DNA of 51,298 nucleotides. Origin: Rhodospirillaceae bacterium Spongia-Bin9 (GTDB lineage Bacteria; Pseudomonadota; Alphaproteobacteria; Bin65). Below are positions 1 to 51,298 of this stretch, piece after piece. The notes below the pieces were generated by a model. The model saw only the letters and a list, made by a program, of their open reading frames with translations, was not told the DNA's origin and did not search any database. The stretch lies in assembly GCA_900197615.1 (NCBI GenBank), contig FZLR01000011.1, forward strand, positions 1-51,298. The letters run 5' to 3'. Numbering within the stretch: the first letter of the stretch is position 1; each line of letters opens with the position of its first letter. The translations under genes and the position numbers were made by a program.

Positions 1-2
1 CG

Positions 3-248
3 TGTCAACTCAACACGTTAAAGGATGGGGCAAGCGGAAAAGTGCCAACTTGGGTAAAGGCAGCCCTCTACGAGGCCTGGCGCCAGGCCGGAATTTCGCA
101 ACGCCGTCTCGCCCGCGATCTCGATGTCGCCGAGAGCGAGGTGCGGCGCATGTTGAACCCGGAGCACAGCACAAAGGCGGCAACGATCGACCGCGCCCTG
201 CGCCGGCTGGGGAAGCGCGTGACAGTGACGGTCGGCGAAGCGGCCTGA
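3..248 (+). CDS. HicB-family antitoxin, C-terminal part (5' end outside window)
   Basis: The frame is open from the first bases of the window to a TGA at 246-248, so the gene probably begins upstream. A GTG at 42 could start a 68-residue protein, but HicB proteins normally have an RNase H-like N-terminal half first. The visible part is the HicB C-terminal helix-turn-helix: PTWVKAALYEAWRQAG, then ISQRRLARDLDV, then SEVRRMLNPEHSTK and a final helix with LRRLGKRV. HicB neutralises the mRNA interferase HicA and autoregulates the operon through this DNA-binding domain. No hicA lies downstream, so a partner would be upstream and out of view. It could be a solitary HicB-like regulator. Confidence 0.6.
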   Translation, partial: CQLNTLKDGASGKVPTWVKAALYEAWRQAGISQRRLARDLDVAESEVRRMLNPEHSTKAATIDRALRRLGKRVTVTVGEAA

Positions 249-330
249 GTCGATTTCTTCGGCGCGACCGCAGGGCTGCGGCAACCGAAGATGCGCCTGC
301 CCAAGGATGTCCGAAACATAGTGACGTGAG

Positions 331-1020
331 ATGGCCGGGACCCTGACAGAAACGGTGTACGAAGGCGCGCTGTTCAACCGGCTGAGGGCCGGCGCCGGCG
401 CGCATTGGGACGCCTATGTCGGTCACGATTTCGTCCGGCAGCTGGGTTCGGGGAGGCTGCCGGAGGCGGCGTTCCGGCACTACCTGATCCAGGACTATCT
501 GTTCCTCATCCATTTCTCGCGGGCCTGGGCGCTGGCCGCCTACAAGGCCGAAACCCTTGCGGACATCCGGTCGGCCGCGGAGGTGCTGGCCGGCATTTCC
601 GATACCGAGATGCGCCTGCATGTCGAGTTCTGCGCATCCTGGGGCCTGACGGAAGCCGATATGGAAGCCGCGCCGGAAGCGCCGGGCTGCCTCGCCTATA
701 CGCGTTATGTGTTGGAGACCGGCTTGCGCGGCGATCTGCTCGACCTGCATGTCGCGCTTGCCCCTTGCGTGGTCGGTTACGGCGAGATCGGACGGATACT
801 CGGCAATCTCGAAACGGTGGCGAACAACCCCTACCGGGCCTGGGTCGACATGTATTCGGGCGAGGAGTATCAGGCGGTCGCACGGGGAGCCGCAGCCGCC
901 CTGGACGATCTCTGGGCAAGGCGCGGCGGCGAAGCCCGGCTCCCCGCCGCGCAGAAAATCTTCGATGAAGCGACCCGGTTGGAGGTCGGCTTCTGGCAAA
1001 TGGGACTGGATGCCGTATGA
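331..1020 (+). CDS. tenA: TenA-family aminopyrimidine aminohydrolase / thiaminase II
   Basis: This 229-residue protein has the normal length and all-helical pattern of TenA. The family hydrolyses 4-amino-5-aminomethyl-2-methylpyrimidine to HMP for thiamine salvage, in the cytoplasm. The residues expected in the active site are present: Asp55 in YLIQDY, Cys146 in LAPCVVGYGEIG and Glu218 in TRLEVGFW, plus the NPYRAW..MYSGEEY segment at about 166-180. The stop overlaps the start of the acyl-CoA synthetase gene in an ATGA, so the two are translationally coupled. No TPP riboswitch is seen in the short upstream region. Family assignment is secure. The exact substrate is inferred, because TenA-like proteins also occur outside thiamine salvage. 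Confidence 0.88.
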   Translation: MAGTLTETVYEGALFNRLRAGAGAHWDAYVGHDFVRQLGSGRLPEAAFRHYLIQDYLFLIHFSRAWALAAYKAETLADIRSAAEVLAGISDTEMRLHVEFCASWGLTEADMEAAPEAPGCLAYTRYVLETGLRGDLLDLHVALAPCVVGYGEIGRILGNLETVANNPYRAWVDMYSGEEYQAVARGAAAALDDLWARRGGEARLPAAQKIFDEATRLEVGFWQMGLDAV

Positions 1021-2888
1021 ACGCGCCCGTAACGGACCGGAAAATCCGCGACCGGGCAGATGTGAGGTCGCTGGAAGCCGCCACGCGCGACAGCTACCTG
1101 CCCGCCGCCTCGACCTGGGAACTGCTCGCCCGGGGCCGCGACCTGTACGGCGACCGGACGGCATTCCGTTTCCTCGAAACCGGCATTCCCGGCGGCCCTT
1201 CGGCCGACCTCTCCCATGCCGACCTGTTCGCCCGTGTGACCCAGGCGGCCAACCTGTTTACCGATCTCGGCGTCGGCCCGGACGATTCGGTTGCCATGCT
1301 GGCGCCGAACAAACCGGAAGCGCACTTCGCGCTGTGGGGCGGCGAGGCCGCCGGCCGGGCCTGCCCGGTCAACAATCTGCTCAATTCGGACCATATCGTG
1401 GAACTGGTCGAAGCGGCCGGTGCGAAGGTGCTGGTGGCGCTCGGCCCGGATCCCGATCTGGACATCTGGAACAAGGCCCTGGAAGTCCGCGACCGGACGC
1501 CGGGGCTCAACGCCGTCCTGTCGATCGGCGGCGCGCGGGACGGGGCGGAGGATTTCGCAACTGCCCTGGCCGGCTACCCGGCCGACCGCCTGACCTCGGG
1601 CCGCAGGATCGGGCAGGGCGATATCGCGTCGTGCTTCCATACCGGCGGGACGACCGGCGCGCCGAAACTCGCCCTGCACACCCACGGCAATGAATTGCAT
1701 GTCAGCTGGTCGGCCTGCCTGATGCTCGATGTCCGGCCGGACGATGCGGCGATCAACGGCTTTCCGCTGTTCCATGTCGCCGGGTCCATGGTGTTCGGTC
1801 TGGCGTTCCTGGCGGGCGGCGCCAGCATAGTGCTGCCGACGCGGCTGGGCATGAGGCATCCGGATATCGTCGGCCGGTATTGGGAACATGTCGCGGAGCA
1901 TCGCATCTCGATCCTTTCCGCGGTGCCGACTGTCCTGGCGACGCTGCTGAGCCAGCCGGTGCCGCAAACCGATATATCGAGCGTCCGCGGCCTGATTATC
2001 GGCGGGTCCCCGCTGCCGACGGAAATGGCCGATGCCTTCGAGGAGAGCTTCCGGATTCCGGTGCGCAACGTGTTCGGCATGACCGAAAGCTCGGGCATCA
2101 TCGCCATGGAACCGATCCACGCGCCGGCCAGGGTTCCCGGCTCCTGCGGCTTGCCGCTGCCCCACACCGAGGTTATCGCCGCCGCGCATGGCCCGGACGG
2201 CGTGGACGTTTCGCAGCCCATGCCGGCCGGCGAAACCGGCGTGCTGGCGGCGCGCGGCGGCAATGTCAGTCCCGGCTACACCGATACGGCGCGCAACCCC
2301 GGCACCTTCACCGGCGAAGGCTGGCTGATCAGCGGCGATCTCGGCCATCTCGACGAGAACGGCTATGTTTACGTCACCGGCCGGTCCAAGGATGTCATCA
2401 TCCGCGGCGCCCACAATATCGACCCCGCCATGGTCGAGGAGATGGTCAACCGGCACCCGGCCGTGGAAATGAGCGCGGCGATCGGGCAGCCGGATGCCTA
2501 TGCCGGCGAATTGCCGGTCGTCTATGTCGCGCTCAGGCCGGGGACGACGGCGAGCGAAGAGGAAATCCTTGCCTTCGTCGCACCTCTGATCGCCGAGCGC
2601 CCGGCGGTGCCGAAGCGGGTTCACATTCTGCCGGACCTTCCGCAAACCGCGCTCGGCAAGGTCTTCAAGCCCGCGCTTCGGCTCCAGTCGATCGAACGGG
2701 TCTTCGAAGAAGCCCTGGCGCCCCTCCGCGATGACGGCGTTGCCGTGTCGGTGGCCGGGCAGCAATCGGCCGCCGGCCTGTCGGCCCGGATCGCGTTGGG
2801 CGGCGGCGCGGCAGAAGATGCGGCGGAACGGGTCAAGACGCTGCTGCGCGGCTTTCCGGTCGACTATGAGGTCGAATTTGCCGGTTGA
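1017..2888 (+). CDS. AMP-dependent acyl-CoA synthetase
   Basis: This is a 623-residue member of the adenylate-forming ligase family, which activates a carboxylic acid through an acyl-AMP and transfers it to coenzyme A. The ATP-binding P-loop HTGGTTGAPK is at about 208-217, the FGMTESSG motif lies in the middle, GRSKDVIIRGAHNIDP marks the A8 hinge near 453, and the catalytic lysine is in LGKVFKP near 547. About 60 residues follow the canonical C-terminus, a modest extension. The start ATG overlaps the tenA stop by four bases. Substrate cannot be told: fatty, aryl or short-chain acids are all possible. The pairing with tenA is not one I recognise from thiamine pathways. Confidence 0.85.
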   Translation: MNAPVTDRKIRDRADVRSLEAATRDSYLPAASTWELLARGRDLYGDRTAFRFLETGIPGGPSADLSHADLFARVTQAANLFTDLGVGPDDSVAMLAPNKPEAHFALWGGEAAGRACPVNNLLNSDHIVELVEAAGAKVLVALGPDPDLDIWNKALEVRDRTPGLNAVLSIGGARDGAEDFATALAGYPADRLTSGRRIGQGDIASCFHTGGTTGAPKLALHTHGNELHVSWSACLMLDVRPDDAAINGFPLFHVAGSMVFGLAFLAGGASIVLPTRLGMRHPDIVGRYWEHVAEHRISILSAVPTVLATLLSQPVPQTDISSVRGLIIGGSPLPTEMADAFEESFRIPVRNVFGMTESSGIIAMEPIHAPARVPGSCGLPLPHTEVIAAAHGPDGVDVSQPMPAGETGVLAARGGNVSPGYTDTARNPGTFTGEGWLISGDLGHLDENGYVYVTGRSKDVIIRGAHNIDPAMVEEMVNRHPAVEMSAAIGQPDAYAGELPVVYVALRPGTTASEEEILAFVAPLIAERPAVPKRVHILPDLPQTALGKVFKPALRLQSIERVFEEALAPLRDDGVAVSVAGQQSAAGLSARIALGGGAAEDAAERVKTLLRGFPVDYEVEFAG

Positions 2889-3040
2889 GGAGCGGTTTGC
2901 CCGGCTTACGGGCGATTGCGGCGCAACGTCTTGATCGGGCGGCAGAGCTTGAACGGTGGCGGAGGCGGCCTTATACGCTCCCCGCGCGCCGGCGGCCCGT
3001 TACGGCCCTTCCGGGCGCGTCCGGGCGCTTCCTGGCGGGG

Positions 3041-3125
3041 GCGGGCGTGGCGGAATTGGTAGACGCGCTGGCTTTAGGTGCCAGTGACGAAAGTCGTGGG
3101 GGTTCAAGTCCCTCCGCCCGCACCA
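3041..3125 (+). tRNA. tRNA-Leu (anticodon UAG)
   Basis: A complete class II tRNA. The acceptor GCGGGCG (3041-3047) pairs with CGCCCGC (3115-3121), followed by discriminator A and an encoded CCA. The anticodon stem CTGGC/GCCAG encloses loop TTTAGGT, with anticodon TAG at 3075-3077, reading CUN leucine codons. The variable arm and the T-loop GGTTCAAGTCC are as expected. It lies between the acyl-CoA synthetase gene and tig. Confidence 0.97.
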
Positions 3126-3204
3126 TCCGGCCATCCGGATCGAATGGAGTCGAACAGTCCGGGCCTCTGCTACGCCCGGATCGAAAGATTGGAATTGCCG
3201 AGCC

Positions 3205-4527
3205 ATGCAGGTGACGGAAACGACGGCCGAAGGCCTGAAACGCGAATACAGGATATCCATCCCGGCGACGGATATCGACGGCAAGGTCACCAGCAAGCTG
3301 GCCGAAGTCGGCAAGGAACTGCAGATTCCCGGTTTCCGCCGGGGCAAGGCGCCGCTCCCGGTCCTGAAGATGCGGTTGGGCAAATCCGTGCTGGGCGAGG
3401 TGCTGGAGGAGGCGCTCCAGGAAAGCGTCGCGCAGACACTGGACGATAAGGATCTCAAGCCGGCGATGCAGCCGAAAATCGAAATTGGCGACTATAAGGA
3501 CGGCGGCGATCTGGAATACACCATGTCGCTGGAAATCCTGCCCGATTTTCAGGTCATGGACCTCAAGTCGATCGGCCTCGATCGGTACAAAGTGCCGGTG
3601 AAGGAAGAAACGGTGGACGAGGCAGTCGCTTCGTTTGCCGAATCCCGTAAGGAATCCGAACCGGCGCCGGAAGCGCACGAAGCGGCCTCAGGCGACATCG
3701 CCGTCATAGATTTTCGCGGCACCGTGGACGGCGAAGCGTTCGATGGCGGCGAGGCCGAAGACTTTTACCTCAATCTCGGCAGCGAGACCTTCATCCCCGG
3801 CTTCGAAGACCAGTTGATCGGCGCGAAAGCCGGCGACCGAAAAGATGTCGAGGTTACCTTTCCGGAAGAGTATGGGGCCGAACATCTGGCGGGAAAGGAT
3901 GCGGTTTTCGAGGTTACGGTCAAGGAACTGCGCACGGGAAAGCTGCCGGAAATAGACGATGCGTTCGCCAAGTCCGTCGGCGCGGAAAATCTGAATGCGT
4001 TGAAAGAGGCGGTGAAGGCCGATATCGAGCAGAACTACACCGGCCTGACGCGGACGCGCCTGAAGCGCGATCTGCTCGATGTCCTCGCCGACGGCCACGA
4101 TTTCGACCTCCCGCCCGGTATGGTCGAGGTCGAATTCGAGGCGATCTGGAAGCATTACGAAGAGCGCAAGGCCAACGATCGGCTCGACGAGGACGAGAAG
4201 GACAAGCCCGAAGAGGAATTGAAAGCCGGTTTCCGCGATATTGCCGAGCGCCGGGTGCGTTTGGGCATCGTGCTCAGCAAGGTCGGCGCCGAGCAGAATA
4301 TAGACGTGTCGAACGAGGAACTGAACCGGGCGATCGTGCGCGAGGCCCAGAACTATCCCGGCCGCGAGCGCGAGGTGCTGGAAGCCTACCAGAAGAATGC
4401 CCAGATGCGGGACAGCCTCAAGGCGCCGCTCTACGAGGACAAGGTGATCGACTATATCGTCGAACTGGCCGAGGTAACCGACAAGGAAACGACCCTGGAA
4501 GAATTCGTCGTCGAACCCGAGAGCTGA
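3205..4527 (+). CDS. tig: Trigger factor (ribosome-associated chaperone and prolyl isomerase)
   Basis: This 440-residue protein binds the ribosomal exit tunnel and folds nascent chains. The ribosome-binding signature GFRRGKAP is at residues 43-50, exactly as in other trigger factors. The FKBP-type isomerase domain spans about 165-250 (IAVIDFRGTVDG through FEVTVKEL), followed by the helical C-terminal chaperone domain. It is the first gene of the conserved tig-clpP-clpX-lon-hup series, with clpP 51 nt downstream. Length and domain order are typical. Confidence 0.97.
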   Translation: MQVTETTAEGLKREYRISIPATDIDGKVTSKLAEVGKELQIPGFRRGKAPLPVLKMRLGKSVLGEVLEEALQESVAQTLDDKDLKPAMQPKIEIGDYKDGGDLEYTMSLEILPDFQVMDLKSIGLDRYKVPVKEETVDEAVASFAESRKESEPAPEAHEAASGDIAVIDFRGTVDGEAFDGGEAEDFYLNLGSETFIPGFEDQLIGAKAGDRKDVEVTFPEEYGAEHLAGKDAVFEVTVKELRTGKLPEIDDAFAKSVGAENLNALKEAVKADIEQNYTGLTRTRLKRDLLDVLADGHDFDLPPGMVEVEFEAIWKHYEERKANDRLDEDEKDKPEEELKAGFRDIAERRVRLGIVLSKVGAEQNIDVSNEELNRAIVREAQNYPGREREVLEAYQKNAQMRDSLKAPLYEDKVIDYIVELAEVTDKETTLEEFVVEPES

Positions 4528-4578
4528 CCGGCGCCGAGTCCCAATTCCTCGAAAGCGACACCAGATCGAGAGAGCCGC

Positions 4579-5217
4579 ATGCGCGATCCCGCCGAAATCT
4601 ACATGAACACGCTCGTTCCCATGGTCGTCGAGCAGACCAACCGGGGCGAACGGGCCTACGACATCTATTCGCGCCTGTTGAAGGAGCGGATCGTTTTCAT
4701 CACCGGCGGCGTCGAGGACCAGATGTCGTCGCTGATCTGCGCGCAGCTGCTGTTTCTCGAGGCCGAAAACCCGACCAAGGACATCTCGATCTATATCAAC
4801 TCGCCGGGCGGTATCGTGACCTCCGGCCTGTCGGTCTACGACACGATGCAGTATATCCGGCCGGAAGTATCGACGGTCTGCGTCGGGCAGGCGGCCTCGA
4901 TGGGCTCGCTTCTGCTCGCCGCCGGCGCGCCGGGCAAGCGGTTCGCCCTGCCGAATGCCCGCATCATGATCCATCAGCCGTCCGGCGGTTTCCAGGGCCA
5001 GGCGACGGACATCGAAATCCATGCCCGGGAAATCCTCGCCGTGCGCGCGCGGCTGAACGACATCTATGTCCGCCATACCGGACAGGAGCTTGCGGCGATC
5101 GAGGATGCGATGGACCGCGACCGCTTCCTGACGCCGGAGGAATCGAAAGAATTCGGCATTATCGACGAAGTCGTGACCGACCGGCCGCAGGACAGCGAGA
5201 ACGGCGACGGCGTGTAA
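4579..5217 (+). CDS. clpP: ATP-dependent Clp protease proteolytic subunit
   Basis: This 212-residue serine protease forms the 14-mer chamber used by ClpX and ClpA. The catalytic triad is visible: Ser107 in GQAASMGS, His132 in MIHQPSGG and Asp181 in [11 protein letters not shown]. The oxyanion motif NSPGG is at about 74-78. A purine-rich GAGAGAG precedes the ATG. It sits between tig and clpX on the same strand, the usual alphaproteobacterial arrangement, 166 nt before clpX. The N-terminal segment has a typical short propeptide length. Confidence 0.97.
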
Positions 5218-5383
5218 GCCGGCGGCGCCGCTTGCCACACGGCCTCGATCTGGTCACAATGCGGCACTATCGCTATGGTGCGCGCCCATCTCGACGTTTT
5301 GGGCTGCGGCGCTACGAAACGGGGCCATACCGATTGATGCGGATTTTCGATCCGCAAGCCGATCCTGACGGGGCCGAATACCG

Positions 5384-6652
5384 ATGAGCAAATCCGGCAA
5401 CGGCGATTCGAAGAACACGCTCTACTGCTCGTTCTGCGGCAAGAGCCAGCACGAGGTGCGCAAGCTGATCGCCGGCCCGACGGTGTTCATCTGCGACGAG
5501 TGCGTCGAACTCTGCATGGACATCATCCGGGAGGAGAACAAGTCCAACGTCGTCAAAAGCCGCGACGGCGTGCCGACCCCGCTCGAAATCAACGATGTCC
5601 TCGACGACTATGTGATCGGTCAGCATCACGCCAAGCGCGTGCTGTCCGTCGCGGTGCACAACCACTACAAGCGCCTGGCCCACGGCGCGAAATCCAACGG
5701 GGTCGAGTTGGCCAAGTCGAACATCCTGCTGGTCGGGCCGACCGGCTGCGGCAAGACCCTGCTGGCCCAGACCCTGGCGCGGATCATCGACGTGCCCTTC
5801 ACCATGGCCGACGCCACGACGCTGACCGAAGCGGGCTATGTCGGCGAGGATGTCGAGAATATCATCCTCAAGCTGTTGCAGGCGGCCGACTACAATGTCG
5901 AGCGGGCGCAGCGCGGCATCGTCTACATCGACGAGGTCGACAAGATCAGCCGCAAGGCGGACAACCCGTCGATCACGCGCGACGTTTCCGGCGAGGGCGT
6001 GCAGCAGGCGCTGCTCAAGATCATGGAAGGGACGGTCGCTTCGGTGCCGCCCCAGGGCGGACGCAAACATCCGCAGCAGGAATTCCTCCAGGTCGATACC
6101 ACCAACATCCTGTTCATCTGCGGCGGCGCCTTCTCCGGCCTGGAGAAGATCATTTCGTCGCGCGGCCAGAGCAAGTCGATCGGCTTCGGCGCCGATGTCC
6201 GCGCGCCGGACGAGCGCAAGACGGGCGAAGTGTTGCGCGATCTCGAGCCGGAAGACCTGCTGAAATTCGGCCTGATCCCGGAGTTCGTCGGCCGCCTGCC
6301 GGTCATTGCGACGCTCGAGGATCTGGACGAGAACACCCTGGTCCGGATCCTGACCGAGCCGAAGAATGCGCTGGTCAAGCAGTATCAGCGCCTGTTCGAC
6401 ATGGAAGGCGCCAAACTCAGCTTCACGGACGATGCCCTGGGTGCGATCGCCCGCAAGGCCATAGCAAGGAAGACCGGCGCCCGCGGCCTGCGCTCGATCA
6501 TGGAAAATATCCTGCTGGACTCGATGTTCGATCTGCCGGGCGACGAAGGGATCGAAGAGGTTGCGATAAACCGGGAGGTCGTCGAGGGCCGCGCGCAGCC
6601 GCTGCTGCTCTATGCCGACCGCAAGGCGGAAATGGGCGGCGTCAGCGCCTGA
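5384..6652 (+). CDS. clpX: ClpX, unfoldase ATPase of the ClpXP protease
   Basis: This 422-residue AAA+ ATPase unfolds tagged proteins and feeds them to ClpP. An N-terminal zinc-binding domain has Cys15, Cys18, Cys37 and Cys40. The Walker A motif GPTGCGKT is at about 119-126, the pore loop GYVGE at 151-155 and the Walker B stretch IVYIDEVDK near 180. The length is standard. The 166-nt gap from clpP may hold a separate promoter, but none is clear by eye. Confidence 0.97.
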
Positions 6653-6719
6653 CGTGTACGGCCGGCGCGATATAGCCCGACCGGTGGCATGATCCGGCGT
6701 CGCACCTTCCGCTCCAGCC

Positions 6720-6749
6720 CTTGATCCGCCGCCGATCGATCCGATTTAT
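6720..6749 (+). promoter_or_regulatory. Candidate heat-shock (RpoH-type) promoter for lon
   Basis: CTTGAT at 6720-6725, a 16-nt spacer and CGATTTAT at 6742-6749 loosely resemble alphaproteobacterial sigma32 promoters, which share a CTTG -35 core. It lies about 155 nt before the lon start in the 252-nt clpX-lon gap. lon is a heat-shock gene in many bacteria. The -10 match is imperfect and the call is tentative. Confidence 0.3.
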
Positions 6750-6904
6750 CGGGTGAAAGGCACAGTGTGCGGCGGCTGCCTCGCGAGTGACGGTTCGCCG
6801 GACCGTGTATCGTGGCTGTCGCACCGGCGCCGGATATCGGGCCACAATATTTCCAGCGGCCGATGCCTGTACCGGGTCGACCGCCAACCATTCGGGTGAG
6901 CCAT

Positions 6905-9313
6905 ATGTTAGAACTTGAGGGCGGCGTGCTGCTGCCTGTTCTCCCGCTCCGGGATATCGTTGTTTTTCCGCATATGATCGTGCCGCTCTTCGTCGGCCGG
7001 GAAAAGTCGGTCCGGGCGCTCGAAGACGTTATGCAAGACGACAAGCAAATTCTTCTGGTCGCCCAGAAGAACGCTGCGCAGGACGATCCCTCGACCTCCG
7101 ATATCTACACCGTCGGGACTGTCGGCACTGTGCTGCAGCTGCTCAAGCTGCCCGACGGCACGGTCAAGGTACTGGTCGAAGGCGGTCAGCGCGCCAGTAT
7201 TCTGCGCTATGCCGAAAATGACTCGTTTTTCCAGGCCTGGTCGGCGGTGATGGACGAAGAAGGGGAGGACGACAAGGAAGTCGAAGCGCTGATGCGCACC
7301 GCCGTTTCGCAGTTCGAGCAGTATCTCAAGCTGAACCGCAAGATCCCGCCGGAGGTTCTGGTCTCGATCAACCAGATAGACGAGCCGGGCAAGCTTGCCG
7401 ACACGGTGGCCTCGCATCTGAATCTCAAGATTCCCGAGAAACAGGAACTGCTGGAGACCGCCCCGATCGGCGCGCGGCTGGAGAAGATCTACTCCTACAT
7501 GGAGGGCGAGATCGGCGTGATGCAGGTCGAGAAGCGCATCCGCAACCGGGTCAAGCGCCAGATGGAGAAGACCCAGCGCGAGTATTACCTGAACGAGCAG
7601 ATGAAGGCCATTCAGAAGGAACTGGGCGACGGCGAGGACGGCAAGGACGAGCTGGCCGAAATCGAAGAGCGGATCAAGAAGACCAAACTATCGAAAGAAG
7701 CCCGCGAGAAGGCCGACGCGGAGCTCAAGAAGCTGCGCTCGATGAGCCCGATGTCCGCCGAGTCGACGGTTGTGCGCAACTATCTCGACTGGCTGCTCGG
7801 CATCCCGTGGAAGAAACGGACCAAGATCAAGCGCGATATCGGGCGCGCCGAACGCATCCTCGACGAGGACCACTACGGTCTGGAGAAGGTCAAGGAGCGG
7901 ATCGTCGAATACCTCGCCGTCCAGCAGCGGATGAAGAAAATCAAGGGCCCGATTCTTTGCCTCGTCGGGCCGCCCGGTGTCGGCAAGACTTCGCTGGGCA
8001 AATCCGTCGCCCGGGCGACCGGTCGAAACTTCGTTCGCCTGTCCCTGGGCGGCGTGCGCGACGAAGCGGAAATTCGCGGACACCGGCGCACCTATATCGG
8101 CTCGATGCCGGGCAAGGTGATCCAGTCGATGAAGAAGGCCAAGACCTCGAACCCGCTGTTCCTGCTGGACGAGGTCGACAAGCTGGGCGCGGACTGGCGG
8201 GGCGATCCCTCCTCGGCTCTGCTCGAAGTCCTGGACCCGGAGCAGAACGGAACCTTCAACGACCACTACCTGGAGGTAGACTACGATCTCTCGGATGTGT
8301 TGTTCATCACGACGGCCAACACGCTGCGCATGCCGCAGCCCCTGATGGACCGCATGGAGATCATCCGCCTGCCGGGCTACACCGAGGATGAGAAGGTCGA
8401 GATCGCCAAACGGCACCTGATTCCCAAGCAGGTCGAGGCGCACGGCTTGAAGGAAGAAGAATGGTCGGTATCCGATGCCGCCCTGCGCTCGCTGGTCCGT
8501 TACTATACGCGGGAGGCCGGCGTCCGGAATCTTGAGCGGGAAATCGCCAATCTGATCCGCAAGGCAGTGAAGCAGATCGTCAGCGGCACCGCGGACAAGG
8601 TCACCGTCACCAACCGGAACGTCGAAAAATTCGCCGGCGTCCGCAAATACCGTTTCGGCCTGGCCGAAGACGAGGACGCCGTCGGCGTCGTCACCGGCCT
8701 GGCGTGGACGGAAGTCGGCGGCGAACTGCTCTCGATCGAAGCCGTCACCCTTCCCGGCAAGGGCAAGGTATCCGCGACCGGAAAACTCGGCGAGGTCATG
8801 AAGGAATCGGTCCATGCAGCCGAGAGCTTCGTGAAATCCCGCGCAGTCAGCTTCGGGATCAAGCCGACCATTTTCGAGAAGCGCGACATTCACGTCCATG
8901 TGCCGGAAGGGGCGACACCGAAGGACGGACCGTCGGCCGGCGTTGCCATGATTGCCGCGATCGTTTCCGTTCTGACCGGCATTCCGGTTCGCAGAGACGT
9001 CGCGATGACCGGCGAGATCACCTTGCGCGGCAGGGTCTTGCCGATCGGCGGCCTCAAGGAGAAGCTGCTCGCCGCGCTGCGCGGCGGTCTGAAAACAGTG
9101 CTGATTCCGGACGAGAACGAAAAGGATCTGGCCGAAATCCCCGATAACGTGAAGCGCGGTCTGACCATCATCCCGGTCAGTGCCGTCGACCAGATTCTGG
9201 AACATGGATTGACCGCGCCGCTGACACCCATCGAATGGGTGGACGCCGATGACGAAGTGGCGACGGTTCCTGGCGACAACACAGGTGGAGAGGTCGGTAT
9301 GGTGACCCACTGA
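6905..9313 (+). CDS. lon: Lon, ATP-dependent serine protease
   Basis: This 802-residue protein degrades misfolded and regulatory proteins. I place the start at ATG 6905, where the conserved N-terminus [15 protein letters not shown] begins. The frame stays open upstream to 6812, but that stretch shows no Lon-like sequence. The LonN domain is followed by a coiled-coil linker, the AAA+ module with Walker A GPPGVGKT at 355-362, and the protease domain. The catalytic dyad is Ser677 (PKDGPSAG) and Lys720 (GGLKEKLL), matching the spacing in E. coli Lon. hup follows 230 nt downstream, the usual neighbour. Confidence 0.97.
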
Positions 9314-9543
9314 CCGGGCTATCGCACCGCGTCATTCGAGCAGAAAGTAAAATCCTTGCGAGATATCCGCTTTGCAGTGGCCCCGGCGATTGACCGGATC
9401 GCCGGGATCGCCGTAAACTCGGAACGGTCTGGCTGGTCGGACTTGTCGAGCGGGTGGGTTAAGGCCGGCTTCGGAATAGGACGGCGCCCAGAGCCGATCC
9501 GGCGGATAAACAACTGTATTCCAAGAGTAAAAAGGGGATTTAC

Positions 9544-9816
9544 GTGAACAAGAATGACCTTATTGCCGCCGTTGCCGACAGCACGGGCTTGAGCAAGACC
9601 GACGTCGCGTCTGCTATCGATGCGACGCTCGCTTCGATCACCGATACCCTGAAATCCGGCGGCGAGGTGAAACTTGTCGGATTTGGCTCCTTCCACGTGA
9701 CCCAGCGGGCGGCTTCGACCGGGAGAAATCCGCGTACCGGCGAAACGATCCAGATCGCCGCCTCCCGTCAGCCGAAGTTCAAGGCCGGCAAGGGCCTGAA
9801 GGATGCGCTGAACTAG
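9544..9816 (+). CDS. hupB: HU-family DNA-binding protein
   Basis: This 90-residue histone-like protein bends and compacts DNA as a dimer. MNKNDLI at the start, the dimerisation helices, VGFGSFHV, and the arm with GRNPRTGE are all HU landmarks. Translation starts at GTG 9544 behind a good AAAGGGGA ribosome-binding site. The nearest upstream in-frame alternatives lack one. It lies just downstream of lon, as in many proteobacteria, and is closed by a strong terminator. Confidence 0.96.
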   Translation: MNKNDLIAAVADSTGLSKTDVASAIDATLASITDTLKSGGEVKLVGFGSFHVTQRAASTGRNPRTGETIQIAASRQPKFKAGKGLKDALN

Positions 9817-9849
9817 GCTGCCTTCGTTTGGCTTTTGCGCGAAGCGGGG

Positions 9850-9880
9850 AATGGCCATCCGACAGCGGATGGCCATTTTC
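9850..9880 (+). terminator. Intrinsic terminator after hupB
   Basis: A near-perfect stem AATGGCCATCCG / CGGATGGCCATT with an ACAG loop (9862-9865) runs directly into TTTTC. It begins 33 nt after the hupB stop and ends the tig-to-hup block ahead of tRNA-Val. Confidence 0.9.
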
Positions 9881-9963
9881 CGTTCGGATTTCTGAGACGG
9901 TCGATGCGAACTGCGCTTCCAATGCCCTTGCAGACCGTCGCAGCGACGCTTCGGCAGAATCGC

Positions 9964-10039
9964 GGGCGGTTAGCTCAGATGGGAGAGCGACTGGTTTACA
10001 CCCAGTAGGTCGGCGGTTCGATCCCGTCACCGCCCACCA
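9964..10039 (+). tRNA. tRNA-Val (anticodon UAC)
   Basis: A complete tRNA. Acceptor GGGCGGT (9964-9970) pairs with ACCGCCC (10029-10035), followed by A and an encoded CCA. The D-arm GCTC...GAGC, the anticodon stem ACTGG/CCAGT with anticodon TAC at 9997-9999, and the T-loop TTCGATC are all in place. Confidence 0.97.
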
Positions 10040-10530
10040 GAATGGGTGAATATGCACGGATATGGTGGCGGCCGGGGCGTGCAGATCGCCGTATTCGCGG
10101 TCCGAAGAAGAATTCGGCTTTTGGACAGGTAATGTCAAAGTGACGCAAGACCACGCCGACACACAATGCGGCAGTCGGCAGAAGCGGTTGTAATACCCGA
10201 TGCAGAACGAAGGGTATTCCCCCGGAATTTAAATGAAATTCAGTTGATCGATATTTGCGTACACGATATTTTGCAGGCATAGAGCGGTAGCCTGCGAATC
10301 AACGGAATGAAACGGGGATGCAACGGCCAGCGGCTTTCAATGCCGTTTTTCGGTTGCCGGATATGGGGCAGGCACTCTTGTGCCGGTCCGGCGACCCGGA
10401 TTTCGCTGCGCCGGGAAAAAGCCGGGTCTGGTCTAGGGCCGATGGCTGGCCCATATTGCTCCGCACGGGAAACCCGACATCGCAGGCGGTCACCCGCAGT
10501 TTCCTCTGAAATCGAGTAGGGCAAGGAAAT
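10040..10530. other. Intergenic stretch between tRNA-Val and the bactofilin gene
   Basis: These 491 nt hold no open frame with recognisable protein character. The part around 10225-10275 is AT-richer than its surroundings, with TTGATC (about 10243) and GATATT motifs too close together (15 nt) for a good sigma70 promoter. It probably contains the bactofilin promoter, but I cannot place it. Confidence 0.4.
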
Positions 10531-11121
10531 ATGTTTTCGAGAGACAAATCGAAGGAAAGTGCAGCTTCTGGCGCCGCCCCTGCGGTTCCGCGACCGGCGC
10601 CCGTCAAACGACCCGATCCCGTGACCGAACCGGCGCCCCCGCCACGGCACGCGGCCGTCAAGCCGTCCGTCATTACCGAAAGCCTCCACGTCACCGGCAA
10701 CCTGGCGTCCGGCGGCGAGCTCCTGGTCGATGGCGCCGTGACCGGCGATATTCATGTGCGCACGTTGACGGTCGGCGCCTCCGGCAAGGTCGAAGGCAAG
10801 ATTGTGGCGGAGGAAATTACGGTATCCGGCTCGGTCGAAGGTCAGATTAGCGCCAAGACGGTGACGATCGGCCGGACTGCCCATGTCACCGGCGACGTAC
10901 TGCACGATGTGCTGTCGATCGAGAGCGGCGCTGAGTTCCAGGGCCGGTGCCAGCGCCGGCCGGCAAACGAACTGGAAGTGCCCAAGACGGCGGCGCAGAT
11001 GGCGCAGCAACAGAAGCCGGGTCAGGCGACGCAGAAGACCGCAAAGGCCCAGCCTCAAGCGGCTGTGCGGCCTGTTGCGCCGGCCAAAGCCGCCGGCGCA
11101 TCGGCAACGCCCGCCGGATAG
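10531..11121 (+). CDS. Bactofilin (polymer-forming cytoskeletal protein)
   Basis: This 196-residue protein has a proline-rich N-terminal tail (about 1-45), a central repetitive beta-helix domain (about 46-145) and an Ala/Gln/Pro-rich C-terminal tail. The core shows the bactofilin ladder: GELLVDGAVTGDI, VGASGKVEGKI, VSGSVEGQIS and IGRTAHVTGDV. Bactofilins self-assemble without nucleotides into membrane-associated filaments that position cell-wall or polar machinery. A GGGCAAGGA ribosome-binding site precedes ATG 10531. It converges with the dehydratase gene. The nearby transglycosylase in the opposing operon is suggestive but does not prove a functional link. Confidence 0.92.
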   Translation: MFSRDKSKESAASGAAPAVPRPAPVKRPDPVTEPAPPPRHAAVKPSVITESLHVTGNLASGGELLVDGAVTGDIHVRTLTVGASGKVEGKIVAEEITVSGSVEGQISAKTVTIGRTAHVTGDVLHDVLSIESGAEFQGRCQRRPANELEVPKTAAQMAQQQKPGQATQKTAKAQPQAAVRPVAPAKAAGASATPAG

Positions 11122-11175
11122 GGACTGCAGGCTCCCGTTGGAAACGGCCGCTTCGCGCAGCCTCGGCGCAGCCGG

Positions 11176-12180
11176 TTAAAGCGTTCCCGGGCCGTTCAGA
11201 GCGCGGGAGAAAAGGTCGGCATCGACATTGCCGCCCGAAGCAACCGCGACAATGGTGCGCCCCCGGCAGGGCATTTCACCGGAGACCAGGGCCGCAAGCC
11301 CGGCCGCACCGCCAGGCTCGAGGACAAGCTTGAGATCGTCGAACGCAATCCGCATGGCGTAGAGCGCATCTGCATCGGCGACGGCTATGCCGGGCGCCAG
11401 CGTCCGCCGGTTGATTTCGAACGTCAGTTCGCCTGGCGTGTCGGCAAGCAGGGAATCGCATACGGAGCGGATGGGGCCTGCCAGGGCGATCCGCCGCCCG
11501 GCTTCAAGCGAACGCTTGGTGTCGTCGCCGGCGGCGGGCTCGCAGGGATGGATCGGCACGCCCGGCATCGCCGTTTTCAGCGCCGTTGAAACGCCGGCGA
11601 TCAGGCCGCCGCCGCCGCAGGGCACGACGACGGCATCGGGGACGATCCCCAGCGCGCGGCATTGGCTTGCGATCTCCAGGCCGACGGTGCCCTGACCGGC
11701 GATCGTATCCGGATGATCGTATGGCGGAACGATCGGACAGCCGAGCTCTTCGGCCAGCGCAGTGGCGATCCCGATCCGGTCCTCGACGTTACGGTCGAAT
11801 GGCCGTACCGCCGCGCCCCAGCTCTCGGTCCGGGCGCGTTTGATGGCCGGTGCATCCAGCGGCATGGCGATGGTTGCGGGAATGTCGTGCAGTCTGGCGG
11901 CTGCGGCGACCGCCTGGGCATGATTGCCGGACGAATAGGCGACGACGCCGCGGTTGCGGCGTTTTTCGGGAAGGCGGGAGACGTTCGTCCAGGCGCCGCG
12001 GAATTTGAACGACCCGGTCCGTTGCAGGCATTCCGCCTTGATCCAGACAGACGCGCCCAGCCGGGCATCGAGGGCATCGGAGCGCAGGAGGGGGGTGACG
12101 GCAGCGACGCCGTGCAACAGCCGCGCCGCGTCGACGATGCTGTCGAAGTCCGGCGGTCCCCGTTCAGCCGTGCCGGTCAT
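11176..12180 (-). CDS. PLP-dependent threonine/serine dehydratase
   Basis: A 334-residue fold-type II PLP enzyme that would deaminate L-threonine or L-serine to the 2-oxo acid. Lys59 in GSFKFRGA is the PLP lysine, SSGNHAQ (83-89) holds the substrate carboxylate, and CGGGGL (188-193) is the phosphate loop. No C-terminal ACT-like domain is present, so it resembles the short catabolic form rather than feedback-controlled IlvA. I chose ATG 12180, which overlaps the upstream hydrolase stop by 17 nt. The frame is open to 12255 but that part lies inside the hydrolase gene. A serine racemase-like or hydroxyaspartate dehydratase activity cannot be excluded. Confidence 0.85.
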   Translation of the reverse strand: MTGTAERGPPDFDSIVDAARLLHGVAAVTPLLRSDALDARLGASVWIKAECLQRTGSFKFRGAWTNVSRLPEKRRNRGVVAYSSGNHAQAVAAAARLHDIPATIAMPLDAPAIKRARTESWGAAVRPFDRNVEDRIGIATALAEELGCPIVPPYDHPDTIAGQGTVGLEIASQCRALGIVPDAVVVPCGGGGLIAGVSTALKTAMPGVPIHPCEPAAGDDTKRSLEAGRRIALAGPIRSVCDSLLADTPGELTFEINRRTLAPGIAVADADALYAMRIAFDDLKLVLEPGGAAGLAALVSGEMPCRGRTIVAVASGGNVDADLFSRALNGPGTL

Positions 12181-13048
12181 GCCGCTGCCGGTCGACCGAC
12201 TCCAGAAAGACCGCGACGGCTTCCGAGGCCGCCGGTTCGTGAAGGCGCGGCGCATGCCCGACCCCGGGGACGGTGACGCCGGCGATGTCCGGACGATCGT
12301 CCAGCATGGCGTTGAGGCCAGCCTCGGTCAGGAGGTCGGAATTGCCGCCCCGGATCGCCAGGACGGGAACATGATGCAGCGACCGGAACATCGCCCAGGC
12401 ATCGAACCGGGGTTCGGCGCCGTGCCGGATCGGCTTTACCAGGTCGACATCCCAGTCATAGTGGAGCCGGCCGTCGCTGGCTTCGCGATAGTTTGCGCGG
12501 GCGGCAGCTTCGAAAGTTGCGTCGTCCCAGGCCTCGAATTCCGGAAAGCGTTCCCTGACGGCGGCAACTGCCGCGGGCCAGTCGGGAACCGGCCGATCCG
12601 TCCCGGCGTAGTCGACAATTTCGGCCGTCGCGGGCGTTTCGATCTGGGGGCCGACATCGTTCAGGACGACGCCGGCGATTGCCGAAGGAACCGCCGCGCC
12701 AAGCCCCATCGACAGGAATCCGCCCAGGGAGGTGCCGACGAGAACGAAGTTGTGAAGGCCGGCGGCAACGATCAGATGCCGGATATCGTTGACGTAGGTT
12801 TCGGGCGTGTAGCTTCGCCAGTCGCTGGAGCGGTCGGATTTGCCGCGGCCGCGGTAATCCGGGCAGACGATCCGGCGCTCCCCGGAATGCGCTTCGGCCA
12901 GCGCGGCGAAGTCGGCCGAATTGCGGGTCAGGCCGGCCAGGCAGAGCAGGGGGGCGCCGTCGCCGGTTCCGCTGTCGTAGTCGCGGTAATAGAGGCTCAG
13001 TCCGTCCTGGGTCAGGAAATGCCGTTCCGCGTAAGTCTGTCCGGTCAT
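12164..13048 (-). CDS. Alpha/beta hydrolase
   Basis: This 294-residue protein has the nucleophile elbow GTSLGG with Ser107, an acidic residue at Asp238 (GNSD) and the catalytic histidine His265 in GVGHAPRLHEP. These make a Ser-Asp-His triad. The oxyanion region LCLAGLTRNS is near 35-44 and DYRGRGKSD at 64-72 is typical of the family. The substrate is unknown; esterase or lactonase activity is plausible. Its ATG overlaps the transglycosylase stop in an ATGA, so it is the middle gene of a three-gene leftward operon. Confidence 0.85.
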   Translation of the reverse strand: MTGQTYAERHFLTQDGLSLYYRDYDSGTGDGAPLLCLAGLTRNSADFAALAEAHSGERRIVCPDYRGRGKSDRSSDWRSYTPETYVNDIRHLIVAAGLHNFVLVGTSLGGFLSMGLGAAVPSAIAGVVLNDVGPQIETPATAEIVDYAGTDRPVPDWPAAVAAVRERFPEFEAWDDATFEAAARANYREASDGRLHYDWDVDLVKPIRHGAEPRFDAWAMFRSLHHVPVLAIRGGNSDLLTEAGLNAMLDDRPDIAGVTVPGVGHAPRLHEPAASEAVAVFLESVDRQRHDRHG

Positions 13049-15255
13049 TCGCCCCGTCCGGTTGTCGATATCGCGGCAGCCACAGGATTAGCACCGGCCG
13101 GCGTGCGCCGCGAGGGCGTCTGAACGACCGCGCTGCCGCGCTGTCCCGAAACGCCGCCCGTCCTGCGGGCTTTCTTGCAGCCCGCGGAAACGCCGCAGGG
13201 GATTTCGGATCCCGGACGGCGCCAGGCCGCCACGGGCGTCGGCGCCAGTCCGCTGTTGCCGAGCCGCGCACGGTACACCGCGACATTCGCCAGGACGCGG
13301 CGCACAAAGTTGCGGGTTTCGCCGAACGGGATCGATTCGATCCAGTCGATGGGCTCGATGTTGCGGCCGGGATCGCCGTAGCGCTCGATCCATCGCGCCA
13401 CGCGCGCCGGGCCGGCGTTGTAGGCGGCCGCGGCCAACAGGTAGGATCCGTCGAACCGGTCCAGCAGGTAATCGAGATACGCAGAGCCCAGGCGAATATT
13501 GTAAGCGGCGTCTCGCGTCAGTCGCCTGCGGCTCCATTTTAGCCGGGCGCGTCTGGCAGCGAATTTCGCGGTTGACGGCAGGAGCTGCATCAGCCCGCGC
13601 GCGTTGGCACGGCTGTGAGCCTTGAGATTGAACTCGCTCTCCTGACGGATTACCGACAGAACCAGCGCCGGTTCGACCGGCAACCGTTTCGGCAGGGCGA
13701 TAACCGGATAGGCGAGGCGGCTGCGGACGAAGCCCAGCGGCAGCGCGCGCCGCGCCGCACGGACCGCGATATGGCGTTCGCCCAGTTCCGCGGCCAGTTC
13801 GGCGATCAGCAACAGGCGCCGGCCGGTTCGTCGCACTTCGTCGGCGGACGGGTTGGCGGCATGGCGGACGCTGCGGCGGATCAACCACCATAGCAGGCGG
13901 CGGCTTTCCCTACTTGTCCGGTTGCGGCTGTAGAAACGTGCGAGCCTCACCGCCGCTTCCCGGTCGAATGCCGCTCTGGATTTCGCCGAAATCGCCGTAT
14001 CCGGGGGCAGGACCAGTGTCCGTTCCTTTAGCCGCATCCGCGACAACTGGCCGTGCAGTCCGAAAGCCGCCGGCGCGGCTTTCCGGTACCAGGCTTCCGC
14101 CTCGCCGGGATTGAGTCTGTCGCGCCAGATCTCGGCGATCCACCAGGCTGCCATCGCGCGAAGATCGGAACGCTGCGATCCGGCGCGAATCCGTTGAAAA
14201 TGCTTCAACGCCGCCTCGGAAAGGCCCTGCTTGCGCAGCGCGATCCATCCGGCGAGGCTTTCGGCAGCGGCAAACCGGTAGCCGGACGCCTGGCGATGGC
14301 CGGCGGCCACTGCGTAGGCGCGGGCGTAGTGCCGCTCCTTCAGCAATTCTCTAACCGTGAGCGTGCGTTCGAGCCACCAGCGTCCCGCCGCCGCGCCCGG
14401 TTCCGGAGCGGCTTCGAGGCTCGCGCTTGCCGCCGCCAGCTCGCCCCTGCGCCGGTTCCAGCGCACCAGGTCGAAGCGGAAACCGGGCTCGGACCGGCTC
14501 TTCGCAGGCACTTTCGCGATCCGCTTCAGCAATTTCGGAACCGTCCACCGGCGCGGCTTGCGTTGAAGGTCGATACGCACCTTGAGCGGGACGGCGTAGC
14601 CGGCCGACAGCTTGTGGAAGATTATCAGCCTGCGCGCGCTGCGGTAGCGCCCGCGGTCCAGATGCCTGCGGACCCTGGCTGCCCTGTCTGCGTGGGAAAT
14701 ACTGCGCCCGTATCTCCGGAAGAACTTCTTCTCGGCTGCGCTCGGCATCGACAGGCCTTTCCAGCAGCGGGCGATTTCGCGCTTCGCCGCCGGCCGGCCT
14801 ACGCGCTTGCGCAGCAGATCGATATGGCGGATGCAGCCGATCGGCGTGGTCGGCGGATTGCGGGCGAACCAGCCGGCCAGGCCCGCGGCCGCGATCCGGC
14901 CGGGCAGTGCGACTTCCGCCCGTTGCTGCAGGGTGGGTTGCAATGGCCAATCCGGATGCTTCTCGATAAAACCGGCGATTTCCCGCATCGTCGCCCCGTT
15001 GCCGTCGCGCCGATACAGCGTGAACAGCAGGGCATCGCGCTCGAACGGGCTGCCGACCCGGCGGATCGCCCGCCTTGCCCGGGCGAACTGACGGCGCCGG
15101 ATCGCGGAAAGCGCCTGTCCGACGGGATCGGCCCGCCGCTTCGCCGCCTGGGCCTCACCCGCAGAGGGCGGGAAGGGTATCGGGGCCAGGACGGCAAACA
15201 AGCCGGCGACGAGGCAGCAGCGCGCCGAAATCGGGAGGAACGAGCGGCGGGTCAC
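13045..15255 (-). CDS. Soluble lytic murein transglycosylase (Slt family)
   Basis: A 736-residue secreted enzyme that cleaves peptidoglycan glycan strands to 1,6-anhydro products. I start it at GTG 15255, preceded by GGAAGAG. There a basic segment and hydrophobic run (CCLVAGLFAVLAPI) form a signal peptide ending near GEAQAA. Upstream in-frame sequence would run through the dapA promoter. A long superhelical Arg-rich region fills about 40-510. The SLT domain follows, with catalytic Glu539 in VIRQESEFN, RANARGLMQLLPSTA and AYNAGPARVARW. The roughly 60-residue Ser/Arg/Gly-rich tail is unusual. It heads the operon with the hydrolase and dehydratase and diverges from dapA. Confidence 0.9.
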   Translation of the reverse strand: MTRRSFLPISARCCLVAGLFAVLAPIPFPPSAGEAQAAKRRADPVGQALSAIRRRQFARARRAIRRVGSPFERDALLFTLYRRDGNGATMREIAGFIEKHPDWPLQPTLQQRAEVALPGRIAAAGLAGWFARNPPTTPIGCIRHIDLLRKRVGRPAAKREIARCWKGLSMPSAAEKKFFRRYGRSISHADRAARVRRHLDRGRYRSARRLIIFHKLSAGYAVPLKVRIDLQRKPRRWTVPKLLKRIAKVPAKSRSEPGFRFDLVRWNRRRGELAAASASLEAAPEPGAAAGRWWLERTLTVRELLKERHYARAYAVAAGHRQASGYRFAAAESLAGWIALRKQGLSEAALKHFQRIRAGSQRSDLRAMAAWWIAEIWRDRLNPGEAEAWYRKAAPAAFGLHGQLSRMRLKERTLVLPPDTAISAKSRAAFDREAAVRLARFYSRNRTSRESRRLLWWLIRRSVRHAANPSADEVRRTGRRLLLIAELAAELGERHIAVRAARRALPLGFVRSRLAYPVIALPKRLPVEPALVLSVIRQESEFNLKAHSRANARGLMQLLPSTAKFAARRARLKWSRRRLTRDAAYNIRLGSAYLDYLLDRFDGSYLLAAAAYNAGPARVARWIERYGDPGRNIEPIDWIESIPFGETRNFVRRVLANVAVYRARLGNSGLAPTPVAAWRRPGSEIPCGVSAGCKKARRTGGVSGQRGSAVVQTPSRRTPAGANPVAAAISTTGRGE

Positions 15256-15376
15256 CGCACCTCTTCCTTCATGCCTTCCACCTCGATTTCCGCGACAGGC
15301 CGTTGCTTGATGGCGGCTGACGGCCGGTATAGGGTAGCGCAGAACATATTGGACTGCCGACCCGGGAGAAAGCGCG

Positions 15377-16273
15377 ATGTTCAAGGGTTCGATGGTTGCC
15401 CTGATCACGCCGTTCGATAATGGCGCCGTCGACGAAGACGGCTTTTGCCGTTTGGTCGACTGGCAGATTGCGGAAGGAACGGAGGGTCTGATCCCGGTCG
15501 GGACGACCGGCGAATCGCCGACCCTCAGTCATGACGAGCACAAGCGGGTGGTCGAACTGTGCGTGAAGCAGGCGGCCGGCCGGGTGCCGGTGATTGCCGG
15601 GACGGGTTCGAACTCGACCCGGGAGGCCATCGAGTTCGCCAGACATGCCAGCGCGGCCGGCGCCGACGCCCAACTTGTCGTGACGCCCTACTACAACAAA
15701 CCGACCCAGGCCGGCCTGATCGACCACTATACGGCGCTGCACGACGCGACCGATCTGCCGATCGTCATCTACAACATCCCGCCGCGTTCGGTAATCGACA
15801 TGACGGTCGGGACCATGGCCGAACTGGCGAAGCTGCCCCATATCGCCGGCGTCAAGGACGCGACGGCGAAGCTGGAACGCCCGCTGGCGACCCGCCTGGC
15901 CTGCGGCCCCGATTTCGCGATCCTGTCCGGCGAGGATGCGACGGCGCTGGCCCTGTTGGCCCAGTCCGGCGACGGCTGCATTTCGGTGACCGCCAATGTC
16001 GCGCCGCGTCTGTTGGCCTCGATGCACAGAGCTTGGCGCGCCGGCGACCTGCAGGAGGCGATCCGCATCAACGAACTGCTGATGCCGTTGCACGAGGCGC
16101 TGTTCTGCGAATCGAGCCCCGGGCCGGTGAAATACGCCGCGAGCCTGATGGGGCTGGCTTCGCCGGAGACCAGGCTTCCGCTGACGGAAATTGCCGAGGG
16201 CTCGAAGCGACAGGTCGAGGCGGCGCTGGCGCATGTCGGCTTGTGGAGCGCGGCGCGGGAAGCTGCGGAGTAG
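15377..16273 (+). CDS. dapA: 4-hydroxy-tetrahydrodipicolinate synthase
   Basis: This 298-residue class I aldolase condenses pyruvate with aspartate semialdehyde, the first committed step to diaminopimelate and lysine. The Schiff-base residue is Lys160 in GVKDATAKL. The pyruvate-binding GTTGES motif is at 42-47 and Tyr132 in IYNIPPR is the catalytic tyrosine. A GGGAGA ribosome-binding site precedes the ATG. It diverges from the transglycosylase gene across 121 nt and converges on cfa. Confidence 0.95.
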
Positions 16274-16290
16274 GCGAGGCGGCATTCCGG

Positions 16291-16312
16291 GCAGCCGGCG
16301 CAGGGCGGCTGC
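16291..16312. terminator. Hairpin between convergent dapA and cfa
   Basis: GCAGCC / GGCTGC form a perfect 6-bp stem around a 10-nt loop in the 52-nt gap between two convergent genes. There is no U-tract on either strand, so bidirectional termination is only a possibility. Confidence 0.3.
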
Positions 16313-16325
16313 GATTGCCCCGGCG

Positions 16326-17564
16326 CTACGCGGCGGCAGAAGCCGCTTCGTCGTCGTGCATCTCTTCCCAGCGCTCGATATAGTTGCGCGTAAGGGGCAC
16401 GGCGTCCTGCCGCCGGGCAATCTGGATCTGGAAGACAAGCTGGTCCATCCGCCGGAACGACAGTTCGCAGCCGGTCAGGTAGAACTCCCACATCCGGCAG
16501 AAACGTTCATCGTAGAGATCGCGGATTTCGTCGCGGTTGGCCTCGAAGCGCAAGCGCCATTCCCGCAATGTGCTGGCGTAGTGCAGGCGCAGAACCTCGA
16601 TATCCGTCACCCACAGCCCTTCCTTCTCGACGACCGACATGATTTCGGACAGGGCCGGGGTATAGCCGCCCGGGAAGATATATTTCGCCAGCCACGGGTT
16701 GGTCGATCCGGGCGGGCCGGCCCGTCCGATGGTGTGGAGCAGGGCGACGCCGTCCTCCTTCAGCATCGAGCGCAGTTTGCCGAAGAATTCCCGATAGTGG
16801 GTTACGCCGACATGTTCGAACATGCCGACGGAGACGATGCGGTCGTAGGTTTCCCGCTCTTCGCGGTAGTCTTGCAGGCGGAAGCGGACTTTTCTGGCGA
16901 GCCCTGCCTTGCCGGCACGTTTCTCGGCAACGCCATGCTGCTCGGCCGACAGGGTAAGGCCGGTCACTTCGGCTTCGGCTTCCCGCGCCAGATAAAGCGC
17001 CAATCCGCCCCAGCCGCACCCTATGTCCAGAATCTTCTGGCCCGGTTCCAGCAGCAGTTTGGCGGCGATGTGGCGTTTCTTGTTGTTTTGCGCCTCTTCC
17101 AGGCTGTCGCTGTCGCTGTTGAAGTAGGCGCAGGAATATTGCTTGTCTTCGTCCAGGAACAGGTCGTAGAGCCTGCCTGACAGATCGTAGTGATGCGCGA
17201 CGTTGCGCCGGGCCTTGCTGACCGGGTTGTATTGCCGGAGACGGCGCGTAACCCGGCCCCAGGCAATGCCGGTCCGGCCGATCCAGGTCTTCTCCTCGAA
17301 TTCGCTGACGGCGCTGCACAGCAGATCGAGCAGGTCGTAAAGCGAGCCCTGCTCGATCGTCAGACGGCCGTCCATATAGAGTTCGCCGAACGCAAGCTTC
17401 GGATTGAAGAGCAATCGGCGTTGGCCGGCGCGGTCATGTATCCGCACCGTCACATCCGGCCCGTCGCGGCGCCGGTGTCCGATCGTCTGGCGTGCCCCGG
17501 CAGCGTCCACAAATGTCAGCTGGCCGGCGGACACGCACTTGTCCAACAGTCGAGCCAGCAGCAT
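16326..17564 (-). CDS. cfa: Cyclopropane-fatty-acyl-phospholipid synthase
   Basis: A 412-residue SAM-dependent methyltransferase that adds a methylene bridge to unsaturated acyl chains in membrane phospholipids. The N-terminal lipid-binding domain (about 1-115) is followed by NVAHHYDLSGRLYDLFLD, the SAM motif ILDIGCGWGGLALYL near 180 and GMFEHVG near 255. All are hallmarks of Cfa. ATG 17564 is preceded by GAGGAGA, although the spacing is long (about 13 nt). It converges with dapA. Confidence 0.94.
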   Translation of the reverse strand: MLLARLLDKCVSAGQLTFVDAAGARQTIGHRRRDGPDVTVRIHDRAGQRRLLFNPKLAFGELYMDGRLTIEQGSLYDLLDLLCSAVSEFEEKTWIGRTGIAWGRVTRRLRQYNPVSKARRNVAHHYDLSGRLYDLFLDEDKQYSCAYFNSDSDSLEEAQNNKKRHIAAKLLLEPGQKILDIGCGWGGLALYLAREAEAEVTGLTLSAEQHGVAEKRAGKAGLARKVRFRLQDYREERETYDRIVSVGMFEHVGVTHYREFFGKLRSMLKEDGVALLHTIGRAGPPGSTNPWLAKYIFPGGYTPALSEIMSVVEKEGLWVTDIEVLRLHYASTLREWRLRFEANRDEIRDLYDERFCRMWEFYLTGCELSFRRMDQLVFQIQIARRQDAVPLTRNYIERWEEMHDDEAASAAA

Positions 17565-17836
17565 CGCCCCATCTCTCCTCTAGCCGGAAATTAGCGCGCT
17601 ACCTGCCGGTTTTGCAACAGAGGGAATCGAAATTCAAGTATGAGGAGCACGCTGGCGGGGCCATGCAACGGTTCGTATGGTCTGCAACGCCCGGACGGCT
17701 ATCCGGACTTCGGCGAACCGGTCGGTTCGGTGGGTTGTCCTCGAACCGAATTTTGCGGAAGAGTCCGGCGCCGTTCGCGGCGATCCGCGCCATTTCCTCC
17801 GGCTTCGGCCTTCGAGGCCGCCGTGGCGGCTTCGAA

Positions 17837-20080
17837 TCAGGCCGCCTTGCCCGGCTGTTCCGGCCACGAGGAGCGCGCCAGCCGCACCGCGTTCCGGATA
17901 ATGGCGAGGCCGGCTTCTCCCCCCAGGCTCAGAATAGATTCCGGATGGAACTGGACGGCGCGCCACGGCCGATACCGGTGTTCGATCGCCATGACGACGC
18001 CGTCGGCCTCCGCCGTGACCGCGAGTTCGGCAGGCACGGCGTCGATGCGGGCATGCAGCGAGTGGTAACGCCCGACGGTCAGGCGCCGGGGCAGGCCGTC
18101 GAACAGGCCGGTACCGCTGCACCGGATGTCGGAAGCCTTGCCGTGGCACGGTTCCGGCAACAGGCTCAGTTCGCCGCCGCAGAATTCGACAATCGCCTGG
18201 AGGCCGAGGCAGACACCGAATACGGGCACTTTCAGGTCGTCCAGCAAAGCCAGCGTTTCGCCGGCCCGGAAATCAGCCGGCGTTCCGGGACCGGGCGACA
18301 TGACGACCAGATCGGGGTCGAGATCGCGCAGGGCTGTCCCGTCGGTAAAGCCGGCCCCGGCAAGGGCGCGCAGGGTCACGACACGGGCGCCGGTCTGCCG
18401 GAAATAGTCTGCGATCGTGTGCACAAACGAATCCCGGTGGTCGATCATGGCGACCGTCATGCCCGCGCCCGCCGGCGCGGCGGCGGCTGCCCGCAGCGAG
18501 ACCGGCGCCGCCGGCTCTTCTCCGGAAATCGCTGCAATCAGGGCCGAGGCTTTCAAATGAATTTCCGCCTCCTCCTCTTCCGGGACGGAATCGTGCAGCA
18601 GTGTGGCGCCGGCGCGGATTTCCGCCCGGCCGCCGGCAATGCGGATCGTCCGGAGGGTAAGGCCGGTATTGACGTTGCCGTTGAAGCCGAACGCGCCGAC
18701 GGCTCCGCCATACCAGCGGCGAGGCGATTTTTCGTTGTCCTCGATGAATTGCATGGCTGCAAGTTTGGGCGCGCCGGTGACCGTAACTGCCCACATGTGC
18801 GTAAGAAAGGCGTCCAACCCATCGAAGCCCCGGCGCAGCCTTCCCTCGACATGATCGACGGTATGGATCAGCCGCGAATACACTTCGATCTGACGCCGCC
18901 CGATCACCCTGACGCTGCCCGGCGCGCAGATGCGGGACTTGTCGTTGCGATCCACATCGGTGCACATCGTCAACTCGGATTCGTCCTTGGCCGAATTGAT
19001 CAGCCGGCGAATTTGCGCGTGATCCTCCATCGGCGTGGCGCCGCGCCGTATGGTCCCGGAAATCGGACAGGTCTCGACCCGGTCGCCGGTAACCCGCACG
19101 AACATCTCCGGCGAGGCGCCGACCAGATATTCGCCGCCGCCCAGATTGAGGAAAAAGCCGTAGGGCGAGGGATTGGTCTCGCACAGCCGTCGAAAAATTG
19201 CTGAGGGCGGTTCCGGCGCGGGCCTGGTTTGCAGCATGCCGGGAACGGCTTCGAACAAATTACCCTTGCGAAACTCGCGGTGCGCCTTGCGCACCAGGTC
19301 CGCATACTCGCCCGGACGGCGGTCCGTACACTGCCCGCCGGTGCGGTCCGGCCGATAGGCCATTGCCGCGCCGTCGCGCGGCAGCCCGAAAGTGTTCTTG
19401 CCTTCGAATTCGAATTCGTAACGGAGGCGATAGGCAGACCCGGCGCGGCGGTCGACAACGAATAATTCGTCGGGCAGGTAAAGCACCAGATCGCGTTGTT
19501 CTCCGGGCCGTTCCAAATTGAATCGAATGGGATCGAAGGCGAAAGCGAGGTCGTAGCCGAACGCGCCATAGAGGCCCAGATGGCTGTCCTTATCGGTGCG
19601 GAACGCTGCGAGAATTTCCCTCAAGGCCGTGAAAACGCTGGCCTGTTTACTCCGTTCCTCTTCGAAGAAGGCACTGCTGTCCGGTATGGGACTGGCCTCG
19701 ACCGCGGTGTCGGAAACGACCTCGATATCGAGACAATCGGCGTTCTCGAGAGCCCTGCGCACCACCGGGACGAGGACGGCGCCGCGCTCGTTCAGGGCCT
19801 CGGCGCGGATACGGTTGCGCTCTACGGTAACGGCTATGGGCGGGTCGACGAAGCCCGTATCCCAGCGGGAGTAGCGCCCCGGATACTCGAAACCGCTGGT
19901 GAAAACGCCGCCCCTGGCTTCGTCCAGACGGTCGATCAGGTCGGCGATCGCGGACGCGCCATCGACTTCGGCGGTCGTCCGCGCGACGGTAATTCCGGCG
20001 ATCGGGCCGTCAGGCGAAAACTCGACCGGCCGACGGCCGCCGGCGGAAACAGGTGATTTTCGAAGTTCGATTGCGAGCAT
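17837..20080 (-). CDS. trpE(G): Fused anthranilate synthase, TrpE-TrpG
   Basis: This 747-residue bifunctional protein converts chorismate and glutamine to anthranilate, the first step of tryptophan synthesis. The TrpE part (about 1-530) has the chorismate-binding core, with GASPEMFVRV, CPISGTIRRG and KDESELTMCTDVDRND. A linker near 535-560 leads to the glutamine amidotransferase with Cys624 in GVCLGLQ and His712/Glu714 in QFHPES, so both halves look active. Such fusions are known from rhizobia and Azospirillum. AGGA precedes ATG 20080. The gene is alone on its transcript and sits behind a complete attenuator (see trpL and the terminator). EYPGRYSRWD in the N-terminus lies in the region expected to bind feedback tryptophan. 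Confidence 0.95.
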   Translation of the reverse strand: MLAIELRKSPVSAGGRRPVEFSPDGPIAGITVARTTAEVDGASAIADLIDRLDEARGGVFTSGFEYPGRYSRWDTGFVDPPIAVTVERNRIRAEALNERGAVLVPVVRRALENADCLDIEVVSDTAVEASPIPDSSAFFEEERSKQASVFTALREILAAFRTDKDSHLGLYGAFGYDLAFAFDPIRFNLERPGEQRDLVLYLPDELFVVDRRAGSAYRLRYEFEFEGKNTFGLPRDGAAMAYRPDRTGGQCTDRRPGEYADLVRKAHREFRKGNLFEAVPGMLQTRPAPEPPSAIFRRLCETNPSPYGFFLNLGGGEYLVGASPEMFVRVTGDRVETCPISGTIRRGATPMEDHAQIRRLINSAKDESELTMCTDVDRNDKSRICAPGSVRVIGRRQIEVYSRLIHTVDHVEGRLRRGFDGLDAFLTHMWAVTVTGAPKLAAMQFIEDNEKSPRRWYGGAVGAFGFNGNVNTGLTLRTIRIAGGRAEIRAGATLLHDSVPEEEEAEIHLKASALIAAISGEEPAAPVSLRAAAAAPAGAGMTVAMIDHRDSFVHTIADYFRQTGARVVTLRALAGAGFTDGTALRDLDPDLVVMSPGPGTPADFRAGETLALLDDLKVPVFGVCLGLQAIVEFCGGELSLLPEPCHGKASDIRCSGTGLFDGLPRRLTVGRYHSLHARIDAVPAELAVTAEADGVVMAIEHRYRPWRAVQFHPESILSLGGEAGLAIIRNAVRLARSSWPEQPGKAA

Positions 20081-20128
20081 TGTCTCTTCCTGGTGCGAAT
20101 GGGAGTCGGGAAGAGAACCGCAGGATCG

Positions 20129-20157
20129 AAAAAGGCCGCTCTCCTTCCGGGGCGGCC
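20129..20157 (-). terminator. Transcription attenuator of trpE(G)
   Basis: On the minus strand GGCCGC (20157-20152) and GCGGCC (20139-20134) form a GC stem around a 12-nt loop, followed at once by five U residues (20133-20129). It sits 49 nt before the trpE(G) start and 29 nt after the trpL stop. The 5' arm can instead pair with GGCGGC inside the leader reading frame, which would give an antiterminator. This is the 3:4 element of a tryptophan attenuator. Confidence 0.85.
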
Positions 20158-20185
20158 CTGTTGCGGGTTCGAATGCGAGGCACGT

Positions 20186-20251
20186 TCAACCCGAAGCAGC
20201 CGCCGTTCCGGCGCGCCGCCACCACTGGCCCGATGTGCGAATCGCAGTCAT
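20186..20251 (-). CDS. trpL: trp leader peptide with tandem Trp codons
   Basis: A 21-codon frame beginning M-T-A-I-R-T-S-G-Q-W-W-R-R and ending with TGA. Codons 10 and 11 are consecutive TGG. Just after them, CGCCG-GAA-CGGCG can fold as the 1:2 hairpin and hide the GGCGGC that would otherwise block the terminator. A ribosome stalled at the Trp codons would prevent that and let transcription continue. No Shine-Dalgarno is present. The ATG lies only 8 nt after the -10 box, so translation is probably leaderless, as known for Sinorhizobium meliloti trpL. The terminated RNA would be about 120 nt. Confidence 0.82.
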   Translation of the reverse strand: MTAIRTSGQWWRRAGTAAASG

Positions 20252-20259
20252 GGGCGCGG

Positions 20260-20288
20260 CGTCTACAGCGTTCCGGCGGCGCCGTCAA
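20260..20288 (-). promoter_or_regulatory. trpL-trpE(G) promoter
   Basis: On the minus strand TTGACG (20288-20283), a 17-nt spacer and TAGACG (20265-20260) make a reasonable sigma70-type promoter. It points at the leader peptide. Initiation would fall at or next to the A of the trpL ATG (20251). The 169 nt further upstream, to 20457, show nothing I can name. Confidence 0.65.
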
Positions 20289-20457
20289 CCGCTGGCGCCG
20301 GTTGCGCCGGCAAAATGCGGCAAGGTCCGTCGGCCGATCGTTGCGGCCGGCCGAATTGCGTACCCCCCGAAGCGCCGGGATTGCCTTCCGGGAATGCCTT
20401 GTATTACCGGGCGCCGCGCCTGCTCACCGCCCGCCCGGAGCCGGAAGCGGACTGACT

Positions 20458-21030
20458 CTATCCCGATTTCGGCTTCGACGCCGGCTTCGGCGGCGGCGGT
20501 TTCGCAGGCTTTTTCTGCGGCGCCGACTTGTTGCCCATCTGCACGCATCGCTCGAGCCGTTTCAGGGAACGGGCAGTTCCGGTGAGCCGGAACCCGTAAT
20601 CGCGCTTGCCTTGCAGCAAGCGGAGTTTCAGTCCCCGGCGCAGCTGTTCCCGCGTCTTTCCGTCCTTGCCCAGCGCCAGCCACAGCCGTTTCGTATCGTA
20701 CCGAAGCACCGCGCCCGGGGCGGAACGGATCACCTTGCCGTCGATCGCCAGGGTCATCGTGTAGGGACTATGCGGGTTGAGCGACCAGTCCGGTGCAGAT
20801 ACGCCGATGAACAGATCGTGATTGCGAAAAAGAAGGAAATAGAGGGTGATGCCGCTGTTGTATTTTGCCGACATGATGCAGTGGCTGAAACCGCCGTCGC
20901 GGTCGATGTAGGAATTCCCTGTCCAGTCGCCGACCGACCATTGCGCTGCGGCCGGAGGCGACCAACCGGCCAGACCGCTCAAAAGCAGGGCTACAGGCAG
21001 GGCAGAGAGGCGGCGAAAGGGCCGGGGCAT
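20458..21030 (-). CDS. Secreted protein of unknown function
   Basis: A 190-residue protein with a signal peptide (PVALLLSGLAGW, predicted cleavage near PPAAAQW at about 28-30). The mature part begins WSVGDWTGNSYIDRDGGFSHC, followed by AKYNSGITLYF and NHDLFIGVSAPDWSL. A single-domain beta-rich architecture is likely. The C-terminal 25 residues are Lys/Pro-rich. I recognise it as a recurring type of periplasmic hypothetical protein in alphaproteobacteria, with loose resemblance to IalB-like proteins, but cannot assign a function. Two cysteines (in FSHC and LERC) could form a disulfide. It lies between trpE(G) and the divergent TPR gene. Confidence 0.7.
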   Translation of the reverse strand: MPRPFRRLSALPVALLLSGLAGWSPPAAAQWSVGDWTGNSYIDRDGGFSHCIMSAKYNSGITLYFLLFRNHDLFIGVSAPDWSLNPHSPYTMTLAIDGKVIRSAPGAVLRYDTKRLWLALGKDGKTREQLRRGLKLRLLQGKRDYGFRLTGTARSLKRLERCVQMGNKSAPQKKPAKPPPPKPASKPKSG

Positions 21031-21330
21031 TCGGAGAGGTCACTCTTGCGTTGCGTCATCGCGACGATGGTCGAGCCTTTGGCCCGGGCCGGGGATTATC
21101 GCTTCCGTTGCCTCTGTGTTCAACAGATTCGACCGCCGCCGCCGCGCGCCCCTGTCGCGGTTTATCTTGTACCGGCGCGGCCCTACTATATTCCCGTTCA
21201 TGGAAACGCGGGCGGTCGGGCGCCGTCCTGTGCAGCCAATATTTCCCGGGGCCGCGCTCTCCGGTCCGGTGCGCGGGCAGCGGGATGGCGCGTGGCCTTT
21301 TTCGGCGACGCCCCGTAGGAGCGACAATCG
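21031..21330. other. Divergent intergenic region before the TPR-bamB-der operon
   Basis: Three hundred nt separate the leftward secreted-protein gene from the rightward TPR gene. TATATT at 21187-21192, with a weak TCTTGT 16 nt upstream (21165-21170), is a candidate promoter for the rightward operon about 140 nt ahead of its start. No other structure was seen. Confidence 0.3.
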
Positions 21331-22041
21331 TTGGCACGCAAGCGCAAACGGGATGGCGGCGGCGGCGCGCCGGAAACGGATATCGACCGCGAGGAAGAGC
21401 TCTTCATTCAGGAAGTGAATGAAGAGCTCAAGCAGGAGCGGTATCTCCAGACCTGGAAAAAATACGGGCAGTATTTCGTCGGCGGCGCGATTCTGGCGAT
21501 CGGCAGCGTCGCGGGCTGGCAATGGTACAAGGGAAATATCCGCAGTGTGCAGGAGGCGCAGAGTGTGGAGTTCGCCTCAGCTGCCGCACTCGCGGCCGGC
21601 GGGAAGAATGGCGAGGCCGGAAAGGTCTTCGACAAGCTGGCCCGGGAAACCGATGGCGGCTACGCGGCGCTTGCCCGGTTGCGCCAGGCCGCACTGGTGG
21701 GAAAATCCGGCAATTCGAAAGCTGCCGCGGCGCTCTATCTCCAGCTTGCCGACGACGATAGGCTGGCGCCGGAATTCCGCGATCTCGGTACGTTGTTGTG
21801 GGGCCTGAATGCCCTTGACAGCGCCGGTCCGGACGAGGCGATCGCCCGGTTGAAACCGCTCGCCGCTGCCGGCGGGACATGGCGCTACACGGCGCAGGAA
21901 CTTATCGCCCATTATCATCGCAAGGCGGGGCGGAACGGCGATGCCAAGCGTATGTTCAAACAATTGGCGGAAGACAACGGAGCGCCGGGCACGCTACAGA
22001 AGCGGGCTCGCGAGATGCTATCGATGCTGGACGAGTCCTGA
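21331..22041 (+). CDS. Membrane-anchored TPR-like protein (YfgM/DUF2133 type)
   Basis: A 236-residue protein with a charged cytoplasmic N-terminus (EEELFIQEVNEELKQERY), one transmembrane helix (YFVGGAILAIGSVAGWQW, about 50-67) and a periplasmic helical-repeat domain. This is the layout of E. coli YfgM, a partner of the SecYEG translocon and periplasmic chaperones encoded next to BamB. Start is TTG 21331 behind AGGAG. bamB follows 43 nt downstream and der overlaps bamB, reproducing the yfgM-bamB-der order. A role in outer membrane protein biogenesis is inferred from this context. Confidence 0.85.
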   Translation: MARKRKRDGGGGAPETDIDREEELFIQEVNEELKQERYLQTWKKYGQYFVGGAILAIGSVAGWQWYKGNIRSVQEAQSVEFASAAALAAGGKNGEAGKVFDKLARETDGGYAALARLRQAALVGKSGNSKAAAALYLQLADDDRLAPEFRDLGTLLWGLNALDSAGPDEAIARLKPLAAAGGTWRYTAQELIAHYHRKAGRNGDAKRMFKQLAEDNGAPGTLQKRAREMLSMLDES

Positions 22042-22084
22042 GCGTTCGCAGGGTGGCGGACGGGTCGGCCGACGGGTGAACGGA

Positions 22085-23437
22085 ATGAGGAAGTTCAAAT
22101 TTGCGTTGGCCGTGGCGGCCGGTTTGGCCTCCGCGGGCTGCGACGCAATCAAGAATCTTGTAAGTTCCGACGATCCGCCGCTGCAGGGCCGGCGCCTTGC
22201 CGTCCTTCCGACCGCCGGCATTCTCAGGGCCGACATAAGAATATCGGATGTCCGGATCGTCCTGCCCCGGCCGACTCCGAACGCCGCCTGGCCGCAGCAT
22301 GCCGGTTATCCGAACCACGCCATGCATCATCTGGCGCTCGGCAAGGATCCGCGCAAGGTCTGGTCGGTCAGGGCCGGGTCCGGTTCGGAGCGCCAGGGCC
22401 TGTTGTCCCTCTCCACGAGCCGACGGCTCCTGGCGCAGCCGGTAACCGGCGGCAACCGGGCCTTCACAATGGATTCATCCGGCAGAGTCCGGGCTTTCGA
22501 CCTGAAGACAGGTCGGCGGCTTTGGTCCCGGTCGATCTTGCCGCGGCAAGAGCGGGACGGCGATGTCGGAGGCGGGATCGCCTATCACGACGGGCAGATC
22601 GTTGCCGCGACCGGCGCCGCCGAGGTTCTCGCCATCGATGCGGCAAGCGGCAGGGTGCTCTGGCGCCGCAATACAGGTGCGCCCGTGCGTTCGGCGCCTG
22701 CCGTGAGAGACGGACGTTTGTTCGTCGTCACCACGGAAAATTCTGTGATCGCATTCGATACGAAGGATGGAAAAAAGCTGTGGAGCTATGACAGCGTCGC
22801 TGCCCTGACCGGTATTCTGGGCGGAGGCGCACCGGCCGTGGACGAAGGCGTCGTGGTCGCTCCCCAGTCTACCGGCGAAGTGGTTGCGCTGCGGGCGGAA
22901 ACCGGCCGGTCTATCTGGACGGAAAACCTGGGCACCGGCCGGCGCAGCGATCCGGTGAGCGGCCTCGGCGCCGTGATAGCCAGTCCGGTTATCGACCGCG
23001 GTGTGGTTTTTGCCTTGAGCAACGCCGGTCGGCTCGCGGCGATCGAACTGGGCTCCGGCCGCCGCCTATGGGATATCGAATTGAGCGGCGTGCAAACGCC
23101 ATGGGCCGCCGGCGACTATGTGTTTGTGCTCACCAGCCATGCGGTGGTGGCGGCAATCAGGCGCAGCGACGGCCGGGTCCGTTGGGCGATCCCGCTGGAC
23201 CGGTTTACCGACGACGAACATCTATTCGAGGGCCGGCCGTTCTGGACCGGGCCGGTGCTAGCCGGCGACCGCCTGATCGTTGCAGGTTCCCACGGCGAGG
23301 CACTGGCCGTCTCGCCCTATACGGGCGAAGTCATCGGTTGGATACCCCTCAACGAGGGGGTGTTCATCCCACCGGCGATCGCGCAGCGCACGATTCTGTT
23401 TCTGGACGACAGCGGTCGCCTGACCGCCCTGCGTTAA
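22085..23437 (+). CDS. bamB: Outer membrane protein assembly lipoprotein BamB
   Basis: A 450-residue beta-propeller lipoprotein of the BAM complex. I start it at ATG 22085, giving a short signal peptide ending LASAGC with Cys19 as lipidation site. Serine at position -3 of the lipobox is less usual. PQQ-like blades are seen repeatedly: VRAFDLKTGRRLWS, LAIDAASGRVLWRR, IAFDTKDGKKLWSYD, VALRAETGRSIW, AAIELGSGRRLWD and AAIRRSDGRVRW. It lies between the YfgM-like gene and der, and its TAA overlaps the der ATG. The gene order supports the assignment. Confidence 0.92.
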   Translation: MRKFKFALAVAAGLASAGCDAIKNLVSSDDPPLQGRRLAVLPTAGILRADIRISDVRIVLPRPTPNAAWPQHAGYPNHAMHHLALGKDPRKVWSVRAGSGSERQGLLSLSTSRRLLAQPVTGGNRAFTMDSSGRVRAFDLKTGRRLWSRSILPRQERDGDVGGGIAYHDGQIVAATGAAEVLAIDAASGRVLWRRNTGAPVRSAPAVRDGRLFVVTTENSVIAFDTKDGKKLWSYDSVAALTGILGGGAPAVDEGVVVAPQSTGEVVALRAETGRSIWTENLGTGRRSDPVSGLGAVIASPVIDRGVVFALSNAGRLAAIELGSGRRLWDIELSGVQTPWAAGDYVFVLTSHAVVAAIRRSDGRVRWAIPLDRFTDDEHLFEGRPFWTGPVLAGDRLIVAGSHGEALAVSPYTGEVIGWIPLNEGVFIPPAIAQRTILFLDDSGRLTALR

Positions 23438-24825
23438 TGGCCGCCGAAGCGGCGAGGGTCGCGATTGTCGGCCGGCCGAACGTCGGAAAATCCACCCTGT
23501 TCAATCGGCTGGTCGGCCGTCGCGCCGCCCTGGTGCACGATACCCCCGGCCTGACCCGCGACCGCAAGGAAGCGTCGGCGCGCCTGCAGGACCTGCATTT
23601 CTCGGTTGTCGACACGGCCGGACTCGAAGAGGCTGCGTCCGGCGCGATCGAAGGCCGGATGGCCGCGCAGGCGCTCCGTGCGCTGGAGGATGCGGCCGTC
23701 GCGCTGTTCCTGATCGACGCACGGGCCGGCGTTACGCCGGACGACCGGCATTTTGCCAATCTGCTGCGCCGCGCCGGCACGCCCGTTCTGCTGCTCGCCA
23801 ACAAGTGCGAAGGCCGGGACGCGGAATCGGGCCGGCTCGACGCTTTCGGCCTCGGACTGGGCGAACCGCTTGCCATTTCTGCCGAGCACGGGCTGGGCAT
23901 GGGCGATCTGCGGCACGCTCTGGCGCCGTATCTGGAAATGCCGGCCGGGGACGGGGACAGCGCCGCTCCGGACGTCGCCGACCGGCCGATGTCGCTCGCC
24001 ATCGTGGGGCGCCCCAATGCCGGCAAATCGACATTGTTCAACTGCCTGATCGGCGAAGAGCGCGTGTTGACAGGCCCGGAACCCGGAATCACCCGCGACG
24101 CTATCTCGTTCGATTGGCGATGGCCGGATCGGGAGGATGGCCGGGCGATCAGGCTCATCGACACGGCCGGGGTCCGGCGCCGGGCGAAAGTGGACGGTTC
24201 GCTCGAAAAGCTCTCGGTCATGGATACCTGGCGTGCGATCCGTTTCGCCGACATCGTCGTCCTGATGATCGACGCCCGGACGGTCCAGGCTTTCGGGCAC
24301 GGCATCGAGAAGCAGGACCTGACGATCGCCCGGCAGGTCGAAGAGGAAGGCCGCGGCCTGGCGATCGCCGCGAACAAGTGGGATATGGTGTCGGAACCGC
24401 AGAGGCTGCGCCGCCAGATTGTCGAAAGCCTGGAGAAATCGCTCAGCCAGCTGCGCGGCGTTCCGCTCGCCTGTATTTCCGCCCTGGACGGGCAGGGGAT
24501 CGACCGGCTGATGGGGGCGGTGCTTCAGATCGATGCGGCGTGGAACAGCCGGGTCGGCACCGGCGCGCTCAACCGATGGATCGAGGCGATGCAGGAAGCG
24601 CACCAGCCGCCGCTGGTGAACGGCCGCCGGATTCGGATCCGCTATGCCACCCAGGTCAAGGCAAGGCCGCCGACCTTCGCGCTCTTCGTCAACAAGCCGG
24701 CGGACCTGCCGGACAGCTATCTGCGCTATCTCGCCAACGGCTTGCGCGAATCGTTCGGTCTCGACGGGGTGCCCCTGCGGCTGCACCTGCGAAAAGGGAA
24801 GAACCCTTACGCGGAAAATGCCTGA
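23437..24825 (+). CDS. der: Ribosome biogenesis GTPase Der (EngA)
   Basis: This 462-residue protein with two tandem GTPase domains is needed for 50S subunit maturation. The P-loops are GRPNVGKST (12-20) and GRPNAGKST (191-199). G3 motifs DTAGLEE and DTAGVRR and G4 motifs NKCE and NKWD are present. The C-terminal KH-like domain ends RLHLRKGKNPY. ATG 23437 overlaps the bamB TAA by one base. Upstream open frame inside bamB is not coding. The gene stops 7 nt from the convergent SDR gene. Confidence 0.97.
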   Translation: MAAEAARVAIVGRPNVGKSTLFNRLVGRRAALVHDTPGLTRDRKEASARLQDLHFSVVDTAGLEEAASGAIEGRMAAQALRALEDAAVALFLIDARAGVTPDDRHFANLLRRAGTPVLLLANKCEGRDAESGRLDAFGLGLGEPLAISAEHGLGMGDLRHALAPYLEMPAGDGDSAAPDVADRPMSLAIVGRPNAGKSTLFNCLIGEERVLTGPEPGITRDAISFDWRWPDREDGRAIRLIDTAGVRRRAKVDGSLEKLSVMDTWRAIRFADIVVLMIDARTVQAFGHGIEKQDLTIARQVEEEGRGLAIAANKWDMVSEPQRLRRQIVESLEKSLSQLRGVPLACISALDGQGIDRLMGAVLQIDAAWNSRVGTGALNRWIEAMQEAHQPPLVNGRRIRIRYATQVKARPPTFALFVNKPADLPDSYLRYLANGLRESFGLDGVPLRLHLRKGKNPYAENA

Positions 24826-24832
24826 CGGCCGG

Positions 24833-25540
24833 TCACACGAAAAGCGTTTCCCCATTGCGCCGGCACTCCTCCGACGCCAGCTCGACGAAAATTCCGGCGA
24901 TGCTCTCCGGCGGCGGCAACGTCGCCGGATCTTCGCCCGGCATGGCTTCGGCGCGCATCCGCGTCCGCACGACGCCGGGGTCGACGATGTTGGCCCGGAT
25001 CGTGGTTTTTTCGATCTCCGCCGCCCAGGTCCGGACCAGCGCTTCCAGTGCCGCCTTGCTTGCAGCGTAGGGTCCCCAATAGGGAAAAGCCCCGCGCGTC
25101 ACGCCGCTGGTCACGAAAATCGCCCGGCCGGCGGGAGACTGGCGGAGCAGCGGCTCGAACGCCCGTATCAGGCGCCAGTTGGCGGTGAGGTTGACGTCGA
25201 TGGCCTCCGCCCAGCGCACCGGTTCGACATGGGCGAGCGGCGCCAGGCCGCCCAGCACGGCGGCATTGCCGACCAGGATATCGAGCCGGCCGAACCGTTC
25301 GGCGATCGCCCCGGCCATCTCGTCGATCCGGTCGTGGTCGGCGAGGTCGACGGGCACCAGAGTCGCCTTGGCGCCCCCGGCCGCCGCGGCAATCCGGTCG
25401 TCGATCTCTTCCAGCGCGCCGGCGGTCCGGGCGGCGAGGATCGGACGGGCGCCTTCCGCCGCGAAACGCTCTGCCACCGCGGCGCCGATGCCGCGCGACG
25501 CGCCGGTGACCAGCGCGATCCGGCCGTCCAGGGCGCCCAC
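24833..25540 (-). CDS. Short-chain dehydrogenase/reductase
   Basis: A 235-residue Rossmann-fold oxidoreductase. The NAD(P)-binding TGASRGIG is at about 12-19, the structural NAAV motif near 92, and the catalytic residues are Ser near 145 (FVTSGV) with YAASK near 159. The first beta strand followed by RTAG suggests NADP preference, but that is inference. Substrate unknown. It starts at GTG 25540, 4 nt after the purF stop, as the last gene of the dnaB-to-SDR operon. Confidence 0.88.
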   Translation of the reverse strand: MGALDGRIALVTGASRGIGAAVAERFAAEGARPILAARTAGALEEIDDRIAAAAGGAKATLVPVDLADHDRIDEMAGAIAERFGRLDILVGNAAVLGGLAPLAHVEPVRWAEAIDVNLTANWRLIRAFEPLLRQSPAGRAIFVTSGVTRGAFPYWGPYAASKAALEALVRTWAAEIEKTTIRANIVDPGVVRTRMRAEAMPGEDPATLPPPESIAGIFVELASEECRRNGETLFV

Positions 25541-25544
25541 GGCT

Positions 25545-27053
25545 TCAGACGTCCTCTTCCAGCAGCGAGAGCTCGTTGCCGATCGATCCGTCCTCGAAGT
25601 CGGTGAGGCCTGTCGGGTAGTCGCCGGTAAAACAGGCGTCGCAAAACTGCGGCGCGGCCACGTTACGCCCCGCAGCCTCGCCCATCGCCCGGTGCAGCCC
25701 GTCGATCGACAGGAAGGCCAGCGAGTCGACGCCGATCAATGCCGCCATTTCCGCGACGTTGTGCCGGGCCGCCAGCAGCTTGTCGCGTTCCGGCGTGTCG
25801 ATGCCGTAGAAGCAGGAATAGCCGGTCGGCGGGCTGGATATGCGCAAATGGACCTCAAGCGCGCCCGCATTGCGAATCATCTCGACGATCTTGGTCGAGG
25901 TCGTGCCGCGGACGATGCTGTCGTCGACCAGCACCACCCGCTTGCCGTCCAGCGCATCGCGGTTGGGGTTGTGTTTCAGCCTGACGCCGAGATGCCTGAT
26001 CTGGTCCGCCGGCTCGATGAAGGTCCGCCCGACATAATGATTGCGGACGATGCCGAGCTCGTAGGGCAGGTCGGCCGCTTCGGCATAGCCCATGGCCGCC
26101 GGCACGCCGGAATCGGGCACCGGCACCACGACATCGGCGTCCACGCCGGCTTCCCGGGCCAGCTCGGCGCCGATGGCCTTGCGCGTGCTGTAGACGCCGC
26201 GCCCTTCGACCCTGCTGTCCGGCCGGGCGAAATAGATATATTCGAAGATGCAAAATCGGCTCGGCCGCCGCGGGAAGGGCCGCAGGCTGTCGATGCCGTT
26301 ATCGTCCAGCACCACCATTTCGCCGGGCTCGATGTCACGCACGAAATCTGCGCCGATGATATCCAGCGCGCAGGTTTCCGACGCGAGGACGAAACTGTTG
26401 TCGAGCTTGCCGAGAACCAGCGGCCTGAGGCCGAGCGGATCGCGCACGCCGATCACCTTTTTCCGGCTGATCAGCACCAGGGCATAGCCGCCTTCCAGAT
26501 GGCCGATCGCATCCGTGACGCGGCCGACGAGCGTGTCGCTCCCGCTCTTGGCCACAAGGTGGATGATCACCTCGGTGTCGGTGGTCGACTGGAACAGCCG
26601 GCCTTCCCGGACCATCGCGGCGCGCAGCGCACGGGCGTTGGTGAGGTTGCCGTTCTGCGCCACCGCCAAGCCGCCGAATGCGAAATCCGCGAACAGCGGC
26701 TGGACGTTCCGCATGATGCTGTCGCCGGTCGTCGAATAGCGGACATGGCCGATCGCCAGGTGCCCCGGGAGCCGGGCGATCACGTCGGGCGCGTTCAGGG
26801 TATCGCCGACCTGGCCCTTCGCGCGGTGCATGTGAAAATGCTCGCCGTCGTAGGCGACGATGCCGGCGGCCTCTTGTCCGCGGTGCTGCAGGGCGTGCAG
26901 CCCGAGGGTCGTCAGCGCGGCGGAATCCACATGGCCGAAAACGCCGAAGACCCCGCATTCCTCGCGCAGCTTGTCGTCGTCGAACGGATTCGTCGTCGGT
27001 ATCGGCGCATGCCCGGGGGCTGCCGCATCCGGCGGGGCGCTACTGTGCGCCAT
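25545..27053 (-). CDS. purF: Amidophosphoribosyltransferase
   Basis: About 502 residues. It makes phosphoribosylamine from PRPP and glutamine, the first step of purine synthesis. It is the iron-sulfur type made with a propeptide: the Ntn nucleophile is the Cys of EECGVFG (residue 33), exposed after cleavage. Candidate cluster cysteines lie in SETCALD, GYSCFYG and FCDACF. The PRPP loop VVLVDDSIVRGTTS is intact. I start at ATG 27053, overlapping cvpA by 14 nt. ATG 27089 is the alternative and would add 12 residues. The cvpA-purF pair is conserved across proteobacteria. Confidence 0.95.
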   Translation of the reverse strand: MAHSSAPPDAAAPGHAPIPTTNPFDDDKLREECGVFGVFGHVDSAALTTLGLHALQHRGQEAAGIVAYDGEHFHMHRAKGQVGDTLNAPDVIARLPGHLAIGHVRYSTTGDSIMRNVQPLFADFAFGGLAVAQNGNLTNARALRAAMVREGRLFQSTTDTEVIIHLVAKSGSDTLVGRVTDAIGHLEGGYALVLISRKKVIGVRDPLGLRPLVLGKLDNSFVLASETCALDIIGADFVRDIEPGEMVVLDDNGIDSLRPFPRRPSRFCIFEYIYFARPDSRVEGRGVYSTRKAIGAELAREAGVDADVVVPVPDSGVPAAMGYAEAADLPYELGIVRNHYVGRTFIEPADQIRHLGVRLKHNPNRDALDGKRVVLVDDSIVRGTTSTKIVEMIRNAGALEVHLRISSPPTGYSCFYGIDTPERDKLLAARHNVAEMAALIGVDSLAFLSIDGLHRAMGEAAGRNVAAPQFCDACFTGDYPTGLTDFEDGSIGNELSLLEEDV

Positions 27054-27636
27054 CTTTTTTGGAGCGTTCGTCGCCCGATTTTCCGGCATCGTCGATTTTT
27101 TTCTTGATCTCGGCGCCGGTGCGCAAGCCCTGCGCCGCTTTGCGGCCCGACTGGATCACGCCCTCCGGCAGCAGCCTTTCGGCTATGTCCAACCCCTGTT
27201 CCAGGTAGGGTTTGGAGACCGCATCGCGCATCCAGGAGATCTGGCTGTCCTTCGGATAAAACAAAATCAGCACGACATAGCCCAGGACGATCAGCACAGC
27301 CCCGCGGGCCACTCCGAACAGCCCGCCCAGCAGCCGGTCCATAGAACTGAAATGGCTGTCGCGAACCCGGCCGGCGATCGGCGCGCTGACGAACGTAATG
27401 GTAAACAGCACCACGATGAAGACGATGACCGCGGCGATAATCCGGGAAGCCAGCACGTCGTCGACGACCTGCCGAGCAAAGGGCTCCGTATACGGCAGCA
27501 GGAACCAGGCGGCCGCCGCAGCGCCGACCCAGCTGAGCAGGCTGAACATTTCGCGCGTGAAACCGCGGATAAACGCCAGGATCGTGGACAACAGCACCAC
27601 GCCGATTACGACGAAGTCCAGTAAGGTCGGGTTCAC
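27040..27636 (-). CDS. cvpA: CvpA family membrane protein
   Basis: A 198-residue protein with four predicted membrane spans: FVVIGVVLLSTILAF, SWVGAAAAAWFLL, IIAAVIVFIVVLFTITFV and GAVLIVLGYVVLILF. A charged C-terminal tail (GAEIKKKIDDAGKSGDE) follows. CvpA was named for colicin V production in E. coli; its general role at the envelope is not settled. Start is GTG 27636, overlapping the radA stop by four bases. It precedes purF as in many genomes. Confidence 0.92.
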   Translation of the reverse strand: MNPTLLDFVVIGVVLLSTILAFIRGFTREMFSLLSWVGAAAAAWFLLPYTEPFARQVVDDVLASRIIAAVIVFIVVLFTITFVSAPIAGRVRDSHFSSMDRLLGGLFGVARGAVLIVLGYVVLILFYPKDSQISWMRDAVSKPYLEQGLDIAERLLPEGVIQSGRKAAQGLRTGAEIKKKIDDAGKSGDERSKKDGAQ

Positions 27637-29063
27637 CCGCGGCCTCGGCTTCCGGCCCGGATACCGGATTGCCCGGCCGGCGTTTCGAACAGCGGCAACA
27701 GTTCGGCAAGATGGCCGATCGATTTCTGCCTCAAGCCGTTGCGAGGATCGCTGTTTTCCCCGGCGCGGGCCTGCCGCTTCGGCACGATGGCGCTTTCGAA
27801 ACCGAGTTTGGCAGCTTCCTTCAGCCGGTTGTCCATCTGACTGACTGCCCTGATCTCCCCCGACAGGCCGATTTCGCCGAATACCACGGCACGGTCCGGC
27901 ATCGGGCTGTCCGTCAGCGACGAAACCAGCGCTGCGGCGACGGCGAGGTCTGCGGCCGGTTCGGCGACCCGTAGCCCTCCGGCAACGTTGAGATAAACGT
28001 CGCGTCCGGCCAGAGCAAGCCCGCACCGGGCTTCGAGCACGGCGAGCACCATGTGCAGACGCGCAGCGTCCCAGCCGATTACGGCGCGGCGCGGCGCGGC
28101 GAAAGTTGCCGGAGCGACCAGCGCCTGGATTTCGACCAGCAGCGGCCGGCTGCCTTCCATGCTCGCCAGAACGGCCGCGCCGCTTGCCCGCGCGCCGCTT
28201 TCCTCCCGCTCGCCGAGGAACAGGGCGGACGGATTGGGGACTTCCGCAAGGCCCCGGCCCGTCATTTCGAACACGCCGATTTCGTCGGTCGGGCCGAAGC
28301 GGTTCTTGACGCCGCGCAGAATGCGGAACTGGTGGCTGCGCTCGCCCTCGAAATAGAGCACGGTATCGACCATATGCTCGAGCACCCGCGGGCCGGCGAT
28401 GGCGCCTTCCTTCGTGACATGGCCGACGAGCAGCAGCACGGCGCCGCGCTTCTTGGCCGCCCGGATCAGTTCCTGGGCCGAGGCCCGGACCTGGGAAACC
28501 GTGCCCGGCGCGGCCTCCAGCGTGTCGACAAACATGGTCTGGATCGAATCGATGACGACGAGGTCCGGACCGTCCGCGGCGTCCATGCTGGCGGCGATGT
28601 CGCGGACGCTGGTTGCGGTCGCCAGCTCGACCGGAGCGTCGGCGACACCCAGGCGCGCCGCCCGCATCCGGATCTGGTCGACCGCTTCTTCGCCGGTAAC
28701 ATAGACGGCGGCGCACTCCGTCGCCGCCCGCGCCGCGACCTCCAGCAGCAGCGTGGATTTGCCGATGCCGGGATCGCCGCCGATCAATACCGCGCTGCCG
28801 GGCACCATCCCGCCGCCGAGCACACGGTCGAACTCGGCGATACCGCTGGACCGCCGCGGCGGTCCGGCGGAAGCGCCCGACAGGCTGGCGAGGTCCAGTT
28901 TCCGGCCTTTCGCCCGCGATCCGGCGCCGATGCCGCCCGGCGCCGCGGCCTCGATCTCTTCGACGATGCTGTTCCACGCGCCGCAACCGTCGCATTTTCC
29001 GGTCCACCGGCGATGGACTGTGCCGCAGGACTGGCAAACGTAGCGGGTGACCGTCTTCGCCAA
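27633..29063 (-). CDS. radA: DNA repair protein RadA (Sms)
   Basis: A 476-residue RecA-related ATPase that promotes branch migration and processing of recombination intermediates. The N-terminal zinc finger has Cys10, Cys13, Cys24 and Cys27. Walker A GGDPGIGKST is at 95-104, the RadA-specific KNRFG is near 251, and a C-terminal Lon-protease-like domain without protease activity follows (VFGEIGLSGEIRAV). It starts 2 nt after the mlaF stop and overlaps cvpA. Its presence in an operon led by dnaB behind a LexA-type repeat is notable. Confidence 0.96.
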   Translation of the reverse strand: MAKTVTRYVCQSCGTVHRRWTGKCDGCGAWNSIVEEIEAAAPGGIGAGSRAKGRKLDLASLSGASAGPPRRSSGIAEFDRVLGGGMVPGSAVLIGGDPGIGKSTLLLEVAARAATECAAVYVTGEEAVDQIRMRAARLGVADAPVELATATSVRDIAASMDAADGPDLVVIDSIQTMFVDTLEAAPGTVSQVRASAQELIRAAKKRGAVLLLVGHVTKEGAIAGPRVLEHMVDTVLYFEGERSHQFRILRGVKNRFGPTDEIGVFEMTGRGLAEVPNPSALFLGEREESGARASGAAVLASMEGSRPLLVEIQALVAPATFAAPRRAVIGWDAARLHMVLAVLEARCGLALAGRDVYLNVAGGLRVAEPAADLAVAAALVSSLTDSPMPDRAVVFGEIGLSGEIRAVSQMDNRLKEAAKLGFESAIVPKRQARAGENSDPRNGLRQKSIGHLAELLPLFETPAGQSGIRAGSRGRG

Positions 29064-29065
29064 AC

Positions 29066-29848
29066 CTACCCCCTGACCGCCATTTCGATCGGCCCTTCGG
29101 CACGTCCGTGGACGAACTGGTCGACAAAGTCATTGCCGCTCGAATCGATGTCGCCGGCCGGCCCGTCCCAGACGATCCTACCCTCGTGCAGCATCGCGAT
29201 CCGGTCGGCGATCCGGCGGGCGCTCGCCATGTCGTGGGTGATCGAGACGGCGGTCGCGCCGAGCTGCCGGACGCAGTCGACGATCAGGCGATTGATGATG
29301 TCGCCCATGATCGGGTCCAGGCCGGTTGTCGGTTCGTCGAAGAAGACGATTTCCGGATCCGTCGCGATGGCGCGCGCCAGGGCGACGCGCTTCTGCATTC
29401 CGCCCGAGAGTTCCGCCGGCGACAGGGCGGCGACGTCGGATCCCAGCCCGACCTGTGCGAGCTTGCCCAGGGCGATGTTCCTGGCCTCCCGATTCGACAC
29501 GCCCGAACGGGTTTTCAGGGCAAAGGCGACGTTCTCCCAGACTGTGAGGGAATCGAACAGCGCCGACCCCTGGAACAGCATGCCGATCTTCGCGGTGTGG
29601 GCTTCGCGCGCGCGGCCGGAAAGCGCCGTTACATCGATGCCGTCGATCAGTACCGATCCGGCGTCCGGCCATAACAGGCCCAGTATGCATTTCAGGGTGA
29701 CCGATTTGCCGGTGCCCGACCCGCCGATAATGACGACGGATTCTCCTGCGCCGACGCTCAGGTCGATGCCGTCGAGTACGGTCTTCGCGCCGAAGGATTT
29801 TTTCAGTCCGCGGAGTTCGATTTTCGCTTCACCGGTCGGCGCGGTCAT
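29066..29848 (-). CDS. mlaF: Phospholipid-transport ABC ATPase (MlaF type)
   Basis: A 260-residue ATPase that drives lipid movement between the two membranes with an MlaE permease. Walker A GGSGTGKS is at 42-49, the signature LSGGMQKR near 147 and Walker B IVFFDEPTTGLDP follows. The wording GMLFQGSALFDSLTVWENV is characteristic of the MlaF/Ttg2A branch. It lies 3 nt after mlaE. No mlaD-type MCE gene is adjacent, so the substrate-binding partner must be encoded elsewhere. Confidence 0.92.
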   Translation of the reverse strand: MTAPTGEAKIELRGLKKSFGAKTVLDGIDLSVGAGESVVIIGGSGTGKSVTLKCILGLLWPDAGSVLIDGIDVTALSGRAREAHTAKIGMLFQGSALFDSLTVWENVAFALKTRSGVSNREARNIALGKLAQVGLGSDVAALSPAELSGGMQKRVALARAIATDPEIVFFDEPTTGLDPIMGDIINRLIVDCVRQLGATAVSITHDMASARRIADRIAMLHEGRIVWDGPAGDIDSSGNDFVDQFVHGRAEGPIEMAVRG

Positions 29849-29851
29849 CGC

Positions 29852-30625
29852 TCAGGCCCCGAAGAATGCGGTTGTGAGCATGTAGTTCGACGCCAGGATC
29901 AGCACGGAGGAGGAGACCACCGCGTTGGTCGCTGCGGCGCCGACGCCCTGGGCGCCGCCCCGGGAATGGAAGCCGTGATAGCAGCCCATCAGGGTGATCA
30001 GAAAGCCGAAGACCGCCGCTTTGACAAGGCCGGTGATAACGTCCAGCGGCTGCAGGAATTCCCAGGTCAGCTTCAGATAGTTGGCCGCGTTGAAATCGAG
30101 CGAATGGACGCTCACCGCATAGCCGCCGAACACGCCGATGATGTCGGCGACCAGCACCAGGATCGGCAGCGTCGCCACGCCGGCGATCAGGCGTGGCACG
30201 ATCAGGTATTTGTAGGGGTTGGTCGACAGGGTCGCGAGGGCGTCGATCTGCTCGGTCACCCGCATGGTGCCGACCTCGGCGGCAATGGCGGCGCCGACCC
30301 GTCCGGCGACCATCAGGCCGGCGAGCACCGGGCCCAGTTCCCGCGTCATCGAGAGGACGACGACGGTGGCGATGGCCGATTCCGCATTCAACCGGGCAAA
30401 ACCGGTATAGGACTGCAACGCCAGGACCATGCCGGTGAAGATTGCGGTCAGCCCGACCACCGGCAGGGAAAAGTATCCGATCTGGATCATCTGCCGGCCG
30501 ATCGACCGGCCGTAGAAGGGCGGGCGCACGCAATGGCTGACCGAAACGGCGGCGAACGCGACCAGGCGTCCTGTTGCGACCAGAAACGCAATGAAGACGC
30601 GGCCGATCGGAGCAAGGAAATTCAT
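29852..30625 (-). CDS. mlaE: MlaE-family ABC permease
   Basis: A 257-residue inner-membrane permease of the lipid asymmetry or retrograde phospholipid system. Hallmarks are the VGLTAIFTGMVLALQSY helix, MTRELGPVLAGLMVAGRVGAAIAAE and the TEQIDAL coupling stretch. The final helix SSSVLILASNYMLT is typical. It starts at ATG 30625 in an ATGA overlap with alr. Frame continuing upstream lies inside alr and is not coding. Confidence 0.93.
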   Translation of the reverse strand: MNFLAPIGRVFIAFLVATGRLVAFAAVSVSHCVRPPFYGRSIGRQMIQIGYFSLPVVGLTAIFTGMVLALQSYTGFARLNAESAIATVVVLSMTRELGPVLAGLMVAGRVGAAIAAEVGTMRVTEQIDALATLSTNPYKYLIVPRLIAGVATLPILVLVADIIGVFGGYAVSVHSLDFNAANYLKLTWEFLQPLDVITGLVKAAVFGFLITLMGCYHGFHSRGGAQGVGAAATNAVVSSSVLILASNYMLTTAFFGA

Positions 30626-31794
30626 GGGCCGCTCTGCTCCGGCAGTGCCGCTTCGACAGCACCGAGATAGCGCCGGCGATAGCGGCTGCCGAGGCCGGTG
30701 AGTATCTCGTAACCTATCGTGCCGGCGCGCTCCGCCACATGGTCGATCGTATGGTCGTCGTCGATCAGGTCGACGAGTGTACCCGGGCGAATATCGATGC
30801 CTGCCCGAAGCGCGTCGGTTACGTCGGCAGTCAGGAGATCCATGGAAATCCGTCCTGTCACCGGGCAGGCGCAACCGTCGACGAAAACCGCCCCCCGGTT
30901 GCTAATGGCGCGGAGGTAGCCGTCGGCATAGCCGGCGGCAAGCGTTGCAATATGCGCCGGCGGGCCGGTGCAGGCGCTCGCACCGTAGCCGACGGTCCGG
31001 CTGCGGCGGATTTCTCGCAGCTGCAGGACCGGCGCTTGCAGCCGCACGACCGGCCGCATCGGATTGGCGCCGGCCGACGGCGTGGGGTTGCCGCCGTAGA
31101 GGGCATAGCCCGGCCGGCCGAGGTCGAACAGGAAGTCGCTGCCCAGAAACAGGCCGTAGGAATTGGCCAGGCTGGCCCGCGCTGCAGCCAGGCGCGGCCT
31201 TATTTTCGCAAAGTCGGCCAGCTGCCGGCGGTTCAGCGGATGGCCCGGCTCGTCGGCGCAGGCGAGTTGGCTCATCACGACGAGGCCGGGCAGGGCATGG
31301 GCGGCGTCGAGATCGAGTTCCTCCAGGTCTTCGGGATCGAGGCCCAGCCGGGTCATGCCGGTATCGACATGCAGGGCGGCCGGCGACGGCGAGGACCCGG
31401 TGCAAAAGGCCAGCCAGCCCTTCACCTGCTCCGGGTCGTTGAGGCAGGGCGCCAGCCGGTGGCGGGCGAAAAGGGCCGCCGTTCCCGGCAGGAGCCCGTT
31501 CAGTACGAAAATCTCGGGCTCCGGCAGGGCCTGCCGCAGCGAAATACCCTCTTCGACATTGGCAACGAAGAAGGTCGTGCAGCCTTCGGCGGCAAGGCGC
31601 CGGGCGACCGGGAGGGCGCCGAGGCCGTATCCGTCGGCCTTGACCACGGCGGCGCAGGCCCCTCCCGCCTGGGGGCCGCCCATCCTGTCCCGCAACAGCC
31701 GCCAGTTGGCGGCGAGCGCATCCAGGTCGATGGTCAGCAGTCCTGCGCTCCCGCTGCTCTGCGGGGCGATTTCCGGGTCAGCGCGCCTCGTCAT
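30622..31794 (-). CDS. alr: Alanine racemase
   Basis: A 390-residue fold-type III PLP enzyme that makes D-alanine for peptidoglycan. Lys52 in VVKADGYGLG carries PLP. The catalytic tyrosine is in RTVGYGAS and the C-terminal domain keeps GRISMDLLTADVTD. I start at ATG 31794, overlapping the dnaB stop by 17 nt; TTG 31809 is the alternative, adding five residues. dnaB-alr adjacency is common in proteobacteria. Confidence 0.95.
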   Translation of the reverse strand: MTRRADPEIAPQSSGSAGLLTIDLDALAANWRLLRDRMGGPQAGGACAAVVKADGYGLGALPVARRLAAEGCTTFFVANVEEGISLRQALPEPEIFVLNGLLPGTAALFARHRLAPCLNDPEQVKGWLAFCTGSSPSPAALHVDTGMTRLGLDPEDLEELDLDAAHALPGLVVMSQLACADEPGHPLNRRQLADFAKIRPRLAAARASLANSYGLFLGSDFLFDLGRPGYALYGGNPTPSAGANPMRPVVRLQAPVLQLREIRRSRTVGYGASACTGPPAHIATLAAGYADGYLRAISNRGAVFVDGCACPVTGRISMDLLTADVTDALRAGIDIRPGTLVDLIDDDHTIDHVAERAGTIGYEILTGLGSRYRRRYLGAVEAALPEQSGP

Positions 31795-33298
31795 GGTAGG
31801 ATTGTGCAAGGTCGCTGAATCGGGTCAGTTCCGGCTCGAAATGCAGTTTTATGCTGCCGATCGGACCGTGGCGCTGCTTGGCGACGATGATGTCCGCCTT
31901 GTTGTAGGCGCGCTCCATATTCTCGGACCATTTGGTCCATTTGTCGGTGTTCGGCGGCGGTTCCTGGCGCTCCAGGTAATACTGCTCCCGATAGAGGAAC
32001 ATGACGACGTCGGAATCCTGCTCGATCGAACCGGATTCGCGCAGATCCGCCAGTTGCGGGCGCTTGTCCTCGCGCTCCTCGACCTTGCGCGAGAGCTGGG
32101 CCAGCGCCAGAACGGGGAGGTTCAGGTCTTTGGCCAGCGCCTTCAACGACCGGGTGATCTCGGACAGCTCCTGCACCCGGTTTTCCGGCCGCTGCCCCGG
32201 CGAAGGCCGCATCAACTGGACATAGTCGATAATGATCAGCGACAGGCCGTGCTGGCGGTGCAGACGGCGGGAGCGGCTGCGCAGGGCCGCGATGTTCAGG
32301 TCTGCGCTGTCGTCGATGTAAAGCGGCAGATAGTTCAATTCCTGCGAGACCTGAACGAAGCGGGAGAAATCGTCCCCGGAAACCTCGCCGCGCCTGATCC
32401 GATGGGAGGAGACTTCGGATTGCTCGGCGAGGATCCGGGTTGCCAGCTCTTCAGCCGACATTTCGAGGGAGAAATATCCGACCACGGCGCCGTTTGTGCG
32501 CACGGGCCGTCCGTCTTCTCCCCGTTCTTCGCGATAAGCCCTGGCTGCGTTGAATGCGATGTTCGTGCCCAGGGCGGTTTTGCCCATCGAAGGGCGGGAG
32601 GCCAGGATCACCAGTTCCGATGGCTGGAGGCCGCCCAGTTTGCTGTCGAGGTCGCGCAGGCCGGTCGCGATCCCGGTGATCCGGCCATCCTGTTTGAAGG
32701 CCGCTTCGGCCCGGCCGATCGCGCTGCCCAGCGCTGTCGTGAACGCGGTGAAATCGCGCCGTGTATCGCCGGCAGTCGCCAGATTGTGGAGATGGTGTTC
32801 GGCCTGCTCGATCTGGGCGGGGGCGTCCATATCCAGATCGATATTGTAGGCTTCGTTGACGATGTCGGAGCCGATTTCTATCAGCGCCCGGCGCAGATGC
32901 CGGTCGAAGACGGTGCGCCCGTAGTCGCCGGCATTGATGATCGTGACGACCGAGGCGGCGAGGCGGGCCAGGTAATCCGCCCCGCCGACCTCGTCGAGCG
33001 ACCCGTCGCTCTCGAACAGGTTCTTGAGCGTGATCGGATCGGCGACCTGGCCCATCTCGACAAGCTTGCGGATGGCGGAAAAGATGCGGCCGTGGCGCGC
33101 GTCTGCGAAATGCTCGGCCTGGAGAAAGTCGGCAACCCGGTCGAAGGCCCGGTTGTTGGCGAGCAGCGCGCCGAGCAGCGCCATCTCCGCCTCGTAATTG
33201 TGCGGCGGCACACGGAAAGCGGCGCCCTCGTGCAGGCCGTCCGCGGGCGGACCGCCTCCATCGAGACCGCGGGCCGGAACCGGACCCGAACCTTCCAT
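31778..33298 (-). CDS. dnaB: Replicative DNA helicase
   Basis: This 506-residue hexameric helicase unwinds DNA at the fork. The N-terminal primase-interacting domain begins with PHNYEAEMALLGALL. The RecA-like domain has Walker A ASRPSMGKT near 232-240 and Walker B LIIIDYVQLM. KDLNLPVLALAQLSRKVE follows. I start at ATG 33298 behind a good GAGGAG; the frame is open a further 16 codons but without support. It heads a tightly coupled eight-gene leftward operon (dnaB, alr, mlaE, mlaF, radA, cvpA, purF, SDR). No intein was found. Confidence 0.96.
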   Translation of the reverse strand: MEGSGPVPARGLDGGGPPADGLHEGAAFRVPPHNYEAEMALLGALLANNRAFDRVADFLQAEHFADARHGRIFSAIRKLVEMGQVADPITLKNLFESDGSLDEVGGADYLARLAASVVTIINAGDYGRTVFDRHLRRALIEIGSDIVNEAYNIDLDMDAPAQIEQAEHHLHNLATAGDTRRDFTAFTTALGSAIGRAEAAFKQDGRITGIATGLRDLDSKLGGLQPSELVILASRPSMGKTALGTNIAFNAARAYREERGEDGRPVRTNGAVVGYFSLEMSAEELATRILAEQSEVSSHRIRRGEVSGDDFSRFVQVSQELNYLPLYIDDSADLNIAALRSRSRRLHRQHGLSLIIIDYVQLMRPSPGQRPENRVQELSEITRSLKALAKDLNLPVLALAQLSRKVEEREDKRPQLADLRESGSIEQDSDVVMFLYREQYYLERQEPPPNTDKWTKWSENMERAYNKADIIVAKQRHGPIGSIKLHFEPELTRFSDLAQSYHDEAR

Positions 33299-33615
33299 GA
33301 ATCGCTCCTCGCGGAAAACGCACCCCGAAAGACGGGACTGTATCAACGATGTAGTGAGGACGGCCAGAAAATTGAACGAAAATAGAACACTCCACAGGAA
33401 ATATATTCACACCATGTTAATCGCGAAAATAAGATCGGCGGTGGCCGGGGAACGAACTCGGGCCGGATTCGTGAAAGTGTACTGCTTTCAGGGTGCTGTA
33501 GGACTTGGCTGAGTCCGCAATCGAGATTGGAGTGCGCAGTCCGGGCCTGTTGACGGCGCTTGCGTCTATCCGCCGGTCGTGCGTCCGGCCGCGCCGGGGC
33601 GCGCGCCGGGCCGGC
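33299..33615. other. dnaB upstream region
   Basis: A 317-nt gap between dnaB and upp, both leftward. The part from about 33360 to 33440 is clearly AT-rich and should hold the dnaB operon promoter. It contains the LexA-like direct repeat described separately and a TATATT motif, but no convincing -35/-10 pair. No terminator with a U-tract was seen after upp. Confidence 0.5.
33374..33388 (-). promoter_or_regulatory. Candidate LexA box (GTTC-N7-GTTC) upstream of dnaB
   Basis: On the minus strand GTTC, TATTTTC, GTTC read as a perfect direct repeat with 7-nt spacing; the plus strand shows GAAC-N7-GAAC. Direct repeats of this kind are the known LexA targets in many alphaproteobacteria. It lies 76 nt before the dnaB start in AT-rich intergenic DNA. 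About one or two chance copies are expected in 51 kb, so it is a candidate only. Confidence 0.4.
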
Positions 33616-34245
33616 TCATCTGGTGCCGTATATCCTGTCGCCCGCGTCGCCGATGCCCGGGACGATATAGCCGTGATCGTTGAGCCGCTCGTCGATGGCC
33701 GCAGTGAACACGGGCACATCCGGGTGGGCGGCGTGGAAGGCCTCGATGCCTTCCGGCGCCGACAGCAAACACAGGAACTTGAGCTGCCGGGCGCCGGCCG
33801 ACTTGATCCGCTCGACCGCGGCGACCGCCGAGTTCCCGGTCGCCAGCATCGGGTCGAGCATGATGACCGGCCGGTCGCCCAGATCGTCGGGTACCTTGAA
33901 ATAGTATTCCACCGCCTGCAGCGTTTCCGGATCGCGATAGAGTCCGACATGGCCGACGCGCGCTGTGGGAATGAGATCCAGCATTCCTTCCAGCAGACCG
34001 TTTCCCGCCCGCAGGATCGAGATCAGAACGAGTTTCTTGCCGCTCAGGTGCGGCGCCTCCATCGCCGCCAGCGGCGTTTCGATGGTTCGGTCTTCGGTCT
34101 CGAGGTCGCGTGTCACTTCATAGCCGAGCAGCAGAGAAATCTCGTTCAGCAACAGACGAAACTGCGCCGATTCGGTTTCCTTCCGCCGCAGGAGGGACAG
34201 TTTGTGCCGAACCAGCGGATGATCGACGACCGTGATACTTCCCAT
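33616..34245 (-). CDS. upp: Uracil phosphoribosyltransferase
   Basis: A 209-residue salvage enzyme that joins uracil and PRPP to give UMP. The PRPP-binding motif [13 protein letters not shown] is near 126-138. The N-terminal [12 protein letters not shown] and the C-terminal [10 protein letters not shown] uracil-binding region are standard. It is monocistronic by spacing, with 317 nt to dnaB and 581 nt upstream. It salvages the same base that the PreTA, dihydropyrimidinase and N-carbamoyl-beta-alanine amidohydrolase set about 10 kb away would degrade. Confidence 0.96.
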
Positions 34246-34826
34246 CGATGGACTCTCCCGGATGAAACTCTATCTGCCAGCGGCGCCGTCCCGAAAGCCC
34301 GCGGGCGGCAGGACCGTATCATCGAACCGGCGCGCCCGGCGCACAAGGGGCAGGGCTATCCGCCAGCCCGGTGCGCACGAAAGAGTGTACACCCCGCACG
34401 GGCAGCGCCTGTCCGGCGACGACGCGGGACTTATCGGGGTTGTGCAGGTTCCGGAAATTCGGCCTTATGTGTTGCCATAAACGCAACGCGGGAAGCAGAA
34501 ATTTGCGCTTCATGATAACACCCGACCAAATTACGCTTCGTTCGATTCCTGGAATCGGGATAGCGATAGCGACACCCATGCCTTGTTGCCCGCCAGAGCC
34601 GCTGCGATGAACGACAGGTCGGCCAGATCGCCAGAGCCCGCCGTTTCTGCCGTTCGGACGTCCGGCCGGCAGGGCGCAGACCGTTGGAATCGCGTGCGCC
34701 CGAAACGCACTACCGAAACCGGAGCCGCTTGCCAGCGCGGTGCAACGGCCGGCATAGTTCTGCCGGCATGCACCGTCGGAGCCGCTCACCCGATTGCAAA
34801 TGCTACCATCGTAGGGGAGAAACACC
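34246..34826. other. Intergenic region between upp and the ABC/catabolic cluster
   Basis: These 581 nt separate divergent upp and the binding-protein gene, so both promoters should be here. No TPP or other known riboswitch motif was recognised. GTTGC/GCAAC flank a 7-nt loop near 34475. A direct repeat near the right end is listed separately. A 64-codon leftward frame at 34319-34513 lacks a ribosome-binding site and is not called. Confidence 0.4.
34748..34769 (+). repeat. Direct repeat GCCGGCAT upstream of the ABC cluster
   Basis: GCCGGCAT occurs at 34748-34755 and again at 34762-34769, a 14-nt period, 57 nt before the binding-protein start. Position and spacing suit a regulator site, but the motif is GC-rich and could be chance. 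Confidence 0.3.
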
Positions 34827-35873
34827 ATGGAAATGCATGAAAAAAATACCGATTCGGTCAGCCGACGGAAAGTCCTGGAGTATGGCGCGGCGTTGGGCGG
34901 TGCTGCCGCCATGTCGTCCCTGATCGGCGTGGAGGCCCTTGCTGCCGGCAAGGCCAAGGTCAACATGCAGCTGGGCTGGCTGGCCAGCAACGGCATCATG
35001 GGCGAAGTCGTCGCCAAGCGCATGGGCTATTACAAGGAACTGGGCATCGACCTTAACGTGACGCCCGGCGGCCCCGGCGTGGACGGTGTGGCCTCGGTTG
35101 CCGCGGGCAGGGCGCAGGCCGGCCAGCTTTCGTCGAGCCCGTCGCTGATGCTGGCGCGTTCTGCCGGCATTCCGGTCAAGGCCTTCGCGGCCGGCTACCA
35201 GAAGCACCCGTTCACCTATTTCTCGCTGAAGAAAAATCCGATCCGCACGCCCAAGGACATGATCGGCAAGACCATCGCCACGCAGCCGACAGCGGTGATC
35301 CTGTTGCGCGCGCTGCTGGCCAAGAACGGCATCGCCGAAGACCAGGTCAAGATCGTGAAGATGGGCAGCGACATGGCCCAGCTGACGACCGGGCGGGTCG
35401 CGGCCGTGACCGGCTGGATGACCAACACGAACGCGCTCAAGATCCTCGGCAAGGACCGGGTCGACATGATGCTGTGGGACGCCGGCATCCAGCTTTATGC
35501 CAACGTCTACTACACGACCGACGACATGCTGGCGAAGCACGCCGATGTGCTGAAGCGGTTCCTTACCGGATCGGCCCGCGGCTGGGGTTACGCCCGCAAG
35601 AATCCCAAGGCGGCCGTCGATCACCTGGTTGCGGAATACAAGAACCTGAGCAAGGCGAGCGAACTCGCTGCGGTCGGCGGTGTGCTCGGCTTTTCGTTCG
35701 ACAAGGTGACGGCCAAGGATGGCTGGGCGGCGATGAACCCGGCGAACTGGCAGGCGCAGATCGATACCTATGCCGGCCTGAAGCAGTTCAAGGGCGCGAC
35801 GCCGACCGTGAACGACGTCATGACGAGCGAGATTCTGGCGGGCACCGAGAAGATCAGAAAGCAGATCGGATGA
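34827..35873 (+). CDS. ABC transporter substrate-binding protein, NMT1/THI5-like
   Basis: A 348-residue periplasmic binding protein. The N-terminus carries a twin-arginine signal, SRRKVLEYGAALGG (residues 12-25), with predicted cleavage near EALAA at about 37-40, so export is probably by Tat. The mature part MQLGWLASNGIMGEVVAKRMGYYKELGIDL is typical of NMT1/THI5-like and NitT/TauT/SsuA proteins, which bind taurine, sulfonates, nitrate, aromatic acids or pyrimidines. The ligand cannot be read from sequence. A strong GGGGAG site precedes ATG 34827. It is the first gene of a compact cluster; the ATPase gene starts 1 nt after its stop. Confidence 0.87.
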   Translation: MEMHEKNTDSVSRRKVLEYGAALGGAAAMSSLIGVEALAAGKAKVNMQLGWLASNGIMGEVVAKRMGYYKELGIDLNVTPGGPGVDGVASVAAGRAQAGQLSSSPSLMLARSAGIPVKAFAAGYQKHPFTYFSLKKNPIRTPKDMIGKTIATQPTAVILLRALLAKNGIAEDQVKIVKMGSDMAQLTTGRVAAVTGWMTNTNALKILGKDRVDMMLWDAGIQLYANVYYTTDDMLAKHADVLKRFLTGSARGWGYARKNPKAAVDHLVAEYKNLSKASELAAVGGVLGFSFDKVTAKDGWAAMNPANWQAQIDTYAGLKQFKGATPTVNDVMTSEILAGTEKIRKQIG

Positions 35874-35874
35874 C

Positions 35875-36687
35875 ATGAACGACGCTACGGTGGCGGAGGT
35901 CGCGTCCGGTTCCGGCATTACGGCGATCTCCGTCGACCGGCTCGTTGTCCGGTTCGACGGGATCGGCGGAACCGTTACAGCGTTGCACAAAGTCGGTTTC
36001 GAGGTGCCCCAGGGCGGTTTCGTGACCATGCTGGGGCCCTCGGGATGCGGCAAGTCGACCCTGCTGCGGGCCATCGCCGATCTGGTGCCTGTAAGCGACG
36101 GAGAAATCCATGTGTTCAGCCGGACGCCGGAAGAATCGCGGCGAGCCCGGGATTTCGCCTTTGTGTTTCAGGATTCGACATTGTTGCCGTGGCGCAGCGC
36201 GCTCGACAATGTCCGGTTGCCGCTCGAAGTCGGCCGGCGCGGCGGAGTCGAGCTCGAACGGCATGCGGAACCGGAGGAACTGCTGGCGCTGGTCGGGCTG
36301 GAAGGCCGCGAAAGCGCCCTGCCGCACGAACTGTCCGGCGGCATGAAGCAACGGGTCTCGATCGCCCGGGCGCTGGTGCAGAAGCCGCGTGTGCTCCTGA
36401 TGGACGAACCGTTCGGTGCGCTCGATGAAATCACGCGCGACAAGCTCAATGAGGAATTGCTGCGCATCTGGCGGGAAACCGGGACGACCATCATGTTCGT
36501 GACCCATTCGGTGCCGGAAGCCGCCTTTCTCGGCCAGAAATGCCTGGTGCTGTCGGCCCAGCCGGGCCGGGTGCGCGGCTATCCCGACATCGATCTGCCG
36601 GAGCCGCGGCAGCTCGGCATCCGCGATACCCTGGAATTCGTGCAGATTACCTCGCATCTGCGCAGCCTGCTCGAGGTGGCGGAATGA
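35875..36687 (+). CDS. ABC transporter ATP-binding protein (NitT/TauT/SsuB type)
   Basis: A 270-residue ATPase. Walker A GPSGCGKST is at 54-62, the Q-loop in FVFQDSTLLPWRS, the signature LSGGMKQR near 152-159, Walker B VLLMDEPFGALDE and the H-loop FVTHSVPEA. It starts 1 nt after the binding-protein stop and overlaps the permease start in an ATGA. It powers import of the unknown ligand. Confidence 0.93.
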   Translation: MNDATVAEVASGSGITAISVDRLVVRFDGIGGTVTALHKVGFEVPQGGFVTMLGPSGCGKSTLLRAIADLVPVSDGEIHVFSRTPEESRRARDFAFVFQDSTLLPWRSALDNVRLPLEVGRRGGVELERHAEPEELLALVGLEGRESALPHELSGGMKQRVSIARALVQKPRVLLMDEPFGALDEITRDKLNEELLRIWRETGTTIMFVTHSVPEAAFLGQKCLVLSAQPGRVRGYPDIDLPEPRQLGIRDTLEFVQITSHLRSLLEVAE

Positions 36688-37508
36688 AGGCGGGCCAACT
36701 CGCGGGCAGGGGCGCTGCCGCCGGGACCGCCGCCGATCCGGGCCGGCGGGCCGGGAACTGGCGCCATCGCGCGCCGGCGATTGTCGCGGCCGTCTGCCTG
36801 CTGCTGTCGTGGCAGATCATCGTCGATGGCTTCGGCATCCCGACCTATATCGCGCCCAGCCCGGTGGAAGTGCTGCAGGTCTTTGCGAAGGAAGGCGAGA
36901 TTCTGTGGATCAACTTCTGGCCGACACTGATGGAAGCCGCGGCCGGTTTCGCGCTCGGCAATTCGATTGCCGTACTGCTGGCTGTCTGGTTCGTGCACAG
37001 CCAGCTCGCGGAACGGGCCTTCTACCCGATTGCGGTGTTCGTCAACACGATACCGATCATCGCCATCGCGCCGATCCTCGTGCTGATGCTGGGCAACGGC
37101 TATGCGCCGAAAATCGTCATCGCGGCGCTGATCTGCTTCTTCCCGACCCTGGTCAACATGGTCCGGGGCCTGAAATCGGTCAGTCCGCAGATGCTGGAGC
37201 TGATGCGCGTGCTGTCGGCCAGCGACGCCGAGGTTCTGTGGAAGATCCGGCTGCAGAGTTCGCTGCCGTTCCTGTTCGCCGCGCTCAAGATCGCGTCGAC
37301 GACCTGCGTGATCGGCGCCATCGTCGGCGAGTGGATCGGGTCGAACTACGGGCTCGGCTCGCTGATTATCGAGGCGACCTACAATTTCCGGGCGCCGCTG
37401 CTCTACGCCACGGTGATCCTGGGCGCCGGCATGGCCGTGGCAGCCTTCACCGCGACCACCATAATCGAACGGCGGGTTCTGAAATGGAAACCGGGCAATG
37501 TCATTTGA
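36684..37508 (+). CDS. ABC transporter permease (NitT/TauT/SsuC type)
   Basis: A 274-residue inner-membrane permease of the binding-protein-dependent family. About six membrane spans are visible, including AIVAAVCLLLSWQIIVDGF, FYPIAVFVNTIPIIAIAPILVLML and a final ATVILGAGMAVAAFTATTI. The EAA-type cytoplasmic loop is around VLSASDAEVLWKIRLQSSLPFLFAALKIA. ATG 36684 overlaps the ATPase stop. The longer upstream frame lies inside the ATPase gene. Confidence 0.92.
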   Translation: MKAGQLAGRGAAAGTAADPGRRAGNWRHRAPAIVAAVCLLLSWQIIVDGFGIPTYIAPSPVEVLQVFAKEGEILWINFWPTLMEAAAGFALGNSIAVLLAVWFVHSQLAERAFYPIAVFVNTIPIIAIAPILVLMLGNGYAPKIVIAALICFFPTLVNMVRGLKSVSPQMLELMRVLSASDAEVLWKIRLQSSLPFLFAALKIASTTCVIGAIVGEWIGSNYGLGSLIIEATYNFRAPLLYATVILGAGMAVAAFTATTIIERRVLKWKPGNVI

Positions 37509-37529
37509 CTGGAAAACGGAGATAGCGTC

Positions 37530-38891
37530 GTGACCCTTCCCGACATCGTAACGCGGCCCGAAGCCGCGGTGCCTGTGGTCGCCACCTCCGACGCGGTTGT
37601 CGTCGGCGGCGGCCCGGCCGGCGTTTCTGCGGCGGTTTCGGCGGCGCGCAACGGCCTTTCCGTGACCCTGGTGGAGCGCTACCCCTATCTGGGCGGGCTG
37701 GCCTCCGGCGGCATGGTGCTGGTGCTCGACGACATGCACAACGACACGGAAATCTCCGTGCGCGGCCAGGCCATGGAAATCATCGACCGGATGCACGCGA
37801 AAGGGCTCTGCGTCTACCCGTCCGAGGCCGACCGCGATCCCGCCGTCCGGGCGACGGAGGATATGTGGCGCAAGTGGTCGCGCTGGGGCGTGTTCGACTT
37901 TCACACCCACACCAAGCCCCACCCGGTGATCTTTGCCGCCGCCTTCGACCCCGAAGGCTTCAAGCAGGCGTCGCTGGATATGGTGCGGGAGGCCGGGGTT
38001 AACCTGCGCCTGCACAGCTGGTTCCAGTCGACCATCGTCGAGGACGGGCGCGCCGCCGGCGTTATCGTCGAAACCAAGGAAGGAACGCAGGCGATCCGGG
38101 GGTCGGTGGTGATCGACGCGACCGGCGACCTCGACGTCGCGGCCAGCGCAAACGCCGCCTTCACCGAAGGCGCCTACATCGTTACGACGGTGTCGCGCAT
38201 CGGCGGCGTGGATACGGACGAGGCGGAGCGTTTCCAGTTCGAGGAGCCGGAGCGATTTGCCGAAATCGACCGCCAGGCCAAGCGCATCATCAACGGAAGC
38301 TGGCAGTATTGGTGGCTCAAGACGCCCTTGCCCGGCGTCGTCTGGTGCAACTGCCCGCACATGGTCGGGTTCGACGGCATGAAGATTGCCGATCTGACCG
38401 GTGCAGAAATCGAGGGTCGGCGCCGCATGAAGGCGCTGCTGGAATTCGCGCGCGAAAATATGCCGGGATTCGCGAAAGCCTTTTTCGTCGATTTCGCTCC
38501 GCAAACGGGCGTTCGCCAGACCCGCCTGCTGGACGGCGAATATGTCGTCACCAAACGCGATGTGATGGACCGGGTGCATTTCCACGACAGCATCTGCCGC
38601 GGACGCGACTATTACACGCCCTACCGGGCGCTGCTGCCGAAGGGCGTCGAGCAGTTGCTGATCGCCGGCCGCCACTATTCGGCGACGCCGCAGGCGCAGA
38701 AACTGAGCCGCGAGATACCGCCGTGCATGGCGATGGGAGAGGCCGTGGGCATTGCGGCAGCGCAAGCGCTGGGCAGCGGCGTCACCGTGCGCGAGGCGGA
38801 TGTCCGCGCGATCCAGAAGCAGATGCGGGCGCAGGGCGCCGATCCGGGAGACCGGCCGGCCGACAATGCCCTGGTCGCGGAGGCAGCCTGA
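37530..38891 (+). CDS. FAD-dependent oxidoreductase
   Basis: A 453-residue flavoprotein of the FAD_oxidored (PF12831-like) type. The dinucleotide-binding motif VVVGGGPAGVSAA is at 23-35, followed by ERYPYLGGLASGGMV, and a second conserved stretch VVIDATGDLDVAA mid-protein. The C-terminus has RETRLL-like VRQTRLLDGEY and AGRHYSATPQAQKLSREIPPCMAMGEAVG. Such enzymes oxidise or reduce small organic acids or take part in ferredoxin-linked chemistry; the substrate is unknown. It starts at GTG 37530 with GGAG upstream, 21 nt after the permease. A TGATG overlap links it to the CoA-transferase gene. Confidence 0.85.
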   Translation: MTLPDIVTRPEAAVPVVATSDAVVVGGGPAGVSAAVSAARNGLSVTLVERYPYLGGLASGGMVLVLDDMHNDTEISVRGQAMEIIDRMHAKGLCVYPSEADRDPAVRATEDMWRKWSRWGVFDFHTHTKPHPVIFAAAFDPEGFKQASLDMVREAGVNLRLHSWFQSTIVEDGRAAGVIVETKEGTQAIRGSVVIDATGDLDVAASANAAFTEGAYIVTTVSRIGGVDTDEAERFQFEEPERFAEIDRQAKRIINGSWQYWWLKTPLPGVVWCNCPHMVGFDGMKIADLTGAEIEGRRRMKALLEFARENMPGFAKAFFVDFAPQTGVRQTRLLDGEYVVTKRDVMDRVHFHDSICRGRDYYTPYRALLPKGVEQLLIAGRHYSATPQAQKLSREIPPCMAMGEAVGIAAAQALGSGVTVREADVRAIQKQMRAQGADPGDRPADNALVAEAA

Positions 38892-40069
38892 TGCCGGTAA
38901 AGGATAGCAGCGGCGCTGCCGGGGCCCTTCCCCTCGCCGGGGTGCGGGTTCTGGATTTCAGCCAGGTGATGATGGGGCCGTGCTGCACCCAGATGCTCGG
39001 CGACTACGGCGCGGACGTCATCAAGATCGAACGCGCCGGTGCGGGCGACCTGTCGCGCTGGAGCGTGGGCGACGATCCGGACGGCGGCAACAATCCGGTG
39101 TTCTCCAGCCTGAACCGGAACAAGCGCAGCATCGCCGTGAACCTGAAGGCCGACGAGGACCGGGAGGCGGTTCTCCGCCTCGTCGAGACCGCCGACGTTG
39201 TCGTGAACAATTTCCGCCCGGGCGTCATGGACCGCATGGGTTTCGGATATGCCCGCCTGCAGGCGATCAATCCGCGCATCGTCTATGCGGTCGGAACGGG
39301 CTACGGACTCGAAGGGCCCTATGTGGACCGGGGCGGGCAGGACGTGCTGGCCCAGGCAATGAGCGGCGTCATGCACCGGAGGGCCGATCCCGCGCTGCCG
39401 CTCTCGGTCTACCCGACCGCGCTCGCCGACTATGCCGCCGGCATGCACCTGGTGCAGGGTATTCTACTGGCGCTCCTGCAACGCCAGCAGACCGGCAGGG
39501 GCCAGCAGGTTGCGGTCTCGCTCTACAATTCCATGCTCGCCATGCAGATGCAGGAAGCGGCGGCGTGGATGATGCGCGGCCAGGATCTGAACTGGGCCGC
39601 GATGCCGCTCTGCGGGGTTTTCGAGACGACCGACGGCGCCATCGTTATGGTGGGCGCCTTCAAGAAAAACCCGTTGCAGGATATCTGCCGCGCGCTCGAT
39701 CTCGAGGATCTGTCCGCGGATCAGCGCTACGCCGATCTGGAGCAGCAGAAGCGCCATCGGCCGGAACTGCAGGAGATTTTCCGCAACAGCTTCCGCGGCA
39801 ACAGCACCGAACACTGGCTGGCGCGGCTCGGCGAGGTCGATATCCTCTCTGCGCCGGTCAAGTCGTTGCCGGACGCGCTGGAAGACCCGCAAACCGCGTG
39901 CAATGAGATGATCGTCGAACTCGCGCCGTCCGCGGGCGGGCCGGTGCGGCTCGTCGCGTCGCCCATCGACATGTCGGACGCGCCGTTCCGGGTCCGTCAT
40001 GCCCCGCCGAAACTGGGCGAGCATACCGAAGAAGTCCTGGCGGAGAGCCGCCGGGAAGCGGCAGCGTGA
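38891..40069 (+). CDS. Family III CoA-transferase (CaiB/BaiF/Frc)
   Basis: A 392-residue enzyme that moves coenzyme A between carboxylates. The N-terminus LPLAGVRVLDFSQVMMGPCCTQMLGDYGADVIKIE is typical. The catalytic aspartate is Asp151 in RGGQDVLAQAMSG, and FRPGVMDRMGFGY matches the family. The substrate is unknown; its place after the FAD enzyme and before a hydratase suggests it activates the acid made from the imported compound. ATG 38891 shares a base with the preceding TGA, and its stop overlaps the next GTG start. Confidence 0.92.
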   Translation: MPVKDSSGAAGALPLAGVRVLDFSQVMMGPCCTQMLGDYGADVIKIERAGAGDLSRWSVGDDPDGGNNPVFSSLNRNKRSIAVNLKADEDREAVLRLVETADVVVNNFRPGVMDRMGFGYARLQAINPRIVYAVGTGYGLEGPYVDRGGQDVLAQAMSGVMHRRADPALPLSVYPTALADYAAGMHLVQGILLALLQRQQTGRGQQVAVSLYNSMLAMQMQEAAAWMMRGQDLNWAAMPLCGVFETTDGAIVMVGAFKKNPLQDICRALDLEDLSADQRYADLEQQKRHRPELQEIFRNSFRGNSTEHWLARLGEVDILSAPVKSLPDALEDPQTACNEMIVELAPSAGGPVRLVASPIDMSDAPFRVRHAPPKLGEHTEEVLAESRREAAA

Positions 40070-40833
40070 GCATCGATTTCGAGGTCTCCGGCGGGGTCGC
40101 CCGGGTCACCCTGAACCGGCCGGACCGCCTGAACGCGATCGACCGTGCGGCGGAGGCGGCGCTCGCCGAAATCTGGGACCGGATCGAGTCCGACGCCGGT
40201 ATCCGTTGCGTCGTGCTGACCGGGGCCGGACGCGCCTTCTGCGCCGGCGCCGACATGAAGGAAGAGGGCGTCGAAGGTCTCGAATACTGGGCCGACGCCG
40301 ATCCCTGGGGCTTCGGCGGCATCGCCCTGGGCGGCCGCCTCTCGGTTCCGCTGATCGCACGGGTCAACGGTCCGGCGCTGGGCGGCGGTTTCGAGATGGT
40401 GCTGGGCTGCGACCTCGTCGTTGCGGCAGAGAACGCCGTCTTCGGCCTGCCCGAGCCGCGGGTCGGCCGCGTGCCGCTCGACGCCAGGGTGGCGCTGCCG
40501 CGCCTGATCCCGCGGGCGCTGGCCCTGAGCGTGCTGTTGACGGGCCGGCGGATCGGCGCGGCGGAAGCTTTGGATTACGGGCTGATCAACCAGGCGGTTC
40601 CGGCAGACGGGTTGGACGCGGCCGTCGACGGCTGGGTCGCGGATGTCCTGGCCTGCGCGCCCCTCAGCCTGAAGGCGGTCAAGCGCTCGGTCTACGACAC
40701 GGCCCATATGGGCCTGGCCGAAGCCCGCAATGCCCGTCTGCCGGCGCTGACCGCCGCCCTGCGCAGCCGGGACGCGGACGAAGGCGTGCTGGCCTTTCGG
40801 GAAAAGCGCGCGCCGGTCTGGACCGGCAGCTAA
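40066..40833 (+). CDS. Enoyl-CoA hydratase/isomerase family protein
   Basis: A 255-residue crotonase-fold enzyme. The oxyanion-hole segments CAGADM (59-64) and PALGGGFE are present, and both acidic residues of true hydratases are kept: Glu110 (GGGFEMVLGCD) and Glu130 (GLPEPRVG). Hydration of an unsaturated acyl-CoA is therefore plausible. It starts at GTG 40066, overlapping the CoA-transferase stop by four bases. The likely order of action is import, FAD-dependent oxidation, CoA transfer, hydration; this is inference. Confidence 0.9.
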   Translation: MSIDFEVSGGVARVTLNRPDRLNAIDRAAEAALAEIWDRIESDAGIRCVVLTGAGRAFCAGADMKEEGVEGLEYWADADPWGFGGIALGGRLSVPLIARVNGPALGGGFEMVLGCDLVVAAENAVFGLPEPRVGRVPLDARVALPRLIPRALALSVLLTGRRIGAAEALDYGLINQAVPADGLDAAVDGWVADVLACAPLSLKAVKRSVYDTAHMGLAEARNARLPALTAALRSRDADEGVLAFREKRAPVWTGS

Positions 40834-40854
40834 GCGGGCGCGGGGGCGGACGCC

Positions 40855-41187
40855 ATGGCCTTTGTGATCGCCGAAACCTGCATCGACGTGAAAGACGGGG
40901 TCTGCACCCAGGTCTGCCCGGTCGACTGCATCTACGAGGGCGGCCGGATGTATTACATCCAGCCCGACGAATGCGTCGATTGCGCCCTGTGCGTCTCGGT
41001 CTGTCCGGTCGAGGCGATCTGGGCCGACGACGAGTTGCCCGCGGGTTCGGAAGGTTTTACCATCGTGAACGCCGAGTTTTTCGGCGATTCGGTCACAGGC
41101 TGGGGGCAGCCCGGCGGCCTGGAAGAGACGTTCCGCACCGACAAGGACCATCCGGTGGTCGCCGCCTGGGAAACCGGCAGCGGGTGA
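40855..41187 (+). CDS. 7Fe-type ferredoxin ([3Fe-4S][4Fe-4S])
   Basis: A 110-residue ferredoxin. Cysteines lie at 9, 17, 21, 25 and 40, 43, 46, 50. The spacing C-x7-C-x3-CP at the N-terminal site lacks the usual extra cysteine, as in Azotobacter FdI-type proteins with one 3Fe and one 4Fe cluster. About 50 residues without cysteine follow. It sits 21 nt after the hydratase gene, inside the catabolic cluster, so it may pass electrons to or from the FAD oxidoreductase. Confidence 0.92.
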   Translation: MAFVIAETCIDVKDGVCTQVCPVDCIYEGGRMYYIQPDECVDCALCVSVCPVEAIWADDELPAGSEGFTIVNAEFFGDSVTGWGQPGGLEETFRTDKDHPVVAAWETGSG

Positions 41188-41197
41188 GAAAGACGCC

Positions 41198-42118
41198 ATG
41201 CACGCTGCGGTGCTGCGCTATTTCGAGGCTGTCGCCGAAGAGGGATCGATCCGCCGGGCCTCGGAACGGCTGAACATTTCGGCGTCCGCAGTTAACCGGC
41301 AGATTCTGAAAATCGAGGACTATTTCGGCACGCCGCTGTTCGAGCGCCATCCGGACGGTATGCGGCTCACCGAGGCGGGCCAGCTCATGCTGCGTCATTC
41401 GCGCGAAACCTTGCACGATTTCAAGCGTTTGCACGGCGAAATCGATAATCTTCGCAGCGTCGTCAGCGGCGAGGTCGCGATCGCCACCCTGGACAGCCTG
41501 ACCCAGCATTTCCTGCCCGATACGCTGTCACGCTTCATTGCGAACCATCCCGCGGTGCAGATCCGCGTGACGGCTGGCGATCCCAACGAAATCCTGCATT
41601 CGGTCGCGCGGGGCAACGCCGATCTCGGCCTGACCTTCGATCCGGTCTGGCGCAGCGGCATCCACGAATTGCAGAATATTCCCTGCCCCTTGCGCGCTAT
41701 CATGAGGCCGGATCACGATCTGGCCGGGCGCAGTTCGGTCACGCTCGACCAATGCGGCGCTTATCCGCTGATCTATCAGGACAATACCGGCTCGATCCGC
41801 GGCTTTCTCGGCGACAGCCTGGACACCTTCAAGCGGGCCCACAAGCCCGTGTTGACCTCCAACACCCTGGCGCTGCTCAAACGCCTGCTGCTGCGCGGCG
41901 TCGGGATCGCCTTCTATACCCGGCTCGGCTTCGTCGAGGAGCTGGCCGAGGGGCGGCTGGTTGCCGTGCCGCTCCAAAATGAGCGGCTGTCGCAACTGCG
42001 CCTGTGCCTGCTCGCGCCGTCCGAGCGCAGTCCGACCGTGGCCGCGCGGGTCATGGCGGAGCATCTCGGGCGCGACCTGGCCGGCCTGTCCGGCGATTCC
42101 GGTCCGGACGGCCGATGA
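41198..42118 (+). CDS. LysR-family transcriptional regulator
   Basis: A 306-residue regulator with an N-terminal winged helix (YFEAVAEEGSIRRASERLNISASAVNRQI, about 9-37; FERHPDGMRLTEAG at 50-63) and a C-terminal periplasmic-binding-like effector domain. It starts 10 nt after the ferredoxin gene and overlaps the amidohydrolase start in an ATGA, so it is cotranscribed with the genes it probably controls. LysR genes are more often divergent from their targets; in-operon placement is less common. The effector is unknown. Confidence 0.92.
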   Translation: MHAAVLRYFEAVAEEGSIRRASERLNISASAVNRQILKIEDYFGTPLFERHPDGMRLTEAGQLMLRHSRETLHDFKRLHGEIDNLRSVVSGEVAIATLDSLTQHFLPDTLSRFIANHPAVQIRVTAGDPNEILHSVARGNADLGLTFDPVWRSGIHELQNIPCPLRAIMRPDHDLAGRSSVTLDQCGAYPLIYQDNTGSIRGFLGDSLDTFKRAHKPVLTSNTLALLKRLLLRGVGIAFYTRLGFVEELAEGRLVAVPLQNERLSQLRLCLLAPSERSPTVAARVMAEHLGRDLAGLSGDSGPDGR

Positions 42119-43557
42119 CGCGGGGCCTTGCGGTCGGCCGCCTGCTGGCGGAGCCGGGCCGGGCGCCGGCGCTGCGCAACGCCGAGCTGACGATCGCCGA
42201 CGGCCGGATCGCGGGGATCGCCGACTCAAACGGTGCGCCGCGCGACGGCCGGATCGCCCTTCCGGCTATGGTCAACGCCCACGATCACGGCTACGGCGTC
42301 CTCCCGCTCGCCTTGGGCGGTTGCGACGACGCCCTGGAATGCTGGATCGCCTCCTTCCTGCGCCTGCCGCTCGATCCGCGGCTCGAAGCCGCCGTCGCCT
42401 TCGGCCGCATGGCGCTCGCCGGCATCGGGGCGACCGTGCACTGCCACAATTCGCTCGCCGTCGATCGTCTCGAAAGCGAGGCGGACGGCGTCGCCCGCGC
42501 CGCCGCCGAGGTCGGCATCCGGGTCGCCTTTTCCTGCCCGGTGCGCGACCGCAACCCGTGGGTCTACGGCGACCAGCAGGACTTGCTGCCTTACCTGAAC
42601 GACGACGACCGGGCGGCGATGCAGGCCGCTCTCGCCGCAGCTGCGCCGGCGCACCGTCAGGTCGAGCAGGTCGAGGATATCGCTGCGGCCCATGAGAGCG
42701 AGATGTTCCAGGTCCAGTACGGTCCGGTCGGCCCGCAATGGTGCCGGGACGACACGCTGGAGCGGATCGCCGAGGCCTCGGCCCTGCATAACCGGCGGGT
42801 TCACATGCACCTGCTGGAATCGCCGCGCCAGCGGGCGTGGCTCGACGCGACCTACGAGCAGGGCATCGTGCGCTTTCTCGACGATATCGGGCTGCTGTCG
42901 CCGCGGCTCACGGTGGCGCACGGCGTGCATCTGACGGAAGAAGAGTGCGCCCTGCTGGCCGAACGCGGCGTCACCGTTTCGGTCAACACCTCGTCCAACC
43001 TTCGGATGCGGTCCGGCTTCGCGCCCGTGCAGCGCTACCTGCGCCACGGCGTGCAATTCGGCTTCGGGCTGGACGGCGCCGCCCATGACGACGACCAGGA
43101 CTATTTCCGCGACCTGCGCCTCGCCGGGCGGCTCCACAACGGCGCCGGGCTGGACCCTGAGCTGCCGCCGGCCCGGCTGTTCCGGGCGGCCCTCCGCGAC
43201 GGCTTCCGGGCCATCGACGGCAGCGGCGATTACGGCGCCTTGGCGCCGGGCGCCCGGGCCGATATCGCCATTCTGGACTATGCCGGCATGGCCGGAGACA
43301 GCGTGGTCGAGAATCTGGACGAAACCGAGGTTCTGCTAACCCGCGCAACCAGCCGCCATGTCCGCGGCCTCATCGTCGCCGGGCGGACGGTCGTTGCCGA
43401 GGGAACGCTGACGGCGCTCGATTTACCGAAACTGGAAGCGGACCTGACGGCGCGAGCCCGCCGCGCGGCGGCCGACGATCCCGGCCAGTTTGCGCGCGGC
43501 CATCGGCGGCGCGAGGCCGTGCGCGCCTACTACGCGAATACCGGCCGCCTGACCTGA
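42115..43557 (+). CDS. Amidohydrolase-family deaminase/hydrolase, substrate unknown
   Basis: A 480-residue metal-dependent hydrolase of the TRZ/ATZ and cytosine/guanine deaminase branch. Metal ligands are visible: His56 and His58 (NAHDHGYG), His230/His232 (VHMHLLES), His269 (VAHGVHL) and Asp320 (FGLDGAAHDD). PVGPQWC at 204-210 probably lines the substrate pocket. Relatives deaminate or dechlorinate nitrogen heterocycles, so a pyrimidine, purine or triazine-like ring is plausible. It ends the rightward cluster and converges on the N-carbamoyl-beta-alanine amidohydrolase gene. Its stop region overlaps a 7-1-7 palindrome, CCTGACG-C-CGTCAGG (43553-43567). Confidence 0.85.
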   Translation: MTRGLAVGRLLAEPGRAPALRNAELTIADGRIAGIADSNGAPRDGRIALPAMVNAHDHGYGVLPLALGGCDDALECWIASFLRLPLDPRLEAAVAFGRMALAGIGATVHCHNSLAVDRLESEADGVARAAAEVGIRVAFSCPVRDRNPWVYGDQQDLLPYLNDDDRAAMQAALAAAAPAHRQVEQVEDIAAAHESEMFQVQYGPVGPQWCRDDTLERIAEASALHNRRVHMHLLESPRQRAWLDATYEQGIVRFLDDIGLLSPRLTVAHGVHLTEEECALLAERGVTVSVNTSSNLRMRSGFAPVQRYLRHGVQFGFGLDGAAHDDDQDYFRDLRLAGRLHNGAGLDPELPPARLFRAALRDGFRAIDGSGDYGALAPGARADIAILDYAGMAGDSVVENLDETEVLLTRATSRHVRGLIVAGRTVVAEGTLTALDLPKLEADLTARARRAAADDPGQFARGHRRREAVRAYYANTGRLT

Positions 43558-43599
43558 CGCCGTCAGGCGCAATCCGGCGGCGCAAGCATCAGCCGCCGC

Positions 43600-44469
43600 T
43601 CAGTGTTCGCCGCTTGAGATGATGTCGTAGGTTTCCGGCCGGCGGTCGCGGAAGAACTGCCAGAGGTTGCGCACCTCGCGCACCTTTTCCATGTCCATGT
43701 CGGCCCAGATCAGCTCGTTCCTGTCCTCGCTGGCCTCGCACAGGAACTCGCCGCGCGGATCGACGATATAGGACGAGCCGTAGAAGCGCCCGATGTTCCA
43801 TGGCCCTTCCGTGCCGACCCGGTTGCAGGCGCCGATATAGACGCCGTTGGCGACGGCCGAGGCCGGCTGCTCCAGCTTCCAGAGATACTGGCTGAGCCCG
43901 GCGACGGTCGCCGACGGATTGACGATATATTCGGCGCCGTTGAGCGCCAGCGCGCGCCAGCCTTCCGGGAAGTGCCGGTCGTAGCAGATATAGACGCCGA
44001 GCTTGCAGTAGGCGGTCTCGAAGACCGGCCAGCCGGACGTGCCGGGCTTGAAGAAGAATTTCTCGTAGAAGCCGGCGACCTGGGGAATGTGCGCCTTGCG
44101 GTACTTGCCGAGATAGGTGCCGTCCGCATCGATCACGGCCGCGGTGTTGTAATAGATGCCGGTGTGCTCTTCCTCGTAGATCGGCACGACGATGACCATG
44201 GAATGCTTCTTCGCATACTCCTGCATCAGCCGGGTCGTCGGCCCTTCCGGGATCTTCTCCACCGCGGCGTACCACTTCGCATCCTGGCTCGGGCAGAAGT
44301 AGGGCTGGTTGAACACCTCCTGCAGGCACAGGACCTGAACCCCGTTTTCGCCCGCCTCGTCGATCAGCGGCAGGTGGGCCTCGACCATGCCGGTCTTGAT
44401 CGCCTCGGGGCTTTCGTCGGTGCTGGTGTTGAGCGCGAACTGGATCAGACCGGCCCTGACAGTGGTCAT
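43600..44469 (-). CDS. N-carbamoyl-beta-alanine amidohydrolase (beta-ureidopropionase)
   Basis: A 289-residue nitrilase-superfamily enzyme that hydrolyses N-carbamoyl-beta-alanine to beta-alanine, CO2 and ammonia, the last step of reductive uracil breakdown. The Glu-Lys-Cys triad is Glu51 (LQEVFNQPYF), Lys125 (KYRKAHIPQ) and Cys162 (ICYDRHFPEG). The FNQPYF and CYDRHFPEGWR wording favours beta-ureidopropionase over N-carbamoylputrescine amidase, and the adjacent dihydropyrimidinase and PreTA genes settle it. A strong AGGAGGA site precedes ATG 44469. It diverges from the dihydropyrimidinase gene across 216 nt, where both promoters must lie. Confidence 0.92.
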   Translation of the reverse strand: MTTVRAGLIQFALNTSTDESPEAIKTGMVEAHLPLIDEAGENGVQVLCLQEVFNQPYFCPSQDAKWYAAVEKIPEGPTTRLMQEYAKKHSMVIVVPIYEEEHTGIYYNTAAVIDADGTYLGKYRKAHIPQVAGFYEKFFFKPGTSGWPVFETAYCKLGVYICYDRHFPEGWRALALNGAEYIVNPSATVAGLSQYLWKLEQPASAVANGVYIGACNRVGTEGPWNIGRFYGSSYIVDPRGEFLCEASEDRNELIWADMDMEKVREVRNLWQFFRDRRPETYDIISSGEH

Positions 44470-44535
44470 GTCCTTCCTCCTTCGAAGTCCTGCATCCTTC
44501 GCCGGTCCAGGCGAGGTGCGAAACGCCGATATTAG

Positions 44536-46137
<1,602 letters not shown>

Positions 46138-46179
46138 GGCGCGGAGAAATAGCCGACTGCTGCCGGGGTCGCCCGCGGC

Positions 46180-47454
46180 TTATTCCGCAGCCTGCACCCG
46201 GTTGGCCGGGTTCCTCGGGTCGTCGGCCCAGGTCACATAGGGCTTGCCGTTGTCGACCGGCTCCATGGTGATGCAGCCGTCGACCGGGCAGACATACATG
46301 CAGAGGTTGCAGCCGACGCATTCCTCGTCGATCACCTCGTAGCGCCGTTCGCCGTCGATCCGCAGGGCCGATATCGACTGGTGGGAGGTGTCCTCGCAGG
46401 TGACGTGGCACAGGCCGCACTTGATGCACAGGTCCTGGTCTATGCGGGCGACGATCTCGTAATTCATGTCGAGCTCGCCCCATTCGACATAGTTGCCGAC
46501 GGCAGCGCCCTGGAAGTCCGACAGGGTGCGGTAGCCCTTCTCGTCCATCCAGTTCGACAGGCCGTCGACCATGTCCTCGACGATCTTGAAACCGCGGTGC
46601 ATGGCGGCGGTGCAGACCTGGACCGTGCCGGCCCCCAGGGAGATGAATTCCGCCGCGTCGCGCCAGGTCGAGATGCCGCCGATGCCGGAAATCGCCATGC
46701 CCCGGCATTCCGGATCGCGCGCCAGGTCGCCGACCATGCGCAGGGCGACCGGCTTGACCGCGGGCCCGCAAAAACCGCCATGGGTCCCCTTGCCGTTGAC
46801 GATCGGTTCGGGCGCCATCGTGTCGAGATCGACGCCGATGATGGAAGCCAGCGTGTTGATCAGGGAGACCGCATCGGCGTTGCCCTTGCGGGCCGCGCGC
46901 GCCGGATAGCGGATATCGGTGATGTTGGGCGTCAGTTTGACGATGACCGGCATCCGCGTGTGCTTCTTGCACCAGGCCGCGACCATCTCGACATAGTCGG
47001 GCACCTGGCCTACGGCGGAGCCCATGCCGCGCTCGGACATGCCGTGCGGGCAGCCGAAATTGAGCTCGATGCCGTCGGCCTCGGTGTCTTCGACATCGGC
47101 CAGGATGGTCTTCCAGCTTTCCTCGTCGCACGGCACCATCAGCGAGACGACCAGCGCCCGGTCCGGCCACTCCCGCTTGATCTGCTTGATCTCGCGCAGA
47201 TTGGCTTCGACCGGCCGGTCGGAAATCAGCTCGATATTGGTGAAGCCGGCCATCCGGGAGCCGTTGTGCTCGACCGCACCGTAACGCGACGAGACGTTGA
47301 CGATCGGCTCGCCGACGGTCTTCCAGACCACGCCGCCCCAGCCGGCCTTAAAGGCGCGCTCGACATTGTAGTACTTGTCCGTCGGCGGGGCCGAGGCCAG
47401 CCAGAAGGGGTTGGGCGATTCGATTCCGGCGAAATTGCAACGCAAGTCGGCCAT
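46180..47454 (-). CDS. preA: NAD-dependent dihydropyrimidine dehydrogenase, subunit PreA
   Basis: A 424-residue FMN and iron-sulfur protein that reduces uracil or thymine to the dihydro form. A dihydroorotate-dehydrogenase-like barrel (about 1-310) holds NFGCPHGMSERGMGSAVGQ at 132-150 and TLASIIGVDLDTM. The C-terminal ferredoxin domain has two 4Fe motifs, CIKCGLCHVTC and CVGCNLCMYVC. By eye, the loop position that is the catalytic Cys671 in mammalian enzyme (GLACGQ) reads GSAVGQ here, with a Ser two residues before. It lies 16 nt downstream of preT in one operon and works as a PreT-PreA complex. Confidence 0.94.
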   Translation of the reverse strand: MADLRCNFAGIESPNPFWLASAPPTDKYYNVERAFKAGWGGVVWKTVGEPIVNVSSRYGAVEHNGSRMAGFTNIELISDRPVEANLREIKQIKREWPDRALVVSLMVPCDEESWKTILADVEDTEADGIELNFGCPHGMSERGMGSAVGQVPDYVEMVAAWCKKHTRMPVIVKLTPNITDIRYPARAARKGNADAVSLINTLASIIGVDLDTMAPEPIVNGKGTHGGFCGPAVKPVALRMVGDLARDPECRGMAISGIGGISTWRDAAEFISLGAGTVQVCTAAMHRGFKIVEDMVDGLSNWMDEKGYRTLSDFQGAAVGNYVEWGELDMNYEIVARIDQDLCIKCGLCHVTCEDTSHQSISALRIDGERRYEVIDEECVGCNLCMYVCPVDGCITMEPVDNGKPYVTWADDPRNPANRVQAAE

Positions 47455-47470
47455 TGTCTTTGCCTTCCGG

Positions 47471-48817
47471 TTATCGGCTCAGGAGCCGGTCGATCGCGCG
47501 GGCGGCGATCTTGCCGTCTTCCACCGCCTGCACGGTCAGATCGAGTCCGTCGATGCAGTCGCCGCCGGCGAAAACGCCGGGCAGGGACGTCTGAAGTTCC
47601 TCGTCCACCGCGATGCGGCCGTCGCGAAGGTCCAGTAGCTCGCTCGACCCTTCGGCCAGCGGATCGGCAATCAGCACCTGGCCGATCGCCGTAAAGACGC
47701 TGTCCGCCGGCAGAATGGCGGTGTCGCCGGCGCCGGCCAGCCGGCCGTCGTCGCCGAGCGTCGTGTATTCCAGTTCGATCCCGCTGACATGGCCGTTCTC
47801 GCCGTGCAGCCGCACCGGCCGGACCCAGTGCTTGATCTTGACGCCGCTGGTCTGGGCGACCTCCTGCTCGTGCCAGGTCGCGCCCATCTCGTCGGGTCCG
47901 CGGCGGTAACAGATGGTGACGTCCTCGGCGCCGAGCCGCTTCGTCTGGACGGCGATATCGATCGCCGTGTTGCCGCCGCCGATCACGACGATCCTGCGTC
48001 CCACGGGCAGGGCCGACAGATCCCCGGCCTGGCGCAACTCGGCGATATAGTCGATCGCCGGCCGGACGCCGCCGAGCGATTGCCCTTCGATCTCCAGCGC
48101 CTTCACGCCGGCCTGGCCGGTCGCCAGGAAGACCGCGTCGTAGTCGCGGCGCAGCCCGGCAAGGGAGATATCGGCGCCGAGCGCCCGGTTGGGCTCCAGC
48201 GTTATGCCGCCGACCGCCAGGATGAAGTCCAGTTCGCGCTGGGCGAAATCGTCGATCATCTTGTAGGCCGCGATGCCGTATTCGTTGAGCCCGCCGGCCT
48301 TGTCGCGCGCTTCGTAGACCGTGACCTCGTGGCCCAGCCGGGCGAGGCCGTGGGCGCAGCTCATGCCGGCCGGCCCGGCGCCGACGACGGCGATGCGCCT
48401 GCCGGTCGGCGCGGCGCGCTCGAAGGGCTGCTCGCCGCCCTCGAAGAACCGGTCGGTGGCATAGCGCTGGAGCAGGCCGATATTGACCGGCTTGCCCTCC
48501 TGCGCCGTGCGCACGCAGACTTCCTCGCACAACTCCTCGGTCGGGCAGACCCGGGCGCAGGCGCCGCCGAAAATATTCGCTTGCAGGATGTCCAGGGCCG
48601 CGCCCCGGATATTGTCCGAGGCGATCTTGTGGATGAAGCTCGGGATATCGATGCCGGTCGGGCAGGCCTCGATGCACGGCGCGTCGTAGCAGAAGTAGCA
48701 GCGGCTCGCCTCGATCGGCGCCTGCTGCGGCGTCAGCGGCGGCTCGATGTCGCCGAAATTCCGCGCGTATTCCGGTTGCGAGAGCCGGCCGGTTGCGATG
48801 TCAGGCTGCGCCGCCAT
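47471..48817 (-). CDS. preT: NAD-dependent dihydropyrimidine dehydrogenase, subunit PreT
   Basis: A 448-residue GltD-like flavoprotein that passes electrons from NAD(P)H to PreA. An N-terminal cysteine-rich iron-sulfur region has CYFCYDAPCIEACPTGIDIP and GACARVCPTEELCEEVC. The FAD motif VVGAGPAGMSCA is near 145 and the NAD(P) motif VVIGGGNTAIDIA near 270, ending GVFAGGDCIDGLDLTVQAVEDGK. AAGGGAAG precedes ATG 48817. It is first in preTA and diverges from the cbtBA unit across 470 nt. Confidence 0.94.
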   Translation of the reverse strand: MAAQPDIATGRLSQPEYARNFGDIEPPLTPQQAPIEASRCYFCYDAPCIEACPTGIDIPSFIHKIASDNIRGAALDILQANIFGGACARVCPTEELCEEVCVRTAQEGKPVNIGLLQRYATDRFFEGGEQPFERAAPTGRRIAVVGAGPAGMSCAHGLARLGHEVTVYEARDKAGGLNEYGIAAYKMIDDFAQRELDFILAVGGITLEPNRALGADISLAGLRRDYDAVFLATGQAGVKALEIEGQSLGGVRPAIDYIAELRQAGDLSALPVGRRIVVIGGGNTAIDIAVQTKRLGAEDVTICYRRGPDEMGATWHEQEVAQTSGVKIKHWVRPVRLHGENGHVSGIELEYTTLGDDGRLAGAGDTAILPADSVFTAIGQVLIADPLAEGSSELLDLRDGRIAVDEELQTSLPGVFAGGDCIDGLDLTVQAVEDGKIAARAIDRLLSR

Positions 48818-48852
48818 CGTGCTTCCCTTCTTTCATTCTGCCCCCCAATTTC

Positions 48853-48869
48853 AGCGCCGAAATGGCGCT
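48853..48869. promoter_or_regulatory. Inverted repeat upstream of preT, candidate operator
   Basis: AGCGCC-GAAAT-GGCGCT is a perfect 6-5-6 inverted repeat 35 nt before the preT start. It interlocks with a second one, ATTTC-N6-GAAAT, sharing bases. The position suits repressor binding over the preTA promoter or 5' leader. No regulator gene is adjacent except the LysR gene 7 kb away. Confidence 0.35.
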
Positions 48870-49057
48870 ATTCCTTTGAATTTCGCGGCCGGACATCCGG
48901 TCGCCGGGGCGGCGGATGCCCGGAGAAAAAAGAATTGACCCTAATTGCGGCCCCGGAAACCGTCAAGCATTGTTGCCGGCCGGCAGGGCCGGCTGCCGGC
49001 CTTTGCGTCCGCAGCCGGAACGGACGCTTGACGCCGTTCGACTCATAGGGCTAATGC

Positions 49058-49247
49058 TTGCGGGCTTGGCGCCCCGAGCCCGAGGGGGAGGGGCATAATA
49101 GGGAATCCGGTGCGATCGGCAGATCAAGTCCGGAGCTGTCCCCGCAACTGTAAGCGGTTGGCCGCGCTCGAAAGCCACTGGACAGGCAACCGGGAAGGCG
49201 AGCGCAAAATGGGCCGGTAACCGTGAGCCAGGAAACCTGCCGCGCAA
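49058..49247 (+). ncRNA. Cobalamin riboswitch
   Basis: The conserved B12-riboswitch core is clear: AATAGGGAAT, CCGGTGCG, then the B12-box region GCTGTCCCCGCAACTGTAAGCGG, GCCACTGG, ACCGGGAAGGCG and AGCCAGGAAACCTGCC. TTGCG (49058-49062) and CGCAA (49243-49247) can close the outer stem. It ends about 40 nt before cbtB. A small hairpin including GTCG/CGAC reaches the cbtB ribosome-binding region, so translational control is possible. B12 binding would turn off cobalt uptake. Confidence 0.95.
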
Positions 49248-49287
49248 CCGGGAAATATCGTTGTCGGGTGATACGACGGAGAATTGG

Positions 49288-49458
49288 ATGACTGCCCAGA
49301 CCCAAAGCCGGACATCGATTTCGGCAAATGTCGCCGCCATCGTGCTGTCTGCCTTCATCGGCCTCGCAATCGTCACGATTGCCGGTCATGTGCAGACGTC
49401 CGCCCTGCATGACGCCGCGCACGATTCGCGCCACGCCATGGGCTTCCCCTGCCACTAG
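49288..49458 (+). CDS. cbtB: CbtB, small subunit of a putative cobalt transporter
   Basis: A 56-residue membrane protein with one transmembrane helix (VAAIVLSAFIGLAIVTIAG) and a C-terminal histidine-rich metal-binding tail, HDAAHDSRHAMGFPCH. CbtA/CbtB pairs were identified by their B12 riboswitches as candidate cobalt importers. Start ATG 49288 with CGGAG upstream. The stop is 2 nt before cbtA. Confidence 0.93.
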   Translation: MTAQTQSRTSISANVAAIVLSAFIGLAIVTIAGHVQTSALHDAAHDSRHAMGFPCH

Positions 49459-49460
49459 CT

Positions 49461-50165
49461 ATGTTTGCCCGCATATTGGTCAGCGCCCTGTTCGCTGGCT
49501 TCCTGGCGGGTCTGGTCGCGGCCCTGTTGCAACTGGTTTTCGTGCAGCCGGTGCTGCTTCATGCCGAGCTGTACGAGAGCGGCGCCCTGAACCACTTCGG
49601 CGACGACGCGACGGGCGGCGGTGAGGTGGCCGTTCCGGGCATCGACCTGGAGCGGGACGGCCTGAGCGTGCTGTTCACGACGCTGACCTATACCGGTTTC
49701 GCCTTCCTGCTGGTCGCCGCGATGGCGCTGGCCGAAGACCGCGGCCTCCGGATCACCGTCCGGCAGGGGCTGGTCTGGGGCGTGGCCGGTTTCGTGGCGG
49801 TTCAGCTCGCCCCGGCGCTCGGAGCGCCGCCGGAACTGCCGGGCTCCGCCGCGGCGGACATCGATCCGCGCCAGATCTGGTGGTTCGGGACGGTCGGCGC
49901 CACGGCGGCCGGCCTCGCGCTGATCGCCTTCGGCCGCGGCTGGGCGTTGCGCGGCATCGCCGCCTTGCTCCTCCTGGCGCCGCACGTTATCGGCGCGCCG
50001 CACCCGGACGACTTCTTCGGCCCGGCGCCGCCGGAACTGGCCAGCCTGTTCGCCGCCCGGTCCCTCGGCACCGGCCTCGCCGCCTGGACCCTGCTCGGCC
50101 TCCTCGCCGCGTTTTTCTGGGTGCGCGAGGGCAAGCGCGCGGAGGGGATGGCGCGGGTGGCGTGA
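49461..50165 (+). CDS. cbtA: CbtA, membrane subunit of a putative cobalt transporter
   Basis: A 234-residue membrane protein with about five spans: ILVSALFAGFLAGLVAALLQL, TGFAFLLVAAMAL, GLVWGVAGFVAVQL, GTVGATAAGLALIAFG and the last near LAAWTLLGLLAAFFWV. It follows cbtB by 2 nt without its own Shine-Dalgarno, so it is translationally coupled. Expected role is Co2+ import for cobalamin synthesis. Confidence 0.93.
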   Translation: MFARILVSALFAGFLAGLVAALLQLVFVQPVLLHAELYESGALNHFGDDATGGGEVAVPGIDLERDGLSVLFTTLTYTGFAFLLVAAMALAEDRGLRITVRQGLVWGVAGFVAVQLAPALGAPPELPGSAAADIDPRQIWWFGTVGATAAGLALIAFGRGWALRGIAALLLLAPHVIGAPHPDDFFGPAPPELASLFAARSLGTGLAAWTLLGLLAAFFWVREGKRAEGMARVA

Positions 50166-50229
50166 GGGCGTCGGGGCCGGCCCTGCCACTTTCCGTTAAG
50201 TTGCGCCTTCAGCCGGCGCGTAGCGCGGT

Positions 50230-50249
50230 CCGGCCGACACGCCGGTTTT
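50230..50249 (+). terminator. Possible weak terminator after cbtA
   Basis: CCGGC (50230-50234), a 6-nt loop and GCCGG (50241-50245) are followed by TTTT. It lies 65 nt after the cbtA stop and before the AT-rich peroxiredoxin promoter. The short stem and U-tract make it tentative. Confidence 0.4.
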
Positions 50250-50350
50250 CCGGTGACTGTTGGCGCCTCGGCCCCTCCTGACGCTTCACTTACTATTTTT
50301 CTTTCACTGGATTTTTTCAGAAAAGTATTTTTGGACAGCAAGATTCGCTC

Positions 50351-50379
50351 TTGACAAAAATTAGAATAATTCTAAATAT
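50351..50379 (+). promoter_or_regulatory. Peroxiredoxin promoter
   Basis: A consensus TTGACA (50351-50356) is followed 17 nt later by AAATAT (50374-50379); TATTGT at 50377-50382 is an alternative with longer spacing. The region stands out as AT-rich in this genome and is 34 nt or more ahead of the start codon. The Fur-type palindrome fills the spacer. Confidence 0.7.
50361..50375. promoter_or_regulatory. Fur-superfamily (Irr/PerR-like) operator
   Basis: TTAGAAT-A-ATTCTAA is a perfect 7-1-7 palindrome lying between the -35 and -10 boxes of the peroxiredoxin gene. Fur-family regulators bind 7-1-7 repeats, and the TTAGAA...TTCTAA core matches the Irr iron-control element of alphaproteobacteria more closely than a classical Fur box. 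The position fits repression by blocking RNA polymerase. Confidence 0.65.
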
Positions 50380-50412
50380 TGTACCATTATTTCAGACTGG
50401 AGATCTAAAGTC

Positions 50413-50964
50413 ATGATCGTACCCAACGTCACCTTCAAGACCCGCGCCCGCGACGAGAGCGTCGGGGGGCCGAACCCCTATCGTTGGCAGGACAGGACCT
50501 GCGACGATATCTTCAAGGATCGCAGGGTCGTCCTGTTCGCCCTGCCGGGCGCTTTCACGCCGACCTGTTCCTCGACCCACCTGCCGCGCTACGAGGAACT
50601 GCACGACGATTTCCGGGCGCTCGGCGTGGACGAAGTGGTCTGCCTGAGCGTCAACGATGCCTTCGTCATGTTCCAGTGGGGCCGGCACCAGGGCGTCGAG
50701 AAGGTGACGATGCTGCCCGACGGCTCCGGCGCTTTCACGCGCCGGATGGGCATGCTGGTCTCGAAGGACAATCTTGGCTTCGGCATGCGCTCCTGGCGCT
50801 ATTCGGCGTTCATCGACGACGGCGAGATCGTGAAGATGTTCGTCGAGCCGGGCTTCGACGACGAATGTCCGGCCGACCCGTTCGAAGTCTCGGATGCCGA
50901 TACGATGCTCGAATGGCTGCGAGGCCTTCTCAAGGGTTGGACGCCGGAGGCGCTGGCGGCCTGA
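50413..50964 (+). CDS. Peroxiredoxin, Prx5 type
   Basis: A 183-residue thiol peroxidase. The peroxidatic Cys52 is in PGAFTPTCSSTHLPRYEE, the standard Prx5 active-site motif, with the conserved Arg in the GMRSWRYS region. Cys151 (FDDECPADP) lies in the usual C-terminal position but may not be a resolving cysteine. It would reduce H2O2 or organic peroxides using glutathione/glutaredoxin or thioredoxin. CTGGAGA precedes ATG 50413. Iron- or peroxide-dependent control is suggested by the operator. Confidence 0.92.
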   Translation: MIVPNVTFKTRARDESVGGPNPYRWQDRTCDDIFKDRRVVLFALPGAFTPTCSSTHLPRYEELHDDFRALGVDEVVCLSVNDAFVMFQWGRHQGVEKVTMLPDGSGAFTRRMGMLVSKDNLGFGMRSWRYSAFIDDGEIVKMFVEPGFDDECPADPFEVSDADTMLEWLRGLLKGWTPEALAA

Positions 50965-51298
50965 TCCGGGGGTATGCGGGATGCACGCCGCGCATCCGTC
51001 GATACCGATTCACGACGATGCCGCCCCAGGTTTAATCCGGGGCCCAGGGCGGCAACGGAAGGATGCGCGGATCGGGTCCGGGCGTTCGGACGAATTCCAA
51101 AAAATTTTTCCGATCATTTCGCTTTTTTCCTTGACACGAAGATTTTTGTCTCCTATATCGGCTCCTGTCAACGCCCGAAATGCGCCCGGCATACTCTCCA
51201 GGGTCGCGCCGCACGGGTGTCTATTCCGTCCGATCCCGACCGCCGATCCCCCTTGGATACCCCTGCAAACGGCCGCAAGCGTCCGGCGACGAATGCGC
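50965..51298. other. Right-edge intergenic region
   Basis: After the peroxiredoxin stop there is no supported gene up to the window end. An AT-rich island from about 51095 to 51160 contains the promoter listed separately. An ATG at 51180 opens a frame to the edge, and a TTG at 51253 opens another, but neither has a good ribosome-binding site or recognisable protein. Confidence 0.4.
51131..51159 (+). promoter_or_regulatory. Strong sigma70-type promoter reading off the right edge
   Basis: TTGACA (51131-51136), a 17-nt spacer and TATATC (51154-51159) make a near-consensus promoter. GACA and TGTC within it (51132-51150) form a loose inverted repeat that might be an operator. The driven gene lies beyond the window. 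Confidence 0.6.

Follow-up and report, generated by a model that had tools for sequence, protein, structure and literature searches.

A predicted leaderless trpL attenuator upstream of fused trpE(G) in an uncultured alphaproteobacterial genus

Described trpL leaders and the locus in the window

The enterobacterial trp leader has a 5' UTR with a Shine-Dalgarno (SD) sequence and precedes a complete trp operon in which trpE is not fused. In Sinorhizobium meliloti, the leader RNA rnTrpL lowers trpDC and the peptide peTrpL acts with antibiotics, and similar effects have been described in Agrobacterium and Bradyrhizobium (PMC7298713, PMC7143759, PMC10117765). On the basis of RNA-seq, trpL1, located before trpE in Streptomyces lividans, is reported to be transcribed leaderless (PMC8079986).

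We analysed a 51,298-nt stretch of DNA from Rhodospirillaceae bacterium Spongia-Bin9 (the window). Its minus strand, read from 20288 to 20129, comprises a promoter, a trpL leader ORF, competing hairpins and an intrinsic terminator, all upstream of trpE(G) (Table 1). Every part listed in the initial annotation, namely the promoter, the 21-codon leader with tandem Trp codons, the 1:2 hairpin and the 3:4 terminator with five U residues, was found, as was the fused downstream gene, whose product passed the PRK13566 and TIGR01815 models. The spacing of 8 nt from the -10 box to the ATG and the missing ribosome-binding site were likewise borne out: the 20 nt upstream of the trpL ATG contain no SD-like motif. 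Counted from this ATG, the terminated RNA would have a length of 123 nt, in agreement with the earlier estimate of ~120 nt. The terminator stem, GGCCGC...GCGGCC on the minus strand, has an interrupted upper part. Searches of Rfam at the gathering thresholds and at E<=10 matched no trp-leader family to the leader and returned only chance-level sRNA matches. A 190-aa ORF with a signal-peptide-like start and no Pfam or NCBIfam match lies upstream of trpL (20458-21030, minus strand), and a Cobalamin riboswitch (109 bits) is located at 49050-49258 on the plus strand.

Table 1. Positions of the trpL and trpE(G) features in the window
Feature	Position	Strand	Details
-35 element TTGACG	20283..20288	-	read directly
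-10 element TAGACG, weak match	20260..20265	-	17-bp spacer from -35; 8 nt to leader ATG
trpL leader ORF, 21 codons, MTAIRTSGQWWRRAGTAAASG	20186..20251	-	ATG 20251; stop TGA 20188-20186
Tandem Trp codons TGG TGG, codons 10 and 11	20219..20224	-	read directly
Region 1:2 hairpin GGCGGC.CGCCG...CGGCGGCUGCU	20195..20220	-	predicted fold
Region 2 GGCGGCU, antiterminator 5' arm, within leader ORF in the genus	20198..20204	-	predicted pairing with region 3
Region 3 GGCCGCC, common to antiterminator and terminator	20151..20157	-	predicted folds
3:4 intrinsic terminator hairpin	20134..20159	-	predicted -16.4 kcal/mol; stem invariant in 5 genus sequences
Five-U tail, predicted RNA 3' end	20129..20133	-	read directly
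UCUCUUCC, complementary to trpE(G) SD	20109..20116	-	8 pairs kept in 5/5 genus sequences
GGAAGAGA, putative SD of trpE(G)	20083..20090	-	read directly
trpE(G), fused anthranilate synthase, 747 aa	17837..20080	-	ATG 20080; PRK13566 and TIGR01815 above cut-off

Like the S. meliloti locus, it couples a fused trpE(G) to a leader ORF that carries tandem Trp codons and is predicted to begin with the transcript, and the RNA would be of similar size (PMC7298713, PMC10117765, PMC7143759). However, the S. meliloti leader has 14 aa with three Trp, whereas the leader in the window has two Trp and extends through region 2, and trans action, reported for the S. meliloti RNA and peptide, is not supported for the window leader. 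Bradyrhizobium and Agrobacterium also have a short Trp-tandem leader before trpE(G), but their leaders are shorter and trans effects were tested there; one locus in our set, L082, encodes a peptide, MSIAVRPARFWWRTS, that nearly matches the one from Bja, MSTAVAPARLWWRTS (PMC7298713). S. lividans trpL1, reported as leaderless, likewise has a Trp tandem, hairpins and a U-rich stretch, there before a monocistronic trpE (PMC8079986); this actinobacterial leader differs in having 18 aa with three Trp. With the enterobacterial trp operon leader (Rfam Trp_leader), the window locus has in common the 1:2, 2:3, 3:4 logic and the tandem Trp codons. Promoter geometry and the absent SD are those of a leaderless, rnTrpL-like trpL, and the window genome combines a fused trpE(G) with trpDC at a separate locus, trpD-trpC-trpF lying together on another contig. 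The window leader thus belongs to the known leaderless trpL type, although it is longer than most and falls into no Rfam family. Such a leader is not new outside the rhizobia, since leaderless trpL was already reported in S. lividans (PMC8079986) and the geometry recurs in other trpE(G) genes.

Conservation, promoter spacing and the predicted switch

The structure of the window leader by itself is no better than chance. Its folding z-scores (-0.97 to +0.39) are not significant and, because the G+C content is high, such single-leader scores are uninformative; 27% of dinucleotide shuffles of the leader also give a terminator with an overlapping antiterminator. A strict sigma-70 scan did not report the trpL promoter, nor did a simple terminator scan report the interrupted trpL stem. 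What decides the case for the putative attenuator is the comparison with other genomes: the genus alignment, the switch geometry and the fixed promoter-to-ATG spacing.

We aligned the window with four further trpE(G)-bearing genomes of the genus (G001, G002, G003 and G005). The comparison across relatives proposed in the initial annotation came out in its favour, as the Trp tandem, the promoter spacing, the 2:3 pairing and the terminator are present in all five. TGGTGG is invariant in these genomes, and so is the TTGAC of the -35 element, which is also found in G004, a genus member that lacks trpE(G). GTA..CG of the -10 element is retained 7-8 nt from the ATG in 6/6 genus sequences, G004 included. 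The terminator and its T run are retained though much neighbouring sequence varies; the terminator stem is invariant and therefore offers no covariation. Region 2 can pair with region 3 in 5/5 sequences, with one U-G/C-G change in the outer helix. The genomic context of leader and trpE(G) differs between the window genome (G000), G001, G003 and G005 on one side and G002 and G004 on the other (window 20258-20288 vs L148, L147); the two have therefore moved or been rearranged together within the genus.

To look further afield, we gathered fused trpE(G) loci from named genomes, 61 relatives and 386 genomes of the class and read the sequence upstream of each. Short ORFs that end in WW or WWW lie before trpE(G) in Pleomorphomonas, Stappia, Hongsoonwoonella, the Bradyrhizobium-like locus L082 and other Alphaproteobacteria, as well as in L008 (a MAG labelled Chloroflexi) and many Streptosporangiales-type actinobacteria; about half of the sampled loci lack a recognisable WW leader, and these are for the most part more distant. 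Among the examined fused trpE(G) genes that carry a WW leader, most share the leaderless geometry. In 17 of the 23 non-actinobacterial leaders, a -35 element matching at no fewer than five of six positions is found at -38..-35 relative to an in-frame ATG (shuffled upstreams: mean 0.6, maximum 3 of 500), and in the actinobacteria TAnnnT lies at -14..-12 in 16/16 (shuffles: mean 0.6, maximum 5), counts of leaders that share kinship and are not independent events. When the rules were swapped, the actinobacterial rule applied to 1/23 alphaproteobacterial leaders and the alphaproteobacterial rule to 0/16 actinobacterial ones. Both positions would place the transcription start at the leader ATG. The leaderless reading of the initial annotation is thus well supported by comparison, as the spacing is kept in the genus and in distant genera.

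Leaders were folded with a ribosome placed either at the Trp codons or at the stop codon. By inspection, all 23 folded leaders give 2:3 pairing in the former case and the 3:4 terminator in the latter. Under a fixed rule for Trp-attenuator switching, 19 of 21 leaders, mostly from Alphaproteobacteria with some from actinobacteria, pass, compared with 3.9 expected from shuffles. The cores of regions 2, 3 and 4 are GGCGGCC/GGCCGCC/GGCGGCC in most Alphaproteobacteria and GGCGGU/ACCGCC/GGCGGU in some actinobacterial leaders; either set lets both helices form. Region 2 lies 3' of the stop codon in most relatives and inside the longer leader ORF in the window's genus. Where found, the terminator ends ~105-135 nt past the ATG in Alphaproteobacteria and near 90 nt in actinobacteria. 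The locus thus has the hallmarks of a Trp attenuator: a tandem-Trp leader ORF before a trp gene, an intrinsic terminator with a U tail before the structural gene and, in the predicted folds, an antiterminator and a terminator that exclude each other depending on where the ribosome stands. Very probably, a ribosome-mediated tryptophan transcription attenuator controls trpE(G).

The sequence parts, their conservation and the predicted alternative folds are established directly, and from them we infer start site, termination, Trp response and translation. Judged by the promoter spacing, transcription would begin at or within ~1-2 nt of the trpL AUG, and the ribosome would initiate on the leaderless RNA. 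If Trp-tRNA is scarce, the ribosome would stall at codons 10-11 and mask region 1, allowing region 2 (GGCGGCU) to pair with region 3 and RNA polymerase to continue into trpE(G). If Trp is abundant, a ribosome at the stop codon would mask region 2, so that the 3:4 terminator forms and the 123-nt RNA is released; the longer ORF, which runs through region 2, would still permit this masking.

A further element may act on the read-through RNA. UCUCUUCC, between terminator and trpE(G), is found in 5/5 genus sequences with 8 to 10 pairs to the SD GGAAGAGA, and Pleomorphomonas has another sequence of equal effect (GGUCUCUCC with GGGGAGAUU). The resulting hairpin may cover the SD and damp trpE(G) translation; the predicted accessibility of the trpE(G) SD in the window is not clearly different from that in shuffled sequences, 0.38 of which are closed to at least the same degree. 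A state-dependent SD switch, in which the GGAAGGAGAG terminator arm pairs with UUCUCUUCC and frees the trpE(G) SD, was rejected because the SD hairpin persists in the minimum-energy fold of each state; the hairpin, if real, would thus be static.

An orphan leader and alternative readings

G004 (97% complete, 50 contigs) encodes no Chorismate_bind protein anywhere, and a terminator pattern search of this genome found one copy, with one mismatch. This copy belongs to an orphan trpL at L136:1340-1760 (G004:C29, about 9138-9560), where TTGACG, GTATCC, ATG, the leader MNRSGTSKRWRWRVGMAAVPD*, the antiterminator, a terminator with TTTTT and 26 codons follow one another. The first part of this 26-codon remnant is the trpE(G) start. 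About 2.2 kb, comprising nearly the whole of trpE(G), has been deleted, as judged by synteny with G002 on both sides and a junction from one assembly; GCCGGTCG short repeats occur at both ends of the deleted stretch. In predicted folds, the G004 leader can still adopt either state (-21.9 and -16.3 kcal/mol). Its 123 nt include three changes derived in G004, each at a site that does not vary among the genomes with trpE(G): two convert WW to W-R-W (TGG CGG TGG) and one weakens the terminator. Between G004 and G002, the leader diverges by ~5% and trpD four-fold sites by 12%. No vestige of the leader was found in G006, G007, G008, G009 or G010; G006 has a PF00425 protein and lacks trpE(G).

G004, G008 and G009 have no Chorismate_bind (PF00425) protein at 92-98% completeness, yet trpD is present, and these organisms are probably Trp auxotrophs or anthranilate users. 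No trpB above the TIGR00263 cut-off occurs in any of the eleven genomes (G000 and ten relatives). Their single candidate, L120 (G000:C103) with its counterparts in the ten relatives, scores about 150 bits and is probably a TrpB2-type protein.

A transcript that starts farther upstream, from a promoter before 20288 or by read-through from the gene at 20458-21030, would give trpL a 5' UTR. The -10 element is a poor match and promoter scans find none, but the -35/-10/ATG spacing is conserved amid varying sequence and recurs in distant genera, and no SD precedes the trpL ATG, making such a start very unlikely. The attenuator could also have a dual function, acting in cis while the 123-nt RNA and/or the 21-aa peptide regulates other mRNAs in trans, as rnTrpL and peTrpL do in S. 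meliloti. There the RNA pairs with trpD mRNA, and the peptide works within antibiotic-dependent ribonucleoprotein complexes. Geometry and size are as in the S. meliloti RNA (116 nt, coordinates in PMC7143759), trans effects have been reported in three rhizobia (PMC7298713), trpDCF is at a separate locus as in S. meliloti, and G004 retains a leader after losing trpE(G). Yet once accessibility is corrected for, the leader matches trpD no better than background in any of the five genomes, with 0.36-0.72 of the background at least as good in what is a weak test with a simplified model, and the trpD start region is identical in G004, a relative without trpE(G). In addition, the Trp tandem and the terminator are altered in G004, and G006, likewise without trpE(G), has no detectable leader. 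The model thus lends no support to trpD as a target of the leader RNA, trans action is not supported, and a dual function appears unlikely. We also dismissed as a target a CCGCCGCCAU site that recurs where trpD begins, since the trpE(G)-less G004 has it too and there is no match in G000 or G005; duplex energies of leader and trpD calculated without accessibility gave meaningless values and were discarded.

For G004 itself, a fairly recent trpE(G) deletion with an attenuator starting to decay is the likeliest reading, because both its Trp tandem and its terminator are altered and G006 is without a leader. That this trpL persists as a stand-alone leaderless small mRNA or sRNA, still sensing Trp and acting in trans or on the downstream selW, is quite improbable; if true, it would extend the trans function of trpL RNAs past the rhizobia. 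We also doubt strongly that the orphan leader now controls the selW-like gene by read-through. The deletion leaves an Rdx/SelW ORF next on the same strand, ~150 bp past the start of the trpE(G) remnant, but this gene already sits after trpE(G) in G002, which means that it inherited its place, and the lost Trp tandem points to relaxed selection. The SelW-like ORF (L136:1722-1943; Rdx family, PF10262, E 5e-16), which comes directly after trpE(G) in G002 (L148) and after the remnant in G004, has an in-frame TGA in a CxxU motif and is probably a selenoprotein.

Significance of the leaderless arrangement

The orphan G004 leader is a natural experiment in which control of trpE(G) in cis can be told apart from any role in trans; the early changes in its Trp tandem and terminator speak for cis control as the function chiefly under selection. 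With the window locus, the known range of the leaderless trpL-trpE(G) design grows by an uncultured alphaproteobacterial genus. Promoter spacing and the 2/3/4 switch recur in distant Alphaproteobacteria and in actinobacteria, which suggests that the attenuator's leaderless start is ancient and selected, not a rhizobial oddity.
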